Shown here: positions 1 through 64,000 of the stretch, in pieces | How positions within the stretch are numbered: position 1 is the first letter of the stretch | Layout: every line of letters starts with the position of its first letter | Assembly: GCF_002723935.1 (NCBI RefSeq) | Contig: NZ_BEWM01000005.1 | Span: forward strand, 186,001-250,000 | Length of the DNA stretch: 64,000 nucleotides | Source of the DNA: Gluconobacter cerinus | GTDB taxonomy: Bacteria > Pseudomonadota > Alphaproteobacteria > Acetobacterales > Acetobacteraceae | Direction of reading: 5' to 3' | The notes under the pieces: generated by a model | Databases searched by the model: none | What the model was told of the DNA's origin: nothing | The model's input: only the letters and a program-made list of their open reading frames with translations | Translations under genes and position numbers: made by a program

Positions 1-357
<357 letters not shown>

Positions 358-364
358 TGAGAAA

Positions 365-448
365 CCCCTCTGTTCCTCTTTTAAAAGAAGAGCAGAGGGG
401 AAATTGCGGCGATTCTAAAAACTCTCTCTTTAGAATCGCCGCAATTTT
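365..448 (+). terminator. Double-hairpin terminator after rpoC
   Basis: Two inverted repeats follow the rpoC stop back to back. The first pairs CCCCTCTG...CAGAGGGG (365-400) around an inner TTCCTCTT/AAGAAGAG continuation, so the stem is about 16 bp. The second pairs TTGCGGCGATTCTAAA (403-418) with TTTAGAATCGCCGCAA around 429-445 and is followed by a short T run. Together they insulate rpoBC from the str operon, whose promoter starts 12 bases later. Confidence 0.8.
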
Positions 449-459
449 AGCCGAAACAC

Positions 460-488
460 TTGACTCAACGCGGAACCCTTCGTAGGTT
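460..488 (+). promoter_or_regulatory. Predicted sigma70 promoter of the str operon
   Basis: A -35 box TTGACT (460-465), a 17-bp spacer and a -10 box TAGGTT (483-488) lie just behind the rpoC terminator. The string CGCGCCCTCG follows the -10 at 490-499 and recurs at the same place behind the alpha-operon promoter (14625-14634). A GC-rich discriminator of this sort is typical of growth-rate and stringently controlled promoters. A 9-bp inverted repeat CGCGGAACC/GGTTCCGCG (about 469-491) overlaps spacer and -10. The start site would be near 495, giving a leader of about 250 nt. Confidence 0.6.
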
Positions 489-744
489 CCGCGCCCTCGG
501 CTACTCCCGTCTAATTAGGCGAAAAAAAAGCCGTCGAAGACAAAGAATCGCATGTGGTGCCGCTACCTCGGATTCGGGGGATGCCAAGGCCGCACGCTAC
601 AAAAGGAGGGAAATGGCTTTTGCTGTTTCTCTTTCCAAATGTGGGATAGGCAGGCGGTTCAGCCGCATGTCGATTTGAATAAAATGTCATGGCAGAAAGT
701 CTGGTGCTTTCTGTCCGGAATAGGACAAGGATTGGGAAGGGCGC
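489..744 (+). other. Long leader region of the str operon
   Basis: About 255 bases separate the predicted promoter from rpsL. The stretch holds a possible 21-codon leader ORF (613-678), a hairpin CAGAAAG/CTTTCTG (693-713) close to rpsL, and the rpsL ribosome binding site GGAAGGG (736-742). Longer frames across the region have no ribosomal protein or other recognisable content. A structured leader is plausible for autogenous control, but I do not recognise a described ribosomal-protein leader motif. Confidence 0.45.
613..678 (+). CDS. Candidate 21-residue leader peptide upstream of rpsL
   Basis: ATG at 613 follows a very strong Shine-Dalgarno core, AGGAGG at 604-609, with a spacing of only 3 bases, and the frame ends with TGA at 676-678. 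The predicted peptide begins MAFAVSLSKCGIGRR. Nothing in it is recognisable. The only support is the near-perfect ribosome binding site inside the leader; the spacing is shorter than optimal, so it may simply be an accidental purine run. If translated it could couple ribosome load to the hairpin at 693-713 just before rpsL. Confidence 0.25.
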   Translation: MAFAVSLSKCGIGRRFSRMSI

Positions 745-1116
745 ATGCCGACCATCAACCAGTTGATCGCGAACGGCCGTGAGCCGGCCGCAAAGCGGAA
801 TAAGGTCCCTGCACTACAGGGATGCCCCCAGAAGCGTGGCGTATGCACGCGCGTGTACACGGTAACGCCAAAGAAGCCGAACTCCGCTCTGCGTAAGGTC
901 GCCAAGGTGCGTCTGACCAACGGGTACGAGGTCGTAAGCTACATTCCGGGTGAAGGTCATAACCTTCAGGAACACAGTGTTGTTCTTATCCGTGGTGGGC
1001 GAGTGAAGGATCTTCCTGGTGTGCGTTATCACATCCTGCGAGGCGTGCTTGACACGCAGGGCATCGCTAAGCGTCGTCAGCGTCGTTCGCTGTATGGCGC
1101 GAAGCGTCCGAAGTAA
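745..1116 (+). CDS. rpsL: 30S ribosomal protein S12
   Basis: The protein has 123 residues and is full length for S12, the decoding-centre protein. The conserved [17 protein letters not shown] segment (41-57) and the [13 protein letters not shown] loop (84-96) are intact. Lys43 and Lys88, the usual sites of streptomycin-resistance changes, are the wild-type lysines, and Asp89 is the residue that is methylthiolated in many bacteria. The GGAAGGG site lies 2 bases before the ATG. It is the first gene of the str operon and is 12 bp from rpsG. Confidence 0.98.
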
Positions 1117-1128
1117 GAGGTATTTGGA

Positions 1129-1605
1129 ATGAGTCGCCGTCACCGCGCTGTAAAGCGTGAGATCCTTCCCGATCCAAAATTCGGAGACATCGTCATTACG
1201 CGCTTCATGAATGCGCTGATGTACGATGGAAAGAAATCCACCGCCGAAGGCATCGTTTACGGTGCTCTCGAGGTTCTGCGTCACCGTGGTGGTGCAACTG
1301 CTGACCCGGTGGCTATGTTCCACTCGGCTCTGGACAACGTGAAGCCGGCTGTTGAAGTCCGTTCACGTCGTGTCGGTGGTGCTACCTATCAGGTGCCTGT
1401 CGAAGTGCGCACTGAGCGCCGTCAGGCTCTGGCGATCCGGTGGTTGATCGATGCCTCCCGCAAGCGCGGTGAGAACACGATGCAGGAGCGCTTGTCCAAC
1501 GAACTGATGGACGCGGTTAACAATCGTGGCGCTGCTGTAAAGAAGCGCGAAGACACCCACCGTATGGCTGAAGCCAACAAGGCATTCAGTCACTATCGCT
1601 GGTAA
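1129..1605 (+). CDS. rpsG: 30S ribosomal protein S7
   Basis: The protein has 158 residues and begins [21 protein letters not shown]7 nucleates assembly of the 3-prime major domain of 16S rRNA and contacts the E-site tRNA. The conserved [16 protein letters not shown] segment and the C-terminal NKAFSHYRW tail are present. In most bacteria fusA follows rpsG directly; here the next gene, 112 bp on, is tuf. Confidence 0.98.
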
Positions 1606-1717
1606 TCAGAACCCGCTAAAGGGCTTCCGGCAGTATCTGGGAATCTAACAGGTACTGACTGGATGAACTTTCAGTCTTATCTCTGCCTCGTGGAAGGCAG
1701 GGTTTTGGAGAAAGACG
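1606..1717 (+). other. rpsG-tuf spacer where fusA would be expected
   Basis: This 112-bp spacer carries a small hairpin CTGCCT/AGGCAG (1683-1700) and a weaker GACTG/CAGTC pair (1657-1676), followed by a TGGAG ribosome binding site before tuf. There is no remnant of fusA that I can recognise. I see no convincing -35/-10 pair, so tuf is probably transcribed from the str promoter, perhaps with a weak internal start. Confidence 0.5.
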
Positions 1718-2908
1718 ATGGCAAAGGCTAAATTCGAGCGGAACAAGCCGCACTGCAACATTGGTACGATCGGTCACGTCGATCACGGCAAGACCTCGCT
1801 GACTGCTGCAATCACCAAGGTGCTGGCAAAGACCGGTGGCGCAACGTTCAGCGCATATGACCAGATCGATAAGGCTCCTGAAGAGCGTGCTCGTGGTATC
1901 ACCATCTCCACGGCTCACGTTGAGTATGAGACGAAGAACCGTCACTACGCTCACGTCGACTGCCCTGGCCATGCTGACTACGTCAAGAACATGATCACCG
2001 GTGCTGCTCAGATGGATGGCGCAATCCTGGTTGTGTCCGCTGCTGACGGCCCGATGCCACAGACGCGTGAGCACATCCTGCTTGCCCGTCAGGTCGGTGT
2101 TCCTGCTCTGGTCGTGTTCCTGAACAAGGTCGATCAGGTTGATGACGAAGAGCTGCTTGAGCTCGTGGAAATGGAAGTTCGTGAACTTCTGTCTTCCTAC
2201 CAGTTCCCAGGCGACGATATCCCCATCGTCAAGGGTTCTGCTCTTGTGACTCTTGAAGATGGTGATGCCACCATCGGTGAAGATCGCGTTCTTGAGCTGA
2301 TGGAAGCTGTAGACACCTACATTCCGCAGCCTGAGCGTCCGGTTGACCGTCCGTTCCTGATGCCGATCGAAGACGTGTTCTCGATCTCTGGTCGTGGTAC
2401 GGTTGTTACCGGCCGTGTCGAGCGTGGCGTTGTGAACGTTGGCGATGAAGTTGAAATCATCGGCCTGAAGGACACCATCAAGACAACCGTTACGGGTGTT
2501 GAGATGTTCCGCAAGCTGCTCGATCGTGGTGAAGCCGGTGACAACATCGGTGCACTGGTTCGTGGCACGAAGCGTGAAGACGTTGAGCGTGGTCAGGTTC
2601 TTGCAAAGCCAGGTTCCATTACGCCGCACAAGACGTTCAAGGCTGAGGCTTACATCCTCACGAAGGAAGAAGGTGGCCGTCATACGCCGTTCTTCACGAA
2701 CTACCGCCCGCAGTTCTATTTCCGTACGACCGACGTCACTGGCGTCGTGACGCTGCCGGAAGGCACGGAAATGGTCATGCCGGGTGATAACGTAGCCATG
2801 GATGTCGAGCTGATTGCTCCGATCGCCATGGACGAAGGCCTCCGCTTCGCAATTCGCGAAGGTGGCCGCACCGTGGGTGCAGGCGTGGTTTCTTCAATCA
2901 GCGCCTAA
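1718..2908 (+). CDS. tuf: Elongation factor Tu
   Basis: The protein has 396 residues, the normal length, and is a GTPase that delivers aminoacyl-tRNA to the ribosome. The GTP-binding motifs are all visible: GHVDHGKT (19-26), RGIT (59-62), DCPGH (81-85) and NKVD (136-139). Domains II and III follow, including the [18 protein letters not shown] stretch that binds the tRNA and aminoacyl end. The start is ATG 1718 with TGGAG upstream. A hairpin at 2937-2964 follows the stop. Whether this is the only tuf copy cannot be told from this window. Confidence 0.98.
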
Positions 2909-2936
2909 GTCCTGCGTTTCGCCGTTGATATGGAAG

Positions 2937-2964
2937 CCCCGGTCAGATTTATTTCTGGCCGGGG
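2937..2964 (+). terminator. Hairpin between tuf and rpsJ
   Basis: CCCCGGTCAG (2937-2946) pairs with CTGGCCGGGG (2955-2964) with one G-U pair around an 8-base loop. The following TTCCCTTTC is only weakly T-rich, so this may attenuate rather than stop transcription between the str and S10 segments, or act in mRNA processing. Confidence 0.5.
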
Positions 2965-3028
2965 TTCCCTTTCAGATGCAATGGCAGTAGGACGAGACCC
3001 GAATTTTTGAGTTGGACGAATTAAGACT

Positions 3029-3337
3029 ATGGACAACCAGAACATCCGCATTCGCCTTAAGGCGTACGATCATCGAGTGCTGGACAACAGCACCAAAGAG
3101 ATCGTAAACACGGCGAAGCGTACGGGTGCGCGGGTTCGGGGTCCGATCCCGCTGCCGACGCATATCGAACGTTTCACGGTGAACCGTTCGCCACACGTGG
3201 ATAAGAAAAGCCGCGAGCAGTTCGAAATTCGGACTCACCGCCGGCTGCTCGACATTGTCGAGCCGACACCGCAGACCGTGGACGCCCTCATGAAGCTCGA
3301 CCTCGCCGCTGGCGTTGATGTCGAGATCAAACTCTAA
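3029..3337 (+). CDS. rpsJ: 30S ribosomal protein S10 (NusE)
   Basis: The protein has 102 residues and begins [20 protein letters not shown]10 is a 30S head protein that also joins NusB in antitermination complexes. The conserved GPIPLPT motif and the [20 protein letters not shown] loop are intact. It opens the S10 cluster, 120 bp after tuf, and rplC follows after 10 bp. Confidence 0.98.
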
Positions 3338-3347
3338 GGTCCAGACG

Positions 3348-4031
3348 ATGCGTACCGGATTGATTGCAAAAAAGCTGGGGATGACCCGGCTGTTTAAAGA
3401 AGACGGCACTCATGTGCCTGTGACGGTCCTGCACCTTGACGAAGTTCAGGTTGTGGATACCCGCACGAATGAGCGTGATGGCTATACAGCCGTTCAGCTC
3501 GGTCTTGGTAATGCCAAGGTGAAGAATGTCACCAAGGCAAATCGTGGCCACTTTGCCCGTACCAAGGTTGAGCCGAAGAAGCACCTCGTAGAGTTCCGCG
3601 TTGCGGAAGATGCTCTGCTTGAGGCCGGCGCAAAGCTCTCCGCTAACCATTTCGTGGTTGGGCAGAAAGTTGATGTCACGGGCCAGAGTAAGGGTAAAGG
3701 CTTTGCGGGTGTTATGAAGCGTCATAACTTCGCTGGCCTTGAAGCCTCTCACGGCGTTTCCATTAGCCACCGTTCTCATGGTTCTACGGGCCAGCGCCAG
3801 GATCCTGGCAAGGTCTTCAAGGGCAAGAAGATGGCAGGTCATATGGGTGACGAGCGTGTTACAACGCTGAACCTGGAAGTGGCAGCCGTGGATGAAGAGC
3901 GTAACCTGATCATGGTCAGGGGTGCGATTCCTGGTGCGAAGAATAGCCTTGTGCTGATTCGCGATGCAATCAAGAAGGCTCGCCACGCCGATGCGCCGTA
4001 CCCGGCTGCAGTCGTAGCGGCCGCCGGTTGA
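3348..4031 (+). CDS. rplC: 50S ribosomal protein L3
   Basis: The protein has 227 residues. I chose ATG 3348 because the sequence from there, [16 protein letters not shown], is the canonical L3 N-terminus; an in-frame start at 3315 would lie inside rpsJ. L3 nucleates 23S rRNA assembly, and its long loop (around [19 protein letters not shown]) reaches toward the peptidyl transferase centre. The [20 protein letters not shown] motif is conserved. Confidence 0.97.
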
Positions 4032-4042
4032 GGACGAGGGGC

Positions 4043-4657
4043 ATGGAATACGATATCAAGACCCTCGATAATGGCAGCGCTGGCTCAGTCGCGCTTCCAG
4101 AAGAGATTTTCGCGGTTTCTCCGCGTGCCGACATCATGGCGCGGGTTGTTCACTGGCAGCTGGCTAAGCGCCGCGCTGGCACGCATCGCACCAAAGGCAT
4201 GGGTGAAGTTTCTGGTACGACGAAGAAGCCGTTCCGCCAGAAGGGCACCGGTTCTGCACGTCAGGGCTCGCTGCGTGCGCCGCAGTTCCGTACGGGTGGC
4301 GTTGTTCATGGTCCGGTTGTCCGTGACCACGGATACGACCTGCCAAAGAAGGTTCGTCGTCTCGGCCTGATTTCTGCGCTGTCGCAGAAGGCTGCTGCTG
4401 GCAAGCTGGTTGTGCTCGATACCGCCAATGGCGTGAGCAAGACCCGTGAAGCTGCTGCTAAGCTCAAGGTTCTCGGCTGGTCCTCCGCGTTGATCGTGGA
4501 TGGTGCGGTTGATGAGCAGTTTGCTCGTGCGGTTGCGAACCTGCCGAAGATTGACGTCCTGCCGACCATCGGCGCGAACGTCTATGACATCCTCAACCAC
4601 GATGTACTGGTTATTACCCGTGCGGGTCTTGAGGGTCTTAAGGAGCGTCTGGCATGA
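4043..4657 (+). CDS. rplD: 50S ribosomal protein L4
   Basis: The protein has 204 residues from ATG 4043, preceded by GAGGGG; an upstream in-frame TTG at 4028 overlaps the rplC stop and is less likely. L4 lines the peptide exit tunnel through its extended loop, seen here as [19 protein letters not shown]. In enterobacteria L4 also represses its own operon by attenuation; nothing here shows that for this organism. Its last 4 bases overlap rplW. Confidence 0.96.
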
Positions 4658-4995
4658 CCATCTCTATCGTCATGAACGCACGTAAGACAGCTGAGAACAT
4701 GTCTCAGGAAGCTCTATACGATGTGGTCCGTTCGCCGCTGATCACGGAAAAGGCTACGCTTCTTTCGGAGCGTAATCAGGTTGTTTTCAAGGTCTCCACG
4801 ACTGCAACCAAGCCGCAGATCAAGGCCGCTGTCGAAAAGCTCTTCAACGTTAAGGTTTCTGGCGTGAACACGCTGGTCCAGAAGGGTAAGACGAAGCGCG
4901 TCAAGGGTCGTCCTGGTCGCCGCTCTGACATCAAGAAGGCGTATGTACAGCTTGCAGAAGGTCAGTCCATTGACCTTACAGCGAAGCTGGGCTGA
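4654..4995 (+). CDS. rplW: 50S ribosomal protein L23
   Basis: The protein has 113 residues from ATG 4654, which overlaps the rplD stop (ATGA) and has AAGGAG 8 bases upstream. The core, [18 protein letters not shown], begins only at about residue 22, so the N-terminus is some 15-20 residues longer than many L23 proteins. In-frame ATGs at 4672 and 4699 would give shorter forms but have weaker ribosome binding sites. L23 sits at the tunnel exit and docks trigger factor and SRP. Confidence 0.94.
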
Positions 4996-5010
4996 CGCGG
5001 GGTAATAACC

Positions 5011-5841
5011 ATGGCACTAAAGCACTTTAATCCCACGACGCCGAGCACACGCGGCACCGTGCTGATTGATCGTAGCGAGCTCTGGAAGGGCAAGCCGGTC
5101 AAGCAGCTGACGGAAGGTAAGAACAAGTCTGGCGGTCGTAATAACCACGGCCGTACGACAGTTCGGTTCCGTGGCGGCGGGCACAAGCAGTCCTATCGTT
5201 ACGTCGATTTCAAGCGTCGTAAGTTCGATGTGGGTGCAACGATTGAACGCCTTGAGTACGATCCAAATCGTACGGCGTTTATCGCGCTCATCAAGTACGA
5301 TGACGGCGAGCTTGCTTACATTCTGGCTCCGCAGCGCATCAAGGTTGGCGATCGCGTCATCTCTGGTGCCCATACGGACGTGAAGCCGGGCAATGCGATG
5401 TCTCTCGGCGCTATGCCGGTTGGTACGATTGTTCACAACATTGAACTGAAGCCAGGTGCTGGCGGCAAGATGGCACGTTCCGCTGGAACGTATGCTCAGC
5501 TCGTCGGTAAAGATGCGGGCTACGCCCAGATCAAGCTTCAGTCTGGTGAACTACGTCTTGTTCGCGGCGAATGCATGGCAACGGTTGGTGCTGTCTCTAA
5601 CCCAGACAACATGAACCAGCACATGGGTAAAGCTGGACGTTCCCGTTGGCTCGGACGTCGTCCGCACAACCGTGGCGTTGTCATGAACCCGGTCGATCAC
5701 CCGCATGGTGGTGGTGAAGGTCGTACCTCTGGTGGCCGTCACCCGGTTACGCCTTGGGGCGTTCCGACGAAGGGTTACAAGACGCGTGTTAACAAAAAGA
5801 CGGATAGCTTGATCATCCGTCGCCGTAAGTCCGGCAAGTAA
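5011..5841 (+). CDS. rplB: 50S ribosomal protein L2
   Basis: The protein has 276 residues. L2 is needed for subunit joining and peptidyl transfer, and the conserved C-terminal loop with the universally important histidine is visible as [18 protein letters not shown]. The N-terminal [23 protein letters not shown]-binding segment is also intact. The gap to rplW is 15 bp and to rpsS 16 bp. Confidence 0.98.
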
Positions 5842-5857
5842 GAGGGGGCAAACAGAG

Positions 5858-6136
5858 ATGGCACGTTCCGTCTGGAAGGGCCCGTTCGTTGACGGGTATC
5901 TGTTCGGCAAAGCAGAAGCAGCACGTGCTTCTGGTCGTAACGAAGTGATCAAGATCTGGTCACGTCGTTCCACGATTCTGCCGCAGTTCGTCGGGCTTAC
6001 GTTCGGCGTCTATAATGGTCACAAGTTCCTGCCTGTGCAGGTCACGGAGAACATGGTCGGTCACAAGTTCGGTGAATTCTCACCGACACGGACCTACACC
6101 GGTCATGGCTCTGACAAGAAGTCGAAGCGGGGCTGA
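5858..6136 (+). CDS. rpsS: 30S ribosomal protein S19
   Basis: The protein has 92 residues and begins [15 protein letters not shown], the standard S19 N-terminus. The motifs [20 protein letters not shown] and [13 protein letters not shown] are conserved. S19 is a head protein that contacts the A-site tRNA and bridges the subunits. Two bases separate it from rplV. Confidence 0.98.
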
Positions 6137-6138
6137 AA

Positions 6139-6546
6139 ATGAGCAAGCCGAAGCACATCCGCACGCTTGCTGATACGGAAGCGCAAGCAATTACGCGTAA
6201 CATCCGTGTTAGCCCGCGTAAGCTGAACCTGGTTGCGGCAATGATCCGTAACCAGCCAGCTGACAAGGCTATTGCCGCTCTGACCTTCTCGCGTCGTCGT
6301 ATCGCGCAGCAGGTTAAGAAGACTCTTGAGAGCGCCGTGGCCAACGCTGAGAACAATCATCAGCTGGACGTTGATCGTCTGGTTGTGAAGACGGCTGAAG
6401 TCGGCAAGTCCATTGTCATGAAGCGTTTTCACGCTCGTGGCCGTGGTCGCTCGGCTCGCGTTGAAAAGTTCTTCAGCCACCTGAAGATTGTTGTGGCCGA
6501 AGCTGCAGAAGCGTCGGAAACCAGCGAAGAGCAGAAGGCAGCTTGA
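6139..6546 (+). CDS. rplV: 50S ribosomal protein L22
   Basis: The protein has 135 residues. It has the L22 core ([10 protein letters not shown]-like [20 protein letters not shown]) and the beta-hairpin [18 protein letters not shown] that reaches into the exit tunnel. The C-terminus carries an acidic, alanine-rich extension ([15 protein letters not shown]) beyond the folded core. rpsC starts 3 bp later. Confidence 0.97.
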
Positions 6547-6549
6547 TCC

Positions 6550-7227
6550 ATGGGACATAAGGTCAATCCAATCGGGCTTCGGCTCGGTGTTAACCGTACC
6601 TGGGATAGCCGCTGGTACGCAGGTGCAGACTATGCACGTCTTCTTCATGAAGACCTTAAGCTGCGTGCATTCCTGCGTCGCAAGCTGTCTGGTGCTGGCG
6701 TCTCTCGTGTTGTTATCGAGCGTCCGGCAAAGAAGCCCCGCGTAACGATCTACGCTGCCCGTCCGGGTGTCGTGATCGGTAAGAAGGGTCAGGACATCGA
6801 TGCACTGCGTAAGGAACTGAGCCGTATGGCGAAGACCGACGTGGCGCTAAACATCGTTGAGATCCGTAAGCCGGAAATCGACGCAACTCTGGTTGCTGAA
6901 AATATTGCTCAGCAGCTTGAGCGTCGCGTTGCTTTCCGCCGCGCCATGAAGCGCGCAATCCAGTCTGCAATGCGTCTGGGCGCCCAGGGCATCCGTATTA
7001 CTTGCAGCGGACGTCTGGGTGGTGCCGAAATCGCACGTGACGAGAAATATCGTGAGGGACGTGTGCCGTTGCATACGCTCCGCGCTGATATCGACTATGG
7101 CACGGCGACGGCCAAGACGACTTATGGAACCTGCGGTGTGAAGGTCTGGATCTTCAAGGGTGAGATCCTGGCTCATGACCCCCTGGCACAAGACCGTCGT
7201 GCCGCGGAGCAGGCTCCGCAACGTTGA
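6550..7227 (+). CDS. rpsC: 30S ribosomal protein S3
   Basis: The protein has 225 residues and begins [20 protein letters not shown]. The type II KH domain is visible with its GXXG loop in [15 protein letters not shown]3 lines the mRNA entry channel and contributes to mRNA helicase activity. A 55-bp gap with a tetraloop hairpin (7230-7247) separates it from rplP, the largest spacer between rplC and rplE. Confidence 0.98.
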
Positions 7228-7229
7228 AT

Positions 7230-7247
7230 TGTAGGCGAAAGCCTACA
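7230..7247 (+). other. GAAA-tetraloop hairpin between rpsC and rplP
   Basis: TGTAGGC pairs perfectly with GCCTACA around a GAAA loop. GNRA tetraloops are very stable in RNA. There is no T run after it, so it is more likely an mRNA stability or processing element than a terminator. Confidence 0.55.
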
Positions 7248-7282
7248 GTTCCATTGCTGGTGCTGATTGAGGATTTAACAAC

Positions 7283-7699
7283 ATGCTTTCCCCAAAGCGG
7301 ACAAAGTTTCGTAAAGCTCACAAAGGCCGTATCCACGGTCTTGCGAAAAGCGGAACGCAGCTGAACTTCGGTGCATATGGTCTGAAGGCTCTTGAGCCAG
7401 AGCGGATCACGGCCCGTCAGATCGAAGCGTCCCGTCGTGCTATTACTCGTGCGATGAAGCGTGCCGGTCGCGTCTGGATTCGTATTTTTCCTGACCTTCC
7501 GGTCTCGACAAAGCCTGCAGAAGTGCGTATGGGCTCGGGCAAGGGTTCCCCAGAGTACTGGGCAGCTCGTGTCAAGCCAGGTCGCATCCTGTTTGAGATC
7601 GAAGGCGTTCCGCCGGAAGTCGCTCGCTTGGCACTGAGCCTGGGAGCTGCAAAGCTTCCGATCAAGACCAAGTTCGTTCAGCGTATCGGAGACGCGTAA
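7283..7699 (+). CDS. rplP: 50S ribosomal protein L16
   Basis: The protein has 138 residues and begins [17 protein letters not shown]16 lies by the A-site finger and helps position aminoacyl-tRNA. The conserved [20 protein letters not shown] and [20 protein letters not shown] segments are present; the latter contains the arginine region hydroxylated in some bacteria. One base separates its stop from rpmC. Confidence 0.98.
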
Positions 7700-7700
7700 G

Positions 7701-7934
7701 ATGGCCGACACGTACAAGCCTGCAGATCTGCGCGCGAAGAGCGAGGACGAGCTGAACGCTCTGCTCATCGATCTGAAGCGCGAACAGATCAATCACCGTT
7801 TTGCGGCTGCCACCGGGCAGTCGGAAAACACAAGCCGTGTTAAGGTCGTGCGTCGTGCTGTCGCGCGCATCAAGACACTGGCTCATCAATCGAAGAACCG
7901 TGCGGGCGCCCAAACGTCCGCCGCAAAGTCCTGA
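7701..7934 (+). CDS. rpmC: 50S ribosomal protein L29
   Basis: The protein has 77 residues, a helical hairpin typical of L29 with the motif [20 protein letters not shown] and [14 protein letters not shown]29 sits next to L23 at the exit tunnel. A basic, alanine-rich tail follows the core. It is tightly packed between rplP (1 bp) and rpsQ (13 bp). Confidence 0.96.
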
Positions 7935-7947
7935 GAGGAGACGGACG

Positions 7948-8220
7948 ATGCCAAGGCGCGTCCTGACAGGGCGAGTAACGAGCGACAAGATGGACAAGAC
8001 GGTTACCGTTCTTGTTGATCGTCGTATCATGCACCCGCTCTATAAGAAATTCATCCGCCGCTCCAAAAAGTATGCGGCTCATGATGAAGCCAACGTCTGC
8101 CAGATTGGAGATCTGGTTCGCATTGAAGAATGCGCACCGATTTCCAAGCGTAAGACTTGGTCTGTCGTCGCACGCAACGGAGAGGACATGGCTTCGGCTT
8201 CCTCTTCCGTCAGCGCATAA
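7948..8220 (+). CDS. rpsQ: 30S ribosomal protein S17
   Basis: The protein has 90 residues from ATG 7948, with GAGAGGAG upstream; the reading frame extends further upstream but only inside rpmC. The OB-fold protein shows [19 protein letters not shown] and the [14 protein letters not shown]-terminal motif. S17 is a primary binder of the 16S 5-prime domain. Confidence 0.97.
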
Positions 8221-8232
8221 GGGGGTAGGCAC

Positions 8233-8601
8233 ATGATTCATCCCGAGACCAACCTTGACGTCGCCGATAATTCCGGTGCGCGTCGGGTGCAGTGCATCAA
8301 GGTGCTGGGCGGCTCCAAGCGGAAGACTGCCTCGGTCGGCGACATCATTGTCGTATCCGTTAAGGAAGCCATTCCCCGCGGTAAGGTGAAGAAGGGTGAC
8401 GTCCATCAGGCCGTTATCGTTCGTACATCTTATCCGGTACGTCGTGCAGACGGATCTGCGATCCGTTTTGACAAGAATGCTGCTGTGCTGATTAACAAGC
8501 AGCAGGAGCCGATTGGCACGCGTATCTTTGGCCCGGTCGTTCGTGAACTGCGTGCTCGCAAGTTCATGAAGATTATCTCCCTGGCGCCGGAGGTGCTGTA
8601 A
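8233..8601 (+). CDS. rplN: 50S ribosomal protein L14
   Basis: The protein has 122 residues and starts [20 protein letters not shown], the conserved L14 N-terminus with I in place of the usual Q at position 2. It forms intersubunit bridges and is the docking site of silencing factor RsfS. Its stop overlaps the rplX start by one base (TAATG). Confidence 0.98.
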
Positions 8602-8921
8602 TGGCTGCACGTATTAAAAAAGGCGATCAGGTCCTCGTTCTTTCCGGCAAGTCCCGGGGCGTTCGTGGCGAAGTCCTTTCAGTGATGCCGAAGGCTGAGA
8701 AAGCTGTCGTTCGCGGCGTAGCTATCGCTAAGCGTCACACGAAGCCAAACCGCGCAGGTGGAGAAGGTGGGATCATCGAGCAGGAAATGCCGATCCATCT
8801 GTCAAACCTGAAGCTGGTTGATCCCAAGAGCGGTAAGCCCACACGCGTTGGCTTTCGGGTTCTTGAAGACGGTCGCAAAGTTCGTGTTGCTAAGGCAACC
8901 GGCGAAGTGATCGAAGGCTGA
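8601..8921 (+). CDS. rplX: 50S ribosomal protein L24
   Basis: The protein has 106 residues with the KOW motif near the N-terminus ([20 protein letters not shown]) and the [20 protein letters not shown] segment. L24 is an assembly initiator protein near the tunnel exit. It starts on the last base of rplN and is followed after 11 bp by rplE. Confidence 0.97.
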
Positions 8922-8932
8922 GGAACGCAAAA

Positions 8933-9496
8933 ATGAGCGATAACAACACCGCTTTGCCGCGTATGCAGCAGCGCTACGAAGAAATTCTTCGTAAGCAGCT
9001 TCTCGAGCAGTTCGGCTACGCAAACCCGATGCAGGTTCCTAAGCTCGAGAAGATCGTGCTGAACATGGGCGTCGGTGAAGCAGCTGGCGACCAGAAGAAG
9101 CTGGATGCAGCAGTTGCTGAAATGGCAGCGATCTCCGGTCAAAAGCCGGTTAAGACGCTGGCACGCAAGGCTATTGCTGGCTTCAAGATCCGTGAAGGTC
9201 TTCCGATCGGTTGTAAGGTTACTCTGCGTCGTCAGCGTATGTATGAGTTCCTCGACCGTCTCGTGACGATCGCAATGCCTCGCATTCGTGATTTCCGTGG
9301 TCTTCCGGCAAACAAGGGCTTTGATGGTCGTGGCAACTTCGCCATGGGCATCAAGGAACAGATTGTTTTCCCGGAAATCGAATATGACAAGATCGATGCC
9401 GTTCGCGGTATGGACATCATCTTCGTGACCACTGCAAAGACCGATGCCGAAGCAAAGGCTCTGCTGAAGGCCTTCGATCTGCCGTTCGCAGGTTGA
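8933..9496 (+). CDS. rplE: 50S ribosomal protein L5
   Basis: The protein has 187 residues with the conserved [17 protein letters not shown] and [21 protein letters not shown] segments. L5 binds 5S rRNA and the P-site tRNA. The next gene, rpsN, is 134 bp away, an unusually long gap for this cluster, with a hairpin inside. Confidence 0.98.
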
Positions 9497-9630
9497 TCAG
9501 GTAATTTTTCAGACCGATCGCGACTAAAAATAAGGATTCGGCCTTCCATTGGAAGGCCGCTTTCCTTTATAGACACGCAGATTGGAAAACCGTCGGGATA
9601 GGCCTGACAGGTTCCGGGAGAAAATTCGAG
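9497..9630 (+). other. rplE-rpsN spacer with a stable hairpin
   Basis: Within this 134-bp spacer CGGCCTTCC (9539-9547) pairs perfectly with GGAAGGCCG (9551-9559) across a 3-base loop, followed by CTTTCCTTTAT. It resembles a weak terminator or a processing site and splits the spc segment. I do not see a clear promoter downstream of it, so transcription into rpsN probably depends on read-through. Confidence 0.5.
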
Positions 9631-9936
9631 ATGGCGAAGATCTCAGCGGTTAACCGTAATAACCATCGCGCTGCTCTTGCAAAGCGCGATAAGGAAAAGC
9701 GGACCGCTCTTAAAAACATCATCAAGGATCGTTCCCTTTCGGTTGAAGACCGATTTGAAGCGACTCTTAAGCTGGCACAGATGCCACGTAACGGATCCGC
9801 AACGCGCGTCCGTCTTCGTTGCAAGCTGACCGGTCGTCCCCGTGCTAACTACCGTAAGTTCGAGCTTTGCCGTATTGCTCTGCGTGATCTTGCGTCCGCC
9901 GGCCAGATTCCTGGCATGGTCAAGTCGAGCTGGTAA
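9631..9936 (+). CDS. rpsN: 30S ribosomal protein S14 (zinc-free form)
   Basis: The protein has 101 residues, the length of the long C-minus type of S14. The CXXC zinc-ribbon pairs of the short form are absent; the motif [22 protein letters not shown] is intact. S14 completes the 30S head together with S3 and S10. Confidence 0.97.
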
Positions 9937-9948
9937 GGGATAGATCGA

Positions 9949-10347
9949 ATGTCGTTGTCTGATCCGCTGGGTGATATGCTTACCCGGATCCGTAATGCTC
10001 AGCGTGCTCGTCATGCTGCCTGCGTTGCGCCCGCTTCCAAGCTTCGCACGAACGTGCTTGAGGCTCTGAAGCGTGAAGGTTACATCCGTGGTTTTTCCAC
10101 GGAAGAAGTCCGTAAGGGCGTATCGCAGCTCCGTATTGAGTTGAAGTACGTTGAAGGGCAGCCGGTCATTAAGGAAATCCATAGGGTCTCCAAGCCTGGC
10201 CGTCGTGTCTATTCGAAGATCAAGGAACTTCCGCGCGTTTATGCCGGCCTTGGTGTGTCGATCCTGTCCACCCCGCGTGGCGTCCTTTCGGACGTCGAGG
10301 CCCGCGCTGCCAATGTTGGCGGCGAGGTTCTCTGCCGCGTCTTCTGA
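9949..10347 (+). CDS. rpsH: 30S ribosomal protein S8
   Basis: The protein has 132 residues and begins [20 protein letters not shown]. The C-terminal [19 protein letters not shown] motif is conserved. S8 binds helix 21 of 16S rRNA and in enterobacteria represses the spc operon by binding near the rplE start; I see no obvious equivalent hairpin at that place here. Confidence 0.98.
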
Positions 10348-10357
10348 GGAGGGTCGC

Positions 10358-10894
10358 ATGTCTCGCGTAGGTAAATATCCCGTAGAAGTTCCGGCAGGTG
10401 TGCAGGTCGCAGTTGCCAACGGTGTCTTCACGGCCAAAGGCAAGCTTGGTGAACTGAGCTTCCCGGTTTCTCGTCACGTGGACGTGAAAATCGAAGACAA
10501 CTCAGTTGCAGTTGCTCCGATTGGTCGTCGCTCCCGTGAAAACTGGACGATGTGGGGAACGACGCGCGCTCTGATCGCAAATATGGTCAAGGGTGTGTCT
10601 GTTGGTTTCACCAAGGGTCTTGAAATTCAGGGTACGGGTTTCCGTGCTGCTGTTCAGGGATCCAATCTGGTGATGAACCTCGGCTTCTCGCACGATGTCG
10701 TTTATCCGATTCCGGCCGGTATCAAGATCACCACGCCGCGTCCGACCGCTATTGTTGTTGAAGGCAACGACAAGCAGCGCGTTGGTCAGGTCGCTCTCGA
10801 TATTCGCAGCTTCCGCAAGCCTGAGCCATACAAGGGCAAGGGCGTTCGTTATGACACGGAAGTTCTGCGTCGCAAGGAAGGTAAGAAGAAGTAA
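10358..10894 (+). CDS. rplF: 50S ribosomal protein L6
   Basis: The protein has 178 residues from ATG 10358 (GAGGAGGG upstream), starting [17 protein letters not shown]. The frame stays open upstream only within rpsH. L6 lies near the sarcin-ricin loop and factor-binding site; the C-terminal [20 protein letters not shown] motif is conserved. Its stop overlaps the start of rplR by one base. Confidence 0.98.
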
Positions 10895-11256
10895 TGGCAT
10901 CGCAGCAAGGATTGCAGGAACGTCGCCGTCAGCGGCTGCGTTTCCAGCTTCGTCGCAAGAGCGGCGGCCGGCCGCGTTTGTCGGTCTTCCGTTCCAGCAA
11001 GCACATTCACGCCCAGATCATCGACGATGCACAGGGTCGTACTCTTGCCAGCGCATCTACGCTGGAAAAAGAGCTCCGCGACAATGGCAACACCGGTGCT
11101 AACGTGGACGCAGCTTCGGCGATCGGCAAGCTGATCGCGGAACGTGGCTTGGCAGCTGGCGTGACGGCCGTCGTGTTTGATCGCGGCGCTTATGTCTATC
11201 ATGGCCGGGTCAAGGCCCTGGCAGAGGCTGCCCGTGAGGGCGGACTCTCGTTCTAA
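10894..11256 (+). CDS. rplR: 50S ribosomal protein L18
   Basis: The protein has 120 residues with [20 protein letters not shown] and the C-terminal [20 protein letters not shown] typical of L18, the 5S rRNA-binding partner of L5. ATG 10894 is inside the rplF stop (TAATG), so translation is probably coupled. Confidence 0.98.
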
Positions 11257-11268
11257 GGAGGATCACAC

Positions 11269-11841
11269 ATGGCACGTGAGCCAAGAGAAGGCGGCCGTGG
11301 TGGTCGTGAGCGCGAGCAGGGCGACGATCTGGTCGACAAGCTCGTAACCATCAATCGTGTTGCCAAGGTTGTTAAGGGTGGCCGTCGCTTTGCTTTCGCA
11401 GCGCTGGTTGTCGTTGGCGATCAGAAGGGACGCGTTGGTTACGGTGCGGGTAAAGCTCGTGAAGTGCCCGAAGCTATCCGTAAGGCTACCGAGCGCGCCA
11501 AGCGTACGATGATCCGTGTACCAATGAAGGAGGGTCGTACCCTTCATCATGATACGTCAGGTCACTACGGCGCTGGTAAGGTTGTTGTTCGTGCGGCTGA
11601 GGCCGGTACGGGTATCATCGCCGGTGGTCCGATGCGTGCAGTTTTCGAGAGCCTGGGTGTTAACGACGTTGTCGCTAAGAGCCTCGGAACGCGTAACCCG
11701 CACAACATGATCAAGGCTACGTTCGCTGCCCTTGAAAAGGCAAGCAGCCCTCGCAACGTCGCTTCGCGTCGTGGCAAGAAGGCCGCTGAACTTTTCGGTA
11801 AGCGCGAGCAGGCTCAGACCGAGGAGACTGCAAATGTCTGA
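11269..11841 (+). CDS. rpsE: 30S ribosomal protein S5
   Basis: The protein has 190 residues with the double-stranded RNA-binding N-domain ([20 protein letters not shown]) and the [20 protein letters not shown] motif. S5 affects decoding accuracy and lines the mRNA channel. A Gly/Arg-rich start ([15 protein letters not shown]) and an acidic tail extend the core. The last 8 bases overlap rpmD. Confidence 0.98.
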
Positions 11842-12022
11842 AAACGGTAAGACCGTTCAGGTAAAGCAGATCGCTTCTGTCATTGGTCGTAAACCGGGCC
11901 AGGCTGAGACTCTTGTTGGTCTTGGTCTGCGCGGTATCGGTTCCACCCGTACGCTGGAAGATACTCCGGCTGTGCGTGGGATGATCCGCAAGGTTGCCCA
12001 CCTCATCCAGGTGGAGGGTTGA
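11834..12022 (+). CDS. rpmD: 50S ribosomal protein L30
   Basis: The protein has 62 residues from ATG 11834, inside the end of rpsE. The sequence [20 protein letters not shown] followed by [20 protein letters not shown] is typical of bacterial L30. No separate ribosome binding site is needed if translation is coupled to rpsE. One base separates it from rplO. Confidence 0.96.
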
Positions 12023-12023
12023 A

Positions 12024-12509
12024 ATGAACCTCAACGAATTGCGCGATAACGAGGGCTCTCGTTATCGCAAGAAGCGCCTAGGACGTGGCATTGGTTCCGG
12101 TAAGGGTAAGACCTCCGGACGCGGTGTTAAGGGTCAGAAGGCTCGTGAAGGCGTCTCGCTGAATGGCTTTGAAGGTGGTCAGCTTCCGCTGTATCGCCGT
12201 ATGCCTAAGCGTGGCTTCGTGAACATCTTCCGCAAGGAATATGCTCCGGTGAACCTTGGCGCGATTTCGAAGGCTATCGAAGCAGGCAAGCTGGATAAGT
12301 CGGCTCCTGTCACGGAAGCAACACTTCGCGCTGCTGGGCTTGTCAATGGCAAGACCCATGGTGTTCGTCTTCTTGCGAAGGGTGAACTTTCGCATGGCGT
12401 AACCATCGAAGTCGACGGTGCTTCCGCAGCAGCTCTCGCTGCTGTCGAGAAGGCTGGTGGTTCCGTTAAGGTGCTTGCACCGAAGAAGGAAGTTCAGGCT
12501 GAAGCCTGA
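12024..12509 (+). CDS. rplO: 50S ribosomal protein L15
   Basis: The protein has 161 residues from ATG 12024 with GGAGGG 6 bases upstream. It shows the glycine/lysine-rich N-terminus ([18 protein letters not shown]) and the [17 protein letters not shown] motif of L15, a late assembly protein at the core of 23S rRNA. It is the last ribosomal gene before secY. Confidence 0.98.
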
Positions 12510-12520
12510 GTTCTCCTCTC

Positions 12521-12588
12521 CCAGATTTATCTGGGGTGTGGTTAGATAGTGAACAGCGTCCCGTGCAGATGTGCGGCGACGCTGTTTT
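12521..12588 (+). other. rplO-secY spacer hairpins
   Basis: A short palindrome CCCAGATTTATCTGGG (12521-12536) is followed by AACAGCGTC (12552-12560) pairing with GACGCTGTT (12578-12586) and TTT. The second resembles a weak terminator placed just before secY and could reduce secY-adk expression relative to the ribosomal genes. Confidence 0.5.
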
Positions 12589-12605
12589 CATGAAAGGACA
12601 GGTGG

Positions 12606-13979
12606 ATGGCTTCCGCAGCAGAGCAGCTCGCCGCCAATCTCAATATGAGTTCCTTTGCCAAGGCGACTGAACTCAAGAAGCGTATCTGGTTTACGCTTTT
12701 GGCCCTTATCGTTTATCGCCTGGGAACATACATTCCTGTTCCTGGTGTTGATGCGACAGTCATGGGTCAGCTGCTGGCACAGCATCAGGGTGGCATTCTG
12801 GGCATGTTCGACATGTTCACGGGTGGTGCTCTCGGACGCATGACTGTGTTCGCCCTGAACATCATGCCGTACATCAGTGCATCGATTATCATTCAGCTTC
12901 TTTCAACTGCTCTTCCGTCTATGGAGGCAATGAAGAAAGAGGGTGAGGCGGGGCGCAAAAAGCTTAACCAGTATACCCGCTACCTCACTGTTTTCATCGC
13001 ACTCTTCCAAGCATACGGCATCGCTGTTGGGCTGGAGAACATGACGTCTCATGGCGCAAGCGCTGTGGTGATGCCGGGTGTCTTCTTCCTCGCGTCGTGT
13101 GTCGTAACGCTGGTTGGTGGCACGATGTTCCTGATGTGGCTTGGCGAGCAGATCACATCACGTGGTGTCGGTAACGGTATTTCGCTGATTATTTTTGCGG
13201 GTATTGTCGCCAATCTTCCCCATGCGCTGGCTAGTTTGTTTGAACTGGGTCGCACCGGAGCTTTGTCGCCAATCTTCGTGATGATTTTTCTGGTTATGGC
13301 GATCGCCGTCATTGCCTTTATCGTCTTCATGGAGCAGGCGCAGCGTCGAGTTGTGATCCAGTATCCGAAGCGTCAGATTGGCAATCGCATGTTTGGTGGT
13401 GACTCCACCCACATGCCGCTGAAGGTCAATACGGCAGGTGTAATTCCTCCCATTTTTGCCTCTTCCGTGTTGCTGATTCCTGTGACGATTTCAGGGTTCA
13501 TGAACGGACATAATATGCCGGGTTGGCTTTCCGTTCTCGGGCAGCAGCTTGGTCAGGGACAGCCTCTTTACATGCTGTTCTATGCCGCAATGATCCTGTT
13601 TTTCTCATACTTCTACGCGGCTGTGACATTCAATCCTGAAGAAACGGCCGAGAACCTGCGGAAGCAGGGGGGCTTTATTCCGGGTATCCGTCCCGGGGCA
13701 AGCACGGCGTCGTATTTTGATCGTATCCTGTCGAGACTGACCACAATCGGTGCTCTGTATCTGGTTGTTGTTTGTCTTCTGCCGCAGATTTTGATCAGCA
13801 AGTACAACGTGCCATTTTATTTTGGCGGTACGAGCCTCATCATTATCGTTTCCGTAACGATCGATACCGTGACGCAGGTTCAGTCCCATCTTGTCGCACA
13901 TCAGTATCAAGGGCTGATCCGCAAGCAGCGTAGCCGTGGTTCCAGAAATGGTGTTTCGGGAGGAAATAAGCGTCGATGA
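12606..13979 (+). CDS. secY: Protein translocase subunit SecY
   Basis: The protein has 457 residues and ten hydrophobic segments as expected for the channel subunit of the Sec translocon. Signature stretches include YRLGTYIPVPGVDATVM, NIMPYISASIIIQLL and NPEETAENLRKQGGFIPGIR in the cytoplasmic loop before TM9. The start ATG 12606 is preceded by GGACAGG. Its last 4 bases overlap adk (ATGA), the secY-adk arrangement common in bacteria. Confidence 0.98.
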   Translation: MASAAEQLAANLNMSSFAKATELKKRIWFTLLALIVYRLGTYIPVPGVDATVMGQLLAQHQGGILGMFDMFTGGALGRMTVFALNIMPYISASIIIQLLSTALPSMEAMKKEGEAGRKKLNQYTRYLTVFIALFQAYGIAVGLENMTSHGASAVVMPGVFFLASCVVTLVGGTMFLMWLGEQITSRGVGNGISLIIFAGIVANLPHALASLFELGRTGALSPIFVMIFLVMAIAVIAFIVFMEQAQRRVVIQYPKRQIGNRMFGGDSTHMPLKVNTAGVIPPIFASSVLLIPVTISGFMNGHNMPGWLSVLGQQLGQGQPLYMLFYAAMILFFSYFYAAVTFNPEETAENLRKQGGFIPGIRPGASTASYFDRILSRLTTIGALYLVVVCLLPQILISKYNVPFYFGGTSLIIIVSVTIDTVTQVQSHLVAHQYQGLIRKQRSRGSRNGVSGGNKRR

Positions 13980-14557
13980 ATATTATTCTTCTGGGCCCTC
14001 CTGGGGCAGGTAAGGGGACGCAGGCAAAGCGTCTTGAGCAGCTCTATGGCCTTAAGCAAATCTCCACTGGAGATATGCTGCGCGCTGAAGTTGCTGCTGG
14101 TACGCCTATCGGACAAGAGGCTAAGGCCATTATGGAAAGGGGAGAATTCCTTCCTGATCCTATCATGGTAAAGATGATCCAGGGGCGTATAGCGCAGCCC
14201 GACTGTGCTCAGGGGTTTATTCTGGACGGCTTTCCAAGAACGGAAAGCCAGGCGGAAGCACTTGATGCCATGTTGGGCACCGACGGGTTGAAGATTGACG
14301 CCGTCATTCTTCTGGACGTTGCCGAAGATCAGCTTGTAGAGCGTATTGCCAGCCGTACTGCGGAAGACGGTACACGCCGGCCAGATGACAATCCTGAGGT
14401 GGTGAGATCTCGTCTTGATATCTATCGCCGTCAGACTGCACCAATCCTTCCTTATTATGAGAAGGCTGGTCGTTTGAAGCATGTTGATGGAATGCTGGGC
14501 GTTGACGAAGTGGGTGCAGAGATTGATGCACTCATCGGAAAGACCGCAAAAAATTGA
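13976..14557 (+). CDS. adk: Adenylate kinase, short form
   Basis: The protein has 193 residues and interconverts ATP plus AMP with two ADP. The P-loop GPPGAGKGT (7-15) and the AMP-binding LDGFPRTESQAEALD region are clear. The LID segment is short and lacks the zinc cysteines found in long Gram-positive enzymes, which fits the short alphaproteobacterial type. It is translationally coupled to secY and followed by a strong hairpin at 14560-14597. Confidence 0.97.
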   Translation: MNIILLGPPGAGKGTQAKRLEQLYGLKQISTGDMLRAEVAAGTPIGQEAKAIMERGEFLPDPIMVKMIQGRIAQPDCAQGFILDGFPRTESQAEALDAMLGTDGLKIDAVILLDVAEDQLVERIASRTAEDGTRRPDDNPEVVRSRLDIYRRQTAPILPYYEKAGRLKHVDGMLGVDEVGAEIDALIGKTAKN

Positions 14558-14559
14558 AG

Positions 14560-14599
14560 AAATGAGAATGATCACGAAGAAGTGATCATTCTCATTTGA
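14560..14599 (+). terminator. Terminator after adk
   Basis: AAATGAGAATGATCAC (14560-14575) pairs perfectly over 16 bp with GTGATCATTCTCATTT (14582-14597) around GAAGAA. The T tract is only three bases long. Its 3-prime edge overlaps the -35 box of the alpha operon promoter, so the secY-adk stop and the new start are directly abutted. Confidence 0.75.
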
Positions 14600-14623
14600 C
14601 TCAAGGGGGGTGCCCGGTATATT
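14596..14623 (+). promoter_or_regulatory. Predicted sigma70 promoter of the alpha operon
   Basis: A -35 TTGACT (14596-14601), a 16-bp spacer and a -10 TATATT (14618-14623) form the best promoter match I found in the window. The bases after the -10 (CGCGCCCTCG, 14625-14634) are identical to those behind the str promoter. The start site would be near 14630, leaving a leader of about 145 nt before rpsM. Confidence 0.65.
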
Positions 14624-14629
14624 GCGCGC

Positions 14630-14774
14630 CCTCGACATATCTGTGGCGTGAAGGTGGCCCTGGGTTCCGGAATCGGACTGGGAGCTGACATGCCTGCGAT
14701 GCAAACGATCCGGTTTCGACCGGACATGAAACAGGCTGACGCGGTCAATTGATCGCGTCGATGGGAGAATTGGC
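14630..14774 (+). promoter_or_regulatory. Structured leader of the alpha operon
   Basis: The leader holds a 6-bp hairpin TCCGGT-TTCG-ACCGGA with a UUCG loop (14709-14724) and a near-perfect 22-base palindrome from 14738 to 14759 (arms GACGCGGTCAA and TTGATCGCGTC, G-U at two places). The palindrome ends 15 bases before the rpsM GTG and flanks its GGGAGA ribosome binding site (14762-14767), so it could modulate rpsM translation. The E. coli alpha operon is repressed by S4 through such a leader, but rpsD is not in this operon; the binder here is unknown. Confidence 0.4.
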
Positions 14775-15152
14775 GTGGCACGTATTGCCGGCGTAAACAT
14801 TCCGACCAACAAGCGGGTGGTCATCAGCCTGCGCTATGTCTACGGCATTGGCCCGTCGACCGCGCAGGCAATCTGCAGCAAGCTCGGTATCCCCGATGCG
14901 AAGCGCGTCAACGAACTGTCTGATGACGAGATCGTAAAGATCCGTGAACTCATTGACGGTGAGCACCGCGTTGAAGGCGACCTGCGTCGCGAAACCGCTA
15001 TGAACATCAAGCGTCTGATGGATCTGGGCTGCTATCGCGGTCTGCGTCATCGTCGCGGCCTTCCGGTCCGCGGTCAGCGTACGCACACGAATGCACGTAC
15101 CCGTAAGGGTAAGGCAGTGGCGATTGCTGGCAAGAAGAAGGTCACGCGCTAA
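14775..15152 (+). CDS. rpsM: 30S ribosomal protein S13
   Basis: The protein has 125 residues. The start is GTG 14775, chosen because the product then begins with the conserved [15 protein letters not shown]. The helix-two-turn-helix [14 protein letters not shown] and the [19 protein letters not shown] tail are intact. S13 forms a bridge to the 50S subunit and contacts the P-site tRNA. Confidence 0.97.
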
Positions 15153-15210
15153 TTCGCGCCTGACTGCTTCACTCTGACGCTTCTCGCTAACTTTTAGGAC
15201 GACCTCTATT

Positions 15211-15603
15211 ATGGCTAAGGCCGCAGCACCGCGCATTCGCAAGAAAGAGCGCAAGAATATCATCTCTGGCGTTGCTCACGTGCTTTCCACGTTCAACAAC
15301 ACCATGATCACGATCTCCGATGCGCAGGGTAATGCAATTGCATGGTCCTCCTCGGGCGCACAGGGCTTCAAGGGCTCGCGTAAGTCCACACCGTACGCTG
15401 CACAGGTTGCTGCAGAAGACGCAGGCCGCAAGGCTCGCGAGCACGGCATGGAAACGCTTGAGATCGAAGTGTCCGGCCCGGGTTCGGGGCGTGAAAGCGC
15501 TCTTCGCGCGCTGCAGGCTGTTGGCTTCACGATTACGTCCATCCGTGACATGACGCCGGTGCCCCATAACGGCTGCCGTCCGCGCAAGCGTCGTCGCGTT
15601 TGA
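15211..15603 (+). CDS. rpsK: 30S ribosomal protein S11
   Basis: The protein has 130 residues with [20 protein letters not shown] and the conserved C-terminal [19 protein letters not shown]11 shapes the mRNA-binding cleft of the 30S platform. rpsD would follow in enterobacteria; here a 130-bp spacer with three hairpins leads to rpoA, as rpsD is often elsewhere in alphaproteobacteria. Confidence 0.98.
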
Positions 15604-15610
15604 GTGATGC

Positions 15611-15707
15611 CATGCCGCGCGTTCGTGAGAATGCGCGGCATGTGTAGTGATTGCATCTCCCTCCGCACGATTTGTGCGGGCCAGGTGCCGCCAATTTTTG
15701 TTGGCGG
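15611..15707 (+). other. Three consecutive hairpins in the rpsK-rpoA spacer
   Basis: The first pairs CATGCCGCGCGTTC with GAATGCGCGGCATG around GTGA (15611-15642, 14 bp with one G-U). The second pairs CCGCAC with GTGCGG (15663-15679). The third pairs CCGCCAA (15688-15694) with TTGGCGG (15701-15707). None is followed by a good T run. They probably set the relative yield or stability of rpoA mRNA. Confidence 0.6.
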
Positions 15708-15733
15708 GCTTCGTTGTTTGAAAGGCCACGACC

Positions 15734-16753
15734 TTGGTTCTCCAGAAAAACTGGCAGTCCCTCATCAAGCCGGAGAAGCTTGAAGTCGAGCCCGGCCCGG
15801 TTGCCTCGCGCATCGCCACAGTCGTGGCGGAGCCGCTGGAGCGCGGTTTCGGTATGACGCTCGGTAATGCGCTGCGTCGTATTCTTCTGTCCTCACTACA
15901 GGGCGCTGCAGTAACAGCCATTCAGATTGATGGCGTTCTGCATGAGTTCTCGGCTGTTCCAGGTGTGCGCGAAGACGTTACGGACATTGTCCTGAACGTT
16001 AAGCAACTCGCTCTGCGTATGCACAGTGAGGGACCGAAGCGCATGATTCTCACGGCGACTGGTCCGGGAGAAGTGACGGCAGGACAGATTCAGGCTGGGC
16101 ATGATATTGAAATCATGAACCCTGATCTCGTGATCTGCACTCTTGATGATGGTGTGAAGCTCGGAATGGAGTTCACCGTCAACATGGGCAAGGGTTACGT
16201 TGCTGCTGTTGCAAACCGTCCGGAAGATGCTCCGATTGGTATGATTCCGATCGATGCAATCTACTCGCCGGTTCGTCGCGTGTCTTACAAGGTCGAGCAG
16301 ACCCGCGTTGGTCAGGTTACTGACTACGACAAGCTGCTGCTGACGGTTGAGACGAACGGTGCTGTGACGCCGGAAGACAGTCTGGCTCTTGCTGCGCGTA
16401 TTCTTCAGGATCAGCTTCAGCTGTTTATCAACTTTGATGAGCCGCGTCCGGTCCAGCATGAAGAGCCGCAGGATGACCTGCCGTTCAACCGCAATCTTCT
16501 TCGCAAGGTTGACGAGCTTGAGCTTTCGGTGCGTAGCGCCAACTGCCTCAAGAACGACAACATTGTTTACATTGGCGATCTGGTGCAGAAGTCCGAACAG
16601 GAAATGCTCCGTACGCCAAACTTCGGGCGTAAATCGCTCAACGAGATCAAGGAAGTTCTCACCGGTATGGGGCTGTCGCTCGGCATGAGCGTCCCGGCCT
16701 GGCCGCCCGAGAACATCGAGGATCTGGCCAAGCGTCTCGACGAGACGTTTTGA
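15734..16753 (+). CDS. rpoA: RNA polymerase alpha subunit
   Basis: The protein has 339 residues. The start is TTG 15734: the sequence from there, [20 protein letters not shown], matches the usual alpha N-terminus, with AAAGG about 9 bases upstream. The N-terminal dimerisation domain shows [20 protein letters not shown], and the C-terminal DNA-binding domain shows [17 protein letters not shown] with the UP-element-contacting arginine. The rare start codon and the hairpins upstream suggest translation is tuned down. Confidence 0.97.
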
Positions 16754-16781
16754 GAACTTCTTAGGGTAAGGAAAACTAGCA

Positions 16782-17201
16782 ATGCGTCATGGTGTGAGCG
16801 GGCGTAAGCTCAATGTCACCTCTTCTCACCGCGCTGCCATGTTCCGCAACATGGCCGTCGCACTCATCAAGCACGAGCAGATCACGACGACTCTGCCGAA
16901 GGCGAAAGAACTTCGCCCGGTTGTTGAGAAGCTGATCACTCTCGGTAAGCGCGGTGACCTGCACGCTCGTCGTCAGGCATTCGCTCAGCTGCGTGATGAC
17001 ACGGTTGTCAGCAAGCTCTTCAGCACGGTTGCAGAGCGCTACAAGGCTCGTGCCGGTGGCTACTCCCGCGTTCTGAAGGCTGGCGTACGCTACGGCGACA
17101 ATGCCGACATGGCAGTCATCGAACTCGTAGAGCGCGATGTTGATGCCAAGGGCCAGGACAGCGGTCCGAAGCCAGTTGCAGAAGAGCAGGAAGCCGCCTG
17201 A
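16782..17201 (+). CDS. rplQ: 50S ribosomal protein L17
   Basis: The protein has 139 residues with the typical [20 protein letters not shown] start and [21 protein letters not shown]17 lies near the tunnel exit and helps organise the 23S domain III region. It closes the alpha operon and is followed by a strong terminator. Confidence 0.98.
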
Positions 17202-17224
17202 GGCTTCTCGTTTTGAGACGAAAG

Positions 17225-17259
17225 AAAGGCCGGTGCAGCAATGCACCGGCCTTTTTTTT
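17225..17259 (+). terminator. Terminator of the alpha operon
   Basis: AAAGGCCGGTGCA (17225-17237) pairs perfectly with TGCACCGGCCTTT (17242-17254) around a GCAA tetraloop, and the stem runs into a continuous run of eight T. This is a textbook intrinsic terminator. Confidence 0.95.
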
Positions 17260-17541
17260 ATTCTGCGGTTCACATTGCTGTGCAGAGTGTGTAGTTTTGC
17301 CACATCTCTTGCAGGACGATTCCCGTCTGGTTTCTTAACCGGCTGTTTTTCTCCCGCCCGTCAGGGCGGGGAGGGTGTCTCTTTTCCTGAAGGTCGACAA
17401 TCTGTTGGCCTCGCTGTCCTGCATAATTTTGAGAAACGGGTCCGAGCACTCTCGTAGGGCCCGCAACGACGCCTCCCATATCTGTTTCGGCAATGAGGTC
17501 GAAGCAGGTTCGTGACGCGCCTATGCCTGGAGAGCATGAAA
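17260..17541 (+). other. Intergenic region before the polyol-type permease
   Basis: The 280 bases after the rplQ terminator contain no convincing gene. A 7-bp GC-rich hairpin CCCGCCC/GGGCGGG (17353-17370) is visible, without a T run. I find no clear sigma70 promoter. An in-frame GTG at 17512 could lengthen the permease, but the ribosome binding site favours ATG 17542. Confidence 0.4.
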
Positions 17542-18852
17542 ATGTCCGAAACAGCCGCACCTAAACGCGGACTAGCGGAAATTCTTGGCATCCCACGCGC
17601 CCTTTTCTGGGCTTTTGTTGGTCAGCTTTTATTCATGGTGGGAGACGGTGTCGAAGCCGGATATCTCGACACCTACATGCTGCACCACGGCCACTCCCAA
17701 GGGTTCGTCAACGAACTCTTCACTCTTTACGGCATCACGGTCATGATTGCCGCCTGGTTTTCCGGGCCTCTGTCTGATCTGATGGGCCCCAAGAAAGTCA
17801 TGTGGATCGGCCTGATCCTGTGGGCTCTTCTGGAAGTCTGCTTCCTGACATTCGGGCTGGGTCCGAATAGCGGGCCTATGATCCTTCTCTTTTATGCGCT
17901 GCGTGGATTTGCCTATCCGCTGTTCGCATACGGTTTCCTCGTGTGGATTGCTGCCGCCACCCCGGCTGCCATGCTTGGATCGGCTGCTGGATGGTTCTGG
18001 TTCTCTTTCTCTGCGGGTCTGCCGACACTTGGCTCCCAGTTTGCACGCTATACGATCCCATATCTTGGTGAACTCAAGACGTTCTGGTGTTCACTGGGGC
18101 TGGTGATTATTGGTGGCCTCGTCGCATTGCTGTTTACGCACGAGCCTACAGGCAAGAAGCGCCTTCTGCCTGATCACGTGCCCACCAAAGATATTTTCTT
18201 TGGCTCACTCAGCATCATGTGGCGTGAACCCAAAACGACGATTGCTGGCATTGTCCGTATTATCGATACGTCATCGGAATACGCTTTCCTTGCCATCATG
18301 CCAGCGTTCTTTGTGGACCAGCTGCACTTCAGCCTCGAACAATGGCTCAACCTGCTGTCGCTGATCTTCCTCAGCAACATCCTGTTTAACCTTGTCTCCG
18401 GCATGATTGCTGACACTTTAGGACATCGTTTCGTGGTGTCGGTCTTCGGTGGTATCGGCGGCTTCATTGCCATTCCGCTGTTTTACTATGTGCCTATCTG
18501 GTACCCAGGGAATTTCTGGGCGGTTGCCGCAGCGGGCATTTTCTATGGTGCAACGGTCGCTGCCTTCGTGCCGCTTTCAGGCCTGATGCCGCAGATTTGC
18601 CCACGTGAAAAAGCTGCAGCTCTGTCCATTCTGGGTCTCGGCGCAGGTGCCTCGACATGGGTTGGTCCGGCAATCGTCTCGTTCTGTGGAGCGGTTTTCG
18701 GTCCGGGCATGAGCTATGTGATCTGGACATTTGCTGTGATCTACCTTGCTTCCGCAGGTATGACGCTTGCCCTTAAGATTTCTCCTGAGGCTCGTCGCTA
18801 CACAGAAGAAGCTACGGCCCGAGGCGAAGTGAGCACGACTGTCGGTCACTAA
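17542..18852 (+). CDS. MFS transporter, polyol-permease type
   Basis: The protein has 436 residues and about twelve membrane segments. The start at ATG 17542 is chosen because GGAGAG lies 7 bases upstream; the ATG two codons earlier is too close to it. The N-terminal pattern LFMVGDGVEAGYLDTYMLHH followed by FTLYGITVMIAAWFSGPLSD resembles the ribitol/arabinitol carriers RbtT and DalT and their CsbX relatives, so a sugar alcohol or similar substrate is likely. That would suit an acetic acid bacterium living on polyols. The substrate cannot be fixed from sequence, and no catabolic gene sits beside it. Confidence 0.7.
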   Translation: MSETAAPKRGLAEILGIPRALFWAFVGQLLFMVGDGVEAGYLDTYMLHHGHSQGFVNELFTLYGITVMIAAWFSGPLSDLMGPKKVMWIGLILWALLEVCFLTFGLGPNSGPMILLFYALRGFAYPLFAYGFLVWIAAATPAAMLGSAAGWFWFSFSAGLPTLGSQFARYTIPYLGELKTFWCSLGLVIIGGLVALLFTHEPTGKKRLLPDHVPTKDIFFGSLSIMWREPKTTIAGIVRIIDTSSEYAFLAIMPAFFVDQLHFSLEQWLNLLSLIFLSNILFNLVSGMIADTLGHRFVVSVFGGIGGFIAIPLFYYVPIWYPGNFWAVAAAGIFYGATVAAFVPLSGLMPQICPREKAAALSILGLGAGASTWVGPAIVSFCGAVFGPGMSYVIWTFAVIYLASAGMTLALKISPEARRYTEEATARGEVSTTVGH

Positions 18853-18892
18853 GAGCGACCCGTCACATCTTCGTTTTTAAGCTGTAAAAGAG

Positions 18893-18927
18893 CAGGGGTG
18901 GTTCGTTATCGAACTGCCCCTGTTTTT
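18893..18927 (+). terminator. Terminator after the MFS permease
   Basis: CAGGGGTGGTTCG (18893-18905) pairs with CGAACTGCCCCTG (18910-18922) with two G-U pairs around TTAT and runs into five T. It lies over an in-frame TTG at 18926, which argues for the later start of the next gene. Confidence 0.85.
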
Positions 18928-18964
18928 GTATGTCGTGGATGAAATGGTTTTGGAGTTGAAAACT

Positions 18965-19198
18965 ATGGACGCGGATCTGGCGTCATATCTGGATGAGAGC
19001 GTGCCGTCCTTGCAGGATGGAGCTGGGCGGGTTGTCGATTGCACCCGTGCAAAGAAAAATATTTGCTCGTTCTTAAAGGAAAGTCGGGCAGTTGTGGCTG
19101 ATCTGATGGTGGATCAGCCGTTGTTCTTGCTGTTTTCCGCATTTCTCAGCGGTCTGTTGTTCGCACGTACTCTTTTTTCAGGAAAGAAACCTTCCTGA
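18965..19198 (+). CDS. Small membrane-anchored protein of unknown function
   Basis: The product has 77 residues from ATG 18965, with GGAG 9 bases upstream. In-frame TTG 18926 and ATG 18944 are possible but the former lies in the terminator stem. The N-terminal half is polar and acidic (MDADLASYLDESVPSLQDGA) and the C-terminus is one membrane segment, DQPLFLLFSAFLSGLLFART, ending in a lysine-rich tail. The layout, soluble part then a C-terminal anchor, recalls DUF883 (ElaB/YqjD) proteins, but the similarity is weak. I do not recognise it with confidence. Confidence 0.55.
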   Translation: MDADLASYLDESVPSLQDGAGRVVDCTRAKKNICSFLKESRAVVADLMVDQPLFLLFSAFLSGLLFARTLFSGKKPS

Positions 19199-19211
19199 GG
19201 CGCATGACGTT
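19186..19211 (+). promoter_or_regulatory. GAAAC-N17-CGTT promoter-like motif before the DUF1328 gene
   Basis: GAAAC (19186-19190) and CGTT (19208-19211) are 17 bases apart and end 39 nt before the DUF1328 start. The EcfG general stress sigma factor of alphaproteobacteria recognises GGAAC-N16/17-CGTT, so this is one base off. The same pair precedes two other small stress-type genes in the window (29080-29104 and 49583-49559). Confidence 0.45.
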
Positions 19212-19250
19212 ACGACATGACCACGACCTATAATTCAAGGATCATGTCCC

Positions 19251-19421
19251 ATGCTGCACTATGCTATCGTTTTCTTTATTATTTCCATCATTGCTGGCGT
19301 GTTCGGCTTCTCGGGCATTTCTGCCGCTACCGCAGGTATCGCCAAGCTGTTTTTCATTATCTTCCTGGTGCTGGCCGTTCTGGCGATCCTGGCCGGTGTT
19401 GCAGGACTGCACGCTCTCTAA
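19251..19421 (+). CDS. DUF1328 (UPF0391) small membrane protein
   Basis: ATG 19251 opens a 56-codon frame, with AAGGA (19238-19242) 8 bases upstream. The product starts [20 protein letters not shown] and ends AGVAGLHAL. It has two hydrophobic segments (about 4-20 and 33-53) around [13 protein letters not shown], exactly the layout and the conserved glycine/alanine pattern of the YtjA/DUF1328 family, whose members are 50-60 residues and of unknown function, often stress-induced. The following bidirectional terminator supports it as a real gene. The length and start fit the family. Confidence 0.88.
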
Positions 19422-19451
19422 GAGCCGCATCCTCTGCCTGAAGAGGCCATA

Positions 19452-19486
19452 AAAAAGGGCGGGATCTTGAAGATCCCGCCCTTTTT
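19452..19486. terminator. Bidirectional terminator between DUF1328 and the efflux operon
   Basis: AAAAAGGGCGGGATCT (19452-19467) pairs perfectly with AGATCCCGCCCTTTTT (19471-19486) around TGA. The flanking A and T runs serve both the plus-strand DUF1328 gene and the minus-strand efflux operon ending at 19492. Confidence 0.93.
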
Positions 19487-19491
19487 GTTTT

Positions 19492-21027
19492 TCAGCGTCC
19501 GTTCTTGTCTTTTTGGATAAATGACGGCAGCAACGGATTGTCTGTCTGGAGAGAGGCTTTTGTCGGCAGGTCTTTGGAGTTCCAGCCGCCACCAAGGTCT
19601 GTCAGCAGAGTAACTTCCGCATTGAATTGCTGCTGACGGATGCTCAGCTGGCTCTCTTCATATTGAAGGGCAGTCTGCTGGGCCGTGATGACGGTCGTAT
19701 AAATCTGGGTGCCGGCGAGATATTCGTTCATGGATACTCGTACGGCGGCTTCGGCACTCGCAACGGCCTGGTTCTGAAGTCCTAGCTGCTGATCGAGATA
19801 GTGCAGGTTGGACATCTGGTCTTCCGTGTCCTGCATGGCGGCCAGAACGGTCTGTCGATATGTGGCGACCGCATTATCGTAGTCTGCCTCGGCTTCGCGG
19901 ACAGCCGCTGTTCGGGCGCCGCCCTGGAAGATCGTTTCCGTGGCAGCAGCACCCAGGCCCCAGGTGCGCGTGGCTGTCTGGATCAGCTGCTGGAGCGGGT
20001 TGCCGCTGTATCCATAAGACGCAGAAAGCGTGATTTCCGGGAAAAAGGCGCCAATCGCATATCCAATCTCTGCGTTATAGGCTTCCATGTTCCGTTCAGC
20101 CTGAGCGACGTCTGGCCGGCGTTCAAGGATCATGGACGGAACCGCTACAGGCGCTGCTGGAATCTCCTTGGGCAGAAGGGCCGCAGCGATAGTGACATCT
20201 GCCGGTGCACGACCGGTCAGCACTGCAATGGCATGCTCATACTGCGCGCGAGCGATATGAGCATTGGCAAGGCTGGCTTCGGTGGATTGCAGCAGATATC
20301 GAGCCTGAAGAACGCTTGTGGGATCTGCAACACCGGCCTCAAGCTGGTTCTCAAGGATTTTGAGATTATCGCGGTATAGACCCACGTTGCGCGTGTAGAG
20401 ATCGATCAGGCTGTCCTGATAGCGCATGCTGAAATAGTCCTGCGCCAGTGTCAGCTGGTAGGACAAGCGCATACTGGCAACCAGTGCGGCGTCGCCCTGC
20501 GTCGCGGCGACCTGTTGCTGCACCTGCCGACGTATCTTTCCCCAGACATCAACCGTCCAGCTGGCAGATGGGCCAGTTGCCCAGGTGTTGCTCGTGTAGG
20601 ACTGCGACGAGGTGTATGTGAAACCACCACTCGTGCTTGAAGCACTGCTTCCCTGTGAATTCCTGTTGAAGCTGAAATTCCCGCTCAGTGTCGGGTACAG
20701 GCTTGCCTTGATGGAATCGATTGTCGCAGCGGCTTTGCGATACTGCGCTTCGTATTCCTTCAGGCTCTGATTGGACGTTGCGATCCGTTCTTCCAGATCA
20801 TCGAGAAGCGGATCATTAAAGATAGTCCACCAGTCGCCTTTGGGCATCTGCACCAGATCCGGGCGTGCCTTGTTCCAGCCGGCTGGGGGAGGCACTTCCT
20901 TGAAATGCGGAGAAATGACTGCCGAAGGACGATGGTAATTCGGTCCGACCATGCACCCACTCAGGAAAGGCAGGGCTGCGGCTCCCAGCAGAAGAGTACG
21001 CAGGGAAGGCATACGAAGGACGGTCAT
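19492..21027 (-). CDS. NodT-family outer membrane efflux lipoprotein
   Basis: The product has 511 residues. A lipoprotein signal ends in LSGC with Cys25 as the lipidated residue, followed by the typical VGPNYHRP start. Two repeats of the long helical barrel domain follow, with DPLLDDLEERIATSNQSLKE in the first and ERRPDVAQAERNMEAYNAEI in the second. It is the outer membrane channel (TolC-like) of a tripartite pump. Its ATG overlaps the stop of the upstream RND gene by one base (TGATG), so it is the last gene of the mdtABC-like operon, which ends at the terminator 19452-19486. Confidence 0.93.
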   Translation of the reverse strand: MTVLRMPSLRTLLLGAAALPFLSGCMVGPNYHRPSAVISPHFKEVPPPAGWNKARPDLVQMPKGDWWTIFNDPLLDDLEERIATSNQSLKEYEAQYRKAAATIDSIKASLYPTLSGNFSFNRNSQGSSASSTSGGFTYTSSQSYTSNTWATGPSASWTVDVWGKIRRQVQQQVAATQGDAALVASMRLSYQLTLAQDYFSMRYQDSLIDLYTRNVGLYRDNLKILENQLEAGVADPTSVLQARYLLQSTEASLANAHIARAQYEHAIAVLTGRAPADVTIAAALLPKEIPAAPVAVPSMILERRPDVAQAERNMEAYNAEIGYAIGAFFPEITLSASYGYSGNPLQQLIQTATRTWGLGAAATETIFQGGARTAAVREAEADYDNAVATYRQTVLAAMQDTEDQMSNLHYLDQQLGLQNQAVASAEAAVRVSMNEYLAGTQIYTTVITAQQTALQYEESQLSIRQQQFNAEVTLLTDLGGGWNSKDLPTKASLQTDNPLLPSFIQKDKNGR

Positions 21028-24000
21028 CAGATTTCCGTTTCCCGGGGCGAGATGTGAAGCAGAATGGCAAAGTGATGTCGGGCGCGGCCGAGCATTTTTC
21101 CGAAACGATCGAGGTATAAAAACACGACGGGCGTGCTGTAGAGCGTAAGAAGCTGGCTAACCATCAGGCCACCCAGAATGGCAATGCCAAGCGGTCGGCG
21201 CAGTTCACAGCCATATCCATTCCCGAAGACGAGGGGCACGGCACCAAAGGCTGCGGCCAGAGACGTCATGAGGATCGGGCGGAACCGCAGAACGCTCGCC
21301 TGTTGGATAGCCTCAAAAGCTGTCGCGCCCTCACGTTGCGCCACGAGCGCAAAATCGATCAGCATGATGGCGTTCTTTTTGACGATGCCAATCAGAAGAA
21401 TGACACCAATCATCGCCATGAGTGAGAACTCCTGCCCAAACAACTGAAGGGCGAGAAGGGCGCCGACGCCAGCGGAAGGGAGCGTGGACAGGATCGTCAG
21501 GGGATGAATGAGGCTCTCATAAAGCATACCCAGAACGATGTAGACCGCAGCAAGAGCCGCAAGGATCAGCAGAGGCTCGTCACTGACAGACTTCTGGAAG
21601 GCCGCGGCGTTGCCAGCAAACCCACCGTGAATCGTTGGTGGAACATGCAGTTTGACCATAGCGGCTTCAACGGCCTGCACGGCAGGCCCGAGGGACGCTC
21701 CTGGCGCAAGGTTGAAAGACACAGTCGTTGCAACTGAAAGCCCATCATGGTTGACCGTCAGGGCCGTGTTTGTTGCGCGCTGGTATCCAAGCACCGATAG
21801 TGGCACCATGTTGGAAACGCTTGTTGCGACGGCGGCACCACTGGACGCAGATTTTCCACCAGCCAGAGCATTGGCCACGGAGTTAATGTAGGACTGCTCG
21901 CTTTGCGAGAGCGTGCTGGTTGTGGTGTCGGCTCGAACACGCAGGTTGTTCGAAGACGTTCCGCCTGCGGCTGTTCCGCCAGAAGCACTCACCCACATCT
22001 GCTTCAGCGTTTCGGGGCTTTCCCAGTATCGTGGAGCGACCTCCATCACCACATGATACTGGTTCAGATTTCCGTAAATGACGGAAGCTGAGCGCTGTCC
22101 GAACGCATCGTAGAGTGTGTTGGCAATAAGCTGGGGCGTGATGGAATACCGGGAAGACATATCGCGGTTGATCGCAATGGCAATGGCCTGACCGCCTTCT
22201 TCCACGTTGGATGAAACATCCATCAGCAGAGGAATTTTTGAGAGTGCCGAGACAATCTTCGGCGTCCATTCATAGAGATCTTCGGCCGACGGACCTTCCA
22301 GCGAATACTGATAGGCTGCGTCACCTGAGCGCGCACCTATACGGACGGCGCCGGGGGCCATCAGACGGAGCTGCGCGCCTGGAACGTTGGAAAAGGCCCG
22401 GTTGATGCGTTGCACCGTGGCAGCCAGATCGTCCTTACGTTCCTCTTTAGACTTCAGAGCAACGAAAAGATTGGCAGAGTTGGCCGAACGCCCGCCGGCG
22501 CCGCCCATAACGCCTGCGACATCCCTGTCTGCGGCGACAACCTTCATGGCGTGAGCCGTGATGTCTTTAAGAGACTGAAAGGACACGGACTGGTCGGCGA
22601 CCAGACGCCCCATCAACTGACCGGTGTCTTCAGAGGGAAAGAATCCCTTGGGCATTTTCACAAAGAGAACACCAGCCAAAATCAGGGTGGCTGGCAGAGA
22701 CATGACGATCAGGAACGGATGGCGAAGGCTCCATCCTAGCGATTGCTCGTAGCCTTTCGCGACGCGGTCGATCATGCGTTCGAGCAGGGAACCAATTCTG
22801 CCCCAGAAACCCTGTGAGGCGGCTGGCGCAGAGGTGAGGATCAGTGCGCTGAGCATCGGGGTGAGGGAGAGGGACAGGACCATGGAAATAGTCAGGGTAA
22901 TGACCATTACCATCGCGAATTCGTGGAATAGCCGACCCGCAATGCCCCCCATGAACATGATGGGAGCGAAAACCACAATCAGGGACACGGTGATGGATAG
23001 AACCGTAAAGGCAACTTCGCTGGCCCCAAGGATGGCGGCTTCCATCCGCTCATGACCCATTTCCATGTAGCGGGTGATGTTCTCAAGAACGACGATGGCA
23101 TCGTCCACAACGAAACCGGTGGAGATTGTCAGGGCCATCAGAGACATATTGTCGAGCTGATAACCCAGCAGTGACATCACCCCAAACGTTCCGATGATCG
23201 AAATGGGGACGACAATCGCTGGAATGAGAATGGCGGACACGCTGCGCAGGAACAGCAGCACAACGACGACGACCAGCACCACGGCTATGATGAGGGTCTG
23301 TTTCGTATCATTCAGGGACGCGCGGATTGTCTTGGATCGGTCAATCAGGACGTTGATATGGGTGTTGCCCGGCATTGCCGACTGGAGAATGGGAAGGCGC
23401 TTGCGAATACCATCAACCGTCTTGATGACGTTGGCGCCGCCCTGTGTGAACACCGTACAGATGATGGCGCGCTGACCATTGAGGAAGCCTGTCTGGCGTA
23501 GATCTTCAACGCTGTCATTGACTTCCGCGACATCTGTCAGGCGGACGGGTTGGCTGTCACGATAGGCGACGACCAGCCCACGATAATCCACGGCCTTGCT
23601 GGCCTGATCGTTTGTGGACAGCATGAGGCGCGTGCCATGGGAGTCAATGAAACCCTTCGGCGTGTGAGCGTTGGCCGATGCAAGTGCCGCGCGAACATCT
23701 TCGAAACCAATGCCATAGCGGAACAGGCGGAGAGGATTTAGTTCTACACGAACCGCGGGGAGGGAACTGCCGCGGATTTCGACTTCGCCCACGCCCTCAA
23801 CCTGACTGAGCTGCTGAATCAGAACGTTGCTGGCAAACTCATAAAGCTCCTGTGGCGTCCGTGTGCTGGACGTCAGCGTCAGTGCAACAACCGGGGGGCC
23901 GTTGGAGTTTGCTTTGTCGTAAGTCGGGTTTGTACGCAGAGTGGAGGGAAGATCCTGGCGTGCGCCCTGAAGTGCAGCCTCCACGTCTCGTGCGGCACCA

Positions 24001-24305
24001 TTGATGTCGCGAGAGAGGTCAAACTGAAGAGTAATGCGCGTCTGATTGACCGTTGATTCAGACGTCATCTCCGTCACGCCCGAAATCGCACCCAGATGCC
24101 GCTCCAGCGGTGCTGCGACTGTGCTGGCGATCTCGGACGGAGAACCGCCGGGCTGGTTCGCCATCACCATGATGACCGGGAAGTCCACGTTCGGCAGATC
24201 GGCGACGGGCAGGCTGAAATAGCCCAGGATGCCGCCGATCAGGAGCGCGACGGCCAGAAGGATCGTTCCAACTGGCCGCATGACGAAAAGGCGGATCAGC
24301 TTCAC
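21027..24305 (-). CDS. RND efflux transporter, MdtC-like
   Basis: The product has 1092 residues and starts at GTG 24305, overlapping the previous stop (GTGA). It has the RND layout of twelve membrane segments and two large periplasmic loops. The proton-relay aspartates Asp401-Asp402 in TM4 (GFVVDDAIVV) and the lysine in TM10 (IGIVKKNAIM, about 976) are present. It is most like MdtC of the heteromeric MdtBC pump, because a second RND protein lies directly upstream. It is about 50-60 residues longer than usual owing to a Ser/Thr/Gly/Ala-rich insert at about 774-832 in the second periplasmic loop. Substrates cannot be predicted; bile salts, novobiocin and detergents are known for E. coli MdtABC. 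Confidence 0.9.
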   Translation of the reverse strand: MKLIRLFVMRPVGTILLAVALLIGGILGYFSLPVADLPNVDFPVIMVMANQPGGSPSEIASTVAAPLERHLGAISGVTEMTSESTVNQTRITLQFDLSRDINGAARDVEAALQGARQDLPSTLRTNPTYDKANSNGPPVVALTLTSSTRTPQELYEFASNVLIQQLSQVEGVGEVEIRGSSLPAVRVELNPLRLFRYGIGFEDVRAALASANAHTPKGFIDSHGTRLMLSTNDQASKAVDYRGLVVAYRDSQPVRLTDVAEVNDSVEDLRQTGFLNGQRAIICTVFTQGGANVIKTVDGIRKRLPILQSAMPGNTHINVLIDRSKTIRASLNDTKQTLIIAVVLVVVVVLLFLRSVSAILIPAIVVPISIIGTFGVMSLLGYQLDNMSLMALTISTGFVVDDAIVVLENITRYMEMGHERMEAAILGASEVAFTVLSITVSLIVVFAPIMFMGGIAGRLFHEFAMVMVITLTISMVLSLSLTPMLSALILTSAPAASQGFWGRIGSLLERMIDRVAKGYEQSLGWSLRHPFLIVMSLPATLILAGVLFVKMPKGFFPSEDTGQLMGRLVADQSVSFQSLKDITAHAMKVVAADRDVAGVMGGAGGRSANSANLFVALKSKEERKDDLAATVQRINRAFSNVPGAQLRLMAPGAVRIGARSGDAAYQYSLEGPSAEDLYEWTPKIVSALSKIPLLMDVSSNVEEGGQAIAIAINRDMSSRYSITPQLIANTLYDAFGQRSASVIYGNLNQYHVVMEVAPRYWESPETLKQMWVSASGGTAAGGTSSNNLRVRADTTTSTLSQSEQSYINSVANALAGGKSASSGAAVATSVSNMVPLSVLGYQRATNTALTVNHDGLSVATTVSFNLAPGASLGPAVQAVEAAMVKLHVPPTIHGGFAGNAAAFQKSVSDEPLLILAALAAVYIVLGMLYESLIHPLTILSTLPSAGVGALLALQLFGQEFSLMAMIGVILLIGIVKKNAIMLIDFALVAQREGATAFEAIQQASVLRFRPILMTSLAAAFGAVPLVFGNGYGCELRRPLGIAILGGLMVSQLLTLYSTPVVFLYLDRFGKMLGRARHHFAILLHISPRETEI

Positions 24306-27300
24306 GGGTTGCTGTGCGTGCTTGGAGTTTGCGCCCGGCCTGCGTGATAGCGCTGCATGAGCGTCCTTGTCTTACGACCGATGCCGTCCATGAACAGATA
24401 AATGACCGGAGTGGTAAACAGGGTCAGCATCTGTGACAGCATCAGGCCACACACAATCGCCACGCCGAGGGGGCGGCGCAGTTCGGAGCCGACGCCATGG
24501 CTCAGCATGAGAGGCAGGGCACCAAACAGGGCGGCCAGCGTCGTCATAAGGATTGGACGAAAACGCAGGAGAGCTGCCTGGCGAATGGCTTCGAGCGGTG
24601 TGTGCCCCTCCAGTCGCTCGGCCTCGAGTGCGAAGTCGATCATCATGATGGCATTCTTTTTCACAATGCCGATCAGCAGCACGATGCCAATGATCCCCAT
24701 GATGTCGAGGTCCATACCGAACAGGTACAGGCCAATCAGCGCGCCGATAGCAGCGGATGGCAGCGTGGACAGGATGGTGATGGGGTGGATGAAGCTCTCA
24801 TAGAGAATACCCAGCACGATATAGACCGCGATGACCGCAGCCATAACAAGCCAGACTTCGTTCGTCAGAGACGAGCGGAAAGCTGCGGCTGTGCCCTGGA
24901 AAGCAGTTTCAAATGCGGGAGGAAGGCCAAGCTGCTTCTCAACCCGTTCAATGGCACTGGTTGCCGCACCAAGCGAATACCCTTTCGAGACGTTGAAAGA
25001 GATCGTCGTGGCTGGGAACTGGCCGTAATGACTGATGAGGAGGGGGGCAAGGCTATGACTGATTGTCGTAACCTGCTTCAGCGGGACCAACCCGGAAGTC
25101 GGCTGACGTGTCGGTCCGGAGGTGCTGCTGCCTGCTTCGGATGAAATCCCGGGCAGGTATAGCTGATTGAGAGATGTCAGGTCGTTCTGAAGATCCGGAA
25201 GCGCTTCCAGAATGACGCGGTATTGGTTGGCTTGCGTGTAGATTGTTGAGATCTGACGCTGGCCATAACTGTCATACAGAAGGTTATCGACCGTCTGCGG
25301 CGTGATGGAATAACGTGCACCCGTTGCACGGTCGAGCGAGAGCTGGGCAACCAGACCTTCAGCCTGCAGATCGGACGTGACATCCGACAGGGAAGGCTCC
25401 TGTTTCAGCGCGTCGACAATTTTTGGAACCCAGGTTTTGAAGGTGTCATAATCCGGGTTCTCAAGCATGAACTGGTACTGTGTGGCCGAAATCGAGGAAT
25501 CCAGAGACAGATCCTGAATCGGCTGAACAAACAGCTGCGTTCCGATGACATTCTGGCCGACCTGGCCCAGACGCTGAAGGATGGTCGACAGGTCGGAGGT
25601 GCGCTCGTCCCGCGCCTTGAGATTGATCAGGAAACGACCGACGTTCAGCGTCATGTTCTGGCCGTCAATTCCCACAAAGGAGGAAATGCTGGCTACATCC
25701 GGATCCTTGAGGATCTCGGCGCCCAAAGCGGCCTGACGTTCTTTCATGCCATTGAAGGAAATGGCCTGCGACATGACGGAAATGCCCTGCACAACGCCAG
25801 TATCCTGCGTTGGGAAGAAGCCTTTCGGGATTGTGTAGGCCAGTGCGCCCGTCAGGATAATTGTTCCGAGCGTGACCAGAAGCGTCAGGCCACGGAACCG
25901 CAGAACCACGTCCAGCCAACGGCCATACAAGGCAATCATGCCATTGATGCCACGTTCGGTGCCGTCGGAGAGGCGCCCCCAGATTCCACGGCTCTTGGAC
26001 GGAGCGTGCGTATCCGTCAGCATCCGCGCGCACATCATGGGAACCAGCGTAATGGATACAATGGCCGAGATGACGATCGTGATGGAGAGCGTCATGGCGA
26101 ATTCGTGGAACAGGCGTCCCACGACATCCTTCATGAACAGCAGTGGGATGAGCACTGCGATCAGCGAAACCGTTAGCGAGATGATGGTAAAGCCAATTTC
26201 GCCGGCACCCTTCAGGGCAGCGGTGTAACGGTCTTCGCCAGCTTCCACGTAGCGGGCAATGTTCTCGATCACCACGATGGCGTCATCCACCACAAAGCCC
26301 GTGGCAATGGTGAGGGACATCAGCGACAGGTTATCGAGCGAGAACCCGAGTAGGTACATCGCAGCCATGGTGCCCACCAGCGAAAGCGGGACCGACAGGC
26401 TGGGAATGATGGTGGCAGGGACATTGCGCAGGAAGACGAAAATGACGCCGACCACGAGCAGCATGGACAGACCCAGCTCGTATTCAACATCGTCAACAGA
26501 GGCGCGGATGGTTGTTGTCCGGTCTGTCAGCGGTGTGATTTCGATGCCAGGGGGTAGGTCCTGCTTAAGCTGGGGCAGGATGCGAAGAACATTGTCCACC
26601 ACGCCAATCACGTTGGCGCCGGGCTGACGCTGAACATTCAGAATCAGGGCAGGGGTTTTGTTCGACCATGCCGCCAACTGAGTGTTCTCTGCGCCTTCGA
26701 CGACAGTAGCCACATCGCGAACGCGGATCGGGCCGCTGTTCTGATAGGCAATGATTTGGTCCATCAACTGATCGACGGACTTGATCTGCCCATCAATGCG
26801 CAGGGACGTAGAGCGCTTGGGGCCGTCAAATGTGCCCGTTGGGGAATTGACGTTCACCGTTGTGATGATGGTCCGCAGCGTATCGATCGCGATGCCGTAT
26901 GATGTCAGCTTCGGGATGTTGACCTGAATACGGTACGCTTTGCGATTGCCGCCAGACAGCGTGACAAGGCCCACGCCGGAGATCTGGCTGATCTTCTGCT
27001 CAAGACGCGTGTTGACGTAATCTTCCACTTCCGGAAGCGGCAGGGTTTTCGACGTGATACCCAGTGTCAGGACCGGAGTATCCGCCGGATTGACCTTCGC
27101 ATAAATCGGAGGTGCTGGCAGATCCGTTGGCAGCAACGATGTCGCGTTGTTGATGGCGGCCTGAACTTCCTGCTCGGCCACGTCCATGGACATGTCGAGG
27201 CCAAAGCGCAGAGTGATGACCGACGCACCGCCAGAAGACTGAGACGTCATCTGGTCAAGGCCCGGCATCTGGCCAAGCTGCGTTTCAAGCGGAGCGGTGA

Positions 27301-27487
27301 TGGACGTGCTCATCACGTCCGGTCCGGCGCCCGGGTAATAGGTCGAGACCGTAATGGTTGGATATTCAACCTGTGGCAGTGCTGAGACTGCCAGGAAGTG
27401 GTAGCCGAGCAGTCCGCTCAGCAGGATGGCGAACATCAGGAGGCTGGTGGCAACCGGACGCTCGATGAACAGGCGGGACGGATTCAC
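24302..27487 (-). CDS. RND efflux transporter, MdtB-like
   Basis: The product has 1061 residues with a GTG start at 27487, giving the normal RND N-terminus MNPSRLFIERPVATSLL. Asp401-Asp402 in TM4 (GFVVDDAIVVIENI) and the TM10 lysine in GIVKKNAIMMIDFALEAE are intact, so the protein should be proton-driven. A shorter Ser/Gly/Thr insert (SSEAGSSTSGPTRQPTSG) sits in the same periplasmic region as the larger insert of its partner. It is 24 bp after the membrane fusion protein gene and overlaps mdtC-like by 4 bases. Together the two probably form a heterotrimer as in MdtBC. Confidence 0.9.
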   Translation of the reverse strand: MNPSRLFIERPVATSLLMFAILLSGLLGYHFLAVSALPQVEYPTITVSTYYPGAGPDVMSTSITAPLETQLGQMPGLDQMTSQSSGGASVITLRFGLDMSMDVAEQEVQAAINNATSLLPTDLPAPPIYAKVNPADTPVLTLGITSKTLPLPEVEDYVNTRLEQKISQISGVGLVTLSGGNRKAYRIQVNIPKLTSYGIAIDTLRTIITTVNVNSPTGTFDGPKRSTSLRIDGQIKSVDQLMDQIIAYQNSGPIRVRDVATVVEGAENTQLAAWSNKTPALILNVQRQPGANVIGVVDNVLRILPQLKQDLPPGIEITPLTDRTTTIRASVDDVEYELGLSMLLVVGVIFVFLRNVPATIIPSLSVPLSLVGTMAAMYLLGFSLDNLSLMSLTIATGFVVDDAIVVIENIARYVEAGEDRYTAALKGAGEIGFTIISLTVSLIAVLIPLLFMKDVVGRLFHEFAMTLSITIVISAIVSITLVPMMCARMLTDTHAPSKSRGIWGRLSDGTERGINGMIALYGRWLDVVLRFRGLTLLVTLGTIILTGALAYTIPKGFFPTQDTGVVQGISVMSQAISFNGMKERQAALGAEILKDPDVASISSFVGIDGQNMTLNVGRFLINLKARDERTSDLSTILQRLGQVGQNVIGTQLFVQPIQDLSLDSSISATQYQFMLENPDYDTFKTWVPKIVDALKQEPSLSDVTSDLQAEGLVAQLSLDRATGARYSITPQTVDNLLYDSYGQRQISTIYTQANQYRVILEALPDLQNDLTSLNQLYLPGISSEAGSSTSGPTRQPTSGLVPLKQVTTISHSLAPLLISHYGQFPATTISFNVSKGYSLGAATSAIERVEKQLGLPPAFETAFQGTAAAFRSSLTNEVWLVMAAVIAVYIVLGILYESFIHPITILSTLPSAAIGALIGLYLFGMDLDIMGIIGIVLLIGIVKKNAIMMIDFALEAERLEGHTPLEAIRQAALLRFRPILMTTLAALFGALPLMLSHGVGSELRRPLGVAIVCGLMLSQMLTLFTTPVIYLFMDGIGRKTRTLMQRYHAGRAQTPSTHSNP

Positions 27488-27511
27488 GGTCTTGCTGTTC
27501 CCTGTGAGCGG

Positions 27512-28855
27512 TCAGTGATTGCCGGTGACATCGGCTGCGGACGGATCATTGCCACGCTTGGCGGCATCAGTGCTTTGCTGACCATTGCTATGGCGATGAT
27601 GGGTCTCCGCCGTCTTGGCTTCAGCAGCAGCATTCTGTGTCGTGGGTGCGGAAGTGTCAGGGATCGAGATTTTCTGACCCGGGCGCAAATGGCTCACGCC
27701 ATCAGTCACGACACGATCACCAGCTTTCACACCGGACAGAATGACGGCGTTGCTGTCGTCCGTCTCGCCAACCTTGACCGGAAGATCCTTTACAGTCATG
27801 TCGGGCTGCACAACATAAAGGAACTGACCGTCCGGGCCTGTCTGAAGCGCATTACCTGGCACGATAAGAACATTGTGCAGTGTATTGACGAGCAGGCGGG
27901 CATTCACGAATTCATTCGGGAACAGTCGTTCGTCTTCATTGGCGAAAATGCCACGCATACGGACCGTGCCGGTGGACGTGTCGATTTGGCTGTCCAGCGC
28001 CTTCACGGTGCCGGTGGCGATTTTCTGGGTGTTATCGCTGTTCCAGGCTTCGACCGGAAGTTCCTGAACTTCACGCAGACGGTCAGCAACCGGGCCGATC
28101 TGATTCTGCGGCACAGTAAAGATAACGGAGATTGGCTCCATCTGCGTCAGGATTGTCAGGCCGCCGGATTGGCCGGCAGAAACATAGTTGCCCTTATCGA
28201 GCACACGGATACCGACGCGACCATCAACCGGGGCAATGATGTGACAGTACATCACGTTCAGTTCGGCGTTATGGACGTTGGCTTCGTCGAACTTCACGGT
28301 GCCTTCAAGTTGCTGAACCGTGAATTCCTGATCCCGGGCCGTCATCGCGGATGTCGAATTCTGACGGATCAGCTTCTGGTAACGGGCATTGTCCACACGG
28401 GCTTTTTCAAGCTGGGCGCGGTCAGCTGCAAGTGTTCCTTTGTACTGGGCAAGAATTGCTTCGTACGGACGTGGATCAATCAGTTCCAGTTCATCGCCCT
28501 TTTTAACGTGCTGGCCTTCCTGATAATAAACATCAAGAATATGGCCATCCACGCGCGGTGTAATCGTCACGTTCGTCACGGGAACGACGGTGCCAATCAG
28601 TTGCAGGATCACAGGCATGTCGCCTGTATGCACCGTGGCAACTGCAACAGGCTGCGTATCGCCCGCTGCGCCGTTTTTGCGCGATTTTCCGGAATGAGAT
28701 CCATGCGTCCGCAGGACTGCAAAAAGGATCAGCAGAATCACCAGAACAATTGTGCCCCATAGCAGCCAGCGACGGCGGGGGCGTCGGGCTGGTGTGGGGG
28801 ACTGGGCGTTGATGCTCTGGTGGCGGTCGCTGGGTCCGGCCGTCTGCTCGTCCAT
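27512..28855 (-). CDS. Membrane fusion protein of the RND pump, MdtA-like
   Basis: The product has 447 residues from ATG 28855, which has AGGA 5 bases upstream; the frame stays open for 35 more codons upstream but with no good start signal. A single N-terminal membrane anchor (about 30-48) follows an arginine-rich cytoplasmic end. The periplasmic adaptor shows the biotinyl-lipoyl motif (TPRVDGHILDVYYQEGQHVK), an alpha hairpin, then the beta-barrel and the PGNALQTGPDGQFLYVV region. A His/Ser-rich tail extends the C-terminus. First gene of the operon; no TetR, MarR or two-component regulator is adjacent. Confidence 0.9.
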   Translation of the reverse strand: MDEQTAGPSDRHQSINAQSPTPARRPRRRWLLWGTIVLVILLILFAVLRTHGSHSGKSRKNGAAGDTQPVAVATVHTGDMPVILQLIGTVVPVTNVTITPRVDGHILDVYYQEGQHVKKGDELELIDPRPYEAILAQYKGTLAADRAQLEKARVDNARYQKLIRQNSTSAMTARDQEFTVQQLEGTVKFDEANVHNAELNVMYCHIIAPVDGRVGIRVLDKGNYVSAGQSGGLTILTQMEPISVIFTVPQNQIGPVADRLREVQELPVEAWNSDNTQKIATGTVKALDSQIDTSTGTVRMRGIFANEDERLFPNEFVNARLLVNTLHNVLIVPGNALQTGPDGQFLYVVQPDMTVKDLPVKVGETDDSNAVILSGVKAGDRVVTDGVSHLRPGQKISIPDTSAPTTQNAAAEAKTAETHHRHSNGQQSTDAAKRGNDPSAADVTGNH

Positions 28856-29145
28856 AGTGGTCCTGTCTTTCCCGTACAGCTTTTTGGCATGAATGCGCCT
28901 GAGAAACGGCATCCTTCCGTCAGTTGTTCTCTTATAGTGCAGCGAATGCAATGCTGCCATGACGGGACCTTAAATCCTGTTCAGGTTCAGCAACGAATTT
29001 GAAACATGGAAGGCTAAGAGATTGCTTTTCAAGGCAATCTCTCTCTTGCTTCATTTCACGCTCGCACCATATCCTTATGGAAACCCGATGGTCCGTGGGC
29101 CGTTTAAGGCAGGAACGGATCATATCCGGATAAGGAGATACAGAC
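28856..29145. other. Divergent intergenic region between the RND operon and the CsbD-like gene
   Basis: This 290-bp stretch must hold both promoters. On the minus strand a TATAAG box (28936-28931) could serve the pump operon, but no good -35 is visible. A perfect 9-bp inverted repeat AGAGATTGC/GCAATCTCT (29017-29042, 8-base spacer) is a candidate operator. The plus-strand GAAAC-N16-CGTT motif is at 29080-29104. I see no further gene. Confidence 0.5.
29080..29104 (+). promoter_or_regulatory. GGAAAC-N16-CGTT promoter-like motif before the CsbD-like gene
   Basis: GAAAC (29080-29084, preceded by G) and CGTT (29101-29104) are 16 bases apart, 41 nt before the ATG at 29146. The arrangement matches the EcfG-type stress promoter within one base and is shared with two other small stress genes here. 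Confidence 0.5.
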
Positions 29146-29436
29146 ATGGCTGATACGACAGGTACAAAGGCCGAGGGCCTTCTTGATGAAGTCAAGGGCA
29201 AGGTCAAGGACGGCGTTGGTGGTCTGACGGGTGACACGGCCACGCAGGCAGAGGGCAAGTTTGACCAGCTTTCGGGCATGGCTCAGCAGGAATTCGCTGA
29301 TCTTTATGACGAAGGCGAAACGAAGCTTGAAGCTGCTACGGCGTTCGTTCAGGACCGTCCGCTTATCTCCATCGTCATTGCCACCGTCGTTGGCATGATT
29401 GTTGGCGGCCTGCTGTTCGGTCGCAAGAGCAGCTGA
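29146..29436 (+). CDS. CsbD-like stress protein with a C-terminal membrane anchor
   Basis: The product has 96 residues. The first 40 carry CsbD-like repeats (AEGLLDEVKGKVKDGVGGLT), the middle is a charged helix, and the C-terminus is DRPLISIVIATVVGMIVGGL followed by LFGRKSS, the pattern of DUF883 (ElaB/YqjD) anchors that bind the inner membrane. It therefore looks like a hybrid of two stress-associated small families. AAGGAG precedes the ATG, a stress-type promoter motif lies upstream, and a terminator follows at 29467. The molecular role of either family is not known. Confidence 0.8.
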   Translation: MADTTGTKAEGLLDEVKGKVKDGVGGLTGDTATQAEGKFDQLSGMAQQEFADLYDEGETKLEAATAFVQDRPLISIVIATVVGMIVGGLLFGRKSS

Positions 29437-29466
29437 TTTCACACACGCATTACTTCGTGTGCTAGA

Positions 29467-29496
29467 AGCCTCCCGGAGTAATCCGGGAGGCTTTTT
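29467..29496 (+). terminator. Terminator of the CsbD-like gene that overlaps the next ribosome binding site
   Basis: AGCCTCCCGGA (29467-29477) pairs perfectly with TCCGGGAGGCT (29482-29492) around GTAA and runs into T residues to 29496. The 3-prime arm contains GGGAGG (29485-29490), 8 bases before the ATG of the GYF_2 gene at 29499, so the stem would hide that site in any read-through RNA. Confidence 0.9.
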
Positions 29497-29498
29497 CT

Positions 29499-30122
29499 AT
29501 GGAATGGTTTTACGAGAATAACGGGCAGCAGACAGGGCCCGTATCCCGTGAAGAAATTCTGCGTCTGATCATGCAGCAGCGGATTCGTCCGGAGACGCTG
29601 GTCTGGACGTCAACCTTTGGGGATTCCTGGCGTCCGGCGTCGTCCGCCGGGCTGGTATCGCCATTGACCGGACTTGTGCGTCCTTCCGCAGAAATTTCAG
29701 AGCACTGGGCCTGGGCGCTGCTTGTTGGCCCGTGGATCATGGGACGTGTGACGCTCTACATCATGGACTGGCGGCATGTGGCAGAAGCCGACCGTATGAA
29801 CACGATGTCCGTGGTTAGTCTTCTGGTGCTGGGCCTGTTCTTTACGGCGTTTTTTATGGATCGGAACTCGATCCGGGAAACGGGCGCCACACCGCCGGGG
29901 TTCTGGTGGTGGCTTTTCCTGCCCGGATATTTCTGGCGCCGCCGTCAGGTCACTGGGCGAGGCCGATCACTTCTTGTCGTGAGCCTTGTGCTGCTCGTGT
30001 TCAACATCGGTGACACCCTCAGCCGTTGGCCGGAAATACAGCAGCAGGTGAAGCATGGTCACCATGTGACCAGTGCTCCTCAGGACCCCGCGGAAGGCGA
30101 CGGCGAGCAGGAAAACCTCTGA
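29499..30122 (+). CDS. GYF_2 (DUF4339) domain membrane protein
   Basis: The product has 207 residues. The N-terminal 50 residues form a GYF_2 domain, MEWFYENNGQQTGPVSREEI then ETLVWTSTFGDSWRPA, with the expected W-Y/F and GPVS and final W. About four membrane segments follow (roughly 70-90, 102-120, 134-146, 157-173) with Trp-rich loops, and the C-terminal tail is hydrophilic. GYF_2 domains bind proline-rich peptides in related proteins; the partner here is unknown. The start lies directly after the previous terminator, with its ribosome binding site in the stem. Confidence 0.8.
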   Translation: MEWFYENNGQQTGPVSREEILRLIMQQRIRPETLVWTSTFGDSWRPASSAGLVSPLTGLVRPSAEISEHWAWALLVGPWIMGRVTLYIMDWRHVAEADRMNTMSVVSLLVLGLFFTAFFMDRNSIRETGATPPGFWWWLFLPGYFWRRRQVTGRGRSLLVVSLVLLVFNIGDTLSRWPEIQQQVKHGHHVTSAPQDPAEGDGEQENL

Positions 30123-30135
30123 AAGGCACGAGAAA

Positions 30136-30225
30136 GAGTCTTTCGAGGCACACTTGACAACTTATTCTGAAAAATAACCCATTTTTGGGCTTCCCTTTCG
30201 AGTCGCCATGATTCAAAACCGATTC
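30136..30225 (+). promoter_or_regulatory. Cluster of four GANTC sites before rnhB-ccrM
   Basis: GAGTC at 30136-30140 and 30200-30204 and GATTC at 30210-30214 and 30221-30225 lie in the 134 bases before rnhB. GANTC is the CcrM target, and in Caulobacter the ccrM promoter itself is sensitive to its methylation. A TTGACA at 30154-30159 could be a -35 box, but I find no good -10 at the right distance. Confidence 0.5.
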
Positions 30226-30269
30226 GGTAGTCAGTTGATTGACCGGATTGGTCGGGGAGAAGTTCAGGA

Positions 30270-30893
30270 ATGCCAGATTACGCCCTTGAAGCGGCCCATG
30301 GCGGGCTGGTCGTCGGGATCGACGAAGTCGGGCGTGGTCCTCTGGCTGGACCTGTAGTCGCAGCAGCCGTTGCGTTCACCTCTCCCCCTGATGAAATGCT
30401 TTCGCGCCTTCTTGATGATTCCAAGAAACTGACAGCGAAGCGTCGTATGGTCGCCTATGACCTGCTGATGCAGGCGTCGAACATCCTGATTGGGGTGGGC
30501 GCAGCCTCTGTCACGGAAATTGAACAGATCAACATTGCGCAGGCTTGCCACCTGGCCATGAGACGAGCGTTGGACCGGTTGGGTCGTATGCCGGATCTCG
30601 CGCTGGTTGATGGCAAGCACGCACCCAAGCTGCCCTGTCCCATTCAGATGGTGATTGGTGGAGATGGCATCAGCCTCTCCATCGCGGCAGCCTCTATTAT
30701 CGCAAAAATTACACGAGACCGCCTGATGGCCCGTCTTGCCGTTCGGCATGATGCCTATGGATGGGAGCGCAATGCCGGATATGGCACCGCTGTTCATATG
30801 AGCGGCCTGAAAACACAGGGTGTGACGCCCCATCACAGGCGCGGATTTGCGCCTATTCGAAACATGATTGAAGCAGAGGCACACGCAGCATGA
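30270..30893 (+). CDS. rnhB: Ribonuclease HII
   Basis: The product has 207 residues. The DEDD active site is visible as Asp18-Glu19 in [15 protein letters not shown], Asp114 in LVDGKHAP and Asp132 in [10 protein letters not shown]. The enzyme cuts RNA in RNA-DNA hybrids, including single ribonucleotides in DNA. It overlaps ccrM by 4 bases (ATGA); the rnhB-ccrM pairing is common in alphaproteobacteria, so the methyltransferase is likely co-transcribed. Confidence 0.96.
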
Positions 30894-31975
30894 CCGGCGA
30901 ACTCCCAGTGGACCAGATCCTGCGTGGTGAATGCGTGGAGACGATGAAGACCCTGCCGGATGGCAGCGTGGACTGTATCTTTGCCGATCCGCCATATAAT
31001 CTTCAGCTTCGCGGCGAACTTCGGCGCCCGGACGAAACTGTCGTTGATGGCGTTGATGATGCCTGGGACAAGTTCGACGATTACTCGGCGTACGACAAAT
31101 TCACGCGTGAGTGGCTGTCAGAAGCACATCGTATTCTGGACAAGGACGGCACGATCTGGGTGATCGGCTCCTATCATAACGTGTTTCGTCTTGGTGCTAT
31201 TCTTCAGGATCTTGGGTTCTGGATCCTGAACGACATCATCTGGCGCAAATCCAACCCAATGCCGAATTTTCGTGGACGCCGGTTTACGAATGCTCATGAA
31301 ACGATGATCTGGGCTGCCAAGAGCCCGCAGAGCCGTTATCGCTTCAATTATCAGGCCATGAAAGCGCTGAACGACGACCTTCAGATGCGATCGGACTGGT
31401 ACTTGCCGTTGTGCACGGGGAACGAGCGCCTCAAGAACGAACACGGTTTGAAGCTGCATCCGACGCAGAAGCCGGAAAGCCTTCTGCATCGTGTGCTGGT
31501 GGCTTCCACGAATGTTGAGGATGTCGTGCTTGACCCATTCTGTGGCAGTGGCACGACACCTGCGGTGGCCAAGCGACTGGGGCGTCACTACGTCGGAATT
31601 GAACGTCACCCCGATTATGTCAAGGCTGCGCGTGAGCGGGTTGCCCGCGAGGAACGTCTGACGTCCGAGCATGTTGCTGTTACGCCCGCCAAGCGCGATA
31701 TTCCACGGATCCCGTTCGGGAGCTTTGTGGAAACGGGTGTCTTACCTGCGGGAACGGCACTGTATGATCGTCAGAAGCGTCTGAAGGCAACGGTTACGCC
31801 AGATGGCACGTTGGTATCGGGCAATCAGCGTGGTTCCATTCACAAGTTGGGCGCAATGCTGACCAATGCACCTTCCTGCAATGGATGGACGTTCTGGTTC
31901 TTTGAGCGGGACGGAGAAATGGTGCCAATTGATATTCTGCGCCAGGAGAGCGTTGCCCTGCGAAACGTGGGCTAA
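30890..31975 (+). CDS. ccrM: CcrM-type DNA adenine methyltransferase (GANTC)
   Basis: The product has 361 residues. The order of motifs is DPPY (33-36, in [10 protein letters not shown]) before the AdoMet-binding DPFCGSGT (215-222), the beta-class order of CcrM. Other conserved pieces are [18 protein letters not shown] and the C-terminal extension of about 80 residues ([16 protein letters not shown]) typical of CcrM. It should methylate adenine in GANTC after replication and influence the cell cycle. Four GANTC sites lie in its own operon promoter region. A bidirectional terminator follows. Confidence 0.95.
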
Positions 31976-32007
31976 AGCGCCCTTCCGCTCTGGAAAGCAG
32001 ATTATAA

Positions 32008-32044
32008 AAAAGGCCTGAAGGAGAACTCTCCTTCAGGCCTTTTC
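32008..32044. terminator. Bidirectional terminator between ccrM and the ankyrin gene
   Basis: AAAAGGCCTGAAGGAGA (32008-32024) pairs perfectly with TCTCCTTCAGGCCTTTT (32027-32043), with A and T runs at the outer ends, so it can serve both converging genes. The 2-base loop means the innermost pairs will open. Confidence 0.9.
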
Positions 32045-32065
32045 TGGTTCTAAAACGTTAGGAAA

Positions 32066-32677
32066 TCAGCGTCCTGCAAATCCAAGGAAGCCGGATGCCG
32101 GATCAGCGGTACCGCCCTTTTCATCGAAATGAGGAGAAGGCGCCGCACGCGTTGCTGTCGAGGCTTTGCCGCCAATTGTCAGGTGACCGCTGCCACCTTT
32201 CATCTGCACGCCGCTATCCTTAACACTTGTTTCCAGACGTCCATCCGGATTGTAGGTCCGCATGGAAAGCAGCAGGAACATGATGTCCTTGCGGTTCAGG
32301 TCAATCGCCATATCCAGCGGGGTTTGATCAAGAATGTTGTGGCCATTCATGTCAGCACCGCGATTCAAGGCTTCCTTGGACGCATTCAGCGAACCGCGAT
32401 TGATGGCGTCGAAGAGAGCTGTCGTCGGGTTCGTGTCCACACGCGCATGACCTGCGTCGTCATCTGCGGCCTCTGCACCTGGCAGGGCTGAAGGAGGGGC
32501 TGCACGTTTGGCAGCCTTGCGGGCTTCTGCCTTTTTGGCAGATTCTTCCGCATCCTGTTCAGCTTCCGCGTCATCGGCATCCTGCGCATGGGCAGAGTGC
32601 CAGGGCACGAAGATTGTCGGTGTGGCTGCCAAAGCGGCAATCAGCAGAAGGCGGGGCAGGGTGAGGGGCAGTCGCAT
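32066..32677 (-). CDS. Secreted ankyrin-repeat protein
   Basis: The product has 203 residues from ATG 32677, where a clear signal peptide begins (MRLPLTLPRLLLIAALAATP, cleavage near AHAQ); the frame is open further upstream but without sense. After the signal there is a highly charged, alanine-rich linker, then an ankyrin-like segment with TALFDAINRGSLNASKEALN and NRGADMNGHNILDQTPLDMA. The protein should act in the periplasm or outside by protein binding. The tail is Gly/Ser-rich. It lies downstream of the MoxR cluster on the same strand, 77 bp after it. Confidence 0.75.
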   Translation of the reverse strand: MRLPLTLPRLLLIAALAATPTIFVPWHSAHAQDADDAEAEQDAEESAKKAEARKAAKRAAPPSALPGAEAADDDAGHARVDTNPTTALFDAINRGSLNASKEALNRGADMNGHNILDQTPLDMAIDLNRKDIMFLLLSMRTYNPDGRLETSVKDSGVQMKGGSGHLTIGGKASTATRAAPSPHFDEKGGTADPASGFLGFAGR

Positions 32678-32754
32678 AGGGTCAATATACTGCGATCTGA
32701 AGTCCTGTGCGAGTCTCCAGAATCGTCGTCCGCAACTTGTCACATGCTGCAATA

Positions 32755-34803
32755 TCAACGTCCTTCCCGCCACCAGCCCACGCCAAGGAATATCAGCGCC
32801 AGAACCAACGCCAGCCATGCCGGAACAAGGTCCTGTGTACGCGTCTCTCCTGCTACCGCAGCCTGACTCACAGGCAGGCCGATCCACCCGGAGCCGGAGA
32901 GATCTTGACCAGCTGTGACCTGACGCAGATGAGGAATACCGATTCCTGCCCAGTTCTGGCTTCCGCCCGATGCTTTGGCCGTTGCGCCCATAACTGTTGC
33001 GGTCGCGCGGAGGTCCTGCCGTTCAAGAATATCCTGTGCGGCAGGGCTGGCGAAGGCCACGAGGCCATCTTGCCGGATGGTCCAGATCCCGCTGCCTGTT
33101 ACAGGCATTGTGCCATGCCAAAGGCCTTTTCCGCGTGTCATGGGGAGGGGCTGGGTGTGTCCGTCCGGAAAGGTGACCATGGCTTGTGGTGTTATTGTTG
33201 TCTGACCCAATGCGTGACGGTCCACCGCAAGCTGACCATTTTCAATGCGGGCACTCAGCCGGTTTTCTTCGAGATCCGGCTCCTTCATGAGCCAGTGCGA
33301 AAGACGGCGCAGCAACTCAGCCTGTGGACCGCCGCCGCCCTCACTACGGGACCAGAGCCAGAGCTGATCAGACAGCAGCATCGCCACGCGCCCTTGATCC
33401 ACTCGGTCAAGCAGAAGGAGAGGTGAGCCATTGGGGCCGCTCATTAGATTCTGGCCGTGGGACTGATCCACCTTCGCTGAACGGTACCAAGGGCCCCAGT
33501 CAGTGCTGTTTCCCAGTCCTGCAGTGACCGGATGAGCTTTGCCAAGCTCTGTCAGGGCCGGACGAAAAGCCTGCGTTACGAGACCATCGGTTGGGACATG
33601 TGCTGGAAAAACCTGAGCCAGTGTCGTGTCCTGCAAGGAGCCATCTTGCACGAATTCCGGCCCCGCCGTGATAAGCAGGCCACCACCACGGCGAACATAA
33701 TCCGCGATGTTCGTCAGATACTCTTCCGGCAGGATATTACTGTTGCGAAATCCATCCAGAATAATGAGATCAAAGCTGCGGATTTTTTCCTGAAACAGTT
33801 CCCTGATGGGGAAAGGTATCAGCGCCAGATCCGAAAGCGGTGTGCCATCATCTGTGCTCGGGGAGCGGAGAATGGTGAAGTGGACCAGATCGACTGACGG
33901 GTCCGCTTTCAGCAGACGGCGCCAAACACGCTCACTCTGGTTCGGCACGCCAGAAACCAGCAGAACGCGCAGCCGGTCCCGAACACCGCGAATGCGAATG
34001 ACGTCGTTGTTGTTCAGAGTAGAGGCCTCGCCCGGGAGGGCTGAGACGGAGAGGCCAACCAGTGTTTCACCGGGATGCTGGACAGGAACGGTAATATCCT
34101 GCGGCTGGCCTGTTTGGATTGTGCGAGTTGTTGCAGGAGCGTCTCCCGCACGGACGGTCAGGGTTGTTGTCGCGGGGGCAGGCGTTCCCAGATCGTCGAC
34201 TTGAAGGCGAATGGTCGCGTTCTGGCCGACAATGGCATACGGCGGAGTGCTCAAAATTCGCAGACGACGGTCCGTTTCTTCTCCCCTTGCCGCCAGAACC
34301 AGATGAAGCGGTAGTCTCTGTCCGTTCGGGCCCTGAAAGCGAGTTGGAAGCCGTGATGGGACGTCATGATCCATGCCATCCGTGACAACGATGGCTCCGG
34401 CAAAACGACCTTGCGGCAGATCCGCGTGATCCATCGCGTCAAACAGGCGCGTTCCGTGGCCTGAGCCTCCCGGCACATCAATGCGATGAAGTGTCAGGCC
34501 CGGCAGGTGCGTTGCATCCTGCGTGATCTGATTGGCTGTCTGATCTGCGAGAGACGCACGCTGCCCAACCTGCATGGACGGAGAATGATCCACGATCAGG
34601 AGGGCATCCTGTGGAACAGGTCGAAGAACCGGGTGTAGGGAGCGCGGTCCAGCCATCCAGCCCAGAAGCATCAGAACGGCCAATGCACGCCAGACCATCC
34701 CGCGCGCACCACGCACCAGACCGTAAAGGGCGCTTAGAATGATGAGTGCGCCCACAGTAGCCAGAAGCCAAAGTGGAAGCATGGGGGCAAGGTCGAACGT
34801 CAT
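32755..34803 (-). CDS. Membrane protein with a VWA-like/glutamine-amidotransferase-like periplasmic part (MoxR cluster)
   Basis: The product has 682 residues with two N-terminal membrane segments (about 10-30 and 35-53) and one at the C-terminus (LVPAWLALVLALIFLGVGWW). The region after the second segment has a VWA-like start, ALLIVDHSPSMQVGQRAS, where the MIDAS motif DXSXS is seen as DHSPS. A class I amidotransferase-like fold (DLIILDGFRNSN, YVRRGGGLLITAGPEF) follows. It overlaps the upstream gene by 4 bases. Such proteins accompany MoxR ATPases and are thought to help envelope or protein-complex maturation; the exact role is unknown. Confidence 0.75.
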   Translation of the reverse strand: MTFDLAPMLPLWLLATVGALIILSALYGLVRGARGMVWRALAVLMLLGWMAGPRSLHPVLRPVPQDALLIVDHSPSMQVGQRASLADQTANQITQDATHLPGLTLHRIDVPGGSGHGTRLFDAMDHADLPQGRFAGAIVVTDGMDHDVPSRLPTRFQGPNGQRLPLHLVLAARGEETDRRLRILSTPPYAIVGQNATIRLQVDDLGTPAPATTTLTVRAGDAPATTRTIQTGQPQDITVPVQHPGETLVGLSVSALPGEASTLNNNDVIRIRGVRDRLRVLLVSGVPNQSERVWRRLLKADPSVDLVHFTILRSPSTDDGTPLSDLALIPFPIRELFQEKIRSFDLIILDGFRNSNILPEEYLTNIADYVRRGGGLLITAGPEFVQDGSLQDTTLAQVFPAHVPTDGLVTQAFRPALTELGKAHPVTAGLGNSTDWGPWYRSAKVDQSHGQNLMSGPNGSPLLLLDRVDQGRVAMLLSDQLWLWSRSEGGGGPQAELLRRLSHWLMKEPDLEENRLSARIENGQLAVDRHALGQTTITPQAMVTFPDGHTQPLPMTRGKGLWHGTMPVTGSGIWTIRQDGLVAFASPAAQDILERQDLRATATVMGATAKASGGSQNWAGIGIPHLRQVTAGQDLSGSGWIGLPVSQAAVAGETRTQDLVPAWLALVLALIFLGVGWWREGR

Positions 34804-37550
34804 GGTGCGTCCTCCTCGTCTTCGTCCGTGCCGACGGAGGGGCTTTGCGTGTCAGGATTGTCCTGCCCCAAACGATGGAGCATTTCCGGGTAATGGGCCT
34901 GATCGCTCTTGTAGTTTCCGGTCAAGGCGTAGAGCACCATGTTGACGCCAAAACGATAGGCTTGTGTGCGCTGATCATCGCCACCGGGGAGAACGGCGTA
35001 AGGGTGGTTGCCGGACGCATCGACAGCCCATGCATGAGCCCAGTCTCCGTTGCCGATGATGACAGGACTGACATCATCGTTCGCTTCATCTCCGTTACGA
35101 GCCACATAAACGGGCTGCCCATTGACGCGCCCCGGGAAGCCGCTGTGGAGCAGATAGAACGTGTGCCCCAGAACGTGCTTGTCCGTGAGTTTGGCAAGAG
35201 GAGGAATGGTCAGTCCGTCCGTGACGCGCTTAAGAGCGGCTCTCACGGCGCCTCCTGATCCTGCATCCATATCCGTGCCGGCGCCCTGCTGATCAATCAG
35301 CAGAATCCCGCCGTGATCCATGAAGGCGTTCAGGGCTTTGGTGCGAGCGGCATCCGGTTGTGCATCTGCTGTAATGGGCCAGTAGATGAGCGGATAGAAT
35401 GCCAGATCATCTTTCCCGGGAACAACACCGTCAGGGTGCCCAAGAAGGGCAGAGCTTCGGGCACTTGTATAGTCAGACAACCCCTGAAGCCCCTCTCGGG
35501 AAGCTGTATCCACATCGTCATTCCCAGTGACGATGTAAGCCAGCCGGGTCTCCAATGCGGCCTGCGGCACCGTTGTCGGGAGTGCTGAGGGGACTGGTTG
35601 CTGAGCCTGGGCCTGTTGGAACGAAAGTACCACAAGTACACCACACAGAGGGCCAAGCAGTCCACGCCGTCGCAGGGACAATGCAAAATCCACAAGCAGG
35701 ACCAGCAGTCCGGTGGCAAGAAGCCATGGGCCAAGCGGCCTATCTGGCGACGCGCCTTCGGGCGTAAGTTGCGTTCCCATGAGCGCCTCTTCCCGAAGAG
35801 GGGGGGCGTGGTCTGACAGGTTCAGTGGGCGTGTTCCGTGGGCGGGACCATAGAGCCCTGCTGGGTGAGTGACGCTGACTTCTGTGGTGGCAAGAGCATT
35901 GGCTTTGACGGCCCTGGCTGCTGCGGGAGGCATAGTGAGGCCGCCGGTGCTGTCCAGTGTGCGCCAAGGGGTAAGATCGGTGGGGCTCGTGCCAGTCACG
36001 CCTGCGGAGCGCTCGATCAGACGCTCCAGCATCTGTGGAAACAGGCCGGAAATGGGAAGATTGGACCAGTCAGGAGAAGCTGTGATGTGGAACAGGACAA
36101 TTTCTCCATTGCCTTCCGACCGTGCCGTGACCAGCGGCGTCCCGTCTGCCAAGGCAGCCCAGACGTGATCCTGCAAGCCCGTCTCTGGCTTCGCAAGAAC
36201 CTGTCGTGAGACTGTCATGTCTGGCGGAATGGCGAGGTCAGCAAAAGGCGACGTGGCAGGGAAAGTTTCCAGAGCCTGAGGCTTGCCCCAGGACATCGGC
36301 CCCCCAAGCTGGCGCATACCGCTCATCAGGGGAACGGGCAGCAGAGCATCCGGGGCGTCGTCGGTCGCGTTATCCTGTTGCGAAGACTGAGCGGCTGCAA
36401 GGCCCGGGCCAGCAAAGCGGATAAGCATTCCACCATGCCGGACCCACTCCAGAACGCGGTTGCGGGTCTGGTCGCCAGAGAGGGAACCATCGGTGGCCAC
36501 CAAGACGGAAAGTGACGAACCGAGCAGAGCGCTCGCGTCACCGGTTCGGCGTTCCGAGAGTGTATCGAGCGCATGGTTAAGGAAGAATGCTGAACCAATG
36601 AGCGGTGTGTTGTCGCCGGGCGTCTGAAGGAGACCAACAGGGCGACGATGTCCGACGTCTCCTCTCAGCACTGTTGTCGCTGGGCCTGCCAGGCCTTCTA
36701 CAGCGAAATGATCCAGCTGGTTACGAAGCAGTGCAGGTAGCGGAAGTATTTTGTCTTCGCCAATCTGAACCGGATATGCTGCCAAGGTCCCGCCATTCCC
36801 TGCAACGGCACGAACCGTAACTGTCCGGCTGGGGCAGGAAAACCCTTCGACCTTCGCATGAAGAGTGCCGTTTGCCTCCTGATTGGCACTCAGGCGTAGA
36901 ACATCGCAGGGGTTCCAGCGCATATCCTGCACGGCTTCTGCTTTGCTAAGGGTGTTTTGCAGAGCTTCGTCATGAGGGGCGGCGACCCCGTCAGACAGCA
37001 GAGTAATATGTTGGTTCGACAGATCAATATGGCCAAGCTCGTCAGCCAGCCCTGCGCGATCAACCGGCCAGGGCTGAGGGCGCATGTGCTCAAAACGTTC
37101 CGAAAGAGCGTGGCTGTCTCTCGTGACGAAAGGCTCTGGCATCGCGCCATCGGGGGAGCGGGCTGCACGAACAAGTGTTACCGGGTTTCCGCTGCGGAGA
37201 GCTGATTGTCCAAGGGAAAGAGCCGCTGCAACGCGTTCATTCCAGTGCGGGATTGCGGCCCATCCGTCATCCATAACAATGAGGAAGGGACCGTTCGTCT
37301 TTCCAGAACTGTGTGGAATGAGGACGGGACGGGAAAGGCCGAAAATAACCAGTGCAACTGCGGCAATCCGGAGAATCAGGAGCCAAAGAGGCGAACGGGC
37401 TGCATCCTCTCGCTGCGCCGTCAGGCGGCGGAGCAGCAGCAGTGATGGAAAGGACTTTTCCTGCGGGGCAGGAGGTGTCGCGCGGACAAGCCACCACAGC
37501 GCTGGAAGTGCCAGTAGACCAAGCAGAAGAAGAGGCGAAAGAAAAATCAT
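34800..37550 (-). CDS. BatA-N-terminal/DUF4159 membrane protein (MoxR cluster)
   Basis: The product has 916 residues. It begins with the aerotolerance-type N-terminal domain, two membrane segments with FLSPLLLLGLLALPALWWLV and LWLLILRIAAVALVIFGLSR. A long periplasmic region follows, then another membrane segment (PWLLATGLLVLLVDFALSL), and the C-terminal DUF4159 domain with LAFYPLIYWPITADAQPD and FMDHGGILLIDQQGAGTDMD. The last few residues are acidic. It overlaps DUF58 upstream and the VWA-like gene downstream by 4 bases each, so the four genes are one operon. Confidence 0.8.
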   Translation of the reverse strand: MIFLSPLLLLGLLALPALWWLVRATPPAPQEKSFPSLLLLRRLTAQREDAARSPLWLLILRIAAVALVIFGLSRPVLIPHSSGKTNGPFLIVMDDGWAAIPHWNERVAAALSLGQSALRSGNPVTLVRAARSPDGAMPEPFVTRDSHALSERFEHMRPQPWPVDRAGLADELGHIDLSNQHITLLSDGVAAPHDEALQNTLSKAEAVQDMRWNPCDVLRLSANQEANGTLHAKVEGFSCPSRTVTVRAVAGNGGTLAAYPVQIGEDKILPLPALLRNQLDHFAVEGLAGPATTVLRGDVGHRRPVGLLQTPGDNTPLIGSAFFLNHALDTLSERRTGDASALLGSSLSVLVATDGSLSGDQTRNRVLEWVRHGGMLIRFAGPGLAAAQSSQQDNATDDAPDALLPVPLMSGMRQLGGPMSWGKPQALETFPATSPFADLAIPPDMTVSRQVLAKPETGLQDHVWAALADGTPLVTARSEGNGEIVLFHITASPDWSNLPISGLFPQMLERLIERSAGVTGTSPTDLTPWRTLDSTGGLTMPPAAARAVKANALATTEVSVTHPAGLYGPAHGTRPLNLSDHAPPLREEALMGTQLTPEGASPDRPLGPWLLATGLLVLLVDFALSLRRRGLLGPLCGVLVVLSFQQAQAQQPVPSALPTTVPQAALETRLAYIVTGNDDVDTASREGLQGLSDYTSARSSALLGHPDGVVPGKDDLAFYPLIYWPITADAQPDAARTKALNAFMDHGGILLIDQQGAGTDMDAGSGGAVRAALKRVTDGLTIPPLAKLTDKHVLGHTFYLLHSGFPGRVNGQPVYVARNGDEANDDVSPVIIGNGDWAHAWAVDASGNHPYAVLPGGDDQRTQAYRFGVNMVLYALTGNYKSDQAHYPEMLHRLGQDNPDTQSPSVGTDEDEEDAP

Positions 37551-38473
37551 CGTCCGCTTCCCATGGCGAGGTGGAGGGCCAGTAGCGCAGGGAGCGGATC
37601 CTGCGATGTTTCATGCACAATGCAGTCGGCATGCAGGTTTGCTGCACTTGCTTTCAACGCATCCAGATGCGCTGAGACCGCGTGTTCATAAGCTGAATTG
37701 AGACTTTCCACGGCGGGAAGGGTCAGAACACCGCCCTCAAGACCGGAAAAGCGGATTCGTCCTGTCTGATTAAGGGAACGCTCGCCGGGATCCAGAATGC
37801 AGAGCAGATGGACGCGGACAGGCCGACTGGCACAATGCTTGAGAACGGCTTCGATCCGGTCTTCTTCCCAAAGAAAGTCACTGATGAGAACCAGATCTGT
37901 CTGAGGTGACAGCGCATTTAGTGGAGGAAGTTCTGGTTCATCCGTCGAAGAGTGAAGGAGAGCCTCGCCGAGACGGCTGAGCACCTGAGCTCCACCAAAA
38001 ACGCGTCCGGCTTCTGGCCCTGTCAGAAGGCCAGCCCGTTCACCACCGCGGAGAGCCGCACCGGCCAATGCCAGTGTACAGAGCTGAGCACGCTCCCGTT
38101 TGGTGGGGAGCTGGTTGGAAGACCGCCAGTCCATGGATGCAGAAGGATCGCACCACACGAGCAGAGACTGCGCGTTTTCCCGCTCCCGTTCCCGCACCCA
38201 GAAGCTATTTTCGATGGGAGAGCGTGCGGACTGCCGCCAGTCAATGGCCGTTGCCGGTTCCCCAGAGTGATAGGGACGGAACTGCCAGAAGTCTTCTCCA
38301 CTCCCGGAACGTCTGCGGCCATGTGCGCCGGCCTGAAGGCTGGCTGCAATCTTTTCGGCCTGAAGCAGCAGAGCCGGCAGGGCGAGCCGCTCGGCTGGTG
38401 CCGTGAGAGAGGCGGGAGAGGGCCTGTTCTGGGAAGAGAACAGGCCTCGGAGCGTTTCAATCGGACTTTTCAC
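37547..38473 (-). CDS. DUF58 domain protein (MoxR cluster)
   Basis: The product has 308 residues with a GTG start at 38473, 5 bp after moxR. The DUF58 hallmark is present: GRRRSGSGEDFWQFRPYHSG then PATAIDWRQSARS, followed by a VWA-like strand LLVWCDPSASMDWRSS. These proteins pair with MoxR ATPases, probably as substrates or adaptors. No membrane segment is obvious. Confidence 0.88.
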   Translation of the reverse strand: MKSPIETLRGLFSSQNRPSPASLTAPAERLALPALLLQAEKIAASLQAGAHGRRRSGSGEDFWQFRPYHSGEPATAIDWRQSARSPIENSFWVRERERENAQSLLVWCDPSASMDWRSSNQLPTKRERAQLCTLALAGAALRGGERAGLLTGPEAGRVFGGAQVLSRLGEALLHSSTDEPELPPLNALSPQTDLVLISDFLWEEDRIEAVLKHCASRPVRVHLLCILDPGERSLNQTGRIRFSGLEGGVLTLPAVESLNSAYEHAVSAHLDALKASAANLHADCIVHETSQDPLPALLALHLAMGSGR

Positions 38474-38478
38474 AGGGT

Positions 38479-39507
38479 TCAGAGAATCGTTTGCGCCTGT
38501 GCGCGGATCAGGGCTTCGACTGTTACGCCGGAGGCCCGCGCACCGAAGCCAAGACCGATACGGTGTGAGAGGACGGGTTCTGCGAGCGCGATGACATCGT
38601 CCAGGCTGGGGGCAAGACGGCCGTTCAGCAGGGCGCGGGCACGGGTCGCAATCATCAGGGCCTGCGCGGCGCGAGGACCTGGGCCGAAAGAAACGGCATC
38701 CCGCACTTCGGAAGAAGCAGACGGGTCTTCTGGGCGAAGGGCGCGCGTCAGGCTCAGGATTGCGTCAACGATTTTATCGCCAACAGGAAGTCGACGAACG
38801 AGGGCCTGCGCTGCCAGAAGGGATTCGGCGTTCAGAAGCGTCGGTGCCTGTGCCGTTGTGGCGCCCGTTGTTTGCAGGAGCATCTGGCGCTCTGCGTCCC
38901 GATTTGGGAAATCCAAAGGAATGCGAAGCATGAATCGATCGAGCTGGGCTTCTGGCAGCGGGTAGGTGCCTTCCTGCTCGATCGGGTTCTGTGTTGCGAG
39001 AACGTGGAAGGGGCTTGGAAGAATGTAATCCTTGCCACCCTGCGTTACGCGGTGTTCTGCCATGGCCTGCAACAGGGCTGACTGCGTGCGGGGGCTCGCG
39101 CGGTTGATTTCATCCGCTAGTACAAGCTGTCCGAAGATCGGGCCAGGAAGGAATCGGAACGCCCGCTGTCCGTTGACGTCCTGATCCAGGATTTCAGCAC
39201 CCGTGATGTCTGACGGCATCAGATCAGGCGTAAACTGGATACGCGTGGCATCCAGGCCCAGCACGCGGGAGGCCGTGTTGACGAGAAGGGTTTTGCCGAG
39301 GCCCGGCGCGCCCATCAGAAGTGCGTGACCGCCAGACAGGATCGTGACGAGAACCTGCTCGATCACCCGGTCTTGTCCCAGCACGATACTGCCGATAGCT
39401 GTGTGGACATCGCGGAGAACAGGGGCCAGACGATCGGCCTCGGCCACATCTGCTTCGCCCCGGAGGGTTCCGGCGGAGGCGCCGGTAGAATAATGCTGCT
39501 CGCTCAT
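38479..39507 (-). CDS. moxR: MoxR-family AAA+ ATPase
   Basis: The product has 342 residues. Walker A is GAPGLGKT (66-73) and Walker B with its neighbour is LVLADEINRASPRTQSALLQ, both typical of MoxR. The sensor and arginine-finger region follows, with VLATQNPIEQEGTYPLPEAQ as the family signature. MoxR ATPases act as chaperones that mature complexes together with VWA proteins, here encoded by the next three genes. It is the first gene of the operon and is divergent from DUF1285. Confidence 0.93.
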   Translation of the reverse strand: MSEQHYSTGASAGTLRGEADVAEADRLAPVLRDVHTAIGSIVLGQDRVIEQVLVTILSGGHALLMGAPGLGKTLLVNTASRVLGLDATRIQFTPDLMPSDITGAEILDQDVNGQRAFRFLPGPIFGQLVLADEINRASPRTQSALLQAMAEHRVTQGGKDYILPSPFHVLATQNPIEQEGTYPLPEAQLDRFMLRIPLDFPNRDAERQMLLQTTGATTAQAPTLLNAESLLAAQALVRRLPVGDKIVDAILSLTRALRPEDPSASSEVRDAVSFGPGPRAAQALMIATRARALLNGRLAPSLDDVIALAEPVLSHRIGLGFGARASGVTVEALIRAQAQTIL

Positions 39508-39601
39508 ATCACCAGTCTGACAGGTGTGGGGGTTTCATCAAGGCTCGATTGCACCCAACTTGGTGTGAGAAGAGAAGTTTTCATTTTAACCGGAGGGAAA
39601 A

Positions 39602-40189
39602 TTGAGCGCTCATGATTGTCGGGATGTCTCCCCATCTGACGTTTTCCCCGCGACGGGATCTGCTGATGCGGCTCCAGCACCGGCTACCGGTGTCCGGAAA
39701 ATTCCATTTCTGATTCGTCGGGATGGCACCTGGCTGTATCGGGGGTCTCCCGTGACGCGCAAGGCGATGCTTTGCATGTTTTCGTCCATGCTGACACGCG
39801 ATAGCGAAGGCACGTACTGGCTGAAAACGCCCATGGAAAGCGGGGTTATTCAGGTCGAGGACGTCCCCTACATCGCCGTTGAAATGGACTTTCGGGGAAG
39901 TTGTGGGCGCCACCAGACGCTCTGTTTCCGCACCAATATGGACGAACTCGTTTGCGTGGGGCCGGAACACCCTATCGCGTGTGACTGGGACCGTCCGCTC
40001 GATGAGTGTGGCGCCATTCCTTACGTTCATGTGAGAAACGGGGAAGGTGATTTCCCGATCCAGGCGCGAATCAGCCGCTCCGTCCATTTTGAGCTCGCGG
40101 CTCTTGCCGTGCAGGGCCATGTTGAGGGCAAGCCGTGTCTGGGCGTCTGGAGTCAGGACTGTTTCTTCCCGTTATCCCGCCAACCATGA
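39602..40189 (+). CDS. DUF1285 protein
   Basis: The product has 195 residues from TTG 39602, chosen because GGAGGG lies about 5 bases upstream and no ATG of the right frame is near. The family pattern is clear: IRRDGTWLYRGSPVTRKAML, then TYWLKTPMESGVIQVEDVPY. DUF1285 proteins are small soluble proteins of unknown function, often found in alphaproteobacteria beside moxR and the CCA-adding enzyme, as here. The stop overlaps the next start (ATGATGG). Confidence 0.85.
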   Translation: MSAHDCRDVSPSDVFPATGSADAAPAPATGVRKIPFLIRRDGTWLYRGSPVTRKAMLCMFSSMLTRDSEGTYWLKTPMESGVIQVEDVPYIAVEMDFRGSCGRHQTLCFRTNMDELVCVGPEHPIACDWDRPLDECGAIPYVHVRNGEGDFPIQARISRSVHFELAALAVQGHVEGKPCLGVWSQDCFFPLSRQP

Positions 40190-41391
40190 TGGAGACATCC
40201 GGACTTCTGGCCCGTCTGGACGACCGGGGTGGTCTGGATGTTTTGTGGAGGCTCCTGCCAGAGGCACGCCTGGTGGGTGGGTCCGTCAGAGATCTGCTGC
40301 GCGGCATCTCCGTGCACGATCTGGATGTGGCAACGCCTGAGCCCCCCGACATCGTACAGGACATTCTAAAGGCTGACGGAGTCCGGGTTATTCCGACCGG
40401 ATTATCTCATGGCACTGTGACGGCTGTGATTCGGGGTGTGCCGTACGAAATTACAACCCTACGGCGTGACGAGCAGACGGATGGTCGGCATGCTGTTGTT
40501 GCCTGGACAGAAAGCTGGGAAGAGGACGCTGCACGTCGCGATTTTACCATCAACGCGATGTCTCTGGATCGGCATGATCGTCTGCATGACTATTTCCAGG
40601 GCAGCCAGGATCTTGAAGCCCATCACGTTCGATTTGTTGGAAACGCCGGGCGTCGCATTGAGGAAGATGCTCTGCGGGCGCTCAGATTTTTTCGCTTCGA
40701 TGCGCGCTATGGCAGGGGAACACCCGATCATGAGGCCTGCACGGCGATTGCGGAACGGCTTGATCTGATTGATGGCTTGTCCGCCGAACGGATTGCCTCA
40801 GAACTCCTGCGGATTCTGACGGGACCAAGAATACAGGAAACGTTGCAGGCTATGCAGGACGTTGGCCTTTTGGCTCGGATTGTCCCTGCACCCAATCTGG
40901 TCTTGTTACGGCGGCTTCTGATGTGTGAAGCTCCAGAAGATCCAGTGTTGCGGCTATCGGCTCTCGGTCATGGGCAAGGTGAATTATTGGCAGAGCGTCT
41001 AAGGCTCTCCAATGCGGATCGTGACCGGCTGCGTTTGTTTGATTCTGATCGGCCAGATCTGGCACCCGCAATGTCTGCTGACGATATCCGGCGGGCACGT
41101 GTGGAACAAAACCTTTCTGTTTTGCTGGACAGAAGCTGGCTGTTGCAGGCTGCGCTGATTGGTGTCCCAAGTATTGAATGGAACAGGCTGCGAGATCGTC
41201 TGACTCAGGAACCACAACCTGTGTTCCCGCTTGGAGGCAAAGAGGCCAGAGACGCCGGGATTATGCCAGGCCCAGGCATGGGGCAGTGGTTGGCTAAGGG
41301 GCGTTTGTGGTGGATGAACCACGGGTGCCTTCCGGGCCGAGACGCATGCATGGCGTATCTTCTGGATGAGATGGGAGAAGCGTCAGAGTAG
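40186..41391 (+). CDS. cca: CCA tRNA nucleotidyltransferase
   Basis: The product has 401 residues from ATG 40186, which overlaps the DUF1285 stop. An upstream GTG at 40135 with GAGGG could add 17 residues, but homologues usually begin close to the conserved core. The nucleotidyltransferase motif is ARLVGGSVRDLLRG followed by HDLDVATPE with the catalytic aspartates. RRDFTINAMSLDRHDRLHDY and EEDALRALRFFRFDARYG are the next conserved motifs. The enzyme adds or repairs the 3-prime CCA end of tRNA. Confidence 0.93.
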   Translation: MMETSGLLARLDDRGGLDVLWRLLPEARLVGGSVRDLLRGISVHDLDVATPEPPDIVQDILKADGVRVIPTGLSHGTVTAVIRGVPYEITTLRRDEQTDGRHAVVAWTESWEEDAARRDFTINAMSLDRHDRLHDYFQGSQDLEAHHVRFVGNAGRRIEEDALRALRFFRFDARYGRGTPDHEACTAIAERLDLIDGLSAERIASELLRILTGPRIQETLQAMQDVGLLARIVPAPNLVLLRRLLMCEAPEDPVLRLSALGHGQGELLAERLRLSNADRDRLRLFDSDRPDLAPAMSADDIRRARVEQNLSVLLDRSWLLQAALIGVPSIEWNRLRDRLTQEPQPVFPLGGKEARDAGIMPGPGMGQWLAKGRLWWMNHGCLPGRDACMAYLLDEMGEASE

Positions 41392-41447
41392 GCATATGGT
41401 GTCGTCGCGGTTTCGTGCTTTTGCAGAGGCCTGCTAAACCCCCTCGA

Positions 41448-43202
41448 ATGAGCAGAAAGACAGCCCTTGATACAGACAGCCAGGTTCTGATTCGACGGAT
41501 CTGGCGTGATGAAATGCGTCATCACGTGCGCCAGATTGTGAGCGTAGTTGTGCTGACGGTTCTGATGGCAGGACTGACGGCGCTCTATCCAGTGGTGATC
41601 AAACGCGCTGTAGACATGTTTGCGGCTCAGGACCCGCGCATTCTCTACCAGGTGCCGGCACTCGTTGTGATTGTGACGACCCTCAAGGCTGCCTCCCAGT
41701 ACGGGCAGACAATTGCCGTTCAGGGGCTGGTACTGACTGTTATCCGTGGGCTTCAGTCGCGGATGTTCGCACATGCCCTGCAAACAGACATTTCGCGCAT
41801 TGAGCGCGAAGCGCCTGCTCAGTGGGCCGCACGTTTCACGACAGACGCTGTTTCGATCCGTGAAGCCATGGTTAGGGTCGTGAATGCGCTGGGCGACGCT
41901 GTTACTGTGGTCGGGCTTGTAGCAGCCATGATCTGGGCTGACTGGGAACTTAGCCTGATTGCCCTGGTGCTTTATCCCGTCGCAGCAGTGCCAATTCAGA
42001 AGCTTGGTAAAAAGGTTCGTCGGGCTTCGGGGGGAATGCAGGAGCAGATTGGCGAGACTTCTGCGCTCCTCAATGAGAGCTTTGCCCTGGCGCGTCAGGT
42101 GCGCATTTACCGGATGGAAAGTCGGGAAAGCGAGCGCGTCGATCATTCTCTGGATCTGTTGCACACTGCTTTTCTGCGGATTGCGAAGGGACGTGCACGC
42201 GTCGATCCCGTTCTGGAAGTTCTGGGAGGTACAGCAGTTGCCGTTGTGCTGGGCTTCGCCGGGTGGCGTGCCGCCATGGGGGGCGCCACGCTTGGTGATT
42301 TCACAGCTTTCATCACAGCGCTGCTGACCGCGGCGCGCCCCATTCGGGCTCTGGGTTCTCTCAATACGGCGATGCAGGAAGGATTGGCCGGGCTGTCTCG
42401 TGTCTTTGCAGTGATTGATGAGCCTCCTGCAGTTGTCGAACGGGCGGACGCTCTGACGGTCCCATCTGGAACTGGACATCTGGTTTTCGAAGAGGCGTCT
42501 TACGAATACGAAGATGGGCGTGTCGGACTGGCCGGTCTGACCCTGGATGTTCAACCAGGGCAAACAGTCGCGCTGGTGGGCCCTAGTGGTGCGGGAAAAT
42601 CAACTGCACTTTCCCTGATCCCACGTCTGCATGACGTGACGGCAGGGCGTATTCTGCTGGAAGGCGTAGATATCCGGGACGTGCGTGTATCGTCCCTGCG
42701 TGATGCGATTGCGTATGTCAGTCAGGACACGACGCTTTTCGATATGTCGCTCATGGAGAATATCTGGATTGGCCGCCCGGATGCGAGCAGGGAAGAAGTC
42801 GAGAACGCCTGTCGGATGGCGGCTGTCGATTTTCTCGGTAATCTTCCACATGGACTGGAAACGCGTGTTGGGCCGGGGGGACGGCGCCTTTCAGGGGGAC
42901 AGCGACAGCGTGTTGCTCTCGCGCGGGCTCTTCTGCGTAACCCGCGCGTACTATTGCTGGACGAAGCAACAAGCGCGCTGGATTCCGAGAGTGAATCTCG
43001 TGTTCAGGAAGCTCTCGGTACGCTTCGCACAGGTCGCACCACTGTTATTGTGGCGCACCGACTTTCAACCGTGCAGGCTGCCGACGTTATCGTTGTGATG
43101 GATGGAGGCAAGGCCGTTGAATCTGGGTCTCATGCGGAGTTGCTCAAGAAGAACGGCCTCTACGCCCGCTTGGTCCGAAGCCAGTCTCTTGAAGCGGCCT
43201 GA
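41448..43202 (+). CDS. ABC exporter of the MsbA/lipid type (membrane domain fused to ATPase)
   Basis: The product has 584 residues from ATG 41448; a GTG at 41415 is in frame but neither start has a good ribosome binding site. Six membrane helices occupy the first 300 residues, and the ATPase follows with Walker A GPSGAGKST, signature LSGGQRQR and Walker B VLLLDEAT. The overall pattern is that of homodimeric exporters such as MsbA. The substrate may be lipid A or another lipid, but exporters of this shape are too alike to be sure. Its last 43 bases overlap rppH on the other strand. Confidence 0.85.
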   Translation: MSRKTALDTDSQVLIRRIWRDEMRHHVRQIVSVVVLTVLMAGLTALYPVVIKRAVDMFAAQDPRILYQVPALVVIVTTLKAASQYGQTIAVQGLVLTVIRGLQSRMFAHALQTDISRIEREAPAQWAARFTTDAVSIREAMVRVVNALGDAVTVVGLVAAMIWADWELSLIALVLYPVAAVPIQKLGKKVRRASGGMQEQIGETSALLNESFALARQVRIYRMESRESERVDHSLDLLHTAFLRIAKGRARVDPVLEVLGGTAVAVVLGFAGWRAAMGGATLGDFTAFITALLTAARPIRALGSLNTAMQEGLAGLSRVFAVIDEPPAVVERADALTVPSGTGHLVFEEASYEYEDGRVGLAGLTLDVQPGQTVALVGPSGAGKSTALSLIPRLHDVTAGRILLEGVDIRDVRVSSLRDAIAYVSQDTTLFDMSLMENIWIGRPDASREEVENACRMAAVDFLGNLPHGLETRVGPGGRRLSGGQRQRVALARALLRNPRVLLLDEATSALDSESESRVQEALGTLRTGRTTVIVAHRLSTVQAADVIVVMDGGKAVESGSHAELLKKNGLYARLVRSQSLEAA

Positions 43203-43672
43203 TAGAGGTTTTTGAGTTCAGGCAGGAGCTTTTCATAAAGCTCTCGTTTGAACCCCAGATTGCGCTGAAGAAGATCCTCAGGGGCAATCCATTCCCATGT
43301 ATCGAACTCGGGCGGGAGATGAAGATCCAGACGGATATCCCCGTCCTCCCCATCAAATCCGAGAACAAACCATTTCTGTGTCTGGCCTCTGAATTTTCCG
43401 CCTAGCGCGCGACCAATCAGGGCAGCAGGAAGATCATAGGACAGCCAGTCCGGCCGTTCTGCGAGCAGTGTCGCCTTCGTGCACCCAGTTTCTTCTTCAA
43501 GTTCACGGAAGGCCGCAGTTTGCGGGTCTTCTCCGTCATCAATACCCCCCTGGGGACATTGCCAGATATCCCCAGGAAGATCGGCGCGACGGGCGACGAA
43601 GAGCTCTCCATGACGATTGAACAACGCCACGCCAACATTGAGGCGGTAGGGCAGGTCTGAAAAATCGGTCAT
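43160..43672 (-). CDS. rppH: RNA pyrophosphohydrolase
   Basis: The product has 170 residues with the Nudix box GGIDDGEDPQTAAFRELEEETG and the RppH-type start YRLNVGVALFNRHGELFVAR and IWQCPQGGID. It removes pyrophosphate from the 5-prime end of mRNA and so triggers decay. It is the last gene of the gpmI block, starts inside the stop of the deacetylase gene (ATGA), and overlaps the ABC exporter gene tail to tail. Confidence 0.94.
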   Translation of the reverse strand: MTDFSDLPYRLNVGVALFNRHGELFVARRADLPGDIWQCPQGGIDDGEDPQTAAFRELEEETGCTKATLLAERPDWLSYDLPAALIGRALGGKFRGQTQKWFVLGFDGEDGDIRLDLHLPPEFDTWEWIAPEDLLQRNLGFKRELYEKLLPELKNLYQAASRDWLRTKRA

Positions 43673-44772
43673 AGGGGTGCCGTCTGGATGTTTGTTGACT
43701 GAATGGATGCCTGATGATCCGTCGTGCCGTTATCGGCAAGTGCGGAGGGTGGGACCAGAATGAAACGCTCTGCCGCCGGGCTTTTCAACCATGCTTCAAG
43801 GCGGTCGATTGCGACGGGTGTCAGCGGCCCCATCATCAACAGAATATGGGTGGGCTTGGCCCCGTCTGGGACTAGGGCTGCAAACTTTGCGTCAAGCGTT
43901 TTGGCATCTGTGTCACCATTGATCCACGTGGACGCTGTCATACCCCGGATATGACGGTCTTCCTGCGACGATCTGCTGATATATAGAAAGCCACGACTGG
44001 AAATCGTATCTGCCAGAGATTGAAATGCAGGCGTAGTTGCGTAGCCGTCTGCCGGTTGGCTGTCTCCGGCCTCGGCGGCATCGGTTAGACCTGTGGCCCC
44101 TTTAGCCTGCGAGAGGCACCAGTCCAGTTCCTGTCGGTCTTCCGCTTCCGAATTGCCATAGCCTAACGCATGAGGGCCTTCGTCAACCTGCTCTGGATGA
44201 GCGCTTTGCATGGGGAGTGTGACGTAAGTTTCGCGATGGGCCGCGTGTGCTCGAGACAGGACATCTGTCAGATTGCCAAGATAGGGCGAGACACCGACAG
44301 CAACGGGCTCGGGGATTCGGGAAAGGACGTCATATGTCATGGCGTCTGAATACCCGAAACCTTCGAGCACGATGGCCACAACGCTTTTGCCTGAAGCTGT
44401 AATTGTTGCCAGATCGGTATGGGTTATCTGCGCAATCGGGGGCGGCATTTCCGACGTTTTTATCGCTAACGCAGGTTGCACTGGTGAGACCGATGAATTT
44501 GCGTTGAGAGCGGCTTTGGAATTCTGATTTATCGGCGTCGCCGGGGGGGATGTCCTCTCACCGGAAGCAGTATTTTCTGGCGGGTGTGACGGTAGCGCCA
44601 GAGCAGTTTCGTTTTTTTTTGGTGGCACGTCAGCAGGTGTTTGATGCCGAAGCATCAGGGCTGCTGACGTGCCACCAACCAGGACGACACCCCAGAACAC
44701 GATCAGAAGACGCCCGATCACGGGAAGGCGGCTCCAGAGCCCAGAGCGGGATGAAGCGGGACGGTTCTGCAC
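43669..44772 (-). CDS. Divergent polysaccharide deacetylase family protein
   Basis: The product has 367 residues. An N-terminal membrane anchor (about 20-43, IGRLLIVFWGVVLVGGTSAA) is followed by a low-complexity Pro/Ser/Asn/Thr linker. The C-terminal domain has VVAIVLEGFGYSDAMTYDVL and LPMQSAHPEQVDEGPHALGY, the pattern of the divergent polysaccharide deacetylase family (Pfam Polysacc_deac_2). The family often sits between ctpA and rppH in alphaproteobacteria, as here. Activity on peptidoglycan or another polymer is expected but unproven. Confidence 0.85.
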   Translation of the reverse strand: MQNRPASSRSGLWSRLPVIGRLLIVFWGVVLVGGTSAALMLRHQTPADVPPKKNETALALPSHPPENTASGERTSPPATPINQNSKAALNANSSVSPVQPALAIKTSEMPPPIAQITHTDLATITASGKSVVAIVLEGFGYSDAMTYDVLSRIPEPVAVGVSPYLGNLTDVLSRAHAAHRETYVTLPMQSAHPEQVDEGPHALGYGNSEAEDRQELDWCLSQAKGATGLTDAAEAGDSQPADGYATTPAFQSLADTISSRGFLYISRSSQEDRHIRGMTASTWINGDTDAKTLDAKFAALVPDGAKPTHILLMMGPLTPVAIDRLEAWLKSPAAERFILVPPSALADNGTTDHQASIQSTNIQTAPL

Positions 44773-44802
44773 GGTCTGGGCTGTCCTGTGTCGTTCTACG
44801 GG

Positions 44803-46269
44803 TTAGTGCGTCGGCGCCGGTGCAGGGGCGGCCTTTTTGTCTGCTGGAGGCGCTTTGACTTCCGTGGCCTGCTCTACAGCCGGTGCAGGATTGGAAATTC
44901 CAGCCATGGCGTTCACGACCTTGATGGCCTGCTGCAGCTGGAAGTCCGTTGCAGGTTTGGTCAGATCAAATTTCGGCCAGTCTGCCGGCGGAGCTTTCGG
45001 AATAGACTTTGAGATCGGGGGCAGGTCAGTCCGAGGCGTTTCTGCTGTCCGGTTTCCACCAACATTGGTCAGAATGTGGGACAGGTCCGCTTCCCGATAA
45101 CCATAGGCGTCATCGTCCTTGGTTTCCGCAACGGGGATGTCAGGCGTGATGCCCAGTCCCTGAATGGAGCGGCCAGATGGCGTGTAATAACGCGCCGTTG
45201 TCAGGCGAACGGCACCCTGATCCCCAATAGGAATCAGCGTTTGGACAGACCCCTTGCCAAACGTCTTTTCACCCAGAATGACAGCCCGACGATGGTCTTT
45301 CAGTGCTCCGGCCACGATTTCACTGGCAGACGCAGAGCCACCATTGGTCAGAACGACAATCGGGAGGCCATTTGTGATGTCCGTGCCGCGCGCATCCCAG
45401 CGCTGGTTGTTTTCAGCATGCCGCCCGCGGATGGAGACGATTTCTCCCTCCTTGATGAAGTCATCAGAGACGGCAATAGCCTGATCGAGCTTGCCCCCCG
45501 GATTGGACCGCAGATCAAGGATGATACCTGTCAGCTTGTGGGCTGGACTCTTGGCAGCTTCAGCTTTCAGCTTGTCAAAAGCGGCATGCATTGCGCCTTC
45601 GAGATCATCGTCGAACTCTGTCAGGCGAATATAGGCAGTGCTGCCGTACAGAGCGGATCTTACGATCTGGACGTGAACGATTTCGCGCTTCATGTCGAAC
45701 GTGAGTGTCTTGCCCGTTTTCGGGCGAACCACCGTCAGGCTGATGGACGTTCCCGGATCGCCGCGCATCTTGCGAACAGCTTGATCGAGCGTCAGGCCAT
45801 CAATGCTTTTGTGATCCACCATCGTGATGAAATCACCAGTCTGGATACCAGCCCGTGCGGCGGGCGTGCCATCAATTGGAGACACAACACGCACATGGCC
45901 GGATTCAGCCTGAACCTGAAGGCCCAGACCGCCGAACTTGCCGGAAATCTCGGTCTGCATGTCCTTGAACTGGGCGGCGGTCATGTAAGACGAGTGGGGA
46001 TCGAGTTCACCAACCATACCGTCCAGGGCATTGTTGATGAGATCTTTGTCCGTCACGGGATGGACGTATTCGGCTTTCACGACATCCATGACCGTGCCGA
46101 GCAGGGTCAGGAGGCGAACGGTTTCAGCGCTGTTGTCGTGAGAGACGTCGCGAGCGATGGCGGCGGTGGGGAAACTGCCAGCGGACCCGACGAGACGCAG
46201 TGCGCCCGGTCCGACAGCCAGTCCGGCCAGAAAGGCGGTGCCCAGCAACAGGCCAGTACGGAACTTCAT
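44803..46269 (-). CDS. ctpA: C-terminal processing peptidase (S41 family)
   Basis: The product has 488 residues. A signal peptide or anchor occupies the first 35 residues. The PDZ domain (about 110-200) has FGGLGLQVQAESGHVRVVSP. The catalytic Ser314 lies in TNGGSASASEIVAGAL and Lys339 in GEKTFGKGSVQ, forming the Ser/Lys dyad. The end is Pro/Ala/Lys-rich. It is a periplasmic protease, usually acting on envelope proteins or their C-termini, and is located here between envC-like and the deacetylase. Confidence 0.93.
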   Translation of the reverse strand: MKFRTGLLLGTAFLAGLAVGPGALRLVGSAGSFPTAAIARDVSHDNSAETVRLLTLLGTVMDVVKAEYVHPVTDKDLINNALDGMVGELDPHSSYMTAAQFKDMQTEISGKFGGLGLQVQAESGHVRVVSPIDGTPAARAGIQTGDFITMVDHKSIDGLTLDQAVRKMRGDPGTSISLTVVRPKTGKTLTFDMKREIVHVQIVRSALYGSTAYIRLTEFDDDLEGAMHAAFDKLKAEAAKSPAHKLTGIILDLRSNPGGKLDQAIAVSDDFIKEGEIVSIRGRHAENNQRWDARGTDITNGLPIVVLTNGGSASASEIVAGALKDHRRAVILGEKTFGKGSVQTLIPIGDQGAVRLTTARYYTPSGRSIQGLGITPDIPVAETKDDDAYGYREADLSHILTNVGGNRTAETPRTDLPPISKSIPKAPPADWPKFDLTKPATDFQLQQAIKVVNAMAGISNPAPAVEQATEVKAPPADKKAAPAPAPTH

Positions 46270-46394
46270 GTGATCTCCATCCTCGGGAACGGGCGTGCTT
46301 CCGGCGTCTCTTGCAGTGTGTGAACTAGCGCGAAACGGGTTGCCGAAATGTTAAGACGTGATCTTACAGTGTCCTGCCCTGTCAGAAAACAGGG
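46270..46394 (-). other. Spacer between the envC-like gene and ctpA
   Basis: The 125-bp gap starts, right at the envC-like stop, with a 6-bp hairpin CCCTGT/ACAGGG (46377-46394 on the plus strand). There is no T run, so ctpA may be transcribed by read-through or from a promoter that I cannot define here. Confidence 0.4.
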
Positions 46395-47684
46395 TCACAG
46401 AAACGGAGCAGGGCTGACAATCTGGGCGCCGTGGCGCAACTGGACAAAGAGCAGCCCCTCAGCAGACGGCATTTGCCCAAGTGCGGCAGCTTTCCTGACA
46501 CTTTGCCCGCTGGATACACCCAGTGAGCCCAGACCAGAGAGAACAAAGCGGTAATTCTGTCCGCAATCCAGAATCAACATCTGTCCAAAAGAGCGGAACG
46601 GACCAGAAAAGACGATTCGGCCACTGCACGGAGCTTGAACGGATGCAGAAGGCACAGCGGCATAGGTGATGCCTGTTGACGGACCGGCTTCCGTATCCTG
46701 TCCCCACCGGACCGCAATACGCCCGGTGACAGGTGCATGGCCGCTCCCGGAAGAAACACCATTCCCGGCGGAAAGAGCTTTGACCTGAGCACGGGCTTTG
46801 CGCGCCTGTTCCATCTGATGGCTCTTTGCGAGCGCACGGGCTTCGGCTTCCAGTGTTGCTTTGGCCTGAGCTTCCTGCCGGGCGATTGCGTCGATTTCTG
46901 CGGAAAGGTCCGCTGACGCCTTCATGGCTTCGGCAACTGCGGATTTCGCACGGCGTGCAGCCTGGTCCGACACGTTTTCCTGCTTGGCCGCAATCCGGGT
47001 TCTGGCGGCCGCGATATCACGTTGATGAGTCTGTGACTGAAGGAGGCCATCGAGCTCTTTCTGGCGGGCTTCCAGAGTGGCCCCGATTTCCTGAAGCTCA
47101 TCTTCCTTCGCTTGCAGGTTTGCAGCCCGCTGCTGGGTTAGGCGGGAGAAACCTCCTAAAATGGAAAGTGCGGTAATGCTCTCAGTTGCAGTCGTCGGGG
47201 AGGCTAGCAGAGCAGCATCGGGCGCTATCGAGAGTCTCGCTGCAACGGGCAGGAGCGGTTGGAGCGCTTGGTTTTCGTGGGCGATATCCTGCCGCACGGT
47301 TGCTTGCCGACTGGTGAGATCTGCAATTTCGGTATTCAAAGCCGCGATACGGGAACGTGTCGTCTGTACCACGGTCTGGGCCGTATGGGTCTGAGCGGCC
47401 AATGCATCTTTGCGCGCGCTATCCTGCAGGGCCTTTTGCTGTGCGGTAACCGCGGCAGCCTGTCTGGCACGGAGTGTGGCGGCTTCCTGAGCCTGCTGTG
47501 TCTCAAGCGCTTTCCGGGCAGCCTGAGCTCGGGCCAGTGCTTGTTGTCCCGCGCTCAGGGCATGCGTCGGGTGGGCGTGGGCAGTGGTATGATGCCCATG
47601 AGGCGTGGACGCAGTCGCGGCCACCAGCAATGGCGAGAACGCCAAAACCAGTGGCAGAACGACGGCTGGGTCAGGCGTTTTCAA
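46395..47684 (-). CDS. EnvC-like murein hydrolase activator with a degenerate LytM domain
   Basis: The product has 429 residues; the start is TTG 47684, overlapping gpmI by 14 bases and followed by a signal peptide. Residues about 40-300 are a long Ala/Gln-rich coiled coil. The C-terminal domain has the LytM outline (ITYAAVPSASVQAPCSGRIV and GQMLILDCGQNYRFVLSGLG) but lacks the HXXXD and HXH zinc ligands of active M23 peptidases. That is expected for EnvC, which activates amidases rather than cutting. It should act in cell separation in the periplasm. The rare TTG start and coupling to gpmI suggest modest expression. Confidence 0.82.
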   Translation of the reverse strand: MKTPDPAVVLPLVLAFSPLLVAATASTPHGHHTTAHAHPTHALSAGQQALARAQAARKALETQQAQEAATLRARQAAAVTAQQKALQDSARKDALAAQTHTAQTVVQTTRSRIAALNTEIADLTSRQATVRQDIAHENQALQPLLPVAARLSIAPDAALLASPTTATESITALSILGGFSRLTQQRAANLQAKEDELQEIGATLEARQKELDGLLQSQTHQRDIAAARTRIAAKQENVSDQAARRAKSAVAEAMKASADLSAEIDAIARQEAQAKATLEAEARALAKSHQMEQARKARAQVKALSAGNGVSSGSGHAPVTGRIAVRWGQDTEAGPSTGITYAAVPSASVQAPCSGRIVFSGPFRSFGQMLILDCGQNYRFVLSGLGSLGVSSGQSVRKAAALGQMPSAEGLLFVQLRHGAQIVSPAPFL

Positions 47685-49209
47685 GCAGGGAGACGCCTGT
47701 CATCGCTGGGGGCTGAGCAAGACCCAGAAGTGCCAGAAGCGTCGGGGCCAGGTCTGCCAGACGTCCGTCGTGAATCGTTTTGCCGTCAGCATGGGCCAGA
47801 ATGACCGGAACGACGTTGAGGGTGTGGGCCGTATGGACGCCGCCCGTCTCCGGGTCGCGCATGGTTTCGCAGTTTCCGTGATCGGCGGTGACGATCAGTG
47901 TGCCACCTGCGCGGACAAGTGCGTCATTAATGCGGCCCAGCCCCTGATCTACGGTTTCGCAGGCCTTGATGGCAGCGGGCAGGGAGCCTGTGTGGCCAAC
48001 CATATCCGGGTTTGCGAAGTTCAGAATGATCATGTCGAAGCGGCCGGAATCAATGGCTTCTACGGCACGATCTGTCAGCTCAGGAGCGGACATTTCTGGT
48101 TGCAGGTCGTAGGTGGCGACCTTAGGAGACGGCACGAGAATGCGCTCTTCGCCCGGAAGCTGAACTTCACGACCGCCGTTAAGGAAGTAGGTGACGTGAG
48201 GGAATTTCTCAGTTTCGGCCATACGAAGCTGAGTCTTGTTAGACTTGGCCACGACCTCACCCAGAAGATCTTCCAAAGGAATTTTTGGGAACAGAACTGT
48301 CATGTAAGGCGACAAGTGATCCGAGTAACGCGTCATGCCGGTAATGGCGGCAAACTTGATGCGGTGCCCGCTGTCGTATCCATCAAAGTCCGGCGCCACG
48401 AGAACGTCCAGCAACTGACGGATACGATCGGCACGGAAATTACAGGAGAGAATGCCGTCGCCGTCTTTCATGCCACCATACTGTCCGAGTATGGTTGGAA
48501 GGACGAATTCGTCTCCCTTGTCCTCCGCGTAACTGGCTTCGAGTACAGAGAGGGCGTTATCTGCATGAGGGCCTTGACCATCACGGATCGCATCCACGGC
48601 CAGCTTGACGCGCTCCCAACGGCGATCGCGGTCCATGGCGTAGTAGCGGCCACTGATCGTGGCAATCTGTACGGTCTCTGGCAGATCTCGAAGGAGGGCT
48701 GAAATGAATTCCTCGCCGGAGCGTGGGGGAGTGTCACGGCCGTCGCTGAAAATGTGTAGAGCGACGGGCACTCCTGCTGCGCTGACGATTTTTGCGAGAG
48801 CCAGAATATGGTCTTGGTGTGCATGAACGCCACCGGGCGAGACGAGACCCATCAGATGGCAGGTTCCGCCTGAAACCTTCAGTGCATGAATATATTCTTT
48901 GAGGGCTGTATTTTCGGCGAGTGAGCCGTCACGAGCACTGCGGGAAATGCGAGGCAGTTCCTGCATTACGACGCGGCCTGCACCAATATTCAGGTGGCCG
49001 ACTTCGGAGTTTCCCATCTGGCCTTCAGGAAGCCCGACATCTTCTCCGCATGTTTTAAGAAAAGCATGCGGGTTATTCGCCCAAAGTCCGTCAAACGTTG
49101 GGGTGTTTGCCAGTCTTACCGCGTTATCGGAGTTTTCTTCACGCCAGCCGAACCCGTCCAGAATGACAAGCATGACGGGGCGGCGTGCAGAAGAAGCGGT
49201 ATGGGACAT
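47671..49209 (-). CDS. gpmI: 2,3-bisphosphoglycerate-independent phosphoglycerate mutase
   Basis: The product has 512 residues and interconverts 3- and 2-phosphoglycerate. The phosphorylated Ser68 is in EGQMGNSEVGHLNIGAG, and the metal-binding start VILDGFGW and the C-terminal VTADHGNCETMRD are present. It is the first gene of the block gpmI-envC-ctpA-deacetylase-rppH; the order is conserved in many alphaproteobacteria. Confidence 0.95.
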   Translation of the reverse strand: MSHTASSARRPVMLVILDGFGWREENSDNAVRLANTPTFDGLWANNPHAFLKTCGEDVGLPEGQMGNSEVGHLNIGAGRVVMQELPRISRSARDGSLAENTALKEYIHALKVSGGTCHLMGLVSPGGVHAHQDHILALAKIVSAAGVPVALHIFSDGRDTPPRSGEEFISALLRDLPETVQIATISGRYYAMDRDRRWERVKLAVDAIRDGQGPHADNALSVLEASYAEDKGDEFVLPTILGQYGGMKDGDGILSCNFRADRIRQLLDVLVAPDFDGYDSGHRIKFAAITGMTRYSDHLSPYMTVLFPKIPLEDLLGEVVAKSNKTQLRMAETEKFPHVTYFLNGGREVQLPGEERILVPSPKVATYDLQPEMSAPELTDRAVEAIDSGRFDMIILNFANPDMVGHTGSLPAAIKACETVDQGLGRINDALVRAGGTLIVTADHGNCETMRDPETGGVHTAHTLNVVPVILAHADGKTIHDGRLADLAPTLLALLGLAQPPAMTGVSLLENA

Positions 49210-49281
49210 GATTGGACTTCCTGTCTCGCATTAAGGAGGAAAAGACTGTCGGGCATTATGCCACTTCTCCTCCAGAATGCG

Positions 49282-49305
49282 AACGCCCGCCAGATGGCGG
49301 GCGTT
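49282..49305. terminator. GC-rich hairpin between gpmI and csbD
   Basis: AACGCCCGCCA (49282-49292) pairs with TGGCGGGCGTT (49295-49305). It probably ends csbD transcription (minus strand) upstream of gpmI; the T run is missing, so the call is moderate. Confidence 0.5.
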
Positions 49306-49332
49306 GCAGGTGACATGACAGTCGCGTGAGCG

Positions 49333-49524
49333 TCAGATCTTGTCGATGCCGCCTTTGACGGCGTCCTTGACGTCACCCTTGGCGGTCTGGGCCTGTCCCT
49401 TCAGATTTTGGACAACGCCTTCACCTTCAAGCTTTTCATCGTCGGTGACGCGACCAACTTCTTCCTTGATCTTGCCGACGACCTTGTTGGTGGCGCCTTT
49501 GATCTTGTCTTCAATGGAGCTCAT
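49333..49524 (-). CDS. CsbD family stress-response protein
   Basis: The product has 63 residues from ATG 49524, with AGGAGGT upstream. The CsbD pattern is clear: SIEDKIKGATNKVVGKIKEE, then EGEGVVQNLKGQAQTAKGDV. CsbD proteins are small, hydrophilic, abundant in stress; their function is not known. A GAAAC-N16-CGTT motif lies 34 nt upstream on the minus strand. A second, membrane-anchored CsbD-like protein is at 29146. Confidence 0.9.
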   Translation of the reverse strand: MSSIEDKIKGATNKVVGKIKEEVGRVTDDEKLEGEGVVQNLKGQAQTAKGDVKDAVKGGIDKI

Positions 49525-49558
49525 GACATTACCTCCTGAAACAGGGTTGCCGAACATA

Positions 49559-49583
49559 AACGGCTGGTGAGGCAGGAAGTTTC
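49559..49583 (-). promoter_or_regulatory. GAAAC-N16-CGTT promoter-like motif before csbD
   Basis: On the minus strand GAAAC (49583-49579) and CGTT (49562-49559) are 16 bases apart and end 34 nt before the csbD ATG. It is the third copy of the motif in the window, again before a small stress gene. Confidence 0.5.
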
Positions 49584-49671
49584 ATATCTTGCGCTCAGAT
49601 ATGCGTGACAAAGCGGCGTGCGGCTTCCATATATCCAAGACTGAAAACCTCAGATTTTCTGGAGATTGACC

Positions 49672-50091
49672 ATGACCCAAAGCTGCGGTCCCGTTTCGGG
49701 AACCAATGGCGGGGGGTGTGGCGTCGGCCTTACGCCGGAACAGCGCCGTATCCTGCTCGAGCATGGCACCGAATATCCCGGTTCCAGCCCGCTGAATGAT
49801 GAAAAGCGAGCGGGAATTTATGCCTGCGCAGGATGTGGGCGTGAACTTTTTTCATCCGCCACGAAATACGAGAGCGGAAGTGGCTGGCCGTCTTTTTTCG
49901 CGCCTTTGGAAAACGGTGTCGGGACGACGCAGGACGTCAGCCACGGAATGGTTCGGACGGAAGTGCACTGTGCGGGTTGTCACGGGCATCTGGGGCATGT
50001 TTTTCCTGATGGGCCACCGCCCACAGGGTTACGGTATTGCATGAACGGTCTGGCACTCGATTTTCGCCCGGCCGAAGGAGAAAAAGCATGA
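49672..50091 (+). CDS. msrB: Peptide-methionine (R)-S-oxide reductase
   Basis: The product has 139 residues from ATG 49672 (GGAG 7 bases upstream; a TTG 6 bases earlier is less likely). Zinc cysteine pairs are Cys52/Cys55 and Cys100/Cys103, and the catalytic Cys123 is in [24 protein letters not shown] is the substrate-site motif. It repairs oxidised methionine. The first 20 residues are Gly- and Cys-containing ([15 protein letters not shown]), an unusual short N-terminal extension. The stop overlaps the upp start. Confidence 0.93.
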
Positions 50092-50726
50092 GTCAGGCGC
50101 TGCCGCCTATCGTTCTCGACCACCCGCTGGTGCGCCACAAGCTGACCCGTCTGCGTGATAAGAATACATCTACAGCAGGCTTTCGTCGGCTGACCCGTGA
50201 GCTCAGTCTGCTTCTGGCATACGAAGCGACGCGCGGGCTTTCTCTGGCGTCTCGCCATATTGAAGCCCCGAGCGGGCCAATGGAAGGTGAGGAACTGGAC
50301 GGCAAGAAGCTATGCTTCGTCTCCATTCTGCGCGCAGGAAACGGCCTTCTGGACGGAATGCTGGATCTGGTTCCGTCTGCGCGTGTGGGACATATTGGTC
50401 TGCGCCGCGACCATGAAACGCTGGAAGTCAGCGAATATTATTTCAATATGCCAAGCGACGTTCCGGGGCGGACATGTATTGTTCTGGACCCGATGCTTGC
50501 CACGGGACATTCCGCTGCGGCGGCTGTAGCGCGCGTCAAGGAAGCGGGTGCGATTTCACCTGTTTTCGCCTGTCTGCTCGCGGCTCCAGAAGGCATTGAT
50601 TACATGACGAAGCTGCATCCCGATGTGCAGATCGTAACGTGTTGTGTTGATCAGAAGCTTGATGAACACGGATATATCGTCCCCGGTCTGGGCGATGCTG
50701 GCGATCGTCTTTTCGGGACGCGCTAA
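50088..50726 (+). CDS. upp: Uracil phosphoribosyltransferase
   Basis: The product has 212 residues from ATG 50088, with AAGGAG upstream, overlapping the msrB stop (ATGA). The PRPP-binding loop is [16 protein letters not shown] and the uracil-site region is [18 protein letters not shown] at the C-terminus. It converts uracil and PRPP to UMP in pyrimidine salvage, thus linking to carAB nearby. Followed by a 13-bp hairpin. Confidence 0.95.
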
Positions 50727-50736
50727 AAAGCCTCAA

Positions 50737-50768
50737 ATGTTCAGCACACGCGCTTGTGTGCTGAACAT
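50737..50768 (+). terminator. 13-bp perfect hairpin after upp
   Basis: ATGTTCAGCACAC (50737-50749) pairs with GTGTGCTGAACAT (50756-50768) around GCGCTT. There is no T run directly behind it, so this may be a rho-independent terminator of low efficiency or an mRNA end protector. Confidence 0.6.
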
Positions 50769-50821
50769 CCCGCCGTTTTGTGGCCGGTTATGCATCACCC
50801 CCGTTCAGGAGATGAAGTACC

Positions 50822-51109
50822 ATGACCGCTTACGCTATTTTCATTCGTGACAAATTGACCGACCCAGCCGAATTTGAGGCTTATTCAAATGGTGTTGGCG
50901 AGACCTTCAAGGGGCATCCGGCCAAAATTCTTGCTGCCTACGGAAAGCAGGAAAAGCTTGAAGGTATCGAGCCGGATGGTGTCGTTATTGTCGAATTTCC
51001 GGATATTGCTGCTGCCCGGGCCTGGTATGACAGCCCAGCCTATCAAACTGTCGCGAAGCATCGCTGGAAGGCCGCTTCTTACAACGTGGTGATTGTAGAA
51101 GGCGTCTGA
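50822..51109 (+). CDS. DUF1330 protein
   Basis: The product has 95 residues and begins MTAYAIFIRDKLTDPAEFEA. The DUF1330 pattern is visible in DGVVIVEFPDIAAARAWYDS followed by PAYQTVAKHRWKAASYNVVI. The fold is a ferredoxin-like dimeric alpha-beta barrel; no function is established. AGGAG lies before the ATG. A long hairpin follows the stop. Confidence 0.88.
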   Translation: MTAYAIFIRDKLTDPAEFEAYSNGVGETFKGHPAKILAAYGKQEKLEGIEPDGVVIVEFPDIAAARAWYDSPAYQTVAKHRWKAASYNVVIVEGV

Positions 51110-51132
51110 ATTTCGGAAATTAGGTTGCAGTT

Positions 51133-51173
51133 GCATTGTGTTCGACGCTGGAAGACCAGGTCGAACACAATGC
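51133..51173. terminator. Long hairpin between DUF1330 and ilvA
   Basis: GCATTGTGTTCGAC (51133-51146) pairs perfectly with GTCGAACACAATGC (51160-51173); inside, CTGG/CCAG forms an extra stem around AAGA. It lies between converging genes and probably stops both, although no T run is present on either side. Confidence 0.6.
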
Positions 51174-51181
51174 GTGCAGTT

Positions 51182-52408
51182 TCAGTCCCGTCGAACGATG
51201 TAATGACGGGCAAGATCGGTTTCGATCTGCGTGGCGTGCTGAGTGTCACGGGCTTCGATCATCACAACCAGCTCGGCTGTCTGAACTGACGGCGAGGCAA
51301 AAAGGCGATGATGGGACACTTCGATGATGTTTCCACCGTAGTTGCCAATACGCGCGGAAATGTCAGCCAGCATTCCGGGGCGGTCGGGAATTTGGAAGAT
51401 CAGGCGAAGAATTCTTCCGTCCCGGAGAAGGGATCGAAGGATCGTATTGGCCAGAATACGGGCATTGATGTTGCCACCCGACAAGGGAAGGGCAACCTTG
51501 CGGCCCTTGAACATCTCAGGGTTGGCCAGAACAGCAGCCAGACCAGTCGCGCCAGCGCCTTCGCAGACCTGCTTGGCTTTTTCCGCCAGCGTCGTGATGG
51601 CGCTTTCGACCTGAAGTTCGTTGACCACGAGAATTTTGGAAATCCGGTGACGAAATGCTCTGAGGCAATGATCGCCCAACTGCGTCACGGCAATGCCTTC
51701 AGCAATTGTCGAGCCGCCGAGAGTGGCGCCACCTTCTGTGGGAAATGCGGCTAGAGAGGCATAAGCCTCGACCTGCACGCCAATGATTTCCACATCGGGG
51801 CGAAGTGCAGCCATGACGGTTGCAAAACCACCGATCAGGCCACCACCGCCGACAGGGACAACGACCGTATCAATGTCGGGTGCATCTTCGAGAAGTTCGA
51901 GTGCAGCAGTCCCCTGACCTGCAATGACGGCAGGGTCATTGAACGGATGGACGAGGACCCGGCCTTCTTTATTCTGAATTTCTTCCGCCGTGACGCATGC
52001 AGAAGCAAAATCGTCGCCTGCGAGGACAACATTTGCTCCCCATGCCTGGGTCGCTGCAACTTTGGTTGCTGGCGTGAAGCGGGGCATGACGATCGTGGCA
52101 TCAATGCCAAGGAGGCTGGCCTGACGCGCTACACCCTGTGCGTGATTGCCTGCCGAGACTGTAATAACGCCGCGGGCGCGTTCCTCGGGCGTCAGGAGCG
52201 CCATTTTGTTGGCTGCTCCCCGTTCCTTGAACGAGCCGATAGCCTGAAGATTTTCAAGCTTGAGCGTAATTTCGGCACCTGTCAGGCGGGAAAGGGCCGG
52301 GCAGGCAATCGTCGGCGTGCGAACGACCGTGGACGCAATACGCTTCTGAGCGTTTTCAATGTCCAGGAGGGTCACAACAGGGGCGACGGACGTCAGGACG
52401 TCAGACAT
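51182..52408 (-). CDS. ilvA: Threonine ammonia-lyase with an ACT domain
   Basis: The product has 408 residues. The PLP lysine is in IGSFKERGAANKM, and the glycine loop is VVPVGGGGLIGG. A C-terminal ACT domain (about 330-405) begins LIFQIPDRPGMLADISARIG, as in the catabolic-like IlvA/TdcB group with one ACT domain. The enzyme makes 2-oxobutanoate from threonine, the first step to isoleucine. Its start overlaps the greA stop by one base. Confidence 0.92.
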   Translation of the reverse strand: MSDVLTSVAPVVTLLDIENAQKRIASTVVRTPTIACPALSRLTGAEITLKLENLQAIGSFKERGAANKMALLTPEERARGVITVSAGNHAQGVARQASLLGIDATIVMPRFTPATKVAATQAWGANVVLAGDDFASACVTAEEIQNKEGRVLVHPFNDPAVIAGQGTAALELLEDAPDIDTVVVPVGGGGLIGGFATVMAALRPDVEIIGVQVEAYASLAAFPTEGGATLGGSTIAEGIAVTQLGDHCLRAFRHRISKILVVNELQVESAITTLAEKAKQVCEGAGATGLAAVLANPEMFKGRKVALPLSGGNINARILANTILRSLLRDGRILRLIFQIPDRPGMLADISARIGNYGGNIIEVSHHRLFASPSVQTAELVVMIEARDTQHATQIETDLARHYIVRRD

Positions 52409-52881
52409 TAGCGGTATGTGACTTTCAGGATCTCGTAGCTGCGATCACCGCCGGGAGCGGGAACGGAGATGGTGTCGCCCACATCTTTGCCAATCAGTGC
52501 CTTCGCCAGAGGAGACGAGATTGAAATCAGGCCCTGCTTGATGTCGGCTTCATGAACGCCAACGATCTGATAGGCGTTTTCCTTGTCCGTCTCTTCGTCA
52601 ACGACTTCGATATGCGCGCCGAAACGTACTTTCGTGCCGGTTAGGGTCGAAGGATCAATAACTTCTGCCGAGGAAACAATGCTTTCCAGCTCAAGTACGC
52701 GACCTTCGATGAAAGACTGACGGTCTCGGGCGGCGTGATATTCGGCGTTTTCGGAAAGGTCGCCATGTTCGCGGGCTTCTGCGATGGCACGAATGACTGC
52801 AGGGCGGTCAACGCTCTTGAGGGTACGCAGTTCGTCTTCAAGACGCTGCAGTCCCTTTGCGGTCATGGGGATCTTCTGCAC
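52408..52881 (-). CDS. greA: Transcription elongation factor GreA
   Basis: The product has 157 residues from GTG 52881, chosen because GAGGA lies 9 bases upstream and the N-terminus MQKIPMTAKGLQRLEDEL then matches GreA. The coiled-coil tip shows the two acidic residues within GDLSENAEYHAARDRQSF. GreA rescues backtracked RNA polymerase. In many alphaproteobacteria it follows carB; here a DUF2975-XRE module separates the two. Confidence 0.96.
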   Translation of the reverse strand: MQKIPMTAKGLQRLEDELRTLKSVDRPAVIRAIAEAREHGDLSENAEYHAARDRQSFIEGRVLELESIVSSAEVIDPSTLTGTKVRFGAHIEVVDEETDKENAYQIVGVHEADIKQGLISISSPLAKALIGKDVGDTISVPAPGGDRSYEILKVTYR

Positions 52882-52973
52882 TCTGAAATCCTCGGAAAAG
52901 CGTGACTGAAATTGAATGAACAGCCTGACAACATAGGATTTTAGGGGGGTTTATGCAAGGTGGCGCGTTTTTG

Positions 52974-53037
52974 TTTATCGAAAAGCAATAAATTCTCTAG
53001 CGAAACGAAATGAAATATATTATTGAAAAACGATAAA
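52974..53037. promoter_or_regulatory. Two operator-like dyads before the DUF2975-XRE module
   Basis: The first dyad is TTTATCG-AAAAG-CAATAAA (52974-52992) and the second TTATTG-AAAAA-CGATAA (53020-53036), with centres 45 bp apart; both are followed by the same AATTC string. The shared form is TTATYG-AAAAR-CRATAA. They lie between greA and the module start, in AT-rich sequence, and look like binding sites of the XRE regulator encoded at 53605. Confidence 0.5.
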
Positions 53038-53059
53038 TTCATTGTCAGGATAGGTAGGA

Positions 53060-53605
53060 ATGATTGCAGGTACGCGTAAGGGCAGGACAGAGACAAAAAT
53101 CGAATATGCACTGACCCTGCTCAAGCTGTTCCGTCTTCTCCTGTGGCTTCCCATTGGCTTTTTCGGGCTGATTACGTTCGGTATCATTTTTATTGTAGTT
53201 TTTGACCATTTCCCTTTGGAAAACTCTCTTGGATACACGAAAGAAGATATATGCTGGAGTTTTATACTTATTGCCGAAGTGGTAATAGTATACTCCTGTT
53301 TGGAAGTAATATTCAGAATTTTGTCCGAAATTTTAGTGAGTTTGATGCAGGGAAAAATTTTTACAAAAGAGAATGTGAAAAGAGCATATAAAATTTTATT
53401 TCTCGGGTTTGTTTATGATTTTCTTATTCCTTTAACGAATTACATCCATGACGTTTGTAATTTGCCAGGGTTGAGCTTTGCGAATTGGTTTGGATACTTT
53501 TTTGAGTTCCTGTCAGACGTGCCTGAAGCGATCATCCTGTTTGCTGTCGTGTGGCTTTTTGATTTAGGAACCCAGCTTCAGTCCGAAATGGATGAGGTCA
53601 TTTAA
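53060..53605 (+). CDS. DUF2975 membrane protein
   Basis: The product has 181 residues and four membrane segments (about 24-48, 66-90, 112-130, 155-170). The family signatures are LVSLMQGKIFTKENVKRAYK in the loop and the C-terminal LFDLGTQLQSEMDEVI. DUF2975 proteins are nearly always paired with a small XRE regulator, as here (overlap TAATG at 53603-53607). The region is clearly richer in A and T than its neighbours, which suggests recent transfer. The function is not known; a signalling role for the membrane part has been supposed. Confidence 0.85.
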   Translation: MIAGTRKGRTETKIEYALTLLKLFRLLLWLPIGFFGLITFGIIFIVVFDHFPLENSLGYTKEDICWSFILIAEVVIVYSCLEVIFRILSEILVSLMQGKIFTKENVKRAYKILFLGFVYDFLIPLTNYIHDVCNLPGLSFANWFGYFFEFLSDVPEAIILFAVVWLFDLGTQLQSEMDEVI

Positions 53606-53811
53606 TGCCGGTTCAGGTCAGTCTGGATGCACTGCTGAAAGAGCGCGGGATGTCTCTTACGGAGCTGTCAGAGAAGGTTGGCCTGACTCTCGCCAATCTT
53701 TCAATTCTCAAGACTGGTAAGGCAAAGGCAATCCGGTTTTCCACGCTTGAGGCGCTCTGCCATGTGCTGGAGTGTCAGCCGGGAGATCTTTTGCGCTATT
53801 CCAGCGATTGA
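53605..53811 (+). CDS. XRE/Cro family small HTH regulator
   Basis: The product has 68 residues. The HTH is SLTELSEKVGLTLANLSILK, with a preceding LLKERGM helix and the C-terminal LEALCHVLECQPGDLLRYSS that is typical of the YozG-like HTH group paired with DUF2975. It starts on the last base of the membrane protein gene and is followed by a bidirectional terminator. It probably represses its own operon through the dyads at 52974-53037. Confidence 0.9.
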   Translation: MPVQVSLDALLKERGMSLTELSEKVGLTLANLSILKTGKAKAIRFSTLEALCHVLECQPGDLLRYSSD

Positions 53812-53816
53812 ATACA

Positions 53817-53851
53817 AAAAAGGCCCGCCAGAGCAATCTGGCGGGCCTTTC
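53817..53851. terminator. Bidirectional terminator between the XRE gene and carB
   Basis: AAAGGCCCGCCAGA (53818-53831 approx.) pairs perfectly with TCTGGCGGGCCTTT (to about 53850) around GCAA, with A and T runs outside. It serves both the XRE gene and the converging carB. Confidence 0.92.
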
Positions 53852-53863
53852 TGCTGGTAGGGC

Positions 53864-57118
<3,255 letters not shown>

Positions 57119-57121
57119 GGC

Positions 57122-58483
57122 TCAGGCTCCTGCTTTAGCGCGACGGTCCATGACCGCGACGAAACGCTCGAAAAGATAGAAACTGTCAGACGGGCCAGGG
57201 CTGGCCTCGGGATGGTACTGGACGGAGAAGGCGTCCTTCGTGGTGGAGGCGATGCCTTCGTTGGAGCCGTCAAACAGGCTCACATGCGTTACCTTCACAT
57301 CAGCGGGCAGCGACTTCTCATCCACGGCGAAGCCATGGTTCTGGCTGGTGATTTCCACGCGGCCGCTCTCAATGTCCTTGACCGGCTGGTTGGCACCGCG
57401 ATGGCCGCGATCCAGCTTGTAGGTCGTTCCGCCGAGGGCCTGTGCGAGAAGCTGGTGCCCAAGGCAGATGCCGAAAACAGGCACGTTGGCGTCCAGAACG
57501 CTCTTGATGGCTGGTACGGCATACGTGCCAGTAGCTGCCGGGTCGCCCGGGCCATTGGAGAGGAACACGCCTTCGGGCTTCAGTTCCAAGATTTCCTCGG
57601 CCGTTGCCGTCGCCGGCAGAACCGTGACGTCACAACCAGCGGTCACGAGGCAGCGCAGGATGTTGTCCTTGGCGCCATAATCCATGGCGACCACGCGGCG
57701 GCGGTTCTCGGTACGGGCCGGGCGGGTGCTTTCCCACACGCCATCGGTCCAGACGCGCTTTGGCTGCGTGACCTCTTTGGCGAGATCCATGCCTTCAAGG
57801 CCGGGCCACTGGCGGGCGCGGTTCAGCAGGCTGTCCGTGTCGATCCGACCATTCGCCGGGAAGGCAAGGATGGCGGTCTGTGGGCCATTGTCGCGCAGGG
57901 AACGGGTAACTGCACGGGTGTCGACGCCACTTATGCCAGCGCGGCCGTGTTGCTTCAGCCATCCGTCGAGGGATTCTGTGGAGCGCCAGCTTGCCGGAGC
58001 GGTGATGTCTTCCTTCACGACGGCGCCAAGAGCAGCCATTTTTGGCGCTTCATTGTCGTCCGTGTTCGTGCCGACGTTGCCGATATGCGGGAAGGTGAAG
58101 GTGACGATCTGCCCAGCGAAAGACGGGTCTGTCAGGGTTTCCTGATAGCCGGTCATACCGGTGGAGAAGCAGAGTTCACCGACGGCGCCATCGGTGTGGG
58201 CACCGAAGCCTCGGCCCCACAGGACCGTGCCATCTGCAAGGACAAGGGCGGCATTGGCGCCGGCAGGGCAGGGATTGGACACGTCCGTCTCTCTTTCTTG
58301 CGGGGTTTCAGCGGAAGTTAGGTCCTGGAGTTCGATTCCGGGAACGCGCAGCAGTGCGGGCCAGTGCTTGGTCGGCACGGTTCGCGACTGACGCCACTTT
58401 CGTACGGCTTCAAGGCCGACACCAGCCAGCGCGGCGATTTCTTCCGCGCCACCAGCTTTTTCAATGATTCTGTCGATGTCCAT
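57122..58483 (-). CDS. carA: Carbamoyl-phosphate synthase small subunit with an N-terminal HTH domain
   Basis: The product has 453 residues, about 65-75 more than the usual CarA. The additional N-terminus (1-56) is a helix-turn-helix-like domain, MDIDRIIEKAGGAEEIAALA then GVGLEAVRKWRQSRTVPTKH, resembling YdaS/Cro-type HTH; NCBI models that I recall under the name carph-isopro describe such a domain in alphaproteobacterial CarA. A linker (57-77) leads to normal CarA with the amidotransferase Cys340 in FGICLGHQLLAQA and His424/Glu426 in VQYHPEAS. ATG 58483 has AGGA about 9 bases upstream. An internal GTG near the linker could yield the shorter form. Two palindromes lie upstream. Confidence 0.9.
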   Translation of the reverse strand: MDIDRIIEKAGGAEEIAALAGVGLEAVRKWRQSRTVPTKHWPALLRVPGIELQDLTSAETPQERETDVSNPCPAGANAALVLADGTVLWGRGFGAHTDGAVGELCFSTGMTGYQETLTDPSFAGQIVTFTFPHIGNVGTNTDDNEAPKMAALGAVVKEDITAPASWRSTESLDGWLKQHGRAGISGVDTRAVTRSLRDNGPQTAILAFPANGRIDTDSLLNRARQWPGLEGMDLAKEVTQPKRVWTDGVWESTRPARTENRRRVVAMDYGAKDNILRCLVTAGCDVTVLPATATAEEILELKPEGVFLSNGPGDPAATGTYAVPAIKSVLDANVPVFGICLGHQLLAQALGGTTYKLDRGHRGANQPVKDIESGRVEITSQNHGFAVDEKSLPADVKVTHVSLFDGSNEGIASTTKDAFSVQYHPEASPGPSDSFYLFERFVAVMDRRAKAGA

Positions 58484-58543
58484 GGTCGCCCGTTCCTGGC
58501 TCCGCGTTCATTTTCCCGTCTGATAGGCGATCGAACCGGAAAT

Positions 58544-58602
58544 GGGAAGTTTTTTCCCAATGAGTTTTTGTGTCTGTGGAATGGCATGGGAAAAAACTTC
58601 CC
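58544..58602. promoter_or_regulatory. Twin GGGAA-N5-TTCCC palindromes upstream of carA
   Basis: GGGAAGTTTTTTCCC (58544-58558) and GGGAAAAAACTTCCC (58588-58602) are exact reverse complements of each other, and each one is itself a palindrome GGGAA-N5-TTCCC. Their centres are 44 bp apart. They lie in the 242-bp gap between the divergent carA and yqeY. They may be two operator copies for a dimeric regulator or, in RNA, the arms of a 16-bp stem. Confidence 0.55.
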
Positions 58603-58725
58603 TGCACCTTGTGACGATGCTGGAAAGAGCTGTGCTTTCCATTGTTGGGGGGAGGCTTTTATGCGATTTTGCCGCCATTGACTGAACAGGGGCTTTTCAG
58701 GCCCCGCGCAAACAGGAGAAGACGC

Positions 58726-59181
58726 ATGTCGCTTCGCACGCAGATCATGGATGACCTCAAAACAGCAATGAAGGCTGGTCAGTCTGAGAAGGTGGCGCAG
58801 ATCCGTGGCATCACGGCGAAGCTGAAGGATCTTGAAGTTGCTGCTCGCGCCAAGACCGGGGAAGTGACGGAAGCAGAGATTATTTCCGCTCTGCGCTCCA
58901 TGATCAAGTCCCGTACTGAATCCGCAACGATGTATCGTGAGGGTGGCCGTCCGGAACTGGCGGAAAAGGAAGAAGGTGAGATCGCAACGATCAAGGCCTA
59001 CCTGCCGCCAGAACTCGATGAGGCAACTCTGAAGTCTGCCATTGATGAAGCCGCCACTGCTGTAGGTGCGGAAAGCATGAAAGACATGGGCAAGGTGATG
59101 GCAGCGCTGAAAGAGCGTTTTGGTGCCGATCTGGACCCGGCCAAGGCCAGTGCACTTGTGAAGGCACGTCTGTCTGCCTGA
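58726..59181 (+). CDS. GatB/YqeY family protein
   Basis: The product has 151 residues from ATG 58726 (AGGAG upstream); the frame is open upstream without a start signal. MSLRTQIMDDLKTAMKAGQS and EGEIATIKAYLPPELDEATL are typical of YqeY. The domain is shared with the C-terminal tRNA-binding part of GatB, but the function of stand-alone YqeY is unknown. The divergent carA-yqeY pair is common in alphaproteobacteria, where dnaG and rpoD often follow; here they do not. A terminator follows. Confidence 0.92.
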   Translation: MSLRTQIMDDLKTAMKAGQSEKVAQIRGITAKLKDLEVAARAKTGEVTEAEIISALRSMIKSRTESATMYREGGRPELAEKEEGEIATIKAYLPPELDEATLKSAIDEAATAVGAESMKDMGKVMAALKERFGADLDPAKASALVKARLSA

Positions 59182-59208
59182 AGCGGGCTAGGCATCGTCG
59201 CTTGAAGA

Positions 59209-59236
59209 GGGCCGTCCCTTGAGGGCGGCCTTTTTT
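59209..59236 (+). terminator. Terminator after yqeY
   Basis: GGCCG and CCC (59210-59218, one bulged T) pair with GGGCGGCC (59223-59230) around TTGA and run into six T. A second small hairpin GGGGT/ACCCC lies at 59242-59256. Confidence 0.85.
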
Positions 59237-59330
59237 ATGTTGGGGTCATGAACCCCTGAAAGCCGGCAATGTTTGACTTAGGTTATCCGAGGTCCCCAAT
59301 CTGGCCTTTGCTTACGGAAATGAGGGCTTC

Positions 59331-60287
59331 ATGTCTGCTGGTGGTTCAACAAAAGTCGTTTTCATCGCGCTGGGTGTCAATTTCGGCATTGCCTGCGTGA
59401 AAGGCATGGCTGCCCTTCTAACCGGCTCTGCTGCGATGTTGGCTGAGACGGTTCATTCCTTTGTGGACTGCGGAAACCAGATCCTGTTGTTGGTGGGCAT
59501 GAAGCGGTCCGTGGCTCCGGCAACGAAGGAGCATCCGCTGGGCTACCATCGCGAGCTGTATTTCTGGACGATGGTTGTGGCTGGCGCGCTGTTTGTGGGT
59601 GGCGGCGTCGCGTCTCTTTATGAAGGTTGGGAGAAGGTCATGCATCCGGCGGAAATGCAGCCGGTGAATCTCCTGGGTCATGTCTTTCCGGGATGGTGGA
59701 TGAACGTGGCCATTCTCGCGATTTCCGGCAGCATGGAAGGGTATGGGTTCGTTGCTGCGGTGAAATCCCTGCCACGTAGTGAGGGGGTTTCATTGTGGAG
59801 AATGATTCGCCGGAGTGCCGATCCTGGCCTGTTTGTCGTGCTGTTTGAGGATGGGGCCGCTCTGGTCAGTCTGGTGATTGCGCTGGTGTTCACCGTGCTT
59901 TCCGTTGTGACGGGTCTGCACGTTCTGGATGGAATTGCATCTCTGCTGATTGGTGTCGTGCTGGTTGTGGTGGCAGCATTGCTGACCAACGAGACGCGCT
60001 CTCTTCTTGTGGGTGAGAGCAATCCGGAAATTGATGCCTTTGTGCGCGCTGAAGCGCGGAAATTGCCCGGTGTTGTCGGGATCAATGAGGTTGTGACGGA
60101 GACCCGAGGCCCCGAGAGCATTATCGTTCTGCTATCTCTGGACTGGGATGATGCGATCTCAGCCGGAGACGTGGAGCGGGGAGTTTCGATGCTGGAAAAA
60201 ATAACCCGCACGCGATACCCCGCTGTATTGCGGATGTATGTTGAGGCGCAGGACAAGAGGGACGGGATTCCAGCCCCTCTGACCTGA
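59331..60287 (+). CDS. Cation diffusion facilitator family transporter
   Basis: The product has 318 residues with about six membrane segments. SAAMLAETVHSFVDCGNQIL contains the TM2 metal-site His and Asp, and VVLFEDGAALVSLVIAL the second site. HPLGYHRELYFW is close to the ZnT9 (SLC30A9)-like subgroup. The C-terminal domain begins near LLVGESNPEIDAFVRAEARK. It probably exports Zn or another divalent metal. The ATG is preceded by GAGGG. No regulator is adjacent. Confidence 0.85.
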   Translation: MSAGGSTKVVFIALGVNFGIACVKGMAALLTGSAAMLAETVHSFVDCGNQILLLVGMKRSVAPATKEHPLGYHRELYFWTMVVAGALFVGGGVASLYEGWEKVMHPAEMQPVNLLGHVFPGWWMNVAILAISGSMEGYGFVAAVKSLPRSEGVSLWRMIRRSADPGLFVVLFEDGAALVSLVIALVFTVLSVVTGLHVLDGIASLLIGVVLVVVAALLTNETRSLLVGESNPEIDAFVRAEARKLPGVVGINEVVTETRGPESIIVLLSLDWDDAISAGDVERGVSMLEKITRTRYPAVLRMYVEAQDKRDGIPAPLT

Positions 60288-60296
60288 TGGCGAATA

Positions 60297-61187
60297 CTAC
60301 TTCGCCGCTAGGAACGGCTCGACGGCTTTAAGAAAAGCCTCGGGTCGCTCAATGCTGGGGGCATGCCCTGATTGTGGAATGACCGTCAGATGTGCTCCGG
60401 GAATTTTTGCAGCAAAATCGTGGCCGTCGGCCAGTGGAATGACCTGGTCATTCTGTCCCCAGATCACGAGCGTGGGAACATGAATGGCCTTCATGCTGTC
60501 ATCGAGAAAGGTGTCCGGCGCATTGGCGTTTCTGGCGAAGCTCTCCTGCGTGTATTGCGCACCTTCGGCCAGTCGGGTTCGAAATGTTGCCTGGACCAGT
60601 TCATCTGTAATGAGGGCTTTGTTGTAAAACAGCCATCTTAGCCCCGTGCGAATGCCAGAAAATGAGACCGGCCCGAACAGGGGAAGACCATGTTCGACGA
60701 GGGACTTGTGGCCAGCGGCATCGCTCAGGATGAGGCGCACGGGCATGGCCATGGAGGAATTCTGTGCCGCCTCGATTGTGTAAAGTCCCGCAATCCAGCC
60801 GCCGAGGGATTCTCCGGTAAGCATGAAATGCGTGATGTGGCGTGCTTTCAGGAAGCCATCCAGCATGTCCACCCATGTCTGAATTCCGTAGGCGATCAGC
60901 GGCTTTTCCGAAGCACCAAAGCCGAGCTGATCCATGGCGATGACATGATAATGCCGGGACAGTTCAGGGATAACTTTGCCCCAGTCCATTGTGGCGCTGC
61001 TTCCGAGGCCATGGACCAGCACAAGGTCCGGACCCGTACCAGCTTCCAGGAAACGGATCTGCTGACCATAAACGGAGACACTTTGCAGGGGCGGGAGAAT
61101 TTGCGCCTCGCCGTGGCTGGGGATGCATGCTGCGCCGAGCGTGGATGCGAGCACGGCGGTTCGAAGTGTTTTGGACAGTCGTCTCAT
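60297..61187 (-). CDS. Secreted alpha/beta hydrolase
   Basis: The product has 296 residues with an N-terminal signal peptide (about 1-28). The catalytic triad is Ser127 in LTGESLGGW, Asp247 in WGQNDQVI and His275 in QSGHAPSIERP. The oxyanion HG dipeptide is at 59-60 (LVHGLGSS). It should be a periplasmic or secreted esterase/lipase-like hydrolase; the substrate is unknown. It lies 50 bp after the following minus-strand gene and may be co-transcribed with it. Confidence 0.85.
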   Translation of the reverse strand: MRRLSKTLRTAVLASTLGAACIPSHGEAQILPPLQSVSVYGQQIRFLEAGTGPDLVLVHGLGSSATMDWGKVIPELSRHYHVIAMDQLGFGASEKPLIAYGIQTWVDMLDGFLKARHITHFMLTGESLGGWIAGLYTIEAAQNSSMAMPVRLILSDAAGHKSLVEHGLPLFGPVSFSGIRTGLRWLFYNKALITDELVQATFRTRLAEGAQYTQESFARNANAPDTFLDDSMKAIHVPTLVIWGQNDQVIPLADGHDFAAKIPGAHLTVIPQSGHAPSIERPEAFLKAVEPFLAAK

Positions 61188-61237
61188 GGCGGCCGAGCCT
61201 TTATGGTCAGATGATATGTTTCTAATTCGGAATAGTA

Positions 61238-62266
61238 TTATCGATCTGGCTCGGCTGTTTTCAACATATCATTCCCGGAATGAACGGGATCTTTCGGGGC
61301 GATGCCCTGATCATGAGCAGTTGCCTGATACTTCCGGATATGGAGGGGCGTCCACGGCAGCGGAGGTTCTTTGGTGAGAGAAGGGTCTGACGCGGGAGAG
61401 AGCCAGATGGCCGCACGAGGTGTGTCCAGCAGGATATGGAAATGGTTCAGAGCATCAGTGCCTAACTCGTCATAGGCAATGGTGGAAGCGATGACGATCT
61501 TCGGGTGGGGCAGCAGAAACGGACCGATTTTCAGTGTGTCGAACGTATGAAGATAGCCACCAACTGTATTGCTGGCATTGATGCGGACGGGATCATCTGT
61601 GTTTGGCTCAGGCGCAATGCCTATTGCTCTGGCTGTATCTTGCTGGATCAGGGTTCGGTTGGAGCTTAGGTTGATTTTCATCCGAACTGGATGGCCGTTG
61701 AGTTCAACAAGAACCGTGTTCGAGAGTGGATAACCGTCTTGATAGAGGTGCAGTTTGGTTGTCGGCGCGGGGAGCAAATCTCCGATCGATGGACATTTCT
61801 CATCGTCGTATCGAAAGAACGTGACGTTGCGAGAAGATCGGTTAATCAGGGTGGAAATATGGGAGAGAAAGTGCTCTCCCAGTTCGACCTGGAGTGGTGG
61901 AATAATAGTGTTGGGCACTGAATAATCCACCACATAAGCAGTATAATTTTTGAGTATGAGTGCACCAATATTTACGGTTGAGAGCGTTTTCACGAATACT
62001 GTCGCTTCGCCTGTCTCTGATCCGGCATCTTCAGGAGCTGAGCCCGAAAACGTGACAGTGTGATTGGCAAAAACAAAAGTATCGCTTGCCTGTGGGGCAA
62101 GGAAAAAGCGGGCAGGTAATCCGTCTATACTGCCCAGCATGGAGGGTGGCGCATTATAGTGCTCCAGTGGAACGGAGACCGCTCCATGAAGGCAATTCTG
62201 CCAGGGTGCAGCTTGAGCATGCCCGCAGAATTGAAAGACGATCAGGAGAAGGGCTGTCTTACGCAT
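61238..62266 (-). CDS. Secreted protein with two degenerate retropepsin-like halves
   Basis: The product has 342 residues with a signal peptide (MRKTALLLIVFQFCGHAQA). I recognise no exact family. Two stretches resemble the core of retropepsin-like aspartyl proteases (vDTGAs): SIDGLPARFFLAPQASDTFV in the first half and LNGHPVRMKINLSSNRTLIQ followed by ARAIGI in the second. In both the catalytic Asp is absent (Ala and Asn instead), so proteolysis is not expected. It may be a binding protein derived from such a fold. The tail (about 300-342) is polar. It lies between an alcohol dehydrogenase and the hydrolase gene. Confidence 0.6.
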   Translation of the reverse strand: MRKTALLLIVFQFCGHAQAAPWQNCLHGAVSVPLEHYNAPPSMLGSIDGLPARFFLAPQASDTFVFANHTVTFSGSAPEDAGSETGEATVFVKTLSTVNIGALILKNYTAYVVDYSVPNTIIPPLQVELGEHFLSHISTLINRSSRNVTFFRYDDEKCPSIGDLLPAPTTKLHLYQDGYPLSNTVLVELNGHPVRMKINLSSNRTLIQQDTARAIGIAPEPNTDDPVRINASNTVGGYLHTFDTLKIGPFLLPHPKIVIASTIAYDELGTDALNHFHILLDTPRAAIWLSPASDPSLTKEPPLPWTPLHIRKYQATAHDQGIAPKDPVHSGNDMLKTAEPDR

Positions 62267-62352
62267 GAAGTGCCTGTCGCCTTATTGTGACACAGTATGT
62301 CTTTCTTAAGCGATGGGGTTGTTAAGAGCGAGGGTAGAGCAATCATGTCCGC

Positions 62353-63336
62353 TTATGGAATGAGAACAGCGGCTCCCTCAAAACGACCGTGGCGCAGGTC
62401 ATCCAGAGCCTGATTGGCCTCTTTGAGGGCATAAGGCGTATTCGTGACTTTGATGCCCATCTCAGGAGCCAGCTTTAGAAAATCCAACCCGTCCTGCCGG
62501 GTTAGATTGGCAACGGAGACGATTTCACGTTCTTCCCAAAGCGTATCATAGGAAAAAGACGGGATCGGGCTCATATGGATGCCGCCACACACGACCTTTC
62601 CACCCTTGCGGACGGCTTTCAGTCCGGCCGGAACCAGAGCGCCGACAGGCGCAAACAGGATTACGGCATCAAGCGGTTCGGGGGGAAGTTCGTCTGAGCC
62701 GCCTACCCAAACGGCGCCAAGGGAGCGGGCAAATGCCTGCTTCTCTGTGTCTCCGGGGGATGTGAAGGCATAAACCTCGCGTCCTTGCCAGCGGAGTACC
62801 TGAATGATGATATGAGCGGCGGCTCCGAAGCCATACAGGCCGATCTTTTTGCCGTCTCCAGCTTTGCTGAGACAGCGCCAGCCGATCAGGCCAGCGCAGA
62901 GCAGGGGAGCAAGATCCTTGTCTTCCCCTTTGTCACCCATGGGAAAGGCATATCGCGCATCAGCAACCGTCATGGTGGCGTAGCCACCATGACGGTTGAA
63001 GCCTGTGAACAGGGGGTGATCGCAGAGATTTTCCATCCCGTGCGTGCAGTAATAGCAATGCCCACAGGTATGGCCGAGCCAAGGAATGCCGACCCGTTCC
63101 CCGACGCTCAGGCTTTTAACGTTGCTCCCGAGCTTGTCGATCCGGCCAACAATTTCATGTCCGGGAATGATGGGAAGAGTGGGGTTGGCGAGTTCGCCGT
63201 CCACGACATGCAGATCTGTGCGGCAGACGCCGCAGGCCCCGATGCGGATGCGGATTTCGTCCGGTCCGGGTTCGGGGTCTGGCAGCTCCACCCATTCCAG
63301 AGGCTGGTGGTGTTGGCGGAGCTGCATGGCAAACAT
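62353..63336 (-). CDS. Zinc-dependent alcohol dehydrogenase family protein
   Basis: The product has 327 residues, MDR superfamily. Catalytic zinc ligands are Cys38, His60 and Glu61 (GACGVCRTDLH, IIPGHEIVG) and the structural zinc cysteines are Cys91, Cys94, Cys97 and Cys105 in HTCGHCYYCTHGMENLCD. The NAD(P)-binding loop is IGLYGFGAAAH, which is one glycine off the usual GXGXXG. GIPWLGHTCG is typical of the zinc-binding group annotated as adh_fam_2. Substrate not known; a role in alcohol or aldehyde metabolism is likely. 34 bp after the next dehydrogenase, so probably in one operon. Confidence 0.88.
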   Translation of the reverse strand: MFAMQLRQHHQPLEWVELPDPEPGPDEIRIRIGACGVCRTDLHVVDGELANPTLPIIPGHEIVGRIDKLGSNVKSLSVGERVGIPWLGHTCGHCYYCTHGMENLCDHPLFTGFNRHGGYATMTVADARYAFPMGDKGEDKDLAPLLCAGLIGWRCLSKAGDGKKIGLYGFGAAAHIIIQVLRWQGREVYAFTSPGDTEKQAFARSLGAVWVGGSDELPPEPLDAVILFAPVGALVPAGLKAVRKGGKVVCGGIHMSPIPSFSYDTLWEEREIVSVANLTRQDGLDFLKLAPEMGIKVTNTPYALKEANQALDDLRHGRFEGAAVLIP

Positions 63337-63370
63337 GGCGTGTGCTTTCTAAAGTCTCAGGTGTCCTGTC

Positions 63371-64000
63371 TCAGGAACGGAAATCCAGAACCGTACGGCC
63401 CTGAAGGCGTCCGTTCTTGAGATTGTCGAAGATCGTGTTGATGTTCTCGATCTTGTCTGCGGTGACGACGGACTTGACCTTACCGCGGGCGAAGAAATCC
63501 ATGGCTTCGATCATGTCCAGCCGTGTGCCCACGATGGAGCCACGAATGGTCGTGCCATTCATGACCATATCAAAGATCGAAACCGGGAAGTCTCCGGGTG
63601 GCAGGCCGTTCAGAACAATCGTGCCGCCACGACGGGCATAACCCATGGCCTGCGAGAAGGCCGTGCGGCCCACAGCCGTAACCAGTGCACCGTGCGCGCC
63701 GCCAACTTCCTGCTGGATGAAGGCTGCCGGGTCCTTGTCCTTGGCATTGACGGTCAGAGCCGCGCCAAGCTCTGTAGCTGTGGCGAGCTTGTCGTCGTCA
63801 ATATCGACAGCCACGACATTCATGCCCATGGCGACCGCATATTGAACGGCCATCTGACCCAAGCCGCCAACGCCCGAAATGGCCATCCACTGACCGGGGC
63901 GTGCCTCGGTCATCTTCAGGCCCTTATAGACGGTCAGACCAGCGCAAAGCACGGGCGCAGCCTGTAGGGCATCAATGTTGCTGGGCAGATGTGCGACATA
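63371..64000 (-). CDS. Zinc-dependent alcohol dehydrogenase, partial (AdhP-like)
   Basis: The frame is open to the end of the window, so the start and the N-terminal zinc-binding part are missing; 209 residues are seen. VLCAGLTVYKGLKMTEARPG and WMAISGVGGLGQMAVQYAVA carry the Rossmann motif GVGGLG, and the end RGSIVGTRLDMIEAMDFFAR then GRTVLDFRS is like AdhP/AdhA (ethanol- or propanol-preferring type). It is probably a cytoplasmic NAD-dependent ethanol dehydrogenase. It precedes the other dehydrogenase by 34 bp. Confidence 0.9.
   Translation of the reverse strand, partial: YVAHLPSNIDALQAAPVLCAGLTVYKGLKMTEARPGQWMAISGVGGLGQMAVQYAVAMGMNVVAVDIDDDKLATATELGAALTVNAKDKDPAAFIQQEVGGAHGALVTAVGRTAFSQAMGYARRGGTIVLNGLPPGDFPVSIFDMVMNGTTIRGSIVGTRLDMIEAMDFFARGKVKSVVTADKIENINTIFDNLKNGRLQGRTVLDFRS

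Follow-up and report, generated by a model that had tools for sequence, protein, structure and literature searches.

PutA is the textbook example of an enzyme with a built-in autorepressor; PepA is an aminopeptidase. The available passages of PMC5293562 describe trifunctional PutA as a metabolic enzyme whose N-terminal DNA-binding domain makes it an autogenous repressor, and those of PMC6245113 describe PepA as a metabolic 'trigger enzyme' that represses promoter P1 of carAB in E. coli. A further point of comparison is provided by the phage Cro proteins of the P22/N15/Xfaso1 class, which have an all-helical fold and operators at promoters.

We examined carA in a stretch of Gluconobacter cerinus DNA (the window, by which we mean the whole 64 kb that was analysed), where the gene product carries an additional N-terminal domain and the upstream region holds two palindromes. 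A reading of the window made from its letters alone (the sequence-only reading) had guessed that CarA binds these sites and controls carAB. The guess is supported by the near-exclusivity of the sites to carA, by their loss together with the domain, and by the way in which operator bases tend to go with particular residues of the recognition helix, all of which is sequence evidence without binding, footprint or expression data. We put the probability at roughly 0.85 that CarA, alone or within CarAB, binds its own promoter at twin operators and acts as a negative feedback repressor of carAB.

A Cro-like domain on a full-length CarA

Features of the carA region, in positions of the window
Feature	Position	Strand or sequence	Basis
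carB (large subunit)	53864-57118	-	directly 3' of carA, 3-bp gap
carA (carbamoyl-phosphate synthase small subunit + N-terminal Cro-like domain)	57122-58483	-	ORF, 453 aa, ATG start
Cro-like HTH domain (NF046037 carph-isopro), CarA residues 3-56	58316-58477	-	profile match, AlphaFold model, Foldseek
Predicted -10 TATCAG	58520-58525	-	17-bp spacer from -35; inferred
Predicted -35 TTCCCA	58543-58548	-	right arm of proximal operator; inferred
Proximal operator (predicted, no binding data)	58544-58558	GGGAAAAAACTTCCC on carA strand	sequence and conservation
Distal operator (predicted, no binding data)	58588-58602	GGGAAGTTTTTTCCC on carA strand	sequence and conservation
Divergent neighbour ORF	58726-59181	+	ATG at 58726; "yqeY" is the name given by the sequence-only reading

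The sequence-only reading described a helix-turn-helix (HTH)-like N-terminus in front of a normal enzyme, and profile searches bear out both halves of that description. CarA residues 3-56 score 60.2 bits against the NCBIfam family NF046037, 'carph-isopro' (cutoff 38), and so belong to it, while residues 78-446 score 444.6 bits against TIGR01368 (cutoff 307.35), the match of a full-length small subunit, whose catalysis was not assayed; PF00988 and PF00117 also match. Membership of the N-terminus in the Pfam family PF15943 (YdaS_toxin) was rejected, with scores of 23.4 bits for the whole protein and 27.7 bits for the N-terminal piece, both under the gathering cutoff of 30. The entry for NF046037 offers only a domain name, and among the papers listed in literature searches (6 to 20 of up to 15,062 per search) none describes carph-isopro or a DNA-binding domain on CarA, a weak absence that extends to open-licence papers only.

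A structure prediction of the N-terminus had been proposed along with the guess. The AlphaFold model of the domain has five helices at a mean pLDDT of 88, with the recognition helix at about residues 24-33 (LEAVRKWRQS); the specificity-associated residues G23, Q32 and R34 lie in or beside it. The top nine Foldseek matches of the model are Cro structures or a Cro hybrid, with a best E value of only 0.013, and the best matches include Xfaso1 Cro (3bd1, TM 0.77), N15 Cro-DNA (6on0, TM 0.60) and P22 Cro (1rzs). A profile search of the PDB with 18 family members also placed phage Cro first (N15 Cro E 0.001, XPH1 0.0038, Xfaso1 Cro 0.0053, P22 Cro 0.07). As far as a predicted model can tell, the domain meets the criterion of an all-helical Cro fold.

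Codons 1-50 of carA, compared with 25 relatives in the genus, give a pS of 0.530, a pN of 0.029 and a pN/pS of 0.056, next to a pN/pS of 0.071 for a comparison stretch of 150 enzyme codons of carA, from which it follows that the HTH part is translated and constrained. Among 60 sampled relatives, every one of the 35 genomes from the family Acetobacteraceae has a match to the window's CarA that extends as far as the N-terminus, split into two pieces in G031 and G032; where other families give a long match, the alignment begins between residues 58 and 76. The domain profile matched 115 of 120 Acetobacteraceae genomes and passed its cutoff in 113, at least one of them (G164) only through a stand-alone protein.

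Eight family genomes in which the fusion was missing or doubtful were followed up. Four have no carA match (G068, G158, G088 and G123), G117 has a fragment, and the carA of G075 starts right at the end of a contig. A truly unfused carA is present in G078 and G164, both of genus g54, and in G164 it is accompanied by a separate stand-alone member of the domain family. The lack of a carA match at E 1e-40 in genus g44 (G068 and G158), one genome of which is 92% complete, may reflect either loss of the pathway or incomplete assembly.

Domain and enzyme share one reading frame in 136 of the 141 genomes whose upstream DNA was read. In one other (locus L162 of G136) the enzyme is in a different frame from the domain, by frameshift or assembly error, and in four (G028, G084, G087 and G105) too little downstream DNA was present to judge, G028 being full-length in the sample of 60 relatives. 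The domain-CarA fusion is present in nearly all sampled Acetobacteraceae genomes. It had been conceded at the outset that the HTH part might be untranslated, with CarA starting at an internal GTG near residue 68; the low pN/pS of the first codons, together with the conservation of the domain and its in-frame fusion in relatives, rejects this possibility.

We presume that carA and carB are co-transcribed, and given the 3 bp that separate them, repression would act on both subunits. On the other side of carA, a gap of 242 bp leads to the divergent ORF, which has no NCBIfam match at E 1e-20.

Twin palindromes upstream of carA

The two GGGAA-N5-TTCCC palindromes were first reported by the sequence-only reading as exact reverse complements of each other, which we confirmed: the proximal site reads GGGAAGTTTTTTCCC on the forward strand and the distal site is its exact reverse complement, 44 bp away from start to start. 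No other exact match to the pattern occurs in the window, where 0.12 would be expected and where two sites arose in 0 of 100 shuffles. The whole 3.58-Mb genome contains 10 exact matches (5 for the reversed-pattern control) and only this one twin. A wider regulon was considered and rejected, as five of the other eight sites in this genome lie in long open frames and two in the gaps between frames that converge; the last, a single GGGAA-N5-TTCCC (L269:1011-1025), precedes a purC-like frame by about 100 bp. These are open frames only, with gene calls unchecked.

Conservation was assessed in a set of 141 genomes with one gene each (143 records including the window, minus two records that were not carA), counting as twins those regions with one site matching at least 9 of 10 positions and a second matching at least 8 of 10. 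Twin sites were observed in 119 of the 141 upstream regions (reversed pattern 0, Markov shuffles 0.15), at least one site of 9/10 or better in 128 (reversed pattern 1, shuffles 2.0) and a perfect site in 112 (reversed pattern 0, shuffles 0.05), which leaves 22 regions that miss the twin criterion and 13 without any site of at least 9/10. Measured between their starts, the sites of 97 of the 119 twins are 37-41 bp apart and those of 118 are 33-55 bp apart; the remaining twin has a spacing of 82 bp. The palindromes are also conserved in genera with a CarA of only 64-68% identity (L033 and L034). Poor conservation in relatives that have the fusion would have refuted the idea of an operator bound by CarA, and it did not materialize.

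An exact twin search of 249 family genomes matched 94 of them (reversed control 0), and in all 30 of the 94 loci that were fetched the start of the CarA HTH lies within 260 bp. Within the genus, the 17-mer TGGGAA-N5-TTCCCA is found at 28 sites in 25 of 26 genomes (reversed control 2 sites). Since 24 of these sites are at carA and four elsewhere (in G008, G013, G024 and G025), the predicted operators are nearly dedicated to carA within the genus. At L034 the sites are kept beside a different divergent ORF; judged by such neighbourhoods, the putative operators go with carA and not with yqeY, which speaks against control of yqeY by CarA, an option that the initial guess had left standing.

Promoter position and the proteins that may act there

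The upstream regions contain 'near' promoters, with the proximal site close to the start codon (n=90), and 'far' promoters, which include that of the window (n=38). In 79 of the near promoters a TTG stands exactly 7 nt before GGGAA, and no other offset examined has it in more than 2. A TA starting 1 nt past the site is seen in 54 and one starting 3 nt past it in 25 (the two are not exclusive); 52 combine the TTG with the TA at 1 nt. These positions suggest that the proximal operator of the near class fills the 17-bp spacer of a TTGnnn...TAnnnn promoter, and because the first ATG comes 13-14 nt past the site in 63 of the 90, the transcript would be nearly leaderless. In 28 of the far promoters TA lies exactly 18 nt after the site, from which we infer that the operator's own TTCCCA serves as the -35 element, again with a 17-bp spacer. 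The spacer-filling arrangement is predicted for most genera sampled and the -35 arrangement for the window's group. In the available passages of PMC5756330, which make no mention of carA, the motifs of mapped G. oxydans promoters are 'ttGnnn' at -35 and 'nAtnnn' at -10, the latter being 'Tatnnn' for the transcripts of highest abundance.

We propose that the Cro-like domain would bind as a pair of domains per palindrome to two TGGGAA-N5-TTCCCA-type operators before carA, mostly 37-41 bp apart and 44 bp apart in the window, and that occupancy of the proximal operator, inside the core promoter, would block RNA polymerase, so that CarA, by itself or as part of CarAB, would repress carAB by negative feedback. 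Physical binding is an inference, and so is the use of the twin sites by dimers or tetramers: the palindromes alone, with no complex modelled, suggest a homodimer on a palindromic operator, and with a tetramer of CarAB, four HTH domains would be available to two palindromes. Repression as the sign of the effect is likewise inferred, from the expectation that a protein on a site in the promoter core should exclude RNA polymerase.

Any metabolite switch is a matter of inference as well. According to the available passages of PMC6245113, UMP inhibits the CPSase of E. coli, and ornithine and IMP activate it; in the presence of UMP the enzyme exists mainly as a heterodimer, and in the presence of ornithine it assembles into tetramers. 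Such UMP-induced dissociation argues against simple end-product repression by oligomers, and if only higher oligomers bound DNA, the UMP/ornithine pattern of E. coli alone would, by analogy, give no sensible feedback. We infer negative feedback by the concentration of CarA or CarAB, possibly modulated by oligomeric state.

We regard it as unlikely that CarA binds the sites and activates carAB, or that it controls the divergent gene, instead of repressing its own operon. Two upstream sites could suit an activator, but the TTG of the near promoters stands where the -35 element must be if the operator fills the spacer, and a protein bound there normally excludes RNA polymerase. Control of the divergent gene would fit the location of the window's sites between the two genes, but not the way in which the sites follow carA when the neighbour changes (L034).

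Whether the palindromes co-occur with the HTH-CarA fusion was a check that the sequence-only reading had proposed. They do so in our samples: beside the twins in 119 of the 141 genomes read at the domain start, no site above 7/10 was found upstream of 15 unfused carA genes, two from g54 and 13 from genomes of other families (a sixteenth gene examined, that of G075, was left out as it starts at a contig edge).

Operators also tend to shift to CGGAA-N5-TTCCG where the recognition helix changes, an association only. This variant is the best site in 12 of the 141 genomes. Among 126 aligned columns, comprising the domain and the start of the enzyme, residue 32 comes first, being changed in 11 of the 12 CGGAA genomes versus 5 of the 129 others (p 7e-12), followed by residue 23 (p 3e-8), residue 34 (p 1.7e-4) and enzyme residue 102 (p 4.7e-4); these p values ignore relatedness. 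We also tabulated the outer base of half-sites in the best 80 of 394 relatives, a sample enriched for the Acidocella type by the Acidocella-type sequence that led the query. With Ser32 this base is C in 97 half-sites, G in 2 and another base in 13 (n=112), and with Gln32 it is G in 130, C in 40 and another base in 6 (n=176). In the same best 80 of 394, the best sites are CGGAA-type in most Acidocella and Acidiphilium loci, and at least one of the sites carries GGGAA in Acetobacter and Gluconacetobacter.

There are exceptions in both directions. GGGAA-type best sites are retained with Ser32 in G113, His32 in G186 and Thr32 in G194, and CGGAA is found despite Gln32 in G128 (Asp25) and in a clade of L313, L322-L324 and L348 (Ser23, Gly34), where the changes sit in or near the recognition helix. 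On a tree of 139 CarA proteins, built from the enzyme part only, pure CGGAA needs four changes with mixed sites set aside and 10 if these are counted as other. An independent-pairs sign test for covariation was not significant in either of two trees, the first providing 1 pair on well-supported branches and 6 over the whole tree, the second 1-2 and 4-8 depending on the trait. With residue 32 as the best-associated column, few independent shifts and a non-significant tree test, the covariation is specific in location but phylogenetically thin.

A rival possibility is that another transcription factor for carAB uses the twin sites as its operators and that the domain of CarA has some different role, for example in oligomerisation or localisation. 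The link between domain and sites has nothing beyond comparative sequence evidence to rest on, and according to the available passages of PMC6245113 carAB of E. coli is under several separate factors, PepA among them. A separate factor was one of the alternatives named by the sequence-only reading, and we now consider it quite unlikely: the sites are almost private to carA, unlike those of a regulon, they are absent together with the domain in g54, their bases tend to follow the recognition-helix residues, they stay when the neighbouring gene changes (L034), and other fusions of the carph-isopro domain have palindromes of their own (see below). The remaining alternative from that reading, an RNA stem formed by the inverted arms in the carA leader (attenuation), draws on the perfect complementarity of the window's two 15-mers and can be rejected with very little doubt. 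The arms are placed within the predicted promoter core or upstream of it, outside the predicted transcript (whose start is predicted, not mapped), and near-class mRNAs would have almost no leader. Nor do the N5 centres covary: among the 103 twins that have both sites at 9/10 or better, just 7 are fully complementary, for which reason the exact complementarity in the window looks incidental, and the mean is 2.08 of 5 complementary positions versus 1.90 when permuted (136 of 2000 permutations as high).

The domain on other proteins and the comparison with known systems

The proposed autorepression by CarA can be set beside the other proteins that carry the same domain. Across the class, a search at E 1e-8 detects the domain in 51 of 289 genomes, of which four belong to the window's family. 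By eye, we take 24 of the 28 non-CarA loci read (L112-L141; for example L116, L123 and L127) to encode COG4223-type membrane proteins with the domain near the N-terminus. Most of the 17 membrane-protein loci scanned had no palindrome with an arm of at least 6, or only ones that shuffles often matched; the fusion at L136 stands out, with TTTAATCATATGGATTAAA upstream (1 of 100 shuffles). At L227, a stand-alone domain protein is preceded by roughly three imperfect palindromes of TGGGC/GCCCA type, recognized by eye, as expected for a Cro-like autorepressor.

Fusions to enzymes were followed in two orders (11 and 4 genomes). Behind the domain, PyrB, the phosphoglycerate dehydrogenase SerA, a bifunctional NAD(P)H-hydrate epimerase/dehydratase and a crotonyl-CoA reductase score above NCBIfam cutoffs and a HisZ-like protein scores below them; L359 presumably encodes an ArgB-like kinase, recognized from its sequence. 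In all three fusions to PyrB, the aspartate carbamoyltransferase (L361:834-1985, L377 and L379), a TTGCG-N5-CGCAA precedes the start of the domain by 70-77 bp. Eight of nine NAD(P)HX fusions (L131/L362 and L369-L376) match TGTACGT-N5-ACGTACA at 11 or more of 14 positions, and the ninth (L374) at 10. The palindrome lies before the start codon, with a TTG exactly 8 nt before the 19-mer in all nine, again predicting a 17-bp spacer with the -10 element inside the palindrome's end. Among the HisZ-like fusions (L358 and L381-L384), TGTCCTG-N4-CAGGACA is perfect in one of four (L381) and matched at 10-11 of 14 positions in the rest, and L358 has TATTCATATTATATGAATA near its start. No palindrome with an arm of at least 6 was found in the 160 bp upstream of the SerA (L355:618-2384), ArgB-like (L359) and crotonyl-CoA reductase (L139/L363) fusions. 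These non-CarA motifs were derived from the very sequences in which they were then counted, so the comparison with shuffles is too favourable to them, and several of the loci are closely related, with an upstream identity of up to 0.89; the palindromes are a lead, not proof.

We think the balance tips slightly towards carph-isopro being a portable autoregulation module that has been fused repeatedly to the N-termini of unrelated Alphaproteobacteria enzymes (CarA, PyrB, HisZ-like, SerA, ArgB-like, NAD(P)HX and crotonyl-CoA reductase), each a dedicated repressor of its own promoter with a palindrome that co-evolves with the recognition helix. If true, this would establish 'repressor-enzymes' as a class, with sensing done by the enzyme complex itself, and a module that looks portable would be useful for feedback-controlled enzymes in acetic-acid bacteria. 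For CarA, an enzyme at the pyrimidine/arginine branch point appears to be an autorepressor across a whole family; control of carAB in these bacteria becomes testable, and the natural operator variants permit a direct swap test.

By analogy, PutA is the nearest functional parallel. CarA has the features that would qualify it as a trigger enzyme of the PutA type, namely a full-length enzyme, a DNA-binding domain on the same polypeptide, and a conserved operator in its own promoter, the last computed and without a footprint. PutA (proline dehydrogenase/P5C dehydrogenase) uses a ribbon-helix-helix and acts in proline catabolism, whereas CarA has a Cro-like HTH and is a biosynthetic amidotransferase subunit, and the switch is proven for PutA and not for CarA. 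The phage Cro proteins share the all-helical fold of the CarA domain but are stand-alone phage proteins, whereas in CarA the domain forms part of a host enzyme. PepA wraps operator DNA and is unrelated to CarA, whereas here the product of carAB itself bears the domain.
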